This document shows positions 1 through 46,665 of a stretch of DNA of 46,665 nucleotides, piece by piece. Positions within the stretch are counted from its first letter, which is position 1, and each line of letters opens with the position of its first letter. The notes beneath the pieces were generated by a model. It saw only the letters and a program-made list of their open reading frames with translations, was not told the origin of the DNA and searched no databases. The translations under genes and the position numbers were made by a program. This DNA comes from Nitrospira sp. GTDB taxonomy: Bacteria > Nitrospirota > Nitrospiria > Nitrospirales > UBA8639. The DNA lies in NCBI GenBank assembly GCA_028819435.1, contig JAPPLK010000022.1, forward strand, positions 1-46,665, written 5' to 3'.

Positions 1-67
1 ATAGGTGAGGGTTGAGCGAGGACACAACGCAGCCCTGCGCCCGATAGTGCATTAAATCAGAGGTTCC
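1..67 (+). repeat. Partial copy of the 142-bp dispersed element (right end)
   Basis: The first 67 bases match the right half of the full element at 15343-15484 almost base for base and end in the same terminal repeat (cattaaatcagaggttcc). The left half lies outside the window. No coding potential is seen. Confidence 0.85.
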
Positions 68-161
68 GTAACGGTTGTGGTGAAAGGCGAAGTCATGGTC
101 GTACATGTATTACCCATCATTGCAACGGTTGGAAACTGTTGCCTGCCAAAGGAGGCAAGAT

Positions 162-905
162 ATGCGTCGCCTGTCTGTCGTGCATAAGGCGTGTGGTGTT
201 CTTCTGATCGTGTCATTGACGATAACGGGCTGCTTGGGATCACGGGATTGGGATTATCCGCCTCCTCCGGAAAACGCGTATTTGAATGTCACGGCTGACC
301 AGAAGGTTGACGGCAGCCTGGTGGTTGTTCCGCTGGATGATAAGCGGGGCACGGAGGTGCGTGAACAATATTGGGCCGCCGCGATTCCCTTCACCACCCA
401 TGCGACCGCAGTCTATGACCGGCCTGAAACGGTTTCGTCCCCCAGTCCCGTTGATGAAGTGCTCTTTTCCCCATCACGCGATTTTGCGCGTGCCTTGGCC
501 GAGGAAATTCGGAAGACGAACATTTTTACTTCCGTAACGTTTGTCGACAAGGATCAACCCTTGCCCCCCAGCGATTTTGTTTTGCAGGGACGACTCTATT
601 CGACGCGATGGGAGCGGAATATTTCCACGTATCTGTTAGGTCCCGCCGGGACGGTGTTGTGGGCGGCCGGTTTGCCATTGGGCACCACCGAGATCGACGT
701 GGAAATGTTCGCGCAAATAGCCAGGGCGGATGAGCCGGACAACGTGTTGTGGGGCTTTGCCATGGAATTCGAGGCCAAGGAAATCGATAGCCTCTATCGA
801 GGACTGGAGGATTCCGTCACGAATTACCCGAGAGGTCTGCAGGAAGGGCTGCAACTTGCCATTGAAGATTTGATAGAAAAAGCTCCGACGCGTCTCAAAC
901 CCTGA
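162..905 (+). CDS. Hypothetical lipoprotein
   Basis: A 247-residue protein with a classic lipoprotein signal: basic start MRRL, a hydrophobic stretch, then the lipobox ITGC near residue 24, so it should be lipid-anchored after export. The start at 162 is preferred over the upstream ATG at 105 because AAAGGAGG lies just before it (148-155) and the signal peptide then begins directly. The mature part has no motif I recognise; it contains a central stretch FTSVTFVDKD followed by a VLQGRLYSTRWER segment, a pattern seen in envelope lipoproteins of unknown role. It is followed after 41 bases by cutA. Function unknown. Confidence 0.8.
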   Translation: MRRLSVVHKACGVLLIVSLTITGCLGSRDWDYPPPPENAYLNVTADQKVDGSLVVVPLDDKRGTEVREQYWAAAIPFTTHATAVYDRPETVSSPSPVDEVLFSPSRDFARALAEEIRKTNIFTSVTFVDKDQPLPPSDFVLQGRLYSTRWERNISTYLLGPAGTVLWAAGLPLGTTEIDVEMFAQIARADEPDNVLWGFAMEFEAKEIDSLYRGLEDSVTNYPRGLQEGLQLAIEDLIEKAPTRLKP

Positions 906-946
906 GTTGGCTAACGGTTTCGAGAGGGTCAGAGAGGGTCAATCAG

Positions 947-1282
947 GTGGATGTCGATCAGGGGGTACGGGTTGTCTTGGTAACGGCCTCGAGCCAGGAA
1001 GAGGCGCTTCTGATCGGGCGTTCCGTCGTGCAAAAAAACTTGGTGGCGTGTGTCACGGTCGTGCCCAATGTGACGTCCATTTTTCAATGGGAAGGCACGG
1101 TCTGCGAAGAACGTGAATGGCTGCTGGTCATGAAATCCCATGCCGACGTCTACGATGCCCTGGAATCCGAAGTGAAAGCACTCCACAGCTACGAAGTGCC
1201 TGAAATTATCGCCTTATCGGTGATGACGGGTTTAAGCGAATACCTCACGTGGGTCAAGGCCATGACCCATGTCCCTGATTAG
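947..1282 (+). CDS. cutA: CutA1-type divalent cation tolerance protein
   Basis: A 111-residue protein, the usual CutA1 length. The family signatures are clear: an N-terminal VVLVTASSQEEA strand-helix, then VACVTVVPNVTSIFQWEG, and the near-invariant YEVPEIIALSV followed by EYLTWV. CutA1 proteins form very stable ferredoxin-like trimers and were named for copper tolerance; their true role is unclear. The start is a GTG at 947, with a purine-rich AGAGAGGG stretch upstream. It sits between a lipoprotein gene and an M23 peptidase gene, probably without a functional link. Confidence 0.93.
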   Translation: MDVDQGVRVVLVTASSQEEALLIGRSVVQKNLVACVTVVPNVTSIFQWEGTVCEEREWLLVMKSHADVYDALESEVKALHSYEVPEIIALSVMTGLSEYLTWVKAMTHVPD

Positions 1283-1471
1283 TTGTCCTGCCTTTCTGAC
1301 TCATTTCGTGGATGATGGGAGGCAGGCCAATTGTAAAAAGGTCAAAAACAGTATTCTCCCCAATTGACCACGAGTGCGTTTGTTCCTTAAAGTAGATTTT
1401 CCAGCGTCCACGTTCACCAGTGCATTTCACACCAAGTCATTCAGGCTGATCTGAAGATCTGAACTGATCCC

Positions 1472-2458
1472 GTGAACCCCCCTGATGACAGATGGACGAT
1501 CCTGCTTTTTCGGGGCATGACCCGTGAGCCCTTGAGGATCTCTTTGTCCAAGAGAACGTTTAAACGAGTGCTGCTCGCGGCTGCGCTATTGGCGGTCGTA
1601 CAGGTGGGGGGGGTTGTGCACTACGTGGTGCAGACGGGCCAGGTAGCCGACCAGGTTGCCGAACTCGAAGGATTGAAGGAGGAACTCAGCCAGTCTAAAG
1701 GACAAGTGGTTGAGTTTTCTGAAGCCGTCGACAAAATGCAGCAGCGTGTCCTGACTATCCAATCGATAAACAAAAAATTACAAGTCATGTTCGGGCTTGA
1801 ACCCGAGCAAGGGGACACCGCTGTTGTCAATGGACAGGGCGGCGAAGAGGTTCCGTATGAGTCTACCCTTGATGGTAGAACCGGGATTCTGAATTTCGAC
1901 TATCTCACGGAAATTGGCGAAAGCGAGAATCCGGACGATCCTGGGACCATGATGGCAACTGACATCAAGAACGGGCTGTCCTGGCTTGATCAGCAGACTG
2001 TCCGGCAACTTCACGTATTGGCCCGGTTGGAAAAAGCAGCGGGAGAACGGGTTGACCTTTGGGCTGCGACACCGTCCATCTGGCCCGTCAAGGGACCCGT
2101 TTCATCAAAGTTTGGGCCACGCATATCGCCGTTTACCGGAAAGAAGGCGTTCCATGCAGGTGTGGACATTGTTGCTCCCACAGGGGAAGAAATCCGCGCT
2201 CCTGCCCAAGGCAAAGTGGTCGTGACATCTTATGATTCCAGGATGGGGAAATACGTTCAAATCAATCATCGACATGGAATTGAAACGACCTACGGCCATC
2301 TGTCCAAAATTCTCGTTCGGTATGGCCAAGAGGTAAAAAGAGGCGACCTGTTGGGCCGGGTCGGCAGTACGGGGCGGTTTTCGACCGGGCCCCATCTTCA
2401 TTACCAAGTGGCCGTCAATGACAAAGTTGTTGATCCTCTCCAGTATATTTTGGATTAG
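1472..2458 (+). CDS. M23-family metallopeptidase with N-terminal membrane anchor
   Basis: A 328-residue protein. Residues about 33-55 form one transmembrane segment (VLLAAALLAVVQVGGVVHYVV). A coiled-coil region follows (about 58-105: QVAELEGLKEELSQSKGQVV). The C-terminal 120 residues are a LytM/M23 domain with zinc ligands in HAGVD and HLHY. This architecture is that of envelope proteins which cut peptidoglycan cross-links or, as EnvC/NlpD types, activate amidases; the intact metal motifs here favour an active enzyme. The start is a GTG at 1472 with only a weak ribosome site, so a slightly different start is possible. It is preceded by a 189-base gap. Confidence 0.9.
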   Translation: MNPPDDRWTILLFRGMTREPLRISLSKRTFKRVLLAAALLAVVQVGGVVHYVVQTGQVADQVAELEGLKEELSQSKGQVVEFSEAVDKMQQRVLTIQSINKKLQVMFGLEPEQGDTAVVNGQGGEEVPYESTLDGRTGILNFDYLTEIGESENPDDPGTMMATDIKNGLSWLDQQTVRQLHVLARLEKAAGERVDLWAATPSIWPVKGPVSSKFGPRISPFTGKKAFHAGVDIVAPTGEEIRAPAQGKVVVTSYDSRMGKYVQINHRHGIETTYGHLSKILVRYGQEVKRGDLLGRVGSTGRFSTGPHLHYQVAVNDKVVDPLQYILD

Positions 2459-2969
2459 TGCAGTGATGCACTGATCCATCTCTTCGTCTCAGTCTCCTCA
2501 CAAAACATCCAGCCGGCCGCGTTGTTCCCGCATTGTGTTGAAACCGGACCATGGGGCCAAAGGCCTAGCCTTAAAATTCCCGCATAGGGCTTCTTTTTAA
2601 AGAGGTGGGTCTTCTTTTATGTTGCCTTCTCCGTGGTTCAGTTTTAGGATGAATGCGTGGATTTTGGCTCAGGGTGGCTCTTGGCGTGTCTTGCCGGGCT
2701 GTCAGGGAGGACAGCCTCACCCAAAAATCAGGAGAGGACGCCGCGGGTTGAGCGAGGACACAACGCAGCCATGCGCCCGATAGTGCAATAAATCAGAGGT
2801 TCCTTGAGTCATGAGAGGTCTTTACTAGAGGACCTCATCTACGTTAAGGTTGCTGAAATAGACGAGAAGTGCTTCGATCAAATGAGCAGGGAGTACGTAT
2901 AAGTCGCTCACTGCCGATGGGTTGAGTGGCTAACGTATCAAAAACGTCTCAATATAAGGGGGATCCGCA
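2459..2969. other. Intergenic region with a truncated dispersed element
   Basis: There are 511 bases without a credible gene. They contain the 3' half of the 142-bp element (2744-2803) and, at the right end, the leader of the oxidoreductase operon with the ribosome site AAGGGGGA before 2970. I see no clear RNA gene or terminator; a promoter for the operon must lie here but I cannot place it. Confidence 0.5.
2744..2803 (+). repeat. Truncated copy of the 142-bp dispersed element
   Basis: Bases from gggttgagcgagg to the terminal repeat ataaatcagaggttcc match the right half of the full copy at 15343-15484 with a few changes. The left half and its terminal repeat are missing. Same orientation as the copy at 1-67. 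Confidence 0.8.
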
Positions 2970-3860
2970 ATGAGCCTCGATTACGTCAAGTTTACACCAG
3001 GATTCGGAAAGTTCATGCCGAAAGAATATCGGGACATGGTGGAGCATGGCCCGTTCGGGAAAAAAGTCTCGGTATCCCAAGTAGGTACCTTCAAGGAGAT
3101 TTTGGAAGAACACCCGATGTGTGCAGGCTGTGCCATGACCCTGTTCATCCGGCTGGCCATGGTGGCATTCCCGAATCCGGAAGATACCATCACGGTCGGG
3201 ACGGCCGGTTGCGGCCGGTTGGCCATTTCGCAAGCCGCTATCCCATTCGTGTACGGCAATTACGGCGACCAGAACGGGGTTGCCAGCGGTTTGACCCGCG
3301 GTCTTCGTCTGCGTTTTGGGGATAAGCCCAAAGACGTCGTCGTGATGGCCGGAGACGGCGGCATGGCTGATATCGGATTCGCTCAAACCTTGCATTCATG
3401 GTTCCGCAAGGAAAAGTTCACCACCATCATGCTGGACAATGAAGTCTATGGAAACACCGGCGGCCAGGAAAGCGGCATGACGAACCGGAACCAGGTCCTG
3501 AAAATGGCGCCGCTCGGGAAGAAGTTTGAGAAAATGGACATGTTGGGTATGGCCAAGGTCGCCGGGTGCGCGTACGTGGCCACGGTGGTCCCCAACAACC
3601 CGCGCCGGGTGGAAAGCGTGATCAAGAAAGCCGTGTTGGTCGCGAGGGAAATCGGTCCCAGCTATATTCAAGCCTACACGTCCTGTAATATCGAATACGC
3701 AATCCCGACGGACAAGGTGTTGGAAGACGCCAAAACCGTCGAAACAGATCGCTACAAATTCACGGAATATATTACGGATGAAGCCAAGGAATATTTGTCC
3801 CAGTTGTACGGGTACAAAGAATACCTGCCGAAGCCTGCCGCTGCCGTGGAAAAGCAGTAA
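2970..3860 (+). CDS. 2-oxoacid:ferredoxin oxidoreductase, beta subunit (TPP-binding)
   Basis: A 296-residue subunit that binds thiamine diphosphate. The TPP/Mg motif runs from GDGG (residues 128-131, followed by MADIGF) to DNEVYGNTGGQ (from 156). Cysteines in CAGC near residue 51 and in TAGCGR are the expected [4Fe-4S] ligands of this subunit. It works with the four following genes to carboxylate acetyl-CoA or succinyl-CoA with reduced ferredoxin in the reductive TCA cycle. The five-subunit arrangement is known from Hydrogenobacter and Nitrospira. Whether the substrate is pyruvate or 2-oxoglutarate cannot be settled from sequence alone. The ATG at 2970 has a good AAGGGGGA site. Confidence 0.93.
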   Translation: MSLDYVKFTPGFGKFMPKEYRDMVEHGPFGKKVSVSQVGTFKEILEEHPMCAGCAMTLFIRLAMVAFPNPEDTITVGTAGCGRLAISQAAIPFVYGNYGDQNGVASGLTRGLRLRFGDKPKDVVVMAGDGGMADIGFAQTLHSWFRKEKFTTIMLDNEVYGNTGGQESGMTNRNQVLKMAPLGKKFEKMDMLGMAKVAGCAYVATVVPNNPRRVESVIKKAVLVAREIGPSYIQAYTSCNIEYAIPTDKVLEDAKTVETDRYKFTEYITDEAKEYLSQLYGYKEYLPKPAAAVEKQ

Positions 3861-3920
3861 GGGCGATCGATTGAGTGAAGAAAGTAGACGTGTACGTGAC
3901 GAGAGAGGAGGGCGCAGATC

Positions 3921-4625
3921 ATGGCGATTCGTTATAATATTCGTATGGCGGGAGTCGGTGGCCAAGGGGTCGTGACGGCTTCTCATATCTTCAGCACGGG
4001 GGTGATCAATGCCGGTGGGGAAAGCACCATCGTGCCGTTCTATGGGTCCGAAAAGCGAATGGCGCCGGTGGAGAGTTACGTGAGGGTTTCCGATGAGCCG
4101 ATTTATGAAATCGGCGAGATCACGTTCCCCCACATTATCATGATCTTTCACCCACAGGTGATTACCCATGGGAAAAGCTACACGAATCCGTTTTATTTCG
4201 GGCTGAAAAAGGACGGGGTCGCCTTGATCAATAACGATGGTCCCATGAAACTCGAGCCCGACCAGGAACGTGAACTGGAGGAATTGAATGCCAAACTGTT
4301 CTATCTGCCCGCCACCAAACTTTCGCTTGAAGTGGCCGGAATCGACTTGGCTACGAACATGGCCATGGTAGGCGCCATCGGTGCCATTACGGGTCTCTCG
4401 AACATGGAAGCTTTGGCGCAAGCGGTGAAAGACCGGTTCTTGGGGAAAGGCTTCGTGGTGTCCGGTGGGACCGCGGCTTTGGACAGCGTGGTTGAGCGAA
4501 AGTTCAAGAAGAAACAGGAATTGATCGAGAAGAACCTGGCGGTGGTCCAAGCGGCGTGGGAGTTTGCCGTCGAAAACAATTGGGCTCAAAAGAAAGAGAC
4601 ATCCACCACGCCAGCCATGGCGTAA
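3921..4625 (+). CDS. 2-oxoacid:ferredoxin oxidoreductase, gamma subunit
   Basis: A 234-residue protein of the POR/KOR gamma family. The N-terminus IRMAGVGGQGVVTASHIFS is the family hallmark, and the VPFYGSEKRMAPVESYVRVSD segment fits the usual SYGPEMRGG-type region. It forms the catalytic core together with the alpha and beta subunits. It starts with ATG after AGAGAGGAGGG, 60 bases after the beta gene, and is followed 26 bases later by the ferredoxin-like delta gene. Confidence 0.92.
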   Translation: MAIRYNIRMAGVGGQGVVTASHIFSTGVINAGGESTIVPFYGSEKRMAPVESYVRVSDEPIYEIGEITFPHIIMIFHPQVITHGKSYTNPFYFGLKKDGVALINNDGPMKLEPDQERELEELNAKLFYLPATKLSLEVAGIDLATNMAMVGAIGAITGLSNMEALAQAVKDRFLGKGFVVSGGTAALDSVVERKFKKKQELIEKNLAVVQAAWEFAVENNWAQKKETSTTPAMA

Positions 4626-4651
4626 TGCTTTAACCGACGAGAGGATTCAGT

Positions 4652-4981
4652 ATGTATTTAGTTGCGAATATCGAAACGGAAATATGTGCTGCCACGAGTT
4701 GCAAGTTGTGCACTCAATATTGTCCTGAGGCCAATACCATCCTGTACGACAACGAGGCCGGCCAGGATAAAGGGCTCAAATATGGATCCGCCTACGTCGC
4801 CGTGGATCGCTGTAAGGGATGTGCTCAATGTGTCTGGGTGTGCGACAATATGGCCAAGCATAATGCCATTAAAATGGAAATGATTGATCAAATCGGTGAC
4901 ACGGCCCTGACGGAAAACGTCACCTATGGTGAAAAAACGAGTTCAGCAGTCTTAGCCAATCCTGTTCGAGGGCAAGTTTGA
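4652..4981 (+). CDS. 2-oxoacid:ferredoxin oxidoreductase, delta subunit (ferredoxin-like)
   Basis: A 109-residue electron-transfer subunit with two cysteine clusters able to hold [4Fe-4S] centres: CKLCTQYCPE near residue 17 and CKGCAQCVWVC near residue 51. It would pass electrons between external ferredoxin and the catalytic core. The ATG follows GAGAGGA. It is the third gene of the five-gene operon and is much shorter than its neighbours, as expected for this subunit. Confidence 0.92.
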   Translation: MYLVANIETEICAATSCKLCTQYCPEANTILYDNEAGQDKGLKYGSAYVAVDRCKGCAQCVWVCDNMAKHNAIKMEMIDQIGDTALTENVTYGEKTSSAVLANPVRGQV

Positions 4982-5048
4982 AGGACGTTGTTCGAACGGC
5001 AAGGACGGTATTCGTCTCAACCGGATAAATCCGGAGTGGAGGATAGAG

Positions 5049-5804
5049 GTGGCAGCGACAGAATTGGAAAGAATAGTTGAACCGGGTCCGGCGGGATTTC
5101 ATCCGCCCTCCGCGGCCGAATTGGGCGTTCTTCCCCCGTTACCGGAGCATGGCCTGACGTTCGGTCATGAAGTGCCGGAAGAAAAGGCGATGGAAGAAAT
5201 GGCCAGGGCCATGTTCACGAGAAAAAATGCGACGGTTTTTCCCGGCCCCCTGGTGTTGTGGAATTGGAACGACCACGCGGCCGAGAAGGCCAGGGCCGTC
5301 CTGGAACTTGCAGCCCAAATCCCGGAAGTTCTCATCATCCCGATGCCTGACTATCGTCCGAAATACCCGAAAATCGAACCTGAAGAAGTCATCAATCCCA
5401 ATCATCCCAACCTGACGATATGGGGCAATAAGATCGAAGCGTGCATTTTCATCGGGGTGCATTGTCATTACGCCAACCTGACGTTGAAAATGATCCGGGC
5501 CGGCACGAATTGCTGGACCTCGGCGATCTGCGCCGAGCAGGGCCACGAAGATGCCATGTTTACGGTGCGGGATTCTGATGCAGCCAAGATTCGAAAGACG
5601 GCGCAGGTGTTCAAACGCGTGCGTGAGGAAATGGGGATTGCGTTGCCGGAGAGCGGCGAGAGCGTGCGGTTCACGGGGTTGCAATCCAAGGTGCATGACG
5701 GCAAAACGCATACGAATCCCTTGGACATTCCGCTGGGAGAAGAAGGGACGGCAAGTGCTGCGGCCTTTGGCCATAAAGCCGAAGATATGCAGCGCGAAGG
5801 CTAG
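5049..5804 (+). CDS. 2-oxoacid:ferredoxin oxidoreductase, epsilon subunit
   Basis: A 251-residue protein in the position of the accessory epsilon subunit of the five-subunit enzymes from Hydrogenobacter and Nitrospira. It carries the gamma/alpha-like segment ARAMFTRKNATVFPGPLVLWNW and a region CIFIGVHCHYANLTLKMIRAGTNCWTSAICAEQGHEDA, with several cysteines and histidines but no ferredoxin signature. The exact role of this subunit is not well known. GTG start at 5049 after GGAGGATAGAG. It lies 67 bases after delta and 72 bases before alpha. Confidence 0.82.
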   Translation: MAATELERIVEPGPAGFHPPSAAELGVLPPLPEHGLTFGHEVPEEKAMEEMARAMFTRKNATVFPGPLVLWNWNDHAAEKARAVLELAAQIPEVLIIPMPDYRPKYPKIEPEEVINPNHPNLTIWGNKIEACIFIGVHCHYANLTLKMIRAGTNCWTSAICAEQGHEDAMFTVRDSDAAKIRKTAQVFKRVREEMGIALPESGESVRFTGLQSKVHDGKTHTNPLDIPLGEEGTASAAAFGHKAEDMQREG

Positions 5805-5876
5805 GCCTATTATGTTCGATCACGCAACCCCGGAAACGTTGTTCCGGGATTGTCGCCACCCTGGAGGGGGGAAGCC

Positions 5877-7223
5877 ATGAGTGAAGGATTAGAAACGGAA
5901 GTCAAAACCAATCCGCAAGGGGACCCGATTACCAGTGCGGCTCCGGCACCTTCCAGTCAAGGAGGGAGGCAAGATCCTCATGCCGAGGCCAAACGGCAAC
6001 AGGAGGTTTCTCCGGAGTATATGTTCTTCGAAGCGCCGCGTGAGCGGGAATTCATTACGGGCAGTGAAGCCGCCAAAGAAGCCGTTCGCCGGTCCAACGT
6101 GGATCTCTCCATCGCCTATCCGATTACGCCTCAAAGTGAAACCATGCAGTTGATCGGGGTGTTGTACGGAGAAGGGTACGTCAAGGAATATTATCGAGGC
6201 GAAGAAGAATACGGCGTCATGTCGGCGATTGCCGGTGGCTCCCGCGCCGGTGTACGGTGTTTTACCGCGACGGCCGGACCTGGCACGTTGCGAGGGCTTG
6301 AACCGATTGCCTCGTGGCCGGGGCACCGCCTTCCCGCCGTGGCCATGTTTACCTGCCGTGTGGTCAATGCCCCGTTAGCCATTCAGCCGGACAATATCGA
6401 AGTCTCGTACTTGTTGAATTGCGGCATGATCGTCTTTCACGCCGAGAATCAGCAGGACTTGTTCGACTACATCATGAAGGGCTTCATTATCAGTGAAAAG
6501 AACGACGTGACGTTGCCGGTCGGGGTGTGCTGTGACGGCTTCTTCGTGACCCATGCCAGGGGTTATTGCTCCATGCAGGACCGGGGACTCAAATTGCCGG
6601 AACGGGATTCATGGAGAGGTGCGGTTCCGGTCCTGGATGCGGAAAATCCTCCGGCCAGGTTGTCGCGGGACGCGCCCGTCCAAAAATCGAATTTCATGGC
6701 GTACAACATCCACGCCGTGTGGCAACAAGAGGTCTGGGCGGCAGTGGAACGGTCACGAAAATATATCGACCAGTACATGGGCGGCCTGATCGAGACGAAG
6801 GACGTGGAGGATGCCGACGTGCTGTTGATTGCGTCGGGAAGCGCCGCGGCCCAGTCACGGGAGGCCATTCGGATGTGCAAAGACAAAGGCATTCACGCGG
6901 GGTTGATCAAGGTGAAGTCGCTTCGCCCGTTCCCCACCAGGGAATTACGGCAACTGTGCGCCAAGGCCAAACTGATTGTGGTGCCGGAATTCAATTACGT
7001 CGGCTGGTTGGCCAAAGACGTGGCGACGGCCATTTACGGCTACTCGAAAGCCAAAATCGTGGCAGGCCCCCACGTCTACGGCGGCATGTCCATGCCGGTG
7101 GAAATGATTTTTGACGAGATTGAATGCGGGCTGACGGGGAAAAAGTCGGCGACGGTTCCTTCTTCCGCCATCATGGGTGCGGTGGACCAGGAAGCGGTTG
7201 CGCACTTCATGCAAAATATCTGA
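5877..7223 (+). CDS. 2-oxoacid:ferredoxin oxidoreductase, alpha subunit
   Basis: A 448-residue alpha subunit. A low-complexity N-terminus of about 50 residues precedes ITGSEAAKEAVRRSNVDLSIAYPITPQSETM, the pyrimidine-binding domain signature; EEEYGVMSAIAGGSRAGVRCFTATAGPGT and the C-terminal domain with LIKVKSLRPFP follow. The ATG at 5877 is chosen over an upstream start because GGAGGGGGG directly precedes it. It is the last gene of the operon, followed 22 bases later by a strong terminator. Confidence 0.93.
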   Translation: MSEGLETEVKTNPQGDPITSAAPAPSSQGGRQDPHAEAKRQQEVSPEYMFFEAPREREFITGSEAAKEAVRRSNVDLSIAYPITPQSETMQLIGVLYGEGYVKEYYRGEEEYGVMSAIAGGSRAGVRCFTATAGPGTLRGLEPIASWPGHRLPAVAMFTCRVVNAPLAIQPDNIEVSYLLNCGMIVFHAENQQDLFDYIMKGFIISEKNDVTLPVGVCCDGFFVTHARGYCSMQDRGLKLPERDSWRGAVPVLDAENPPARLSRDAPVQKSNFMAYNIHAVWQQEVWAAVERSRKYIDQYMGGLIETKDVEDADVLLIASGSAAAQSREAIRMCKDKGIHAGLIKVKSLRPFPTRELRQLCAKAKLIVVPEFNYVGWLAKDVATAIYGYSKAKIVAGPHVYGGMSMPVEMIFDEIECGLTGKKSATVPSSAIMGAVDQEAVAHFMQNI

Positions 7224-7245
7224 ACGCGCCCTTGCGAGTTTTCCG

Positions 7246-7283
7246 AAAAAGCCTACCTCAATTCCATTGAGGTAGGCTTTTTT
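7246..7283 (+). terminator. Rho-independent terminator of the oxidoreductase operon
   Basis: A perfect stem AAAAAGCCTACCTCAAT / ATTGAGGTAGGCTTTTTT around a short TCC loop ends in a T run. It lies 22 bases after the alpha-subunit stop and 27 bases before surE. The flanking A and T runs mean it could work in both directions. Confidence 0.93.
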
Positions 7284-7309
7284 ATGACATCCGCGTATCA
7301 TGACCCGGG

Positions 7310-8080
7310 ATGAACATCTTGGTTACCAATGACGACGGCGTCGAATCTTCCGGGGTCCGCACCCTTGCGAAACACCTGAAGAAGCTCGGCAACGTCTGGG
7401 TCGTGGCTCCCGAACGCCCACAAAACGCCATGGGCCGGGCCATTACCCTGCATAAGCCTCTCCGGTTAAAGCAACTCGGCCGGCAGGTTTTCTCGGTGAA
7501 CGGCACGCCGTCGGATTGCGTCATCGTGGCCACGGGCCGGGTTCTCTGCGACCGCCCGATCCATTTGCTGGTGTCGGGAATCAACAAAGGATTGAATCTC
7601 GGTGACGACGTGACTAATTCCGGAACCGTGGCCGCGGCGCTCGAAGGCGCAATTCGCGGAATTCCCTCAATGGCCGTTTCACTGGAGGGTTTCAAACGAT
7701 TTCGTTTCACCTCGGCGGCCCGGGTCGCGGTCGAGGTGGCCACCCTGGTCCTGAAGGATGGTTTGCCGACCGATACCCTGTTGAACGTCAACGTGCCCGA
7801 CGTGTCAGCCGAAGCCATGACGGGAATCCAGGTCACGTCGTTAAGCCGGCGGCAATATCGCAATTCCGTTGTCGAGAACGTTGATCCGCGGGGGAGCGCA
7901 TATTATTGGATCGCGGGAGAACAGGTGACTTGGAACCGAAGAAAGAATTCCGACGTGGATGCCATTGCCGCCAAAAAGGTTTCCCTGACGCCGCTGCATT
8001 TTGACATGACGCAGTACGCCGCCGTGAAAAAGTTGACGGCATGGGAATCCTCGCTGTCAAAGCGACCATGGTCATCCTGA
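7310..8080 (+). CDS. surE: 5'/3'-nucleotidase SurE
   Basis: A 256-residue survival protein E. The N-terminal MNILVTNDDGVESSGV carries the metal-binding Asp pair; APERPQNAMGRAIT and VNGTPSDCVIVA are the other family blocks, and LVSGINKGLNLGDDVTNSGTVAAALEG completes the active site. SurE removes phosphate from nucleoside monophosphates, with a role in stationary-phase survival. The ATG at 7310 has no clear ribosome site. It starts a tight plus-strand group (surE, membrane protein, cysS, rlmB). Confidence 0.95.
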   Translation: MNILVTNDDGVESSGVRTLAKHLKKLGNVWVVAPERPQNAMGRAITLHKPLRLKQLGRQVFSVNGTPSDCVIVATGRVLCDRPIHLLVSGINKGLNLGDDVTNSGTVAAALEGAIRGIPSMAVSLEGFKRFRFTSAARVAVEVATLVLKDGLPTDTLLNVNVPDVSAEAMTGIQVTSLSRRQYRNSVVENVDPRGSAYYWIAGEQVTWNRRKNSDVDAIAAKKVSLTPLHFDMTQYAAVKKLTAWESSLSKRPWSS

Positions 8081-8099
8081 GAGACGACGACCGGACGCC

Positions 8100-8708
8100 A
8101 TGTTCCAGGACCTCTACCAGTGGATGGTCTCGTGGTCGGAATCACCTTACGCGGATCCCGCGTTGTTTGTGTTGGCGTTTGCCGAGTCTTCCGTCTTTCC
8201 TATTCCCCCAGACGTGTTATTGATGGCGCTGGTTCTGGGGAATCCCTCGTGGGGCCTGTATTATGCAGCGATCGCCACCGCCGGTTCCGTGCTGGGCGGC
8301 ACGTTCGGCTATCTCATCGGGTGGGGGGGGGGGAAGCCGCTTCTGCTGCGGCTGATCGGGCAGGATCGCGTCTCTAAAGTCCATGACACGTTTGAACGCT
8401 ATGAAGGGTGGGCGATCCTGATTGCGGGCCTGACGCCCGTTCCGTATAAAGTGTTTACAATCGGAGCCGGCGCGTTTTATGTTAATTTTCGCGTCTTCGT
8501 TCTGGCGTCGCTGATCAGCCGGGGCGCCAGGTTTTTTCTGGTCGCCGGAACGTTGCAACTGTTGGGTCCGTGGGTCAAAGAAGTCCTGGAGCAATACTTC
8601 AACCTGTTCACCATCGCCCTGGTGGCGTGCATCGTCCTGGGATATTGGATCGTCAAACGGCAAACGAAAAAGGCCCTAAGCCCTTCCGCATCGCCAACTT
8701 CTGAATGA
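8100..8708 (+). CDS. YqaA-family VTT-domain inner-membrane protein
   Basis: A 202-residue protein with several transmembrane helices and the SNARE-associated/VTT fold: ESSVFPIPPDVLLMALVLG, a glycine-rich GGTFGYLIGWGGG, and the family signature GLTPVPYKVFTIGAGAFYVNF. Related DedA proteins are thought to flip or move lipids; the role of YqaA proteins is unproven. It starts 19 bases after surE and ends 7 bases before cysS, so it is very likely in one transcript. The ribosome site is weak. A run of eight G at 8323-8330 lies inside the gene and is a possible slippage or sequencing-error spot, although the frame stays intact. Confidence 0.9.
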   Translation: MFQDLYQWMVSWSESPYADPALFVLAFAESSVFPIPPDVLLMALVLGNPSWGLYYAAIATAGSVLGGTFGYLIGWGGGKPLLLRLIGQDRVSKVHDTFERYEGWAILIAGLTPVPYKVFTIGAGAFYVNFRVFVLASLISRGARFFLVAGTLQLLGPWVKEVLEQYFNLFTIALVACIVLGYWIVKRQTKKALSPSASPTSE

Positions 8709-8715
8709 CCGCTTC

Positions 8716-10176
8716 GTGAAAATTTTCAACACCCTGACGAATCAGAAGGAACCGTTCGTCCCCATCGCGCCGCCCCGCGTGGGCATCTACGTCTGCGGGG
8801 TCACCGTGTACGATGAATGTCATTTGGGCCATGCGCGTAGCGCGATCGTTTTTGACGTGCTTCGGCGGTATCTCGGCTATCGGGGCTACGACGTGACCTA
8901 TGTCAAAAACTTTACCGACGTGGATGACAAGATTATCAACCGGGCGGCGGAAGAAGGCATCCCCTGGGACGGGGTCGCCGAGAAATACATGCGGGCGTAC
9001 GACCGTGACATGAAACGGCTGGGCGTCGGCACGCCGGATCTTGAACCGCGGGCCACGGAACACGTGCCGGAGATTCTGGAGATGATCCGCACGATCATGG
9101 ACAAAGGCTTCGCCTATCAGGTGGACGGCGGCGTCTATTATCGCGTGTCGGCTTTTCCGGAGTACGGACAATTGAGTAAGCGGCGCCTCGACGACGTGCA
9201 AGCCGGGGCGAGAGTCGAAGTGGATGAACGAAAACAGGACCCCATGGACTTCGCCTTGTGGAAGGCGGCGAAACCCGGGGAGCCGGCCTGGGAGAGTCCC
9301 TGGGGCCCGGGTCGGCCGGGCTGGCACATCGAATGTTCGGCCATGTCCGTGCGCCACTTGGGTGCAACCTTCGACATTCACGGAGGCGGCAAGGATTTGG
9401 CGTTTCCTCACCATGAAAATGAAATTGCGCAATCCCGTGCCGCAACGGAGCAGGAGTTTGCCCGATATTGGGTGCATAACGGGTTCGTCACCATTGATGA
9501 AGAAAAGATGTCAAAATCGCTGGGAAACTTTTTTACCGTAAGGGAGATTTTTGACCGATCGAATTGCCCGGAACCCGTGACGGCCGAGGCGATACGCTAT
9601 TTTCTACTTTCGACCCACTATCGTGGAGACGTGAATTTTTCCAACCTGGCCGTGGAGGAAGCCAAATCCGCATTGGATAACGTGTATGACCTCTTCATCC
9701 GTCTCTCCGAAAAGCCCGGACCCGGTCAGGATTTTGGGAAGGCTTTAAGAACCGTGTTGACCCAATTTCGTCAGGCATTCGAAGAGGCCATGGACGATGA
9801 TCTGAATACCCCCAAGGCGTTGGCGGCGTTTCAGCAGCTTCGAGCCGAGGCTAATCAAGTTCTTCGAGGAGGGCTGTCCGGGCAGGATCGGCAGGAGGTT
9901 CTCGCAATCTTTCGGCAATACGGCGCGCCGTTGGGTTTATTTCAGCTCAATGAAAGAGAGTGGGCGTTTCGCGAGTTGGAGTTCGGCATCGAGCCATGCC
10001 GGATGGGCGCCGAGCAGGAGTACACCGATGAGTGGATTCAAGAACAGATTCGACAAAGGGCCGAAGCGCGGGCGCGGAAAGACTTCGCCACCGCCGACCA
10101 CGTTCGGGAAGCCTTGGCGGCCAAAGGAATCCTTCTCGAGGACCGGCCGGACGGGAGCACCAGGTGGAAGCGATAA
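8716..10176 (+). CDS. cysS: Cysteinyl-tRNA synthetase
   Basis: A 486-residue class I aminoacyl-tRNA synthetase. HLGH (HIGH-type) follows the zinc ligand region CGVTVYDECHLGHAR; WHIECSAMS and HHENE supply further zinc ligands typical of CysRS; KMSKS is intact in EEKMSKSLGNFFTV. The C-terminal helical region ends in the RAEARARKDFATADHVREAL signature. GTG start at 8716. Its last 149 bases also encode the start of rlmB in another frame. Confidence 0.97.
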   Translation: MKIFNTLTNQKEPFVPIAPPRVGIYVCGVTVYDECHLGHARSAIVFDVLRRYLGYRGYDVTYVKNFTDVDDKIINRAAEEGIPWDGVAEKYMRAYDRDMKRLGVGTPDLEPRATEHVPEILEMIRTIMDKGFAYQVDGGVYYRVSAFPEYGQLSKRRLDDVQAGARVEVDERKQDPMDFALWKAAKPGEPAWESPWGPGRPGWHIECSAMSVRHLGATFDIHGGGKDLAFPHHENEIAQSRAATEQEFARYWVHNGFVTIDEEKMSKSLGNFFTVREIFDRSNCPEPVTAEAIRYFLLSTHYRGDVNFSNLAVEEAKSALDNVYDLFIRLSEKPGPGQDFGKALRTVLTQFRQAFEEAMDDDLNTPKALAAFQQLRAEANQVLRGGLSGQDRQEVLAIFRQYGAPLGLFQLNEREWAFRELEFGIEPCRMGAEQEYTDEWIQEQIRQRAEARARKDFATADHVREALAAKGILLEDRPDGSTRWKR

Positions 10177-10906
10177 GACCGGCGATTTCCTGTTCGGGGT
10201 TCAGGCGGTCACGGAGGCGCTCCGGTCGGGCTCGCGAACGTTCATAAAAATCTTCCTGTCGCATCGACAGCGTCAATTTTCCCAGGTCATTCGTTTCGCC
10301 AAAGTCCAAGGCGTGCCCTTGCAGGTTCAACCGCGTGAACGACTCGACAGGCTGGTCCCTTCTGCCAATCACCAGGGCGTGGTGGCGCTGGTCGCGGCCA
10401 AAGCCTATGCCTCAGAGGATGAGATCCTGGAGTATGCCGCGCAACAAAAGGAGCCGGGGTTTTTCCTGGCCCTGGACGGGGTGGAGGACCCCCAGAATTT
10501 CGGGGCCGTTCTCAGGACGGCTGCCACGGCTGGGATTCATGGGGTGTTTATTCCCGACCGCCGGTCCGTTGGGTTGACGGCGAGTGTGGCAAAAGCCTCT
10601 GCAGGCGCCGTTGAGCACGTCCGGGTGGCCCGGTGCGCGAATATCGCCAAACTGATCGATCGTTTGCAGGATCGCGGGGTGACCACCGTGGCGTTGGAGC
10701 CTCGCTCTCCGAGGCTCTATACCGAGTTGAATTTTACGGGACCCGTCTTATTGGTGTTTGGAGGAGAGGGACGAGGACTCAGGTCGAGGATCATCGAACG
10801 ATGTCACGTCCACGCCCGCATTCCCATGCGCGGGGAGGTGAACTCGCTCAACGTTTCGGCAAGCGTTGCGGTGGTTGCCTATGAAGCGGTCCGTCAACGG
10901 AGGTAA
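10028..10906 (+). CDS. rlmB: 23S rRNA (guanosine-2'-O)-methyltransferase RlmB (SpoU/TrmH family)
   Basis: A 292-residue SPOUT methyltransferase. The core begins with FLFGVQAVTEAL and has the SpoU motifs LDGVEDPQNFGAVLRTAATAG, VFGGEGRGLR and IPMRGEVNSLNVSASVAVVAYE. It methylates a conserved guanosine of 23S rRNA. The start is placed at ATG 10028 because AGGAG sits seven bases upstream and no ATG, GTG or TTG occurs in frame between there and the core. This gives a basic, Gly/Pro-rich N-terminal extension of about 55 residues and a 149-base overlap with cysS in a different frame. Confidence 0.9.
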   Translation: MSGFKNRFDKGPKRGRGKTSPPPTTFGKPWRPKESFSRTGRTGAPGGSDKTGDFLFGVQAVTEALRSGSRTFIKIFLSHRQRQFSQVIRFAKVQGVPLQVQPRERLDRLVPSANHQGVVALVAAKAYASEDEILEYAAQQKEPGFFLALDGVEDPQNFGAVLRTAATAGIHGVFIPDRRSVGLTASVAKASAGAVEHVRVARCANIAKLIDRLQDRGVTTVALEPRSPRLYTELNFTGPVLLVFGGEGRGLRSRIIERCHVHARIPMRGEVNSLNVSASVAVVAYEAVRQRR

Positions 10907-10983
10907 CGTCCGGGTTTTCCCGCGGGGCATTCCGGCTTTTCGCAATCGGACGGGGTCGTCAACGGCAGGAAAAAGCGAACGGA

Positions 10984-11247
10984 TTACCGGACTTGGATCA
11001 AGCCTTCTTGAATAGCCGCGTTTAAGAGTTGGGCGGCATTCGAGACGCGTACCTTTTTCATCATGTTGGCACGATGAGCTTCGACGGTTTTGACGCTGAT
11101 GGCGAGACGTTCGGCGATCTCTTTATTCTTGAGGCCGGACCAGATCAATTGAAGAATTTCCTGTTCCCGTTCGGTGAGCGACTCGGGGCGTTTCCGTCGC
11201 ATAGGAAGCAGGTCTCTCTTTTTGTTTGCTCTTGTTTGAACGGCCAT
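10984..11247 (-). CDS. Small LuxR/GerE-type DNA-binding regulator
   Basis: An 87-residue protein that is little more than a GerE helix-turn-helix: LTEREQEILQLIWSGLKNKEIAERL, then ISVKTVEAHRANMMKKVRVSNAAQLL. There is no receiver or ligand-binding domain, so its activity must be controlled by partner proteins or by its own level. It is divergent from the prepilin peptidase gene, with a 131-base AT-rich spacer holding clear dyads. It may regulate itself or the pilus genes; that is inference from position. Confidence 0.88.
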   Translation of the reverse strand: MAVQTRANKKRDLLPMRRKRPESLTEREQEILQLIWSGLKNKEIAERLAISVKTVEAHRANMMKKVRVSNAAQLLNAAIQEGLIQVR

Positions 11248-11318
11248 CGGTCACCGAAATATTTCACAAGATGAATTATGTAGGTAATACTAGCAGGGTG
11301 CCCATTAAAAAGTAAAGT

Positions 11319-11357
11319 GGAACAAGTGTTCCAGGTTAGAAAAAAGAAAATTTTTTC
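11319..11357. promoter_or_regulatory. Dyad symmetry in a divergent promoter region (candidate operator)
   Basis: GGAACAAGTGTTCC (11319-11332) is a perfect 6+2+6 dyad, and seven bases later an A-rich/T-rich dyad (GAAAAAA...TTTTTTC, 11339-11357) follows. Both lie between the divergent GerE-type regulator and the prepilin peptidase gene, a spacer that is markedly AT-rich. The dyad is of a size a dimeric helix-turn-helix protein could bind. Assignment to the neighbouring regulator is inference. Confidence 0.45.
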
Positions 11358-11378
11358 TGAGTCACGACATATAGAGTG

Positions 11379-12155
11379 ATGGATGTTTCAGGTTCCTATA
11401 TTTTGTTGTTTGTGGTGGGATTGGTCATAGGGAGTTTCCTCAACGTCTGCATCCTGCGAATCCCCCGGGGTGAATCCATCATTCGACCTGGTTCCCGTTG
11501 CCTGCAATGCAAGACACCCATTTTCTGGTTCGACAACGTTCCACTCTTGAGTTTTATCCGGTTGAGGGCACGGTGCCGATGGTGCGGGGGAAAGATTTCA
11601 TGGCGCTATCCTTTGGTGGAATGTCTGAACGGAGTCAGCTATCTTGGGATCGTCTGCAAGTTCGGATGGACCCGTAGCGCCCTCGTGTACGCGCTGTTTC
11701 TTTCGTTGCTGTTGGTCGTGACGATGATCGATCTCGATCATTTCGTCATCCCCGATGTCATCACCCTTCCGGGTCTGGTCATCGGCTTTTTCGCCGCGGT
11801 ATTCATCTTGCCCGTGGGCTGGACCGGTTCCTTGCCGGGTATCGCATTGGGAGGAGGAATCCCGTGGATGCTCGCGGCCGTCAGTCCGTACCTGTTTGGA
11901 AAAGAGGGGCTGGGTGGAGGCGACATCAAATTCCTGGCCATGATCGGTGCGTTCCTTGGCTGGGAGCACGTGTGTATGACCTTGTTTCTCGCGTCATGTG
12001 CAGGGGCCATGGTCGGCATCGGTCTCATGGCCTTTCGCGACATGGAGCGTGGTCAGTACCTTCCTTTTGCTCCGTTCCTGTCAGCAGGGGCGGTGGCATC
12101 GCTGTTTTTTTATCAGGAACTGTTGGGTATGTATGAGTCGGTGTTTTTGTACTGA
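11379..12155 (+). CDS. pilD: Type IV prepilin peptidase / N-methyltransferase
   Basis: A 258-residue membrane aspartic protease. Two CxxC pairs of the N-terminal zinc-binding domain are present (CLQCKTP and CRWCGGKI). The two catalytic aspartates lie in MIDLDHFVIPD and GLGGGDIKF. About eight hydrophobic segments are visible. It cuts the leader of type IV prepilins and methylates the new N-terminus. The ATG at 11379 is directly preceded by an in-frame GTG (11376). It lies immediately upstream of three minor prepilin genes, its expected substrates. Confidence 0.95.
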   Translation: MDVSGSYILLFVVGLVIGSFLNVCILRIPRGESIIRPGSRCLQCKTPIFWFDNVPLLSFIRLRARCRWCGGKISWRYPLVECLNGVSYLGIVCKFGWTRSALVYALFLSLLLVVTMIDLDHFVIPDVITLPGLVIGFFAAVFILPVGWTGSLPGIALGGGIPWMLAAVSPYLFGKEGLGGGDIKFLAMIGAFLGWEHVCMTLFLASCAGAMVGIGLMAFRDMERGQYLPFAPFLSAGAVASLFFYQELLGMYESVFLY

Positions 12156-12203
12156 GAGCGGGGGGGGATCGTTGAGTCTTGTTTCCTCCCCCTGGCGGGA
12201 TAG

Positions 12204-12284
12204 GGCGCAACAAGCAGGTTTTCTCACCCTCACCTCAATCCTCTCCCATCAAGGGAGAGGAAGGTAAGAGGAGTGAGGGGAGGT
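12204..12284. repeat. Dispersed palindromic repeat
   Basis: The block gcgcaacaagcagg...ctcaccctcacc...tctcccatcaagggagagg...gaggggagg is nearly the same as 46521-46600 in the sdhA-sucC gap and shares its core with 13974-14038. The core tctccc-atcaa-gggaga is a hairpin. It lies between pilD and fimT. Confidence 0.75.
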
Positions 12285-12297
12285 AGAGTCGCAGGAA

Positions 12298-12783
12298 ATG
12301 AAACTCTGTGCCCCACGTCTTACACGTCCGACGGATGAGCCTTCAGGATATACGTTGACGGAACTGATGGTGGTCCTCGGCATTTTGGGAATCGTGTTGG
12401 GGTTGAGCGGCACCTGGCTTTCTTCCCAACTGCCGTACTATCGTCTGAATGGAGTGGTCAGACAAATACGCGCGGATCTCTTGTCGGCAAGGGCACAAGC
12501 CGTTAAGCAGGGCAATGAAGTTCGCGTCTTTTTTACGGACCCGCAGCATTATGATATTTTGAACGACGTCAACAATAATGGAAGAGCCGATCCAGGTGAA
12601 GCCGTCGAAACCCGCTCGATCATAGAGGAATTTGCCGGCGTGACGATCGAGTCCAACAATAATCCGATCTTTTATCCAAGAGGCACGGCTTCCAGTCTTG
12701 CCACGGTCAGGGTTTCCAATGTCTCGGGTGAGAAAAAGATCACAATCGGCATAACGGGTCGCGTGAAAGTGGCCACCCCCTAA
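12298..12783 (+). CDS. Type IV minor pilin, FimT/GspH family
   Basis: A 161-residue prepilin. The leader ends at SG and is followed by YTLTELMVVLGILGIVLGLSGTWL, the conserved N-terminal hydrophobic helix with the Glu at position 5. The FimT/GspH pattern continues with a helix rich in LLSARAQAVKQGNEVRVFF. The leader is 17 residues long. First of three minor pilin genes behind pilD; such pilins prime pilus assembly. Confidence 0.9.
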   Translation: MKLCAPRLTRPTDEPSGYTLTELMVVLGILGIVLGLSGTWLSSQLPYYRLNGVVRQIRADLLSARAQAVKQGNEVRVFFTDPQHYDILNDVNNNGRADPGEAVETRSIIEEFAGVTIESNNNPIFYPRGTASSLATVRVSNVSGEKKITIGITGRVKVATP

Positions 12784-12791
12784 ATTTCAGT

Positions 12792-13349
12792 ATGAGCCAC
12801 GTGACAAACCATAAGGGGTTAACCCGGATTGCTCACCAACCTTCTGCTGCGGGCGCCGGTCCACTCGCTGTGCTGGCGCGTACTCCTACAAGCCGCTTCG
12901 ACAGAGTGTCCACTATGCCTTCAGCGTCTTGCAGTCCGTGCGTACCAGCACAGCGGCGTCTCGACGTCCTCGCGACGAAGCCTGGTGAGCAATCCGGGTT
13001 GACCCTCCTGGAAGCCGTCATTGCCATGGCTCTTTTTTTCGTCGCTGTATTGGCCTTCGCGGGAGTGGCGGTCACGGCGAGTAAAGGCGCAGCAGCGAGC
13101 AAACGTTTAACGATGGCGACCACCTTGGCCCAGGACAAACTGGAACAGGTAAGAAGCGCCGGCTACGACCCGGCCGCTACGCCTGAAACCACGGAAGCCT
13201 ATGGCACCATACCCGGCTTTGACGTGTATCAACGGATCGTCCGGATGGAAACCGGACGTCCTGTTCCCGGATTGCAAACGGCGACGGTCACGGTGTGGTG
13301 GTCGGACGACCGGCATTCCGTGACCGTCGCCACGATTCTTGCACCGTAG
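12792..13349 (+). CDS. Type IV minor pilin, PilV-like, with an inserted leader
   Basis: A 185-residue protein whose pilin part begins only at residue 69 (EQSG, then LTLLEAVIAMALFFVAVLAFAG). The first residues MSHVTNHKGLT already look like a normal short prepilin leader. Between the two copies of the GLT sequence lies a palindromic 180-base insertion (from 12816), which adds 60 codons without changing frame. The predicted leader is therefore 69 residues instead of 9. An ATG at 12915 would give a 28-residue leader and could be used instead. The C-terminal part is a typical small pilin head. Whether the product is still processed is unknown. Confidence 0.82.
   Translation: MSHVTNHKGLTRIAHQPSAAGAGPLAVLARTPTSRFDRVSTMPSASCSPCVPAQRRLDVLATKPGEQSGLTLLEAVIAMALFFVAVLAFAGVAVTASKGAAASKRLTMATTLAQDKLEQVRSAGYDPAATPETTEAYGTIPGFDVYQRIVRMETGRPVPGLQTATVTVWWSDDRHSVTVATILAP
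12816..12995. mobile_element. 180-bp palindromic insertion inside the pilV leader
   Basis: An 18-bp perfect inverted repeat (aacccggattgctcacca at 12821-12838; its complement at 12983-13000) encloses a large imperfect palindrome, with inner arms near cgctgtgctgg and ccagcacagcg. The near-identical GGGTTAACC (from 12816) and GGGTTGACC (from 12996) flank it exactly 180 bases apart and look like a target duplication. It has no gene of its own, so it resembles a MITE or large REP-type element. Confidence 0.75.
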
Positions 13350-13370
13350 TTGCCAAGGGGCGTCAAATCC

Positions 13371-13964
13371 ATGACCAACCAAAGCGGCGTCACCTTAACG
13401 GAGCTGTTGATCGCCTTGGCCTTGGGGCTGTTCACCATTGGGGCGGTCTATGGCGTCCACCTGAATCAGGTCAAAAAGCAGATCGTTCAGGAGGACGTGT
13501 TGGCCATGCAACAAACCGCTCGTGCCGCTATGGACATGATGGCCAGGGAGATTCGGATGGCCGGCTATGATCCCATGGGGGTCAACCGGGATTCCGCTTC
13601 CTCGAATGATTTTCATGGGCTTAGCTATCATCCCACGGAATTGCACATTCGAGCCGACTTGAATGGAAACGGTGTACCTGCCGACTCGAAGGAATCCATT
13701 GTCTATTTGTATGACGATTCGACCTCCACGTTGCGACGCAGAGTGGGAATGGGTGGGCGACAACCCGTGGCAGAACATATCGAGTCCTTTACCGTTTCAT
13801 ATCGCGACGCCCTGGGACGTTCCACGACGCACGGGCCAAGCATCCGGGCAGTTGACGTGCAGGTCACGGCTCGAGCCGCTCACGCTGACAGCCAATATCC
13901 CGAGAACGAAGGCTATCGGACGTTTACGCTTCGATCCCGCATTGTCCCGAGAAACCTGCCGTAG
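13371..13964 (+). CDS. Type IV minor pilin, PilW-like
   Basis: A 197-residue prepilin with a 6-residue leader, MTNQSG, then VTLTELLIALALGLFTIGAVYGVH. The pattern QQTARAAMDMMAREIRMAGYDP is typical of PilW. The start at ATG 13371 follows AAGGGG. It is third in the pilin group. The partner expected next, pilX, is absent here and lies at 36944. Confidence 0.9.
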   Translation: MTNQSGVTLTELLIALALGLFTIGAVYGVHLNQVKKQIVQEDVLAMQQTARAAMDMMAREIRMAGYDPMGVNRDSASSNDFHGLSYHPTELHIRADLNGNGVPADSKESIVYLYDDSTSTLRRRVGMGGRQPVAEHIESFTVSYRDALGRSTTHGPSIRAVDVQVTARAAHADSQYPENEGYRTFTLRSRIVPRNLP

Positions 13965-13973
13965 AAGTTTATT

Positions 13974-14038
13974 TCCTCTCCCTTGATGGGAAAGGATTAA
14001 GCCTGCCCCTGCGGAAACAGGGGGTGAGGGTGAGGAGG
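13974..14038. repeat. Dispersed palindromic repeat
   Basis: cctctcccttgatggga and gggtgagggtgagg share the core of the repeats at 12204-12284 and 46476-46602, in the reverse orientation. It also contains a local hairpin, gcccctgcggaaacaggggg. It fills much of the gap after pilW. Confidence 0.6.
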
Positions 14039-14184
14039 TCAAATTGCCGTTGCACGGGCCGATTTCCGGGAAAGGCCTCTTCCTTGACGCTTCGACGGCG
14101 CTCTACTAATATCCGCTGCCAATGCGATTCGGTCGATCACGTCTTTCACATTCACAGTTCGCCTACGGCTGGAGGAGCGCGAAG

Positions 14185-15327
14185 ATGAGAACAACGTTGA
14201 CCCTGGCTTGTGTCATCCTGAGTCTGTGCTATTGCGGGATGGCGGTGTCCCAGGACCTGCCCGATGATATTCTGGCGGATCAATACCTGTTGGAAGCGAA
14301 GAAGGCGATGGAAAATGGCGAGCCGCAAACCGCGAGACGGGCTTTTGAGAAAATCGAAGCTTTGGATACCGAACCCCCGTTGGGATTCTACTTCTTTTTC
14401 GGCAAACTGCTGGTTGAACACGGAACGAAAGTGGACGACCTCCGCCAGGGACAAGCCTCGCTAAAACAATTTGTCGTCAATATCGAAAAGAGTTCCGAAT
14501 ATTATCGGCCGACCCTGGAACTGCTTTCCGCCGCAGGAAAAACAATCGAAAAAGCCGAGCGACTGCAAACGGAGGAAGCAAAACGCCAGGCGGAGGCGCA
14601 GCAACGAGCCGCCGCGCTCAAGGACTTGTTGCCGTCGTTATTGAAAAGCCTCAAAGAACAGATGGTGACCGTCCAGGGCGGCACGTTCATGATGGGGTGT
14701 ACGGAGGAGCAGAGCAGTTGCGACGATGATGAAACGCCGGTCCGGCAGGTACAGGTGAAGAGTTTCAGGATCAGCAAGTATGAGGTGACCCAGGACCTGT
14801 GGGAGGCGGTGATGGGCAAGAATCCGAGCAAGTTCCGGGTCTGCCCCCGATGTCCCGTGGAGAACGTGGGGTGGGATGGCGCCAAGTTGTTTCTCAAGAA
14901 ATTGAGTGCCCTGGCGGGCGAACGTTACCGGTTGCCGACTGACGCGGAGTGGGAGTATGCCGCGAGGGGCGGGGAAAAGAGTCAAGCGCACCTCTACGTC
15001 GGGGGTGACGACCTGGATTCGGTTGCCTGGTATGACAAGAATAGCGGGAACAGGGTCCATCGGATCGGACAAAAACAACCCAACGGGTTGGGCCTGTACG
15101 ACATGAGCGGGAACGTCTGGGAGTGGGTGGAGGATTGTTGGAACAAGAAGTTTCCGGGTCCCCAGGCCGATGGGAGCGCGTGGAAGAGCAGGAATTGCGC
15201 ACGACACATGTTGCGTGGCGGCGCCTGGACCAGCTACCCGAGATACCTGCGTTCCTCGAATCGCTACTGGAATTTGTCCGCCTTCCTGCGCGACGACGTC
15301 GGGTTTCGCCTCGTCGGGACACCGTAA
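14185..15327 (+). CDS. Exported FGE-sulfatase (SUMF1) domain protein with helical N-terminus
   Basis: A 380-residue protein. The signal peptide is MRTTLTLACVILSLCYCGMAVSQ. A helical, repeat-like region (about 30-140, with QTARRAFEKIEAL and an EAKRQAEAQQRAA coiled coil) precedes the SUMF1 fold: VQGGTFMMGC, YEVTQDLWEAVMGKNPSKF, LPTDAEWEYAARGG, GLYDMSGNVWEWVEDCW, LRGGAWTSYPRYLRSSNRYW and VGFRLV. The cysteine pair used by true formylglycine-generating enzymes is not seen near the C-terminus, so it is probably a non-oxidase member with an unknown role in the periplasm. ATG 14185 follows GGAGGA and starts the signal peptide. Confidence 0.85.
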   Translation: MRTTLTLACVILSLCYCGMAVSQDLPDDILADQYLLEAKKAMENGEPQTARRAFEKIEALDTEPPLGFYFFFGKLLVEHGTKVDDLRQGQASLKQFVVNIEKSSEYYRPTLELLSAAGKTIEKAERLQTEEAKRQAEAQQRAAALKDLLPSLLKSLKEQMVTVQGGTFMMGCTEEQSSCDDDETPVRQVQVKSFRISKYEVTQDLWEAVMGKNPSKFRVCPRCPVENVGWDGAKLFLKKLSALAGERYRLPTDAEWEYAARGGEKSQAHLYVGGDDLDSVAWYDKNSGNRVHRIGQKQPNGLGLYDMSGNVWEWVEDCWNKKFPGPQADGSAWKSRNCARHMLRGGAWTSYPRYLRSSNRYWNLSAFLRDDVGFRLVGTP

Positions 15328-15342
15328 CCCGTAACGAAGAAG

Positions 15343-15484
15343 GGAACCTCTGATTTAATGTGATAGCGGGATGCAGGGCAAGGCGTCCCGGAGCGAAACC
15401 TGAAGCTTATCAGAGAGATAGGTGAGGGTTGAGCGAGGACACAACGCGGCCCTGCGCCCGATAGTGCATTAAATCAGAGGTTCC
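15343..15484 (+). mobile_element. Full copy of the 142-bp dispersed element (MITE-like)
   Basis: The terminal inverted repeats ggaacctctgatttaatg and cattaaatcagaggttcc match perfectly over 18 bases. The body contains a shared sequence from gatagcgggatgcaggg to gcgcccgatagtg and has no reading frame. Other copies lie at 1-67 (partial), 2744-2803 (partial), 18201-18394 (reverse, with an insertion) and 30976-31117 (reverse). It lies 15 bases after the FGE-like gene and 15 before the DUF427 gene. Confidence 0.88.
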
Positions 15485-15499
15485 TGAAGGAGAAACCGT

Positions 15500-15868
15500 A
15501 TGAGTAGCCCAGGCCACCCCCATGCGATTACCATTGAGCAAAATCCCAATCGTGTCAAAGTCTCGTTTAACGGAATGGTTATTGCCGATACCACCCGGGC
15601 TTTGGTCCTGAAGGAAGGACCGCTGCCGCCGGCGAATTACATCCCGCGGAGCGACGTGCAGATGTCCTATTTGCAGCGGACGGACCATTCCACCCACTGC
15701 CCATTCAAAGGCGATGCGTCATATTTTTCCGTTCGCGTCGGGAACCAAACAGCCGACAACGCCGTCTGGACCTACGAAACCCCCATCGACGCCGTGGCAC
15801 AGATCAAGGATTGCCTGAGTTTTTACGTGGAGAAACTGGACGTGAGTGAAGGGATACGAAGTGAATGA
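15500..15868 (+). CDS. DUF427 family protein
   Basis: A 122-residue protein with the DUF427 pattern: VKVSFNGMVIADTTRALVLKEG, YIPRSDVQMSYLQRTDHSTHCPFKGDASYFSV and NAVWTYETPIDAVAQIKDCLSFY. The family has a small beta fold and no established function. The ATG follows GAAGGAG. It starts right behind the 142-bp element and faces the isocitrate dehydrogenase gene tail to tail. Confidence 0.88.
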   Translation: MSSPGHPHAITIEQNPNRVKVSFNGMVIADTTRALVLKEGPLPPANYIPRSDVQMSYLQRTDHSTHCPFKGDASYFSVRVGNQTADNAVWTYETPIDAVAQIKDCLSFYVEKLDVSEGIRSE

Positions 15869-15876
15869 AGGAGTAG

Positions 15877-15911
15877 TTGTAGGGCACAACTATCGTTGTT
15901 GTGCCCTACAA
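15877..15911. terminator. Bidirectional hairpin terminator
   Basis: ttgtagggcacaac (15877-15890) pairs perfectly with gttgtgccctacaa (15898-15911) around a 7-base loop. It lies between the convergent DUF427 and isocitrate dehydrogenase genes. There is no long T run, so the mechanism is less certain. Confidence 0.65.
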
Positions 15912-15924
15912 TCGTCGTATCAGG

Positions 15925-18168
<2,244 letters not shown>

Positions 18169-18200
18169 CTATATTTTCAAAGTTGTGTAAGAGCACCATA

Positions 18201-18394
18201 GGAACCTCTGATCCCCGATTAGATCCCCGATTAAAAACGTCGGGGACAGGCATCGAGGACATGCTTAATGCACTATCGGGCGCAGGGCTGCGTTGTGTCC
18301 TCGCTCAACCCTCACCTATCTCTCTGATAAGCTTCGGGTTTCGCTCCGGGACGCCTTGCCCTGCATCCCGCTATCACATTAAATCAGAGGCTTC
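18201..18394 (-). mobile_element. 142-bp dispersed element, reverse copy with a nested insertion
   Basis: In reverse orientation the body and right terminal repeat match the copy at 15343. After the first 12 bases (ggaacctctgat) a foreign stretch of about 50 bases is present (ccccgattagatccccgatt..., with a ccccga/tcgggg hairpin). The normal element resumes at taatgcactatcggg. It has the same orientation as the copy at 30976-31117. Confidence 0.8.
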
Positions 18395-18441
18395 TATATT
18401 CGGAATTTCAACGGATCATCTTAGAGCGAACCGGCATTCGA

Positions 18442-18606
18442 CGCAATCAACCGAAAGCCCCATACCGGGGATTCACGAAAGACCCAGTAGAAACCACCTG
18501 GCCTCCCCGACGGACAACCACAGGGGGTTGTCTCTACATGAGAAAGACATCATTGCCCCGTAGGGGACGGCCCCCGTGCCGTCCCCTACTCCGAACGCAG
18601 GAGGAC
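18442..18606 (+). repeat. Left copy of the 160-bp island repeat
   Basis: From cgcaatcaaccgaaag to cgaacgcaggagga this segment is about 90 percent the same as the reverse complement of 38260-38419. It contains two hairpins (acaaccacagggggttgt and ggggacggcccccgtgccgtcccc). The two copies lie 19.65 kb apart in inverted orientation. Confidence 0.85.
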
Positions 18607-18631
18607 CACCGGGGTCCTCGATCCTGCCGGG

Positions 18632-19399
18632 TTATTCGCCGTCGAGAGCCGCCAGTTGCTCAACCGCCTTCCGGTGTATGATCCGGTCGTGGGCGTCTTT
18701 CGCAGGTAATGCGATCGCGCGTTCGAGCAGGTCGCGCGCTTTCCCGCGGTTGTCATCGGCATCCAGGCCTAGAAGGCCAAGCGCATACTCGAAAAAGACG
18801 ATCTTCTCTTGGGGCGCCAATTCAAGCGATCGATCGAAATGAACGAGAGCGTCCTCTTCGCTGGCCTCATAGAGCAGGCTGGCTATGAAGAATCCGGCGA
18901 TGCTGACGGTTCCCGCATGCCAGGCGGCGAGGCTCAAATGGGCGGCTGCCATGTCCGGGGCCAGCCGAAGCGCCTCTTGAATGGTATCATGCACTTGACC
19001 GGCGTAACCTTCGTTCAGCGCCTCCCATGTGCCGGTCACTTGCGCGAGACGCCCCGTGGCATGGGCCAATTGGAGATAGGCTTCCGGGTTGGACGTATCG
19101 AGCCGGATTGCCTTTCGTGCGAGTTCTGCGGCCCGACGGAACGAGCCTTCCTTTTCACTCTCCGGCGCAATGTAGTAGCTGTAAATCGCCAGTGAATTGG
19201 CCGCCAATGCATAGCCTTCTGAGGTGTCGAGATTCTGGGCAAGTTCGGCGGCCTCCGTGAAGCGGCCCTCGGCATAGACGGAGCGTGCCTCTTCGATCGA
19301 CTGTGCGCCGGTGGTTCCCACCGGAGCACACATACACATAACTGTCCAAAAAGTGCGGAATATGAACGTGTTTATGGCGTGCTTCCTACGGACTGTCAT
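18632..19399 (-). CDS. Exported TPR-repeat protein (candidate sterol-transport partner)
   Basis: A 255-residue protein. An N-terminal hydrophobic segment (about 12-26, FIFRTFWTVMCMCAP) looks like a signal peptide or anchor. Helical repeats follow, of TPR type: EEARSVYAEGRFTEAAELAQNL, AAELARKAIRLDTSNPEAYLQLAHATGRLAQ, EALRLAPDMAAAHLSLAAWHAG and HFDRSLELAPQEKIVFFEYALGLLGL. It is the last gene of a minus-strand group with an RND permease and a small membrane protein. In Methylococcus a helical-repeat protein (BstC) acts with an RND permease (BstA) in sterol transport; the match here is by layout and fold type only. Confidence 0.8.
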   Translation of the reverse strand: MTVRRKHAINTFIFRTFWTVMCMCAPVGTTGAQSIEEARSVYAEGRFTEAAELAQNLDTSEGYALAANSLAIYSYYIAPESEKEGSFRRAAELARKAIRLDTSNPEAYLQLAHATGRLAQVTGTWEALNEGYAGQVHDTIQEALRLAPDMAAAHLSLAAWHAGTVSIAGFFIASLLYEASEEDALVHFDRSLELAPQEKIVFFEYALGLLGLDADDNRGKARDLLERAIALPAKDAHDRIIHRKAVEQLAALDGE

Positions 19400-19468
19400 T
19401 GCGGTTCAGGCGGGAGGCAAACGAATAGTGCAAGCCTCGAGCTTTGGGATGAAAGGGTGAGTTCGATC

Positions 19469-19897
19469 CTATGGTTGTTGGCGAAGCGACGCATCCATGA
19501 TGCGCCGTATCCTTCTTTTGAGCAAAAACAACGCAACGGCGACTATACTCACCTCGAACGTGGCCACGATCGTCTGGTTGACGGTAAAGCCTTCTGTGAG
19601 TTGAATAGCGATCCGAGTGGACACCAATCCACCCGCGCCAAAACAACACCCCGCGAGCGCCGCTACGGCCATCAACTCGTGGAACAACCCTGCAAGAAAT
19701 AGCAGCCCGGACCCCACAACCAGCCCGCCGTAGGTGGCGAGAATTTCCGTTTCGCCGGAGGCGTTCAGCGGCGCGATCCCCAAGGCTTCCCCCATTGCGT
19801 GAGGATCAAAGAAGGTAAAAATGCCCGACGCAAGGAACACAACTCCAATCACGCCGAGATAGACTCGCTCGACAATCAAAACGATCTTATCGTCCAT
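19469..19897 (-). CDS. DUF4345-type four-helix membrane protein
   Basis: A 142-residue protein with four predicted membrane helices. The order is VYLGVIGVVFLASGIFTFFDPHAMGEALGI, TYGGLVVGSGLLFLAGL, AVAALAGCCFGAGGLVS and VSIVAVALFLLKRR, which fits the DUF4345 pattern of a first helix, a short amphipathic loop and a conserved GGLxxG. Function unknown. It sits 69 bases upstream of the TPR gene and 170 bases downstream of the RND permease gene, in the same direction. Confidence 0.75.
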   Translation of the reverse strand: MDDKIVLIVERVYLGVIGVVFLASGIFTFFDPHAMGEALGIAPLNASGETEILATYGGLVVGSGLLFLAGLFHELMAVAALAGCCFGAGGLVSTRIAIQLTEGFTVNQTIVATFEVSIVAVALFLLKRRIRRIMDASLRQQP

Positions 19898-20067
19898 AGT
19901 CAGTAGCCCTCGAAACTCAAATGCGGTATGCTAAACCGTACTGATTAATGAAGTATTTCAGAAATATAGCACCATTAATTTTATAATTCCAGATTCCACC
20001 TCCCATAACTTGGCGAACTGAGCCCTCCTTTTTCTCCAGGCCCATTTCCGCATTGGAAAACACCGGG

Positions 20068-22356
20068 TCACGTCTTCCGGTCGATGGCGATCAGCAGGGG
20101 CGGGAGAAGCAGGAAATCACAGATCAGAGCGAAGCCGATCGTGAGTGCAACCAGGAGACCGAGCATCAAACTGATCGCGAACCCCGACGAAGCGAATACC
20201 AGGAAACCGAGTACCAGGATCATGGTTGTGACAAACAGCGGATGACCCACTGAACGAAAAGTGGTTTGCACCGCCTCGGACGCGGAAAGACTTTCCCGAC
20301 GTCCTTTCAGGTACTTGGTCATGAAGTGAATCGTATCGTCGACGACTGTGCCGAAGGCGATCGCGGTCACGAGAGAACCGGCGTTCCCCACCTCGACGTA
20401 GAGATATCCCCAGACGCCGAAGGCCATGGCTGCGGGGATGAAGTTGGGCACCAGGCTGATGAGGCCGAGGCGCAGGCTTCGGAAAATCCCGATCAGGATC
20501 AGCGAAATGAGAGCCATGGCAATGACCGTGCCCCGCAACATGTTTTTGTTGTTGCTGATGGTCAGGTGGGCGAAAGCGAGGCTGTACCCCGACCCCTCGG
20601 TGGCGAGTTCCGGCCCGTTGGCGCGGAGCCACTCCTGTCCGCGTACGTCGAGTTTGCGCTGCTGCTCGGCACTCAGTCTGCGCATGGTGACGGTCATGCG
20701 CGTGGCAGATCGGCCGACGTCGATACGGTTGTTGAGGTCACTGCCGAAGGGAACCGAAAGCTCGTAGAGCAGCAGGTACTGCGCGGCAAGCTCGGAGTCT
20801 TCGGGCAGCCGGTAGAAGGCCGGGTCGTCGCCGTGCATGTTTTTGTTGAGGCGCTTCATGATGTCTGGAAAGGACTGGACGTGCGCGACTTCCGGCTGGG
20901 CGCGGTACCATTCGGCGAAAGCGTCGATCTTGCGCAGGTAGCCGAGATCGGTGATGCCGCCATCGCGCCCGGCACTCAGGGAGTATTCCAGGTTTTCCAT
21001 GCCGGTCAGATTGTCGATGACAAAGTCCGTATCGCGCCGAAATTCATAACGCTCATCCAAATACTGCAACCAATTGTCCGTCAACTCGATGCGGGGAATG
21101 CCCGCCGCCAGGACAATTGCCACGGCGGTCATGGACCAGAGCAGGAGCGTGCGGCGTGCGACGACGAAGCTCCCCAAGCGATCAAAGAAAGCGGAACGCC
21201 GGGCGCGTACGGGCTTTGCGCGCAACGGCAAGACCAATAACAGTGCCGGCAGAAGCGTCATGGAATACATGAAGGCGCAAAGCACGCCAAACGCCACGAA
21301 ATTGCCGAGGACCCGAAAAGGCGGAGAGTCCGAGGCATTGAGACTGAGGAATCCGATCATCGTCGTGACCGTCGTGAGGAACACCGGCCAGGCATTCTCG
21401 CGCAGGGATTCGGCGACCGCCGTGTCCCTGTCCAGATCTTGCCTCATGCCGGACATCGTCGTCGCGATGACGTGGACCGAGTCTGCGATGGCGAGCGTCA
21501 TGATGATAATCGGAATGCCGGAGTTGGCGGCGTTGAGCAGCGTGCCGGTCCAGCCGACGAGCCCCATGGTGGAGGCGATGACGAAGATGAGCATGGCGAC
21601 AAGGGACAGCATGCCCAGCAGGGAGCGCAGAAGGACGGCGGCGACTGACACAATGACGATCAATGCGACTGGCGCAAGGATCCGCATATCGTCGTCGACT
21701 GCGTCTGTCATGATGCGGTTCACGAAGACGTCGCCGGTCAGGTGATAGGTAATATCCGGATGGTCCGCCCTTGCCTTGTCCAAGAGGCCGCGGACGTAGT
21801 CGATAACCTCGGTCAGCGCAGCTTCAGGGTTCTCGGGGAAGGCAAAACTGATGACCAGTCCGGCCACGCGCCCGTCGTGGGAGACGAGCCGGCCCGCGAC
21901 ACTGATCTCGCCTAACGCAATTCCCTTGATCCGGGCGAGGTCGTTATCATTGAGCGACCCGGCGTCTTCCACGAGCCGCTCGACCTTCAAGTCGTCTCCG
22001 ACCGCTTCGGTGTGGTTGTAATTGACAAGAGAGTCGACCCTGGTGGACCAAGGCACGCGCCACGCGGCCTCGGTCAACTCTTCGACGGCGCTCAGCGCTT
22101 CGCGGGTGAAGACCTCACCCCCTTTGGGCGCCACTGCGATCAATGCCACGTTGGTTGCGGTATAGGTATCCTCCAAGGCTTCGAATGCCACGCGATGAGG
22201 ATTGTCCTTATCGAAGTTGTCGCGCCAGTCGTTGGAGACGGTAATGAATTGGAGTCCGGCTGCCAGAACCAGCATGACCGCCACGGCCAATGCGAGGACC
22301 AGCCATCGGTAGCGCAATATGAATGTCGTGTAGCGGTCCAGCAGCAGGGAGGTCAT
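20068..22356 (-). CDS. RND-superfamily permease (HAE3/MmpL type), candidate sterol transporter
   Basis: A 762-residue inner-membrane permease with two similar halves. Each half has one helix, a large periplasmic loop and five further helices. The first half starts RYRWLVLALAVAVMLVLAAGL and carries IADSVHVIATTMSGM; the second carries the charged intramembrane motif GTVVDDTIHFMTKYLKGRRES. It is about 100 residues shorter than HpnN hopanoid transporters. It is divergent from the sterol operon across a 473-base spacer and is followed by a TPR gene, the context in which BstA, an RND sterol transporter, was found in Methylococcus. Substrate is inferred. Confidence 0.88.
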   Translation of the reverse strand: MTSLLLDRYTTFILRYRWLVLALAVAVMLVLAAGLQFITVSNDWRDNFDKDNPHRVAFEALEDTYTATNVALIAVAPKGGEVFTREALSAVEELTEAAWRVPWSTRVDSLVNYNHTEAVGDDLKVERLVEDAGSLNDNDLARIKGIALGEISVAGRLVSHDGRVAGLVISFAFPENPEAALTEVIDYVRGLLDKARADHPDITYHLTGDVFVNRIMTDAVDDDMRILAPVALIVIVSVAAVLLRSLLGMLSLVAMLIFVIASTMGLVGWTGTLLNAANSGIPIIIMTLAIADSVHVIATTMSGMRQDLDRDTAVAESLRENAWPVFLTTVTTMIGFLSLNASDSPPFRVLGNFVAFGVLCAFMYSMTLLPALLLVLPLRAKPVRARRSAFFDRLGSFVVARRTLLLWSMTAVAIVLAAGIPRIELTDNWLQYLDERYEFRRDTDFVIDNLTGMENLEYSLSAGRDGGITDLGYLRKIDAFAEWYRAQPEVAHVQSFPDIMKRLNKNMHGDDPAFYRLPEDSELAAQYLLLYELSVPFGSDLNNRIDVGRSATRMTVTMRRLSAEQQRKLDVRGQEWLRANGPELATEGSGYSLAFAHLTISNNKNMLRGTVIAMALISLILIGIFRSLRLGLISLVPNFIPAAMAFGVWGYLYVEVGNAGSLVTAIAFGTVVDDTIHFMTKYLKGRRESLSASEAVQTTFRSVGHPLFVTTMILVLGFLVFASSGFAISLMLGLLVALTIGFALICDFLLLPPLLIAIDRKT

Positions 22357-22829
22357 AGCTTTGTTTGCCGAAGGTATATCTCAAGCATCGCCACGTGCTT
22401 CCGTAGGCAGGGAGGAAACAATCAGTCTGCCCGCTTGCAGAAATCTTGAGGGGGGCATTATAGCCCAGCGAAAAAATAGATTCCAGCATCATGTATTGCA
22501 CTCGCCGAGACCGGCTCATTCCCCGTCTCGCATCTCAACGAGGTCACAAGACGCCGACTCGTCGGCGCCATCCGTGCCGATCAGAACGCTGACCTGGCGT
22601 TCAAAATAGTGCAATGAATAGAACTAGACTGATTATGCCGAATGTGCTAGAGTGTCGCTTATCAGACAGCTTGGGCTTTCCGGCTCACCCCATCGGCAGC
22701 TTTGTCAAGCAAAACGCTCTTCCCTCGCGTCTCGGGGCAACGATCGGGTAAGGCAGTGAGCGAGAGAAGAGAGGACTTGAGACGTATGACAGACGCTTTT
22801 ACGCCACAATTTCACAATCAGGGCGCGAG
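22357..22829. promoter_or_regulatory. Divergent intergenic region between transporter and sterol operon
   Basis: There are 473 bases without a credible gene between the minus-strand permease and the plus-strand sterol operon. It must hold promoters for both directions. The stretch around 22605-22655 (caatgaatagaactagactgattatgccg) is more AT-rich than its surroundings and is the best candidate area. I cannot define -35 or -10 boxes with confidence. Confidence 0.4.
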
Positions 22830-23990
22830 ATGACCTCAGGGTTGAACGCGTCTGCCGGCTCTTCGACGCCGCCCGTTTTCGTGACCGGTGCGGCAGGACA
22901 CGTAGGCGCCAATCTCGTGCGCCGGCTGCTGGACGACGGCGTGCGGGTCCGGGTCTTGCTGAGACACGAAGACAACAACGAAGGCTTGGAAGGTCTTGAC
23001 GTTGAACGCAGGTTTGGTGATATCCGGGATTTGGATGCAACCCGGCGTGCGCTTGAGGGCTGTCAGGGCGTCTACCACGTCGCGGCCAAGATCTCAACCA
23101 TCGAAGGCAATCGCGCTCATCGCCGGGAAGTGTTCGACTGCAACGTCGTCGGCACCCGTAACGTGCTGCAAGCGGCGCGAGAGGTAGAAGCCGGCCGGGT
23201 GGTGGTGACGGGCTCTTTCAGTGCGGTCGGGTACGATTTGGATAATCCGTCCGCGCCCGCCAACGAGACGATGCAATTCTATCCCATGGAGCGCACGATG
23301 CCGTACGAGCGCAGCAAGTCGCTCGTCGAGCACGAGTGCTGGCGCGCCGCGGCGAAAGGCCAGGACGTCGTGGTGGCAACGTGCTGCGCCGTGGTCGGAC
23401 CCGCCGATTTTTTCCCCTCACGGTTGGGAAGAGCCTTGTGTGACTACAGTAACCGCAAGCTCCATGCTTACGTTGACGGCGGGTTCGAGTTCGTCACGTC
23501 GCGGGACATTGTCGAAGGACACCTGTTGTGTATGCGCCAAGGACGCCAGGGCGAAAAGTACATTTTCAGCAGCGAGTACAAAACCATTTCCGAGATCCTG
23601 GACTTGTTTGAGGAGGTCTCGGGCGTTCCGCGACCGTGCCGGCGTATTCCGGCCAACGTGATGCTCGTTTTTTCCGAAATGACGAGCTTTTACCTGAGCC
23701 GGTTTCACCCGAGCTTTCCCCAGCGTTTCACCCCAGGCGCCATTCGCCTGTTGCGCAAACGCTTACACGCCGACGTCGGTAAAGCGAGACGGGATCTCGG
23801 CTATCAGCCAACCAGTATCCGCGCCGCGGTTCATGAGGCCTACGCCTTTCACTACCACCGCAACGCGATCACGAATCCATTTGCCAAACGCCCGTGCGTG
23901 AACGTCACGAGGCAAAACGCGATAAGACAAGAGGAACGTCTTATGCTGAACGAAGGTATACGGATCACTCCCGACGGAGGCCAGATATGA
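22830..23990 (+). CDS. 3-beta-hydroxysteroid dehydrogenase-type NAD(P) oxidoreductase (SdmB-like)
   Basis: A 386-residue short-chain (extended) dehydrogenase. The Rossmann motif GAAGHVG is in VFVTGAAGHVGANLVRRLL; the catalytic pair is YERSK; VVGPADFFPS and FVTSRDIVEGHLLC are typical of the 3-beta-HSD/NSDHL branch. In bacterial sterol C4 demethylation the Rieske enzyme SdmA oxidises the C4 methyl and SdmB removes it as CO2 while forming the 3-ketone, then reduces it. The C-terminal 35 residues (after PFAKRPCVNV) are an unusual tail. It is the first gene of the sterol operon; its TGA overlaps the ATG of the Rieske gene (ATGA). Confidence 0.87.
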   Translation: MTSGLNASAGSSTPPVFVTGAAGHVGANLVRRLLDDGVRVRVLLRHEDNNEGLEGLDVERRFGDIRDLDATRRALEGCQGVYHVAAKISTIEGNRAHRREVFDCNVVGTRNVLQAAREVEAGRVVVTGSFSAVGYDLDNPSAPANETMQFYPMERTMPYERSKSLVEHECWRAAAKGQDVVVATCCAVVGPADFFPSRLGRALCDYSNRKLHAYVDGGFEFVTSRDIVEGHLLCMRQGRQGEKYIFSSEYKTISEILDLFEEVSGVPRPCRRIPANVMLVFSEMTSFYLSRFHPSFPQRFTPGAIRLLRKRLHADVGKARRDLGYQPTSIRAAVHEAYAFHYHRNAITNPFAKRPCVNVTRQNAIRQEERLMLNEGIRITPDGGQI

Positions 23991-25087
23991 ACCTGGTATC
24001 GGGTGCCCCACCCGACTTCAAAGAAGCCCGCAACCTGCGTCAGCAAGCGCGGGCCGCGGGTATGGACCCGAATTATTGGTACGCGGTTGAAGAAGTGCGC
24101 CGGGTCAAACCCGGGACCGTGGTCGAGGTCATTTTCTGGAAGCGTTCCATTGCGCTGTTTCGTGGAAAGGACGGCTCGTTTCACGCGGTTGAAAATCGCT
24201 GTGCGCATCGCCAACTCAAACTCTCCATGGGCGAGGTTCAAGGCTGCCGGCTCACGTGCGCGTACCACGGCTGGCAGTACGATGAAAACGGACGCTGTGT
24301 CGAGATTCCCCATGACCGCTACGGACGGGGTCTTCCGACGCTTCCGCTCAGAACCTATCCCGTGACGGTGCGTTACGGTCTGGTCTGGTTGTTTCCCGGA
24401 GACCCGGAGCAGGCGGACCTGCGCCGTATCCCGGATATCCCCGAACTTGAGGGACCCGAGCGATGGGCCTGCGAGCCGCTGGTGTTCACTTGGTCGGCTC
24501 ACCACTCGATGGTGATCGACAACGTGAGTGACTTCACCCACGCCCACCTGCATCGTCGGTACCGTCCCTTCGAAGAAGGCGCCGTCCTCACCCGTTGTGA
24601 GACCGTCGGCGACGACGTGCACGTGGCCTACAATACAAAGGTCGGACGCGGGCGTATCTCGGGATTGTTTGTCGATCACGGCCACGTCGACACCACGTAT
24701 ATGGATCTTTGCTATCAATACCCCTACCAGTGGTCGAACACCGATGACGCGATCAAGCACTGGCTTTTTGTCCTGCCGATTGATGAGCGGACCACCCGGG
24801 CGTTCTTCCTGTTCTATTTCAAGTCGCTGAAGTTGCCCTTGCTGCCGGTACGTATTCCCCGTTTTGCCATGAACGCAGTGCTGAAGATCTCGAACCGTGT
24901 GCTCATCGGCCCATTACTCGCCCAGGACGGCGTTGCGGTCGAAGCGGAGCAGCAGGGGTACGAGAGACATTGGGACGCGCCTCCCATCGAGTACAATCCG
25001 GCGGTACGGGCTTTTCAAAACGTGACCGTGCGCAAGTGGCGTGAGTACATGGCGCGCGGGACGGAGAACGGCGATGCCGGGACCTGA
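23987..25087 (+). CDS. Rieske non-heme iron oxygenase (SdmA-like sterol C4 demethylase)
   Basis: A 366-residue oxygenase. The Rieske [2Fe-2S] ligands are C72-x-H74 and C91-x2-H94 (in CAHRQ and CAYHGW). The mononuclear iron site is in DNVSDFTHAHLHRRY. The layout is that of the PaO/KshA-like class, to which SdmA of Methylococcus belongs. With the SdmB-like dehydrogenase upstream the natural role is oxidation of a sterol C4 methyl group to the acid. It needs a ferredoxin and reductase, which are not in the island. The start at 23987 overlaps the previous stop by four bases; the longer in-frame start at 23894 lies inside the upstream gene and is rejected. Confidence 0.88.
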   Translation: MNLVSGAPPDFKEARNLRQQARAAGMDPNYWYAVEEVRRVKPGTVVEVIFWKRSIALFRGKDGSFHAVENRCAHRQLKLSMGEVQGCRLTCAYHGWQYDENGRCVEIPHDRYGRGLPTLPLRTYPVTVRYGLVWLFPGDPEQADLRRIPDIPELEGPERWACEPLVFTWSAHHSMVIDNVSDFTHAHLHRRYRPFEEGAVLTRCETVGDDVHVAYNTKVGRGRISGLFVDHGHVDTTYMDLCYQYPYQWSNTDDAIKHWLFVLPIDERTTRAFFLFYFKSLKLPLLPVRIPRFAMNAVLKISNRVLIGPLLAQDGVAVEAEQQGYERHWDAPPIEYNPAVRAFQNVTVRKWREYMARGTENGDAGT

Positions 25088-26180
25088 TTTCCACTTCCCA
25101 TGGTCCGCGCTGTTGTCGGGCGGCGCCCTGCTCGAGGCGGCAGCCATGGTGTCGGGGTTTATCGGCTTGCTGTTTCTGGGTTCGATGCTGCTGCCCGGAA
25201 GACGGGTGACGGGACCGGAGGTCGAAGGACAATCCACCACCTATAAACTGAACGGCCTTGCCTTGTTCCTGGCGACCGTGATTGTGGCCTGTCTCGCCCA
25301 GGTCTCCGGCTGGTTTTCTCTTTCCGTGCTGCACACCCACTTTGCCGCGTTGTTCGTGGTGACCAACGTCTTCGCATTCGCCTTATCCGGCTGGCTGTAT
25401 TGGGGGAGAGCCAGGCCCCGGGATGCATCGCCGGGACCGTGGTGGCAGGGGTTCTTCTTTGGCGTGGAACTGAATCCCGCCTGGTTCGGGGTGGATTTGA
25501 AGTTGTTCAGCTACCGCCCTTCTCTGATCGGCTTGGTGTTGCTCAACGCATCGTTCGCCGTCGTGCAGTATGATACCTACGGTGAATTGACCCTGGCGAT
25601 GGTGCTCTACCAAGTCTTCACCTTCCTGTACGTGCTCAACTACTTCCAGTTCGAACACGGAATGATCTATACCTGGGATCTGGGCAGTGAGCGTTTCGGA
25701 TGGATGTTGATTTGGGGAGACTACGTGCTGGTGCCATTTTTCTACTGTATCGCCGGCTGGTGGCTGATCCACCCATCGGAATCGCTGTCTCCCGTCGCCG
25801 TGACCGCGACCGTCCTCTTGTTCGTCCTCGGCTTCTGGCTCTTCCGCGGTGCCAATGAACAGAAGCACCGGTTCAAGCGTGACCCGGGCATCAGGATTTG
25901 GGGGCAACCCGCCCAATCCCTGGATGGGCGCTTGCTGGTCTCCGGATTCTGGGGCATTGGACGGCATCTCAACTATACCGGTGAAATCTGCATCTACCTC
26001 GCGTTCACCCTGACCACCGGGTTTGCATCCTGGGTGCCCTACCTGTTACCCGCGTGGCTGGCGGGCCTGTTGTGGCATCGCTCGAGACGTGATGAGCGTC
26101 GCTGCCACGCCAAGTATGGGGAGTTGTGGGGCCGTTATACACAGCGGGTACGTTTTTCGATGCTGCCGTTTGTCTATTGA
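25074..26180 (+). CDS. ERG4/ERG24-family sterol reductase (likely C-14 reductase)
   Basis: A 368-residue polytopic membrane protein. The C-terminal half has the clear ERG4/ERG24 signatures: LLVSGFWGIGRHLNYTGE and LLWHRSRRDERRCHAKYGELWGRYTQRV, plus FSYRPSLIGLVLLNASF and the EQKHRFKRDP stretch before them. Members reduce the C14, C7 or C24(28) double bond of sterols with NADPH. The CYP51-type gene next door leaves a C14-C15 double bond, so C14 reduction is the most economical role. The start is ATG 25074, 14 bases inside the Rieske gene. Confidence 0.9.
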   Translation: MPGPDFHFPWSALLSGGALLEAAAMVSGFIGLLFLGSMLLPGRRVTGPEVEGQSTTYKLNGLALFLATVIVACLAQVSGWFSLSVLHTHFAALFVVTNVFAFALSGWLYWGRARPRDASPGPWWQGFFFGVELNPAWFGVDLKLFSYRPSLIGLVLLNASFAVVQYDTYGELTLAMVLYQVFTFLYVLNYFQFEHGMIYTWDLGSERFGWMLIWGDYVLVPFFYCIAGWWLIHPSESLSPVAVTATVLLFVLGFWLFRGANEQKHRFKRDPGIRIWGQPAQSLDGRLLVSGFWGIGRHLNYTGEICIYLAFTLTTGFASWVPYLLPAWLAGLLWHRSRRDERRCHAKYGELWGRYTQRVRFSMLPFVY

Positions 26181-26193
26181 GAGGAGGACAAGG

Positions 26194-27603
26194 GTGGAAC
26201 ACCTGTCTCACGGTATGGCAACCGTGCGTTCGGCAGGGCCGTCGCCGAACGCGGCCAAAACCGTTCCCGAACTCATGGGTGGGTGGCCGCTGGTCGGTCA
26301 CCTGTTGGATTTTCTAAAGAATCCGGTCTCGATGTTGGACCGCGGCTGGCGCGAGCAGGGGGAACTCGTCCGTTTCCGGCTCGGTCCCCGCGAGTTTGTG
26401 CTCTTTACCGGACCCGAAGCTCACGACTGTTACTTCAGGGCACCGGAGGATCAGCTAAGCGCCAAAGCCGTGTATCAGTTCACGGTCCCCATCTTTGGTC
26501 GTGGCGTGGCTTACGATGCCTCCCCCGAGATCATGGACGAGCAGCTTGGGTTTCTGTTTCCGGCCCTGCGCGAAGCCGCGATGCGCCGGTATGCCCGCGT
26601 CATGTTCGAGGAGACGATGCAGTTGGTCGACGAACTCGGCGAGGATGGGACAGTCGATCTGCCGCATGCACTGAACGAGCTTACCGTCAAAATCGCCAGT
26701 CGTTGTCTTATTGGAGAGGAAGTCCGGGAGCAAGTGGACTCGGGTTTTGCCGAGGCTTATCACGACCTGCAGAACGGCATCAACGTCCTGGGATTTTTTC
26801 TCCCCAGACTGCCTACCGCGGCGCACCGGAGTCGAGACCGGTCCCGCCGCAAAATAGCCGAGATCTTCAGCCGGATCATGAAGGCGCGCCGGCTTTCCGG
26901 GGCTGCGCCCGACGATTTCTTGCAGGCGCTCATGCATGCCCGCTACAAGGATGGCCGCGCCTTGAACGACGACGAGATAACCGGGATCCTGCTGACGGCG
27001 TTGTTCGCGGGGCAACACACCAGCGCGGTGCTCGCGACGTGGACCGGTCTGGAACTGCTGAGAGCATCCTCCTACCTGGCAAAGATAAGAGACGAGATGC
27101 AGGACGTCTACCGCGAGACGGGAACCGTGAGCCTCGAAGGTCTCAAGAGACAAGTGGTGCTGGAAAACGCCGTACGTGAAAACGAGCGGCTGCACCCGCC
27201 GTTGATTATCCTGGTCCGCAAGGTGCTCAAACCCTTGCGTTACGGGGATCATATCGTGCCTGCAGGTACCCTGGCCGTGGTCTCGCCGGCGGTCGCTCAC
27301 CGGTTGTCCCACGTGTTTGCCGACCCTGAGCGGTTCGCCCCGGAGCGTTTTGCCCCTCCCGCATACGAGCACAAACAACACCACTACGCCCTGATCGGTT
27401 TTGGCGGCGGCAAACACCGATGCATGGGCGAACATTTTGCTTACCTGCAAATCAAGGCGATCTGGACCGTGCTGCTCGATCGCTTCGACTTTTCTCTCGA
27501 CACGGCGTTCCCTGCCCCGAATTACAGTAGCTGGGTGACGGGTCCCAAGGCGCCATGCCGTGTCCGCTACCGCCGCCGTTCGCACGCGAGCCTGCTCCGA
27601 TGA
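26194..27603 (+). CDS. cyp51: CYP51-type cytochrome P450 (sterol 14-alpha-demethylase)
   Basis: A 469-residue P450. The I-helix motif is AGQHTSAVLATW, very close to the AGHHTS of CYP51; ExxR is E329-R332 in ENERLHPP; the heme cysteine is C410 in FGGGKHRCMGEHFAYLQIK. The PERF box appears as DPERFAPERF. CYP51 removes the 14-alpha methyl group of lanosterol-type sterols in three oxidations. A GTG at 26194 with GAGGAGG seven bases upstream is the best start; a longer version from 26023 would overlap the reductase gene. Its TGA overlaps the ATG of the fused cyclase gene. Confidence 0.92.
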   Translation: MEHLSHGMATVRSAGPSPNAAKTVPELMGGWPLVGHLLDFLKNPVSMLDRGWREQGELVRFRLGPREFVLFTGPEAHDCYFRAPEDQLSAKAVYQFTVPIFGRGVAYDASPEIMDEQLGFLFPALREAAMRRYARVMFEETMQLVDELGEDGTVDLPHALNELTVKIASRCLIGEEVREQVDSGFAEAYHDLQNGINVLGFFLPRLPTAAHRSRDRSRRKIAEIFSRIMKARRLSGAAPDDFLQALMHARYKDGRALNDDEITGILLTALFAGQHTSAVLATWTGLELLRASSYLAKIRDEMQDVYRETGTVSLEGLKRQVVLENAVRENERLHPPLIILVRKVLKPLRYGDHIVPAGTLAVVSPAVAHRLSHVFADPERFAPERFAPPAYEHKQHHYALIGFGGGKHRCMGEHFAYLQIKAIWTVLLDRFDFSLDTAFPAPNYSSWVTGPKAPCRVRYRRRSHASLLR

Positions 27604-30600
27604 ACAACGCCACTGTTGGGCGCTACGACGTCGTCATCGTCGGCGCGGGCCCGGTCGGCAGCTTATGCGCGCTTGCTCACGCAAGGAAGGGCGCCCGGGT
27701 CGCCCTGCTCGAAGCCAATCCCAACGTTTCCAAGCGGATGGCGGGAGAATGGCTGCATCCGCCTGCCGTGCGGATGTTGCGCGAATTCGGCATCAGGTTC
27801 GATACGCAGTCCCGCAGCACCATCGGTCAAGGATTTGTCGTGTTCCCTGAAGACGGATCGGAGCCGATCGCGCTTCCCTATCCGGAAGGACTCCACGGTG
27901 TGGCGTGCGAGCATGCGGAGATCGTCTCGAATCTGCGCGAAGCGATCAAGGACGAGCCGGGCATCGACTTCATGACCCACGCGCGGGTCCGTTCGGTGGA
28001 AGACACGCGGGTCACGTTTTCCTGTAACGGCACTGAGCAATCCATATCCGCCGCGCGAATTGTCGGCGCCGACGGTCGGGCCTCAATCGTGCGTCGATCG
28101 TTGGGCTTATCGATAAAGCCGAAGAGCTGCTCGCAGATGGTGGGTGTGACGTTAAGAGGGATGAGTTTGCCGTTGGAGGGTTATGGGCACGTGTTGTGTG
28201 GTGGACCGGGTCCAGTGCTCATGTACCATCTGGGAGAGCATTGCGTCCGGGTCATCGTCGATGTTCCATCGGGCAATTGTGCATCCGGTGACTGGATTGG
28301 CTTCCTGTCGGACTCATATGCCGGCGTGTTGCCGGAAACGCTCAGGCCTGCATTTGTCGAAACGCTACGAGCGGGGCAATACCAGGCTGCGGCCAATGAA
28401 CTGAGCCCGCGCGTCACGTACGGGAGCCCACGTCGAGTACTGATCGGCGATGCAGCCGGGCACTACCATCCCATGACGGCGGTGGGAATGACCCTCGGTT
28501 TCGGCGATGCTCTGACGCTGGCCGAGGGCAAGGACTTCCACGACTTCACCATGAAGCGTTTCCAGGCGACCCACACGCCGGAACTCCTCGCTATGGAGCT
28601 CTACGAGGTCTTTGCCGACCACCGGACCGAGGCGGTGGCGGTCAGACACGAGATCTACCGGCGTTGGAGGTCAAGTTCCGCGTTCCGTAACCGGACCATG
28701 TCTTTACTCGCCTGTGAAGATATATCGATAGTCCGTATGAGTTTCGCGGGTGGCACGATGGTGTTCCGGGCGGTTGCCGGGGCGATTCCACGATCCTACG
28801 ACCAGTTCGCTTGGCGTCGGGCCCTCGAGATGGTTTATGCACTCTTCGGTCGTCTTTTGTGGCTCCTGCGTGGCGTCATACAACTGCGTAAGGCGAAAGG
28901 CAGAGGCCGAGAAAAAGACGAACGAATTCGAGATACCTTGGCCCATGCGCTTCTGGTTTCCATGCCATCGAAGGTGGACGACCCCCGGCCCGTCCACCAC
29001 CCGAGGGTGAGTGTGTCACCCGACGCGGGTCCGGCGTTGAGGAGCGCAAGCGCGCGCCTGTTGAAGCTTCAAGGTGAGGATGGCGCCTGGGAAGGCGAGA
29101 TGGTTTGGTGTCCCATGCTCACCGCACAATACGTGCTGCTGCACTACATGATGGGCCGGCCGCTCGAACCCGGCCGGCGCCGTCGCGTGCTGCGCTCCTT
29201 CGAATCCACCCGTCTCGAAGGAGGCCTATGGAGTCTGCACGAGCACCCGCCGCCCAACCTGTTTGTCACCACCCTGGTGTACGTTGCGGCGAGATTACTC
29301 GGTATTGAACGGGATGATCCGTTGATCGAGCCGGCTGGCCGATTCCTGCAAGCCGAAGGGGTGCTCGGTATCCCGAGCTGGGGGAAATTCTGGCTGGCGC
29401 TTCTCAATCTCTACGATTGGCGCGGGGTCAACGCCATTTTGCCGGAACTGTGGGGCTTGTCGCGCCGGATACCGTTACATCCCTCAAACTGGTACTGCCA
29501 TACCCGGCTGATCTACATGGCGATGGCGGCAATTTATCCACGTCGGTTCCGAACGCCGGTCACGCCCACGATCGCCTCGTTGCGAGAGGAACTGTTTCCC
29601 CAGGGGTTTGCCAACGTCGATTTTTCCGCGGGCCGCAATCGCTTGCGAGACGCCGACCTCTACGCACGCCCCAGCGTCTGGCTCCGGGCCGGATACGAGT
29701 TGACACGGGTATTTGAACGGTTCCACAACACACGTCTGCGCGCCCGCTGCGTGGACGCGCTCATCCGGCAGATAAAATGGGAACTGCAAACCACCAGCCA
29801 TACGAGCATCTCTCCGGTCAGCGGGTTCCTCAACGTCCTGGCCTTATGGCTGCGTGATCCAAACGACGCCGACTGTCGTCAGGCGCTCGCGAAGCTGGAT
29901 GGCTGGATCTGGGAGGATGAAGAGCGGGGCGCTCGAGTCACCGGCGCGAGAAGCAGTTCGTGGGATACCGGCTTCTCCCTACAAGCCTTGGCCACGGTGC
30001 CCGAGTTCGACGGGGTTCAACCGGCTCTCCGGCAAGGAGCCGGCTTCCTGTGTCGGGAACAGGTCGGCACCAGTTTCGAAGGGTTTCGCGAGGCATATCG
30101 GGCCGATCCGAAAGGCGGCTGGTGTTTTCCCGGGGGATGGCACGGCTGGCCGGTGAGTGATTGCACCGCGGAAGCGGTGCAGGGCATTCTCGCCGCCGAC
30201 CCCAAGGCCGTCAGCGAGACGGCGCTCAGCGATGCGGTTCAATTCATGCTGCGTAGCCAGAACCGCGATGGCGGTTTTGGCAGCTATGAAGCGCGACGCT
30301 CCGCGTTTGGTCTTGAGTGGCTGAATCCGGCTGAAATGTTTGGCGACTCGATGACCGAGCATTCCTACGTCGAGTGCACCGCGTCTTGCCTCGGGGCGTT
30401 CGCCGCTTGCAAGGAGTCCTTCCCGCACATTACGGACCAGGCGGTGTCGGACGCGATCTCGAAGGCTGACGCCTGGCTTCGCCGGACCCAGGCAAACGAT
30501 GGGTCATGGCGCGGCGTCTGGGGCGTTCAGTTCATCTACGGCACCTTCTTCGGTATCAGGGGGCTGGTTGCCGCCGGGGCCCGTCCGGGTGATTCGGCGC

Positions 30601-30965
30601 TACGTTTAGCCTGTCAATGGCTGCTGGACCGCCAGCAGAAGGACGGGGGATGGGGTGAACACCACAGCGGTTGTCTGACCGGTCGATACGTTGCCCATAA
30701 TGAAAGTCAGGTCATCCAAACCGCATGGGCGTTGATTGCGCTCCTTGAGGCGGGTGATTCGAACTGGGCCGCGATTTCGCAGGGGGCCCGGTTTTTGCTC
30801 GACACGCAGGACGCAGATGGGGCATGGCCGAGGCAAGACATGGCCGGGATCTTTTTCCGTACGGCGCTGTTGGATTACGTCCTGTATCGGCAGTATTTTC
30901 CCCTGCACGCGCTCGGTCTCTACGAGCAGCGGCGCCGGACCAGGCTTGACCTGTCAGGTTCCTGA
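27600..30965 (+). CDS. Fused squalene epoxidase - oxidosqualene cyclase
   Basis: A single 1121-residue frame with two enzymes. Residues 1-430 are squalene monooxygenase: FAD motif GAGPVG (15-20), GEWLHPPAVRML, VGADG (D158-G159), GPGPVLMYHLG and GDAAG (283-287) followed by HYHPMTAVGMTLGFGDA. A hydrophobic stretch at about 408-428 may anchor it. A linker of about 45 basic and proline-containing residues follows. Residues 478-1115 are oxidosqualene cyclase: HPSNWYCHTRLIYM, the catalytic VSDCTAE with D854 (DCTAE, not the DxDDTA of hopene cyclases), NPAEMFGDSMTEHSYVECT and five QW-type repeats. The product should be a 3-hydroxy tetracyclic sterol made from squalene. The ATG overlaps the P450 stop (ATGA). 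In known bacteria the two enzymes are separate genes. Confidence 0.95.
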   Translation: MNNATVGRYDVVIVGAGPVGSLCALAHARKGARVALLEANPNVSKRMAGEWLHPPAVRMLREFGIRFDTQSRSTIGQGFVVFPEDGSEPIALPYPEGLHGVACEHAEIVSNLREAIKDEPGIDFMTHARVRSVEDTRVTFSCNGTEQSISAARIVGADGRASIVRRSLGLSIKPKSCSQMVGVTLRGMSLPLEGYGHVLCGGPGPVLMYHLGEHCVRVIVDVPSGNCASGDWIGFLSDSYAGVLPETLRPAFVETLRAGQYQAAANELSPRVTYGSPRRVLIGDAAGHYHPMTAVGMTLGFGDALTLAEGKDFHDFTMKRFQATHTPELLAMELYEVFADHRTEAVAVRHEIYRRWRSSSAFRNRTMSLLACEDISIVRMSFAGGTMVFRAVAGAIPRSYDQFAWRRALEMVYALFGRLLWLLRGVIQLRKAKGRGREKDERIRDTLAHALLVSMPSKVDDPRPVHHPRVSVSPDAGPALRSASARLLKLQGEDGAWEGEMVWCPMLTAQYVLLHYMMGRPLEPGRRRRVLRSFESTRLEGGLWSLHEHPPPNLFVTTLVYVAARLLGIERDDPLIEPAGRFLQAEGVLGIPSWGKFWLALLNLYDWRGVNAILPELWGLSRRIPLHPSNWYCHTRLIYMAMAAIYPRRFRTPVTPTIASLREELFPQGFANVDFSAGRNRLRDADLYARPSVWLRAGYELTRVFERFHNTRLRARCVDALIRQIKWELQTTSHTSISPVSGFLNVLALWLRDPNDADCRQALAKLDGWIWEDEERGARVTGARSSSWDTGFSLQALATVPEFDGVQPALRQGAGFLCREQVGTSFEGFREAYRADPKGGWCFPGGWHGWPVSDCTAEAVQGILAADPKAVSETALSDAVQFMLRSQNRDGGFGSYEARRSAFGLEWLNPAEMFGDSMTEHSYVECTASCLGAFAACKESFPHITDQAVSDAISKADAWLRRTQANDGSWRGVWGVQFIYGTFFGIRGLVAAGARPGDSALRLACQWLLDRQQKDGGWGEHHSGCLTGRYVAHNESQVIQTAWALIALLEAGDSNWAAISQGARFLLDTQDADGAWPRQDMAGIFFRTALLDYVLYRQYFPLHALGLYEQRRRTRLDLSGS

Positions 30966-30975
30966 ATTTCTTCCA

Positions 30976-31117
30976 GGAACCCCTGATTTACTGCACTATC
31001 GGGCGCAGGGCTGCGTTGTGTCCTCGCTCAACCCTCACCTATCTCCATGATAAGCTTCGGGTTTCGCTCCGGGACGCCTTGCCCTGCATCCCGTTATCAC
31101 AATAAATCAGAGGTTCC
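30976..31117 (-). mobile_element. Full 142-bp dispersed element, reverse copy
   Basis: ggaacccctgatttactgca at the left and ataaatcagaggttcc at the right form the terminal repeats with a few mismatches. The body matches the reverse complement of 15343-15484. It begins 11 bases after the cyclase stop and fills the gap to the convergent gene, whose stop codon is only six bases beyond it. It is in direct orientation with the copy at 18201-18394. Confidence 0.87.
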
Positions 31118-31122
31118 TCCGG

Positions 31123-31860
31123 TTAGTATCCCAGGATGCTGTAATTGCCGTCGATAATCAGGCGGATCGAGACATATAACCCCAGCAGCGCGCACAACAC
31201 CCAAAAAGCGTTGATCGCAAGGATGTAGACGTACAACTCGCGCCGGCTGATCCGGGTTTGCCGTTTGGCGATGAAGAAGCTGACCCAGTAGACCGACGTC
31301 ACATAGGTCCATTGCCAGAACGCCATGACCCCGAGAATGCCTGTAAAGAGAGCGGGCAGGAAATCGACCGTATACGCCGCGTACAGGACCAGTGATGGAA
31401 CCGGAGTCACAAAGCCATTGGCAATATCCGCATTGTAGCCGAACGTCAGGCGGTCCGCATAGGAGTCATCGTACTGGGAGTAGGCCGCCCAGACGTCGGC
31501 CCAGAGCGTCGGCGACAATGCCTGTGTCAAGGGGACCTTCTTTGAGATAAAGAACTCGAAGGCCGGAGTCCGGCCGGTTTCACGGCACCGTGCACGCCAA
31601 TATTCGGTGCGCGTCCTGATATGGTCCGGTCGAAGGAACAGGCATATCTCCCAATAGCAGATCAGCAGGTTGATCGAGAAGAACAGGCTCAAAAGGGCGT
31701 GGAGGGCGTTCAGATCCTCGTGAACGTAATACCGCGTACCGATGCCGAGCATTGCAAGGATTGCGACGATCAGCGCCACGAACAGGCCTACCGGTATTGT
31801 CAGACGAGTCTGGTCTGCGTCCTGTTCGCGAAGCGCTCGATCAGCGCGGGATTCGGGCAT
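31123..31860 (-). CDS. Polytopic membrane protein, possibly EBP/EXPERA-like
   Basis: A 245-residue protein with about five hydrophobic segments (LFVALIVAILAMLGIG, ALLSLFFSINLLICYWEICLF, VLYAAYTVDFLPALFTGILG, YVTSVYWVSFFIA and YILAINAFWVLCALLGLYV). The stretch LWADVWAAYSQYDDSY and the late INAFWVL resemble the spacing in emopamil-binding protein (sterol delta8-delta7 isomerase), where LW..YA.GDSRY and MNALWLVLPG occur. The first catalytic His and the second Glu of EBP are not at the same place, so this is a weak likeness. ATG 31860 follows AGGAG; it is 22 bases behind the FAD oxidoreductase gene, in the same operon. Confidence 0.65.
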   Translation of the reverse strand: MPESRADRALREQDADQTRLTIPVGLFVALIVAILAMLGIGTRYYVHEDLNALHALLSLFFSINLLICYWEICLFLRPDHIRTRTEYWRARCRETGRTPAFEFFISKKVPLTQALSPTLWADVWAAYSQYDDSYADRLTFGYNADIANGFVTPVPSLVLYAAYTVDFLPALFTGILGVMAFWQWTYVTSVYWVSFFIAKRQTRISRRELYVYILAINAFWVLCALLGLYVSIRLIIDGNYSILGY

Positions 31861-31882
31861 GTCTCCTGATCTCACGGTTGGT

Positions 31883-33247
31883 TCAGTTCTTCGCTTTTCT
31901 GAACCCCCAACCATACAGGATACTCCCGTAATAGTTGAAGGACCGCCTTGCCACGGGGTCGTCGAAGGGATAATCCGCACCGATCTGCGTTGCAGCGGCG
32001 AGTCCGCTGACAAAGCAGGTTTCCTGGCTGTTGATCAGCACGTGGGCGCCGCAGTGCCACGTCCGTTTCTTGCCTTGAATGAAGCGGAACAAAGGAACGA
32101 GCCAAGCCACGTGGCGCACGTCATGGACGACGTGCTGAAACCACCATCTTCCGATAATCTTTTTTTCATCGATTCGGCTGATCGGATTGTAGGTTACCAG
32201 GCAGGGCTTGTCAGACCTGTTGGCCCACGGCTGCTGGTTGTGCATGATGTACGTGATTTCATAGTTGTCCGGCCTGGCGCCGTATTGTTCTATGTGGTTG
32301 CTCCGCGTTGTCAGGGGTTTCACTTCGTTATCCGGGAGAACTGAGGAGTCGGAGTGGACGATCGTATGGTTGTGGAGTTCGCTCTCGTAACGTATTGACG
32401 AGAGGATGTAACGCTCCAGTATCGTGGGTTCGTCGAGCATCATCAGCGTCTGGTTTGCATTGCATGCAAAGACCACCTCGTCGAACGTCTCCTTGACGCC
32501 GTCCTCGTCCTCGACCACGACTTGCGACGACTGGCGGTGTACTTTCCGGACGGGCCGGTTGAAGTAGATCTTGTCCCGGAAATTGGCGGACAGGTTCTCG
32601 TAGATGCGGCGTGTTCCCTGGTCCCACGTCTGCATGGGCGTGGCGGTTTCGATGTCAAAAAATTCCAGGTATCTCGTAAAGAGAGCCGCCGGCATATCGA
32701 ACACGTTTGTCGCCATCAGGAAGTTGACAAACATGGGCTTCAGCACCTTGTACCTGAAGTCACCGGAAAAGCCGCCCAGGTTCAGGACCGTCCGCATGCT
32801 GACGTAATTGAACGGATTGAGGGCGTTCAGAAATTTCGATTGGCAGCGACTCAACCAGCCGAACCAATGCAGCCGCCTCAGGAGTCGTTGAAACTTCGCA
32901 ATCTCGGGTTGGAGTTGCTCCCTGATGCCGGAGTCGAAATCGTGGGCATAGACGTGGCCGCGGTACTTCACACTGTAACTGAACCTGGTATCGAGCAACT
33001 CAATGCCGAATTTCTTCAGCAGCAACAGGACGTGGTGGTAGACAGACGGAATGCAAGCGGTGACGGAGATGTCGAAGGGAATGGTGCCGCCGTCATCCTG
33101 CGGCATATCGGCCGTAATGGCATTCCCGCCAATCCGGTCACGGGCCTCGAACAGCCGAAAGTCGAATCGGTCCGGGTGATGATGCAGCCCCCATGCAGCC
33201 CCCAGCCCGGATATGCCTCCGCCGACGATGGCTATGCGCCGCGGCAT
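31883..33247 (-). CDS. FAD-dependent amine-oxidase-like oxidoreductase
   Basis: A 454-residue flavoprotein. The dinucleotide fold is RRIAIVGGGISGLGAAWGL, followed by FRLFEARDRIGGNAITADMP, the second family motif. It resembles the COG2907 group of NAD/FAD-binding proteins often found beside lipid-modifying genes (cyclopropane synthase, DUF1365), more than the phytoene desaturases. The C-terminus CFVSGLAAATQIG is the usual FAD-contact segment. The substrate is unknown; given the neighbours, a sterol or other polyprenoid is likely. ATG 33247 (after AAGGACC) is preferred to the longer start at 33262. Confidence 0.8.
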   Translation of the reverse strand: MPRRIAIVGGGISGLGAAWGLHHHPDRFDFRLFEARDRIGGNAITADMPQDDGGTIPFDISVTACIPSVYHHVLLLLKKFGIELLDTRFSYSVKYRGHVYAHDFDSGIREQLQPEIAKFQRLLRRLHWFGWLSRCQSKFLNALNPFNYVSMRTVLNLGGFSGDFRYKVLKPMFVNFLMATNVFDMPAALFTRYLEFFDIETATPMQTWDQGTRRIYENLSANFRDKIYFNRPVRKVHRQSSQVVVEDEDGVKETFDEVVFACNANQTLMMLDEPTILERYILSSIRYESELHNHTIVHSDSSVLPDNEVKPLTTRSNHIEQYGARPDNYEITYIMHNQQPWANRSDKPCLVTYNPISRIDEKKIIGRWWFQHVVHDVRHVAWLVPLFRFIQGKKRTWHCGAHVLINSQETCFVSGLAAATQIGADYPFDDPVARRSFNYYGSILYGWGFRKAKN

Positions 33248-33372
33248 GGTCCTTGTCCCCACCCGTTGTCGTTGACTGCTGGACGGTCAACGCGACGTTC
33301 CTCACGCGGACTGATGTTTGGGAGACGTTGATATTCTTTCCCCCGTGTTCCGGTTTCATGGGCCATGGTACG

Positions 33373-35403
33373 TCAGACGGGCAATTTGCGTCTTTGCTCG
33401 GCGATTCGGAACTTCATCCTCTTGCTCGGAGACATCGACGGAAACGGGTTGAACCGGAGCTTGTAATTCGCAGGCGACAACTCAAGCGTAAAGTAATGCG
33501 CGACCATCAACAGGTTGACGGCCAGTTGCAGTTCCACCCACCGGAAGCCGAGGCACGTGTGCGTGCCAAGCCCGTATGGCGCGTATCCGGGATTGAGGTG
33601 CTCATTACACGGAGGCAGATAGCGATCGATGTCGAATGAGAAAGGGTTCGGGAAAACGTCTTCCATGTAATGTGGGGCCGTCTGCGCAATGCCGATGCGT
33701 GCTCCTACCGGCAGTTCGTAGCCTTCGACCACGCACGAGTTCATCACGTTGCGAATAGACATGGGGACGATGGGGTACATACGCATGCACTCCATGATGA
33801 AGCGGTTCGTGACGTCGCTCTCTGTCTTGGCGAAGCCCGCCTTATCCGGGTCTGCGCCGTCGAACAGGGCGTCAGCCTCGCTCCGGATCCGGCCGTAGAG
33901 TTCAGGGTGCGACGCCATGGCGTAGAGCGCAAAGGCCAACGCATCGCCGAGGTACATGCTGGCAAGCATGGGTGCCGAAAGAGAGAATCCCATGTTTGAC
34001 TCGGGGAGGAATTGCGGGTCGCTGGCATAGAGGCTAAGCAGGTCATCCACAAGGGTTCGCGGGCAACCAGCCCGCTGGGCTGGCGTGTGGACGTCCTGGA
34101 CCCTTTGTACCGCCGCGTCGATGGCCTTGGCTGGGCGTTTCATGTCCGGGGTGTGTAGCAGGAACTTGGGCAGGATCTTCGCGACGTGGGTGGTGAGCGC
34201 CCGCTCCTTGAACTTTATCAGGTCATCCACAACGTCTTGCGAATCTATGCTGAGAATGAGGGGTGATATTTGCGCATTGATCATGCGCCGGCACAGGTGG
34301 ACCGCGTACACGGAGGAACCCACCTTCCAATCCGCCATGAATGCACGGACGTGCCCGTAGAGAGGATTCAAGAGATTTTCCAGCCTTTCGCGGGAGTAGC
34401 CCGGTTGCATGGCCTTGCGTAGCCGGAAGTGCTCGGCTCCGTCGAGTCCGGGTATCAGCCCGGAGGCGCCGTAGACTTTCTCGATATCGGTGAAATAGTC
34501 CTTGGATTTCAGGTACAGGCGCCCGTTCCGGTGGACCCAGCGGTTGATTTTAGCCCCGGACAGGAAGATCATGGGTTCCTGGAACGGCGGGCGTATCTGA
34601 AATACCGGACCGTACTGTTTCGTCAGGTCTGCAAAGACCGCGGGAATGTTGCCCTTGCGCGATAACATATTGAGCACCAACTTTGGCAGAGAGACACCCG
34701 GAATTTTTTTCTTGGCCAGGCTGAAACGTCGAAACAAAGGGCCGACGAGATTGTTGGTCACTGCATGGGCTATGGAGCGGCCGATCAGGTCCATCTGGCA
34801 GATCAACTCTATGCGCTTTTCTAAATCCTCATCGAGTTGGAACATGAATCGAAAGATGTCACACGTATTGATGAGGCAAATAATGATGATGTCTCTGGGC
34901 TTGGGTATCGCGTTGGTATAGATACACTTCATGATACGCAACTTGATAAACTCATCTGCCGTAACGTCTATGGCTTTGCGGCCTAGTTCCATCTGCCAGC
35001 CGGTATGAGCCAGCGTCCAGAAATCGCCGTCGTGGTGTTCCAGGATCTTCAGGTCAACCAGGCGATCCAGACTCAAATCAATGATTGACTCCGCACGGGG
35101 GGCGAGCCGTTCGATCCAGAACTGGGCGTTCCGTTGAGTTGGTTCGTTTGCAATCTCTTTCAGAATGGGGTCCAGGACAGGAATACCCGTTTCGGTCTGG
35201 TCCACAAGGAACAGGGATTCCATGTCCGTGTCGATGCGTGACAGGAGGGAGAGTTCCGCTAGGACTGCCCCGATGACAGCGCAGTTCAAGTGCCAGCCGG
35301 GTACTTGATGAAAGTAACCGTTCTCCTCGTTGAGGAGCATTAGAATGAGCTCTTCCGGCAATATTAGTGGTTGGGTTGCCGAATCTTCTTTAGTAACAGC
35401 CAT
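33373..35403 (-). CDS. GPP34 (GOLPH3-like) domain fused to a cytochrome P450
   Basis: A 676-residue two-domain protein. Residues about 12-220 match the GPP34/GOLPH3 pattern: LILPEELILMLLNEENGYF, NCAVIGAVLAELSLLSRID, FLVDQTETGIPVLDPILKEI and SLDRLVDLKILEHHDGDFWTL. Residues about 245-670 are a P450: ExxR in FIMECMRMYP, the heme ligand C617 in YGLGTHTCLGFRW (Tyr for the usual Phe) and a P450-type AQTAPHYMEDVFPNPFSFDIDRYLPP. The I-helix lacks a clear AGxDT motif (MYLGDALAFALY), which could mean unusual oxygen activation. In eukaryotes GOLPH3 binds PI4P on membranes; here the domain may seat the P450 on lipid. ATG at 35403; an in-frame TTG directly precedes it. First gene of a minus-strand group. 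Confidence 0.85.
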   Translation of the reverse strand: MAVTKEDSATQPLILPEELILMLLNEENGYFHQVPGWHLNCAVIGAVLAELSLLSRIDTDMESLFLVDQTETGIPVLDPILKEIANEPTQRNAQFWIERLAPRAESIIDLSLDRLVDLKILEHHDGDFWTLAHTGWQMELGRKAIDVTADEFIKLRIMKCIYTNAIPKPRDIIIICLINTCDIFRFMFQLDEDLEKRIELICQMDLIGRSIAHAVTNNLVGPLFRRFSLAKKKIPGVSLPKLVLNMLSRKGNIPAVFADLTKQYGPVFQIRPPFQEPMIFLSGAKINRWVHRNGRLYLKSKDYFTDIEKVYGASGLIPGLDGAEHFRLRKAMQPGYSRERLENLLNPLYGHVRAFMADWKVGSSVYAVHLCRRMINAQISPLILSIDSQDVVDDLIKFKERALTTHVAKILPKFLLHTPDMKRPAKAIDAAVQRVQDVHTPAQRAGCPRTLVDDLLSLYASDPQFLPESNMGFSLSAPMLASMYLGDALAFALYAMASHPELYGRIRSEADALFDGADPDKAGFAKTESDVTNRFIMECMRMYPIVPMSIRNVMNSCVVEGYELPVGARIGIAQTAPHYMEDVFPNPFSFDIDRYLPPCNEHLNPGYAPYGLGTHTCLGFRWVELQLAVNLLMVAHYFTLELSPANYKLRFNPFPSMSPSKRMKFRIAEQRRKLPV

Positions 35404-35649
35404 CAACTTTATCTTCTTTGTATTTCCCCGGTGCCACCGGGTCCAGTTACCCTTGTAAGGATAGCCTTACGGCCTAGGCAGGGCAAGTCTTATTCTGAGT
35501 TGAAACAAGGCACAGGTTCGGGTAAGTAGTCGATTACTTCAACGTATCTACGCCGCAAAGGGCCAGGATGTCGGCTTGCAAAAACCTTGACTGGAACATT
35601 GAATTCTCTAAAATGCAGTGAGTTTTCAGAAAGGAATAACTTGGCATTC
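35404..35649. promoter_or_regulatory. Divergent spacer between GPP34-P450 and the reductase-like gene
   Basis: A 246-base spacer between divergent genes that must carry promoters in both directions. The AGGAA at 35632-35636 is a ribosome site for the plus-strand gene. No reliable promoter box or operator was identified. Confidence 0.35.
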
Positions 35650-36669
35650 ATGGATTCACGACGTGAACATGACGTGTTGATTATAGGTGGTGGACCCGCA
35701 GGGTCTACTTGCGCCCGATTCGCGAGAAAGCACGGTCTGAAGGTGGCCGTGATTGAGCGAACCGGCAAATGCCACGTGAAGAGGACCAGCGCGGGAATCT
35801 TCGATCATACCTGGCCCGCCCTCGAACTGTCGCCCCACGAATACCCATACCCAATGCGCTCACCCAATGCTTCCGTATTCAGAACCTTCAATAACGGCAA
35901 AGAATTGACGACGATGTTTAAGATTGTTGTGGACAAACTGAATCGATACGTCTATTTGCCCAATCGAGATGAATTTGACAATTGGTTGCTGTCATTAGCA
36001 AATCAGGCTGGTTGTATTGTCATTCGAGATCATGCCGTGCGACCCGAAGATATTGAGTTCAACAACAAGCAATATGCAGTTCGCGTCGGGAACGAGATCC
36101 ATACCGCGCCGTTTCTTGTCGGCGCTGCGGGCACCTTCTGTCCGGTATATCGACGATTTTTTAACAACGTGAATGCATGGCCCGGTCAAAGAACGCTTCT
36201 TACGGAAGCAGAAGTCCCTGAGCAGGAATACTGCGGCCCATCTTACGTCAGCTATTTTAACTTCATGGGTACCGGGGTATTCGGATGGACGTACATCATC
36301 GGTGACGGGAGGCTTCACATAGGCACGGCTCAATTGTCGAGACAACCAGAACTGAAAAAGAAAGACATACTGTTCGATGAGTTTGTGGACTTCATACGTT
36401 CGAAAGGGTACTTGGCACGCGACTTTGACCCCAAGCAATACCACGTGAGCGGTGGGATGATTCGAGCGTTTGCTAATCGTCCGATGACGACACCTGATGG
36501 AAGCTGCCACGTTATAGGGGATGCGGCGGGGCTGCTTCAGTCTGATTGCTATACGGGTATAACGAATGCCATCTACTCTGGCCGCTATTGTGCCGACGCG
36601 ATAGCCCAAGCTGAAACAAGCCCGCGTATCCGAAAGAATCTCAATCGATATTGGCAACTTGAATGTTGA
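35650..36669 (+). CDS. Geranylgeranyl-reductase-family flavoprotein, probably C-terminally short
   Basis: A 339-residue FAD protein. HDVLIIGGGPAGSTCARFARKHGLKVAVIER is the nucleotide-binding motif and HVIGDAAGLLQSDCYTGITNAIYSGRYCADAI the second FAD motif, as in geranylgeranyl reductases and related monooxygenases. Members saturate isoprenoid double bonds or hydroxylate lipids; a role on the sterol side chain or a polyprenol is possible. It ends about 30 residues after the second FAD motif, some 60 to 70 residues earlier than usual, and an open frame continues just past the stop. The start may be a TTG at 35641, which is better placed behind AGGAA. Base composition is clearly more AT-rich than the sterol operon. 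Confidence 0.78.
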   Translation: MDSRREHDVLIIGGGPAGSTCARFARKHGLKVAVIERTGKCHVKRTSAGIFDHTWPALELSPHEYPYPMRSPNASVFRTFNNGKELTTMFKIVVDKLNRYVYLPNRDEFDNWLLSLANQAGCIVIRDHAVRPEDIEFNNKQYAVRVGNEIHTAPFLVGAAGTFCPVYRRFFNNVNAWPGQRTLLTEAEVPEQEYCGPSYVSYFNFMGTGVFGWTYIIGDGRLHIGTAQLSRQPELKKKDILFDEFVDFIRSKGYLARDFDPKQYHVSGGMIRAFANRPMTTPDGSCHVIGDAAGLLQSDCYTGITNAIYSGRYCADAIAQAETSPRIRKNLNRYWQLEC

Positions 36670-36859
36670 CGAGATTGCGGAATTGCTTAAGACGCGGGCA
36701 ACACGAAAAGAAATGGACTACGAGGACTATGAATTCGGGTATCTTTTAAACTTGGAATCCACCGTCAGTCAACTCGTTCGAAATAACATTTGCCCGAATG
36801 AACAAAAAGCCTACATTTATCAAGCGTCTCGACACCACCGCCAACTTCCTGCATTATAA
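36659..36859 (+). CDS. Small hypothetical ORF, perhaps the shifted tail of the preceding gene
   Basis: A 66-residue frame starting at a TTG inside the last codons of the reductase-like gene. The sequence (NVDEIAELLKTRATRKEMDYEDYEFGYLL) is helical and acidic and matches nothing I recognise. The frame is open from 36605, upstream of the stop of the previous gene, so it could be that gene's C-terminal part after a frameshift, or a separate small gene. No ribosome site is visible. Confidence 0.35.
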   Translation: MNVDEIAELLKTRATRKEMDYEDYEFGYLLNLESTVSQLVRNNICPNEQKAYIYQASRHHRQLPAL

Positions 36860-36943
36860 AAGAATCAGGTAATATTTTCCTGCCCTTTGTTCAGTTGAGT
36901 AACCACCAGCCACGATTACATATGCCGTGGCTGAAATCGCACG

Positions 36944-38239
36944 ATGATCGAAAGTTCGGACGGCAACGTTGCCGGTGGTTTTGCGCTTGTGGCGGTCCTG
37001 TTGCTGTTGGCCGTCGCGGGTCTCGTGACGGCCACGGTCTTGCAGACGACCTCGACCGAAATCCGGATCAGCGGGAACCACAAGCAGGCGGTTCAGGAAT
37101 TGTATGCGGCCGAGGCCGGATTGGCGGAAGCCCGGTCGCGTTTGCGGAAGACCCTGGGGGCTGAGGCGGCCTTCATCCGGGAGGCGGCGGTGCCGCCGGG
37201 TCCGTCGTGGACTGCCTACGTCCTTGAATCTGCAGAATGGACTCCATCCGTCGATCCTGAATATGCTTCGCATGAGACCAACCTGATTCCTGTTCCGGGT
37301 AATCCAACCAATACGGTGGTCCGGCCGAACAGTTTGCAGACGGGCCTGCCGTACTGGGTGAAGATTCGGCATAAGACCGAATACGATGCCGAGCGGGCCG
37401 GGCACCGTCCGTCCACGCCTCATTACGTTGACCTTGACGGAAGCACTTCCCGTCATACCAAAAGCAACCGGGGCAACGTCGTCTATTTTGGATATCCCTC
37501 AACCACAAGTCGTGATCCGGTCTCCTTCACGACAAATTTTCCTACCCCGTGGTTGCCCATCGAGAAAATCATCGCGCATGGATCTGCCACCAGCGGTACC
37601 GTGGTTCTGGAGGAAGAAGTGGTGCATCCTCCGGGCCCAAACCAGCTTGGGGCGGTCCATGCCTCAGGGGACGTCAGCCTTTCGGGCGGTCCGGTCACGA
37701 TCAACGGCCATGATGCCTGTGGCGCGGTCGGGAGCCTGCCGCCAGTGGTCTACGGAGGGACCGTCACGAGTGCTCCGGCCATTCAGTTCAATGGCAATCC
37801 CGCGAATCCCCGGCATAGTTCCTTTGTCCCTGATCCTGCCCGTGTTCTCGTTACACTGAACACGGACGCGGCGGAATTGAACGCAGATCAAATACATCAA
37901 CAATTGGGAACGGCTTCGGTGCCCATGACGTTTTATGCCAAGGGCGGCTCCTTTGCCCAACCGCAAGGAATCCGCATTCGGCAAACCAGGGGATTCGGTA
38001 TCCTCTTGGTGAACGGAAACGCGACGTTGGAAGGCGAGGTTTACTGGGATGGTATGATCCTGGTGACCGGCGCGTTGTTTCTCAACGGCCAGGGAAGCGG
38101 CATCGTGATTCGCGGAGGGATTTGGGCCAGCCGGGTCGAGCAGACTGGACCTGTAAGCCTCCAGTACGACAGTTGTCGCCTGCAAGCCGCGATGCTTTCT
38201 GTGCCGACTCGGATCAGGACGTGGCGGGAAGTGTTTTAA
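36944..38239 (+). CDS. PilX-type pilus assembly protein
   Basis: A 431-residue protein. The N-terminus (GGFALVAVLLLLAVAGLVTATVLQ, then ISGNHKQAVQELYAAEAGLAEARSRL) is that of PilX N-terminal domain proteins, minor pilin-like components usually encoded after pilW and before pilY1. A long beta-rich part follows, with a polar loop region PGPNQLGAVHASGDVSLSGGPVTINGHDACG and a C-terminal VYWDGMILVTGALFLNGQGSG. No pilY1 follows. It lies at the edge of the sterol island, 23 kb from the fimT-pilV-pilW group, so it is probably the missing member of that operon. Confidence 0.85.
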   Translation: MIESSDGNVAGGFALVAVLLLLAVAGLVTATVLQTTSTEIRISGNHKQAVQELYAAEAGLAEARSRLRKTLGAEAAFIREAAVPPGPSWTAYVLESAEWTPSVDPEYASHETNLIPVPGNPTNTVVRPNSLQTGLPYWVKIRHKTEYDAERAGHRPSTPHYVDLDGSTSRHTKSNRGNVVYFGYPSTTSRDPVSFTTNFPTPWLPIEKIIAHGSATSGTVVLEEEVVHPPGPNQLGAVHASGDVSLSGGPVTINGHDACGAVGSLPPVVYGGTVTSAPAIQFNGNPANPRHSSFVPDPARVLVTLNTDAAELNADQIHQQLGTASVPMTFYAKGGSFAQPQGIRIRQTRGFGILLVNGNATLEGEVYWDGMILVTGALFLNGQGSGIVIRGGIWASRVEQTGPVSLQYDSCRLQAAMLSVPTRIRTWREVF

Positions 38240-38259
38240 CGGCTGAATCGGATCCTGGT

Positions 38260-38419
38260 AGTCCTCCTGCGTTCGGGACGGCACGGGGGCCGTCCCCTAC
38301 GGGACAATGATGTTTTTCTCATGTAGGGACAACCCCCTGTGGTTGTCCGTCGGAGAGGCCACGTGGTTTCTACTGGGTCTTTCGTGACTCCTCGGTATGG
38401 GCCTTTCGGTTGATTGCGA
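38260..38419 (-). repeat. Right copy of the 160-bp island repeat
   Basis: The reverse complement matches 18442-18606 over nearly its full length with about 10 percent differences. It starts 20 bases after the pilX-type stop and ends 90 bases before aclB, and marks the right edge of the accessory island. Confidence 0.85.
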
Positions 38420-38509
38420 CAGGCATGCATTCTCTTTACAATGCTCCGTTTGATGTCCGGATCTCCGTTTATCATTCAAGACTAACAAAAGACTAACAAA
38501 GGTTGCATT

Positions 38510-39706
38510 ATGGCAAAAGTACTTGAAGGCCCGGGAATGGGCTTGCTGAGAAAGTGGGGTTTGCAAACCCCGAATTATGCCGTGGTCGGTTCTTCCGAAG
38601 AACTGGAGCAGTTGGCGCAGGCGAATGAATGGTTGAACAAGAGTTCGTTGGTGGTCAAAGCCCATGAGGCGTTGGGGTCGCGTTTTAAACTCGGTCTCGT
38701 AAAGGTGGGCCTGGATCTCAATGGAGCCAAGGCCGCGGCGAAAGAAATGCTCGGCCGGACCGTCGGCACGTTGACCATTCGGGAAGTGATCGTGTCCGAA
38801 GCCGTGGACCACGGCGAGGAATACTACGTTGCCGTGAAGTCGACCCGCGACGGTGCGGACGTGATGGTCGCCAATTGCGGCGGGGTTGAAGTCGAGTCCA
38901 ATTGGGATCGCGTGAAGCGCTGCTCCGTCGTTGTGGGTGACGCTCCGTCGGACGCGGCGCTTGAGGCACTTGCGAAAGAAGCCGGGTTCTCCGGTGACTT
39001 GATTGCCAAAGTCGCCGATTTCGCCAGGAAGCTGTTCCTGTGTTTCGACAATGAAGACGGGCAGTACCTGGAAATTAATCCGGTGGTGCTGAACGCCGCC
39101 GGCGAGTTGGTGGCGCTCGATGCCGTGACCCTGTTGGACGGTGACGCCAAATTCCGTCATCCGGACTGGACGTTTCCGTTTGCCGCGGAATTCGGTCGGG
39201 CCTACACCGAGAATGAAGAAGAGGTTATGGCCGTGGATTCGAAGGTGAAAGGGTCCGTGAAGCTGATCGAAATTCCTGGCGGCGACACGGCGATGCTGCC
39301 GGCAGGCGGCGGGGCCAGCGTGTACTACTCGGATGCGGTCGTCGCCCGTGGCGGCAAGTTGGCCAATTACGCGGAATATTCCGGGGACCCGCCTGACTGG
39401 GCCGTCGAAGTCCTGACCGACAAGGTCTGTTCCCTTCCCGGCATCAAGAACATTATCGTGGGCGGGGCCATCGCCAATTTCACCGACGTCAAGAAGACGT
39501 TCGGCGGCATCATCAATGCGTTTCGTAAAGCCAAAGCCGAAGGGAAACTGGACGGCGTGCGAATTTGGGTGCGACGGGGCGGGCCCAACGAAAAACAAGG
39601 GCTGGCGGCGATGAACGCGTTGAAGGAAGAAGGTTTTGAAATCGAAGTGTTTGATCGCCGGACCCCGTTGACGGACATCGTGGACATGGCCTTGGCTAAG
39701 AAATAA
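38510..39706 (+). CDS. aclB: ATP-citrate lyase, small (beta) subunit
   Basis: A 398-residue protein, the same length as AclB of green sulfur bacteria. It carries the ATP-grasp and succinyl-CoA-synthetase-beta-like part: VVKAHEALGSRFKLGLVKVGLDL, FDNEDGQYLEINPVVLNAAGELVALDAV, PAGGGASVYYSDAVVARGG and WVRRGGPNEKQGL. With AclA it cleaves citrate to acetyl-CoA and oxaloacetate, the diagnostic reaction of the reductive TCA cycle. ATG after AAAGG. aclA follows after a palindromic repeat. Confidence 0.96.
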   Translation: MAKVLEGPGMGLLRKWGLQTPNYAVVGSSEELEQLAQANEWLNKSSLVVKAHEALGSRFKLGLVKVGLDLNGAKAAAKEMLGRTVGTLTIREVIVSEAVDHGEEYYVAVKSTRDGADVMVANCGGVEVESNWDRVKRCSVVVGDAPSDAALEALAKEAGFSGDLIAKVADFARKLFLCFDNEDGQYLEINPVVLNAAGELVALDAVTLLDGDAKFRHPDWTFPFAAEFGRAYTENEEEVMAVDSKVKGSVKLIEIPGGDTAMLPAGGGASVYYSDAVVARGGKLANYAEYSGDPPDWAVEVLTDKVCSLPGIKNIIVGGAIANFTDVKKTFGGIINAFRKAKAEGKLDGVRIWVRRGGPNEKQGLAAMNALKEEGFEIEVFDRRTPLTDIVDMALAKK

Positions 39707-39715
39707 CAACAGTGC

Positions 39716-39830
39716 CTCTCCTTTGTAAGGGGAGGATAGGTGGGGTAGAACTGAACGCCCATAGAGGACGGGGTTTCGCCATTCTGGCCGCAGGTTCTAC
39801 CTCCCCTTACCCCTCCTTACAAAGGAGGGG
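39716..39830. repeat. Palindromic repeat between aclB and aclA
   Basis: ctctcctttgtaaggggagg...ggtggggtagaac on the left pairs with gttctacctcccc...ttacaaaggagggg on the right, forming a long imperfect hairpin. The outer arms are nearly identical to those of the repeat at 44037-44131. Confidence 0.82.
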
Positions 39831-39878
39831 AACCGGAGTAGGCGCGGTTTTTTAACACTTGAGACGCAGGAGAGTTCG

Positions 39879-41705
39879 ATGAGTATTCTGGCAACGAAAG
39901 AGACGCATGTTGTGATCCAGGGCGGGGTGGCCGGGGTGAACGCGGCCCGGCGAATGGGTGAGTTCCGTCACATGATTCAGCAGCCTTTAAACGTTTCGGC
40001 GTTCGTGTATCCTCCGGATGCCGGGAAAACCAATGAAGTCATCTGCGGAAACCGGCTCCTCACGATACCGGTGTACAAAACCGTCGCCGAAGCCACCGCA
40101 AACCATCCGGAAATCAACACCAGCCTGGTGTATATCGGTGCGGATCGCGCCTATGCCGGCGCCAAGGAAGCCTTGGACGATTCCGGTATTCAGGTGGTGT
40201 CCATGATCACGGAAGGCTTGCCCGAAAAAGATTCCAAATTGCTCGGGGCGCACGCGCGGAAACTCGGGAAAGTGTTCAACGGACCTTCCTCCATCGGCGT
40301 CATGTCGGCCGGCGAATGCCGCTTGGGGGTGATCGGCGGGGCGTTCGATAACCTGGTGGCCTGCAAGCTCTATCGACCCGGCTCATTCGGGGTGATCACG
40401 AAATCCGGCGGCCTGTCAAATGAAATCATCTGGATTTGCTCGCAGTTCGCCGACGGCGTCACGACCGCCATCGGCATCGGTGGGGACGCCTATCCGGGAA
40501 CGGATTACGTGACGTATCTCGAAATGTTCGAAAACGATCCGCAAACCAAGGCCGTGGTCATTGTCGGCGAGATGGGCGGCGACTTGGAAGAACGGGCTGC
40601 GGAATGGTACGGCGCGAAGAAGCGCCGCATTCAACTCCTGGCCGTCGTGTCCGGTTTTTGTCAGGAAAGTCTGCCCAAGGGCATGAAATTCGGGCACGCC
40701 GGCGCCAAGGAAGGTCTTCAGGGCGAAGGATCGGCCCGGGCCAAGTCGGAAGCCTTGAAGAAAGCAGGGGCTCTCGTTCCGGAGACGTTCGGTGCCTTGG
40801 GGCCGGCGATCAAGCAGACGTACGAAGAGTTGGTGAAGTCCGGTGAAATCAAGCCGATTCCCGAACTCAGCGAAGCGGAGCAGCCCAAGCTTCCCCGGAC
40901 CGTGGAACAGGGCATGAAAGACGGCGATATCCTGGTCGCTCCCCTGATCAAGTCCACCATCAGCGATGACCGGGGCGACGAACCCTTGTATGAAGGGTAT
41001 CCGGCGTCCGAACTCATTAACAAAGGTTACGACATTCCTCATATCATCGGGCTCCTGTGGGACAAGCGGCTGGTCTCCAAGCAGGAGGCCGAAATCATCA
41101 GGCGAATCATCATCCTGTCGGCCGATCACGGCCCGTGCGTCAGCGGAGCGTTGACGACCATTATCGGGGCCTGTGCCGGTATCGGGTTGTCGCAAGCCGT
41201 GGCAGCCGGGTTGATCATGATCGGTCCGCGATTCGGCGGAGCCGTGACCGATGCGGGCCGGTACTTCAGCTACGCCATCGACAACAACATGTCCGTGGAC
41301 GAGTTTCTGGCCCACATGAAGAAAAACGTGGGTCCGGTGCCGGGAATCGGGCATCGGGTGAAGAGCCTGCGGAACCCGGATAAGCGCGTCAAGGAACTGG
41401 TGGGATACGTGAAGAGTCTGGACTTGGCCACGCCGCACCTGGACTTTGCCCTGGAAGTCGAAAAGGTCACGGCGGCAAAGAAGGATAACCTGATCCTGAA
41501 CGTGGACGGGACCATGGCCGCGGTCCTCGTTGACCTCGGATTCCCGGTGGACAGCCTGAACGGGTTCTTTGTCCTGGCCAGGACCATCGGGTTGATCGGG
41601 CATTGGGCCGATCAAAAACGTCAAGGCAGCCGGTTGATCCGGTTGTTCAACTACCTGGTGAACTACGCGGCGCCCGCGCGTCGGGAAGTGCCGCCACTTC
41701 AATAA
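39879..41705 (+). CDS. aclA: ATP-citrate lyase, large (alpha) subunit
   Basis: A 608-residue protein with the SCS-alpha-like part followed by a citrate synthase-like part. The phosphorylated histidine is H273 in KFGHAGAKEG; GVMSAGECRLGVIGG and VVIVGEMGGDLEERAAEW are further signatures of the first part, and ADHGPCVSGALTTIIGACAG with VPGIGHRVKSLRNPDKRV of the second. It completes the citrate-cleaving enzyme together with aclB. ATG at 39879 behind GCAGGAGAG. Confidence 0.97.
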   Translation: MSILATKETHVVIQGGVAGVNAARRMGEFRHMIQQPLNVSAFVYPPDAGKTNEVICGNRLLTIPVYKTVAEATANHPEINTSLVYIGADRAYAGAKEALDDSGIQVVSMITEGLPEKDSKLLGAHARKLGKVFNGPSSIGVMSAGECRLGVIGGAFDNLVACKLYRPGSFGVITKSGGLSNEIIWICSQFADGVTTAIGIGGDAYPGTDYVTYLEMFENDPQTKAVVIVGEMGGDLEERAAEWYGAKKRRIQLLAVVSGFCQESLPKGMKFGHAGAKEGLQGEGSARAKSEALKKAGALVPETFGALGPAIKQTYEELVKSGEIKPIPELSEAEQPKLPRTVEQGMKDGDILVAPLIKSTISDDRGDEPLYEGYPASELINKGYDIPHIIGLLWDKRLVSKQEAEIIRRIIILSADHGPCVSGALTTIIGACAGIGLSQAVAAGLIMIGPRFGGAVTDAGRYFSYAIDNNMSVDEFLAHMKKNVGPVPGIGHRVKSLRNPDKRVKELVGYVKSLDLATPHLDFALEVEKVTAAKKDNLILNVDGTMAAVLVDLGFPVDSLNGFFVLARTIGLIGHWADQKRQGSRLIRLFNYLVNYAAPARREVPPLQ

Positions 41706-41777
41706 CAACATTGACGGTTTCCCCTGTTCCGGTCCGTGGAAAGGATCGAGTCTTGGAAACCATGCGGAGAACGTCCT

Positions 41778-44027
41778 ATGTCGATCGAACTTGTTAAAAC
41801 GTTGTACGGCAAAATGCCTGCGGCCGTGGAAGCGGCAAGAAAGCAGTTCGGGCGTGGATTGACCTTGGCTGAAAAAATTCTGGTTTCCCATGCCGACAAT
41901 CTTGCAACGCAAGTCTGGGACCGGGGGAAGGCCATGTTGGCGCTTCGTCCCGACCGCGTGGCCATGCAGGATGCCACGGCCCAGATGGCCATGTTGCAAT
42001 TCATCCAGGCGGGCAAGAAAAAAGCCGCGGTGCCCAGCACCATTCATTGCGACCATTTGATTCGCGCGGAAATGGGCTCGTCCAAGGATTTGCTGCGCGC
42101 CTGCGATGAAAACCGGGAGGTGTACAACTTCCTGGAATCGGCCGCCAGGAAATACGGCATCGGGTTCTGGAAACCGGGCGCGGGTATCATCCACCAGGTG
42201 GTTCTGGAAAATTACGCCTTCCCGGGCGGATTGATCATCGGGACCGATTCCCACACGCCGAACGGCGGCGGACTGGGTATGCTGGCGATCGGCGTCGGCG
42301 GCGCCGACGCGGGAGAAGTCATGGCTGGGTTGCCGTGGGAAGTGCTGCATCCCAAATTGATCGGGGTCAAGCTCACCGGCAAATTGAACGGTTGGGCTTC
42401 GCCCAAGGACGTGATCCTGTATGTTTGCGGTAAGCTGACGGTGAAAGGCGGCACCAACAAGATCGTCGAGTATTTCGGTCCTGGCGCGGAAACGATCAGT
42501 GCCACGGGTAAGGGCACCATCACCAATATGGGTGCCGAACTCGGGGCGACCACGTCGATTTTTCCCTTCGACCAAAAGATGGTGGACTATCTCAATATCA
42601 CGGAGCGCAAGGAGGTTGCCGACCTGGCGGAAGCCAGCAAGTCGATGCTGGTGGCTGACCCGGAAGTGTATGAGTCGCCGGAAAAATATTTTGACGAGAT
42701 CCTGGAAATCGATCTCTCGACCCTGGAGCCGCACGTCGTGGGACCGCATTCCCCTGATTTGGCCCGCCCCATCTCCGTGTTGGAGGCCGAGGCCAAGGAG
42801 AAGGGGTACCCCGTGGAGTTGAAAGCGACCTTGCTGGGTAGTTGCACGAATTCCTCGTATGAGGATATCAGCCGGGCCGCGCATATTGCCCAACAGGGGT
42901 TGAAGGCGGGGCTGAAAGCCAAGACCGCGTTTTTGGTGTCACCGGGCTCGGAACGGATCTTTCACACCATGAAACGGGATGGTTTTTTGGAGACGTTCGA
43001 AGAGTTGGGCGCGACCGTGTTGGCGAACGCCTGCGGCCCGTGTATCGGGCAGTGGAAACGGGCCGACGGCGTCAAGGGTAAATCCGATTCGATCGTGAGT
43101 TCCTTCAACCGGAACTTCCCCGGTCGCAACGACGGGATCGCCGACACGCTGTCCTTCCTGGCCAGTCCGGAGTTGGTAGCCGCGTATGCCCTGACGGGCA
43201 ACCTGGGATTCAATCCTTTGGAAGACACGATTTCCACTCCGGACGGCAAACAGATAAAACTCGATCCGCCGGAGGGCGAAGAATTGCCGTCCAAGGGCTT
43301 TGCCAAGGGCGAAGAAGGATTCATCCCTCCGGCGGAGAACGGCGACGGGTTGGCCGTGGATCTGCCGCCGAACAGCGAGCGGCTGCAACTGTTACAGCCC
43401 TTCCCCAAGTGGGACGGCAAGGATTTCGACAAGTTGCCGTTGCTGATCAAGACCAAGGGAAAAACCACGACCGATCACATTTCACCCGCGGGACCTTGGC
43501 TCAAGTTCCGTGGACATTTGGACAAGATCAGTGACAATATGTTCCTGGGTGCGAACAACGCATTTTCGAGTGAAGCGGGCAAAGGGAACAACGTGTTGAC
43601 CGGCGAATCCGGTCTCACCCTGTCGCAGGTCGCCCGCGATTACAAGGGCAAGGGCATCGGATCGTTCGTGGTCGGTGACGAGAATTACGGTGAAGGGAGC
43701 AGCCGCGAACACGCGGCCATGTCCCCGCGTTTCCTGGGCGTGAAGGCCGTACTCACCAAGAGCTTTGCCCGCATCCATGAAACGAATTTGAAGAAGCAGG
43801 GCATCCTGCCCATGACGTTTGCGGATCCGGCAAATTATGACCAAATCGAACAGGACGATCGCGTCAGCGTGACGGGCCTCGACGGGCTGGCGCCGGGCAA
43901 GCCGGTGTCCGTGGTCATTCATAAGAAGGATGGAAAAGAGGTCATGATTCAAGCCAATCACAGCATGACCGAACAACAAGTGAAATGGTTTCAAGCCGGA
44001 TCGGCGTTGAATGCCTTGAATGCATAA
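41778..44027 (+). CDS. acn: Aconitate hydratase
   Basis: A 749-residue aconitase close in size to the mitochondrial type. The [4Fe-4S] cysteines lie in LLGSCTNSSYED and in ANACGPCIG. IIGTDSHTPNGGGLGMLAIGVGGADA, TTDHISPAGPW and GSSREHAAMSPRFLGVKAV are the family signatures. It interconverts citrate and isocitrate, linking isocitrate dehydrogenase to ATP-citrate lyase. ATG 41778 is chosen because GGAGA precedes it and the sequence SIELVKTLYGKMPA starts the fold; a longer start at 41736 is less likely. Confidence 0.96.
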   Translation: MSIELVKTLYGKMPAAVEAARKQFGRGLTLAEKILVSHADNLATQVWDRGKAMLALRPDRVAMQDATAQMAMLQFIQAGKKKAAVPSTIHCDHLIRAEMGSSKDLLRACDENREVYNFLESAARKYGIGFWKPGAGIIHQVVLENYAFPGGLIIGTDSHTPNGGGLGMLAIGVGGADAGEVMAGLPWEVLHPKLIGVKLTGKLNGWASPKDVILYVCGKLTVKGGTNKIVEYFGPGAETISATGKGTITNMGAELGATTSIFPFDQKMVDYLNITERKEVADLAEASKSMLVADPEVYESPEKYFDEILEIDLSTLEPHVVGPHSPDLARPISVLEAEAKEKGYPVELKATLLGSCTNSSYEDISRAAHIAQQGLKAGLKAKTAFLVSPGSERIFHTMKRDGFLETFEELGATVLANACGPCIGQWKRADGVKGKSDSIVSSFNRNFPGRNDGIADTLSFLASPELVAAYALTGNLGFNPLEDTISTPDGKQIKLDPPEGEELPSKGFAKGEEGFIPPAENGDGLAVDLPPNSERLQLLQPFPKWDGKDFDKLPLLIKTKGKTTTDHISPAGPWLKFRGHLDKISDNMFLGANNAFSSEAGKGNNVLTGESGLTLSQVARDYKGKGIGSFVVGDENYGEGSSREHAAMSPRFLGVKAVLTKSFARIHETNLKKQGILPMTFADPANYDQIEQDDRVSVTGLDGLAPGKPVSVVIHKKDGKEVMIQANHSMTEQQVKWFQAGSALNALNA

Positions 44028-44036
44028 ATGTAGATG

Positions 44037-44131
44037 CCCTCCCCTTTGTAAGGGGAGGGGAGGGTGGGGTAGGGTAGAGTAGAGTCAACAGTCTCTCTAC
44101 CTCCCCTTGCCCCTCCTTACAAAGGAGGGGG
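44037..44131. repeat. Palindromic repeat between acn and the Fe-S subunit gene
   Basis: ccctcccctttgtaaggggaggggagg...ggggta on the left pairs with tctacctccccttgccc...ttacaaaggaggggg on the right. It is the same repeat type as 39716-39830, with a shorter centre. Confidence 0.82.
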
Positions 44132-44154
44132 ATAACAAAGTACAACAAACCAAC

Positions 44155-44874
44155 ATGACGGGTTCATTCGATACGGAAAAAGCCGTGAGCCGGGAAGAGG
44201 CGCTCCAGCCTCAGATGGTTACGGTCGAGATCGCGGGGAAATCCTTCAAGGTTCCGGCTGGGATTACCCTGATGAAGGCCCTTTGGTATACCGGCCATGA
44301 AGTCACGCGGGGGGCCGGATGTCTGGGCGGGTTTTGCGGGGCCTGCGCGACCTACTATCGGACCAAGGACGATCCGAAAGTGAAAACCTGCCTGGGGTGT
44401 TCGCATGCAGTGGAAGACGGCATGTCATTTTCCTTTGCCCCGGCGTTTCCCGCGCGTAAGGCCACGTATGATTTGAACCAACTCGAAAACCCCAAACAGG
44501 ACCTGTTCACGTTGTATCCGGAAGCCCCCTTGTGCAGGAACTGTAACGCGTGTACCGAGGCCTGTCCGCAACAGATCGACGTGCGGGAAGGCGTGTGGAA
44601 GGCCGTATTCGGGGACTTCAAAGCGGTGTCGGAGACGTTCATGGATTGTGTGATGTGCGGCATGTGCGTGCCCGTGTGCATTGCCGATATTGCGCCGAAC
44701 CTGGTGGGGGTCTATGCCAGTCGAGCCTACGGCGTACGGGAAATGGAAAAGCCGCCCGGCCTCTTCGACCGAATCCAGGCTATTGCCGATGGCGAGTACG
44801 CCGACGACTGGGAACGAATCCTGAAGATGAGTGATGACGAATTACAACGAACCTCGGCCACGATCAAGTCGTAG
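44155..44874 (+). CDS. Fumarate reductase/succinate dehydrogenase iron-sulfur subunit
   Basis: A 239-residue Fe-S protein. N-terminal [2Fe-2S] ligands lie in GAGCLGGFCGACATYY and KTCLGC; two further cysteine clusters occur in CRNCNACTEACPQ and CVMCGMCVPVC. This is the SdhB/FrdB plan, used here to move electrons to or from the flavoprotein encoded next. ATG at 44155; the AAAGGAGGGG upstream belongs to the palindromic repeat and is too far to be the ribosome site, so initiation is somewhat uncertain. Confidence 0.88.
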   Translation: MTGSFDTEKAVSREEALQPQMVTVEIAGKSFKVPAGITLMKALWYTGHEVTRGAGCLGGFCGACATYYRTKDDPKVKTCLGCSHAVEDGMSFSFAPAFPARKATYDLNQLENPKQDLFTLYPEAPLCRNCNACTEACPQQIDVREGVWKAVFGDFKAVSETFMDCVMCGMCVPVCIADIAPNLVGVYASRAYGVREMEKPPGLFDRIQAIADGEYADDWERILKMSDDELQRTSATIKS

Positions 44875-44891
44875 GGGAGTGCGGCTGATAC

Positions 44892-46472
44892 GTGGATATT
44901 CAAGCCCTGCACGACGTTGTCCATAACTCCCGTGACGCCCGCCGGCAACAGACCCTTCCCAAACTCTCTCCGGCCGAGCGCGACACCCTGATCAAGAAAT
45001 TTCATCCCGATCATCGGGAAGCCGCGTACCGTCCCGTGGCCTTCGGGCCCAATGAAGGCGACTTGACGGTGCGGGAACTCGCCTCCGTCCTGGAAGGCGA
45101 CAGCGTGGTTCCTGATGATCTCTCCCTGACGCCTCATTACGAGGCCGACGTCCTCGTCGTGGGGGGCGGCGGCGCGGGCTGTGCCGCGGCGCTTCACGCG
45201 CATGGGCAGGGCGCGAAGGTGTTGCTGGCGACAAAGTTGCGCTTGGGGGATTCCAATTCGGTGATGGCGCAGGGCGGCATGCAGATTGCCGTAGCCCCTA
45301 ATGATTCCCCGGTCCAGCATTTCCTGGATACGCTCAAGGGCGGTCACATGAAGAACGACCATGAGTTGCTCAAAACGATGGTCGAGGAAGGGCCGTCCAT
45401 TGCGAAATGGTTGCTGGAACTGGGGGTGCTCTTCGACCGGGACGATGACGGCAACCTCCACGTCAAAAAGGGCGGCGGCAGTACCAGGGCGCGGCTGCTC
45501 ACCTGCTCGGACTACACGGGTCTCGAGATCATGCGGGTGCTCAAGGATGAAGTCCTCAACCAGGAGATCCAACTCCTGGAATTCGCCGCGGCCGTGGAAC
45601 TGTTGAGTGACGAGCAAGGCGCGTGCACCGGAGCCGTGTTTCAGGATTTGGACAATAAACGATTCCTCGTGGTAGCCGCCAAGACCGTGATTTTGGCCAC
45701 GGGCGGCATCGGGCGGTTGCACATTCAAGGCTTTCCCACGAGCAATCATTACGGCGCCACGGGCGACGGTTTGGCCTTGGCCTATCGCATCGGGGCTCCG
45801 CTCTTACAAATCGATACGTTTCAATATCATCCTTCCGGCGGCGTGTACCCGGAACAACTCGTCGGGCAGTTGGTCACCGAGGGGATACGGTCTGAAGGCG
45901 GACACCTGGTCAATGGGAAGGGTGAGCGATTCGTCAACGAGTTGGATACCCGGGACGTAGTGTCATCCTCCATCATTCGGGAATGTGAAGAAGGCCGAGG
46001 CGTCCGTATGCCGACCGGTCGCATCGGCGTATGGTTGGACACCCCGTTACTCGAGGAGGAGCAGGGCGAAGGCACGTTGGACAAGCATTTCCCCGCCATG
46101 GTTCGCCAATACGGACGGTACGGAGTCGATATACGCAAAGATCCGGTCCTGATTTATCCCACGCTTCATTATCAGAACGGGGGCGTGAAGATCGACGTCA
46201 ACGGCGAAACATCCGTGAAGAACCTCTTTGTGGCAGGAGAAACCTCCGGGGGATTGCACGGACGCAATCGTCTAATGGGCAATTCGTTGTTGGACCTGAT
46301 GGTCTTCGGCAAACGATCGGGGTTGACGGTGGCGGCCCGCGTGCAAACCATTCCTCAAGGTCAATTGACGCTGAACCACTTGCATCGCTTCCGTACCGAA
46401 GCGAAAAAGCACCGGGTCACGAACCAGGTCAAGTCGCCGGTCGTGTTGCCCGCCTACACTGAGAAACCGTAG
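44892..46472 (+). CDS. Fumarate reductase/succinate dehydrogenase flavoprotein subunit
   Basis: A 526-residue FAD protein. A 78-residue N-terminal extension precedes ADVLVVGGGGAGCAAALHAH. The usual histidine that binds FAD covalently (as in SHT-AAQGG) is replaced by S-N in GDSNSVMAQGGMQIA, so FAD is probably held non-covalently. HPSGGVYPEQLVGQLVTEGIRSEGG and FVNELDTRDVVS supply the dicarboxylate site, and VAGETSGGLHGRNRLMGNSLLDLMVFGKRSG the C-terminal FAD contact. No membrane anchor subunit gene follows. GTG start at 44892. In the reductive cycle it would convert fumarate to succinate. Confidence 0.88.
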   Translation: MDIQALHDVVHNSRDARRQQTLPKLSPAERDTLIKKFHPDHREAAYRPVAFGPNEGDLTVRELASVLEGDSVVPDDLSLTPHYEADVLVVGGGGAGCAAALHAHGQGAKVLLATKLRLGDSNSVMAQGGMQIAVAPNDSPVQHFLDTLKGGHMKNDHELLKTMVEEGPSIAKWLLELGVLFDRDDDGNLHVKKGGGSTRARLLTCSDYTGLEIMRVLKDEVLNQEIQLLEFAAAVELLSDEQGACTGAVFQDLDNKRFLVVAAKTVILATGGIGRLHIQGFPTSNHYGATGDGLALAYRIGAPLLQIDTFQYHPSGGVYPEQLVGQLVTEGIRSEGGHLVNGKGERFVNELDTRDVVSSSIIRECEEGRGVRMPTGRIGVWLDTPLLEEEQGEGTLDKHFPAMVRQYGRYGVDIRKDPVLIYPTLHYQNGGVKIDVNGETSVKNLFVAGETSGGLHGRNRLMGNSLLDLMVFGKRSGLTVAARVQTIPQGQLTLNHLHRFRTEAKKHRVTNQVKSPVVLPAYTEKP

Positions 46473-46475
46473 CCT

Positions 46476-46602
46476 AGCTCCCTCTCCCCCACGAGGGAGA
46501 GGGCTGGGGTGAGGGGGAGGGCGCAAGGAGCAGGTTGTCTCACCCTCACCTTAATCCTCTCCCATCAAGGGAGAGGAAGGTAAGGAGGGGTGAGGGGGGA
46601 GC
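46476..46602. repeat. Palindromic repeat before sucC
   Basis: The first half (agctccctctccccc, with a gagggagagg hairpin) and the end (gaggggggagct) form outer arms. The inner part 46521-46600 is nearly identical to 12204-12284. It fills the gap between the flavoprotein and sucC genes. Confidence 0.8.
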
Positions 46603-46622
46603 TATTCTTCAAGAGGAGAATC

Positions 46623-46665
46623 ATGAACATTCATGAGTTTCAGGCGAAACAGTTGTTTGCTCAAT
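46623..46665 (+). CDS. sucC: Succinyl-CoA synthetase beta subunit (start only, cut by the window end)
   Basis: Fourteen codons are visible: MNIHEFQAKQLFAQ, the standard beginning of SucC. The ATG follows AAGAGGAGAATC, a good ribosome site. It would convert succinate to succinyl-CoA, the substrate of 2-oxoglutarate:ferredoxin oxidoreductase, which fits the cluster. Confidence 0.82.
   Translation, partial: MNIHEFQAKQLFAQ

Follow-up and report, generated by a model that had tools for sequence, protein, structure and literature searches.

A GPP34-cytochrome P450 fusion protein encoded beside sterol genes in a sponge nitrite oxidizer of the Ca. Nitrosymbion type

A 46,665-nucleotide stretch of Nitrospira sp. 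DNA (contig JAPPLK010000022.1; here called the window) encodes a protein in which a GPP34 domain, the family of eukaryotic GOLPH3, is followed by a cytochrome P450. The gene adjoins genes of a predicted sterol pathway. The locus raises the question of whether this fusion is a genuine gene and, if so, on what its P450 acts and what the GPP34 domain contributes. An earlier sequence-only reading of this DNA had proposed a lipid-guided oxygenase, and its elements are examined below.

Results

The fusion was found to be encoded on the minus strand at 33373-35403, with an ATG at 35403 and a stop at 33373, as a single open frame of 676 amino acids; the coordinates had been read correctly before, and the strand is supplied here. 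Pfam models placed (i) GPP34 at residues 15-215 (34759-35361, minus strand; 80 bits versus a cut-off of 29.1, and 83 bits in a search of the organism's own genome); and (ii) p450 at residues 242-659 (33427-34680, minus strand; 111.7 bits versus a cut-off of 22.8), with Cys617 and the EXXR motif at 538-541 intact, which upholds the proposal that the remainder of the protein is a P450 with heme ligand Cys617. The predicted model of the full-length protein had a mean pLDDT of 84 and a pTM of 0.74. No stop or frameshift was detected between the domains, whose common frame is intact in 10 of the 14 genomes of the window's genus and in all 80 loci fetched from elsewhere; thus, the fusion is not an assembly error. 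Of the remaining genus members, G004 carries a one-base frameshift inside the GPP34 domain, while G002, G008, and G010 were found to have no copy. A frameshift or chimera artefact is ruled out as the origin of the fusion by the intact homologues in independent assemblies, and eukaryotic contamination by homologues on bacterial contigs that include complete MAG chromosomes.

The distribution of the fusion was then considered at two scales. Among 396 genomes of the phylum, GPP34 matches above the cut-off were restricted to the window's genus. A scan of GTDB contigs identified 80 fusion loci, essentially full-length, at 58-90% identity and all open, which by record title span at least 13 phyla; searches of PLSDB, INPHARED phages, and IMG/VR for plasmid, phage, and viral copies found none. 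By title, the records of all 80 loci can be sorted into ten naming series, and the series names are consistent with symbiont projects on sponges or corals; one of them, 'Plut', we take to stand for the coral Porites lutea. The largest series (jk18x/p16x) is tied to Ircinia sponges by PMC9531527, which names jk18x bins. For the RHO, COS, and SB series, the names agree with the sponge hosts studied in PMC8163846 and with the I. ramosa MAGs on which PMC9531527 drew. The fusion is widespread among bacteria of marine sponges and corals, where the host origin of the 80 loci is in part read from the series names of the records alone. With regard to the window itself, the record 'Nitrospira sp. bin75' (G006, L056) belongs to the same genus, and GTDB genus bin75 corresponds to the sponge nitrite oxidizer Ca. 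Nitrosymbion (PMC11812461); the window organism is a sponge nitrite oxidizer of the Ca. Nitrosymbion type.

The GPP34 half was examined for its fold and for the residues by which GOLPH3 recognizes its lipid. When modeled alone (pLDDT 87.5), the domain adopted the GOLPH3 fold in the predicted structure, with Z scores of 19.6 to GOLPH3 (9qpq) and 17.9 to Vps74, compared with 3.9 for the best unrelated chain. A family profile matched GOLPH3 in the PDB at an E-value of 8.6e-18, while a single-sequence phmmer search of the PDB with this half gave no match. Profile match and predicted fold together bear out the assignment of the N-terminal region to GPP34. The lipid-reading role was a different matter. 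The residues with which GOLPH3 binds PI4P (R90, R171, and R174) are replaced by Ile/Val/Ala, Glu/Asp, and Ile/Val, respectively, across 82 aligned fusions. On this residue evidence, PI4P reading by this half is rejected, and the suggestion of lipid guidance by that route falls with the loss of all three basic positions. A related possibility, that the domain recognizes an anionic phospholipid in the way that GOLPH3 recognizes PI4P and so guides the enzyme, would accord with the retained fold and with Trp37, a residue near the pocket that is kept in 78 of the 82 fusions, but the same non-basic substitutions speak against it and make it very improbable. Conservation of the domain nonetheless equals or exceeds that of the P450 half, with mean identities to the window copy of 69% for GPP34, 66% for the P450 half, and 48% for the linker, indicating that it has some role. 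We infer that it may dock the enzyme on a membrane or on partner proteins by a means other than the known PI4P pocket. Standalone GPP34 proteins, about 40% identical to the fused domain, were also detected in the same genomes and are the likely source of this domain. Those with strong scores (L157-L162) occur in symbiont genomes of several phyla; to our knowledge, no function has been established for standalone bacterial GPP34 proteins.

The P450 half displayed the heme-loop cysteine, the EXXR motif, and the fold (Z 36) of the cytochrome P450 superfamily. The best matches of its predicted fold were CYP46A1 (cholesterol 24-hydroxylase, Z 36.4) and CYP51 (Z 35.5), and the closest solved relatives by sequence were bacterial CYP51 enzymes (125 bits with a family profile against the PDB). 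Its I helix departs from the canonical monooxygenase pattern. In the profile alignment, the CYP51 sequence A-G-H-H-T-S is matched by A-S-V/M-Y-L-G, such that Y484 takes the place of the acid/His residue and L485 that of the Thr; the register may be off by about one residue, and neither register restores an acid-alcohol pair. Tyr is present at this position in 82 of 83 sequences and Leu at the next in 69, with Gly-Asp directly after in 81. The earlier remark that the I helix lacks the usual acid-alcohol pair was therefore accurate, with Tyr-Leu in its place. The HT(S) signature of the CYP51 I helix is lacking, and the window protein scored far too low for a CYP152 peroxygenase (model NF053744, 11 bits versus a cut-off of 600). 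Because the proton-delivery pair is lost, the label of oxygenase is unproven, and the sequence makes an atypical route, by desaturation, peroxygenase action, or substrate-assisted chemistry, more likely than ordinary hydroxylation.

The missing pair could also mean that the P450 is no longer catalytic and that the fusion binds heme or a sterol as a carrier or sensor and interacts through its GPP34 half. The replacement of the proton relay by Tyr-Leu, with the pair missing from 82 of 83 sequences, would suit such a protein, but Cys617, E538, R541, and the glycines of the heme loop are the same in all 83 aligned homologues, and several P450s without the pair (CYP74, CYP152, and CYP8A1) are known to be catalytic. 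Selection on the P450 half likewise argues against a dead enzyme: dN/dS was about 0.1-0.35 in both domains, with synonymous change roughly three- to twelve-fold above amino acid change, and both halves thus appear to be maintained by purifying selection. We regard the loss of catalysis as improbable.

Two relatives of the P450 half retain an I-helix motif. A second GPP34-P450 fusion in G009 (L033:7060-9096), 30% identical, keeps Gly-Leu-His-Thr-Thr, which implies either that the fusion came before the pair was lost or that it has more than one origin. The nearest unfused P450 in the plasmid collection, 29% identical and located on a Planktothrix plasmid, has a canonical E-T pair (Gly-Gly-Met-Glu-Thr). 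As both have retained their motifs, the pair was probably lost in the main fusion lineage, where its absence is now fixed. The Planktothrix agardhii plasmid region (L179, NZ_LR882940.1 35000-62266) was itself found to hold a triterpenoid or sterol-type cluster of three Rieske proteins, several P450s, a squalene synthase, a squalene cyclase family protein, and an emopamil-binding protein. A split 'cytochrome P450' adjoining the Planktothrix gene had been suspected of being a GPP34 partner and proved to be a P450 fragment.

The neighboring genes of the window were annotated with Pfam and NCBIfam. Immediately downstream of the fusion on the same (minus) strand is an FAD enzyme of the amine oxidase fold (31883-33262; Pfam Amino_oxidase), which accompanies the fusion across phyla more consistently than any other partner, followed by an adjoining predicted membrane protein (31123-31830, minus strand) with no Pfam or NCBIfam match, which is kept beside the FAD gene in several genus relatives. 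Beyond these, on the plus strand, lie: (i) a squalene epoxidase-oxidosqualene cyclase fusion with a DCTAE motif (27555-30965; Pfam SE plus SQHop_cyclase N and C); (ii) a CYP51-like P450 whose start is probably inside the ORF (26023-27603; Pfam p450, 187 bits); (iii) a sterol C-14 reductase of the ERG4/ERG24 family (25041-26180; Pfam, 242 bits); (iv) an SdmA-like Rieske 4beta-methylsterol monooxygenase (23894-25087; NF052579, 405 bits, below the equivalog cut-off of 600); and (v) an SdmB-like protein/3beta-HSD (22830-23990; NF052578, 295 bits, below the equivalog cut-off of 600). An MMPL/RND transporter with similarity to the sterol-sensing domain follows on the minus strand (20068-22356; Pfam MMPL 110 bits, Sterol-sensing 36 bits). 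On the other side of the fusion is a divergent flavoprotein of the geranylgeranyl-reductase family (35587-36669, plus strand; TIGR02032 106 bits, below the cut-off of 158.8), the family to which the sterol reductase required for cholesterol production in Myxococcota belongs (PMC12004948). The epoxidase-cyclase gene is one frame of 1136 amino acids and was detected in nine more genus genomes at 81-91% identity, with one copy broken by a stop. These matches substantiate the earlier statement that sterol genes adjoin the fusion, and the predicted full de novo sterol pathway suggests that the window organism can make its own sterols.

The association with sterol genes was also apparent across phyla. 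Within 10 kb of the fusion, a sterol methyltransferase (PF08498) was found at 41 of 80 loci, a Rieske protein with the KshA C-terminal domain at 41, and an orthologue of the FAD enzyme at 39. At the 51 loci with full flanks (at least 8 kb on both sides of the fusion), the counts were 26, 30, and 28, respectively, with at least one of the three at 45 and none at six. The sterol methyltransferase is rare; genomes that encode it have one to three copies, and in seven of eight such genomes (1.6-3.8 Mb in size) a copy lies within about 3 kb of the fusion. The KshA-type Rieske protein, whose nearest solved relatives are 3-ketosteroid 9alpha-hydroxylases, was present at 58-63% identity in all 13 tested fusion genomes of other phyla. 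Of 26 genomes tested, 20 contain the FAD enzyme orthologue at 77-95% identity; it was absent from all three genus members that lack the fusion and was not found in three fusion genomes (G005, G414, and G419). MMPL transporters with sterol-sensing similarity were also frequent near fusions elsewhere. As the fusion loci seem to move together, they are not independent of one another. The window genome was found to have neither a sterol methyltransferase nor a KshA-type Rieske orthologue; the module is therefore only partial there, and the reaction cannot depend on C-24 alkylation everywhere.

The source of the sterol appears to differ among carriers. No good oxidosqualene cyclase match was detected in any of the 16 fusion genomes tested outside the genus, where the matches were weak (27-39% identity) and the readable motif was the hopene-cyclase DDTA; within the genus, G011 has the fusion but no oxidosqualene cyclase was found in it. 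Carriers of this kind probably act on sterols made by others, and most would use sterol from the host or from neighboring microbes, although a pathway of their own could have escaped detection through a cyclase that has diverged or a contig that is missing. The same observation bears on a different substrate, with the P450 half acting on a non-sterol lipid (a hopanoid, a fatty acid, or another triterpenoid) and the sterol genes lying nearby only through a shared transfer hot spot. In its favor, several fusion genomes have hopene-cyclase-like matches that are weak, or none, and the FAD partner is similar to LkcE and, less strongly, to chain 2b9w, a polyenoic fatty acid isomerase. However, the linkage is to a sterol methyltransferase and a KshA-type steroid Rieske protein, and the nearest P450s are CYP51 and CYP46A1, such that we consider a non-sterol substrate unlikely. 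Linkage and homology, as read from the genomes, support a strengthened sterol link, with the caveat that proximity to sterol genes is not proof of a substrate and that P450 substrates vary widely.

The fusion gene tree conflicts with the phyla. The window copy and two other Nitrospirota copies clustered with Alpha- and Gammaproteobacteria (support 100), while four further Nitrospirota copies were placed elsewhere; a single Nitrospirota clade was rejected (p-AU 0.011), with the group for this test chosen after the tree was seen. Some bins contain foreign contigs, and L095 and L064 were left out of a second tree. The fusion appears to travel horizontally between phyla together with sterol-modifying genes. 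Three side observations were made on individual copies. L094 and L095, from bins labelled Rhodospirillales and Chloroflexota, have near-identical fusion genes, probably reflecting a binning error. L050 is 74% identical to the window copy in GPP34 and 90% in the P450 half, and its synonymous change differs likewise, which suggests intragenic recombination. Short remnants of the KshA-type Rieske gene adjoin the fusion in genus members without the full gene (G006:C82:19251-19544, G009:C11:12375-12458, and G005:C22:38189-38305), as if the module had decayed after arrival.

Discussion

The best explanation of these results is that the fusion is a docked sterol-tailoring enzyme in a horizontally moving symbiont module, and we think it rather probable that it is a sterol-tailoring heme enzyme held near the membrane or its partners by GPP34. 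As such, it would be a heme-thiolate enzyme with a P450 half related to CYP51-like sterol P450s and a GPP34 half that attaches it to the inner membrane surface or to partner enzymes. It may tailor the nucleus or side chain of a sterol, the presumed substrate, in cooperation with the conserved FAD enzyme, and in many hosts it would also work with the steroid-type Rieske oxygenase and the sterol C-24 methyltransferase. In the window organism it would act beside a full de novo sterol pathway, and in most other phyla on sterol from the host or neighboring microbes. A bolder version can be put forward as a tentative and rather doubtful idea: a GPP34-docked P450 without proton relay, fed with peroxide or an oxidized intermediate by its FAD partner, might be a new class of sterol enzyme, borne on a horizontally moving cassette by which symbionts in many phyla remodel sterols that they do not make, giving sponge-specific sterol side chains or nuclei.

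Which organisms produce the unusual sterols of sponges, among them those that gave rise to the fossil biomarker 24-isopropylcholestane, is an open question. The fusion and its partners offer concrete, expressible candidates for missing oxidative steps of sponge sterol chemistry, point to modification by cyclase-free symbionts of sterols that other organisms make, and open the bacterial contribution to sponge sterols to testing. Earlier work on sponge symbionts found bacterial methyltransferases and clusters of steroid genes (PMC10070321 and PMC9531527). The Ircinia-symbiont steroid clusters of the latter and the sponge-symbiont SMT clusters of the former share with the present loci the sponge setting, the ERG24-CYP51-OSC order, SMT and SdmA/B-type genes, and transfer across phyla. 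The excerpts of both papers mention no GPP34 protein and no P450 other than CYP51, and, unlike the clusters they describe, the fusion module is also carried by genomes in which no clear oxidosqualene cyclase was found. Each of GPP34, P450, and sponge-symbiont sterol clusters was known separately, while no relevant report of a GPP34-P450 protein was found in the open-licence literature.

Of the known P450s, the CYP51 sterol 14-demethylases, and especially the CYP51-ferredoxin of Methylococcus capsulatus, come closest, giving the best PDB sequence match of the fusion (125 bits with the family profile) and a fold Z of 35. The identity is only about 20%, however, and the His-Thr pair of CYP51 is Tyr-Leu in the fusion; the Methylococcus protein carries a C-terminal ferredoxin, whereas the fusion carries an N-terminal GPP34, and the window encodes a separate CYP51-like P450 besides. 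The standalone bacterial GPP34 proteins of the same genomes, at about 40% identity to the fused domain, differ in having no P450 half. GOLPH3/Vps74 (PF05719) shares its family and fold with the GPP34 half (80 bits, Z 17-20), but the fusion is without the PI4P-coordinating arginines, is joined to a P450, and is found in bacteria, which have no Golgi. The fusion presents a GOLPH3 fold joined to an enzyme in bacteria, without the PI4P pocket.
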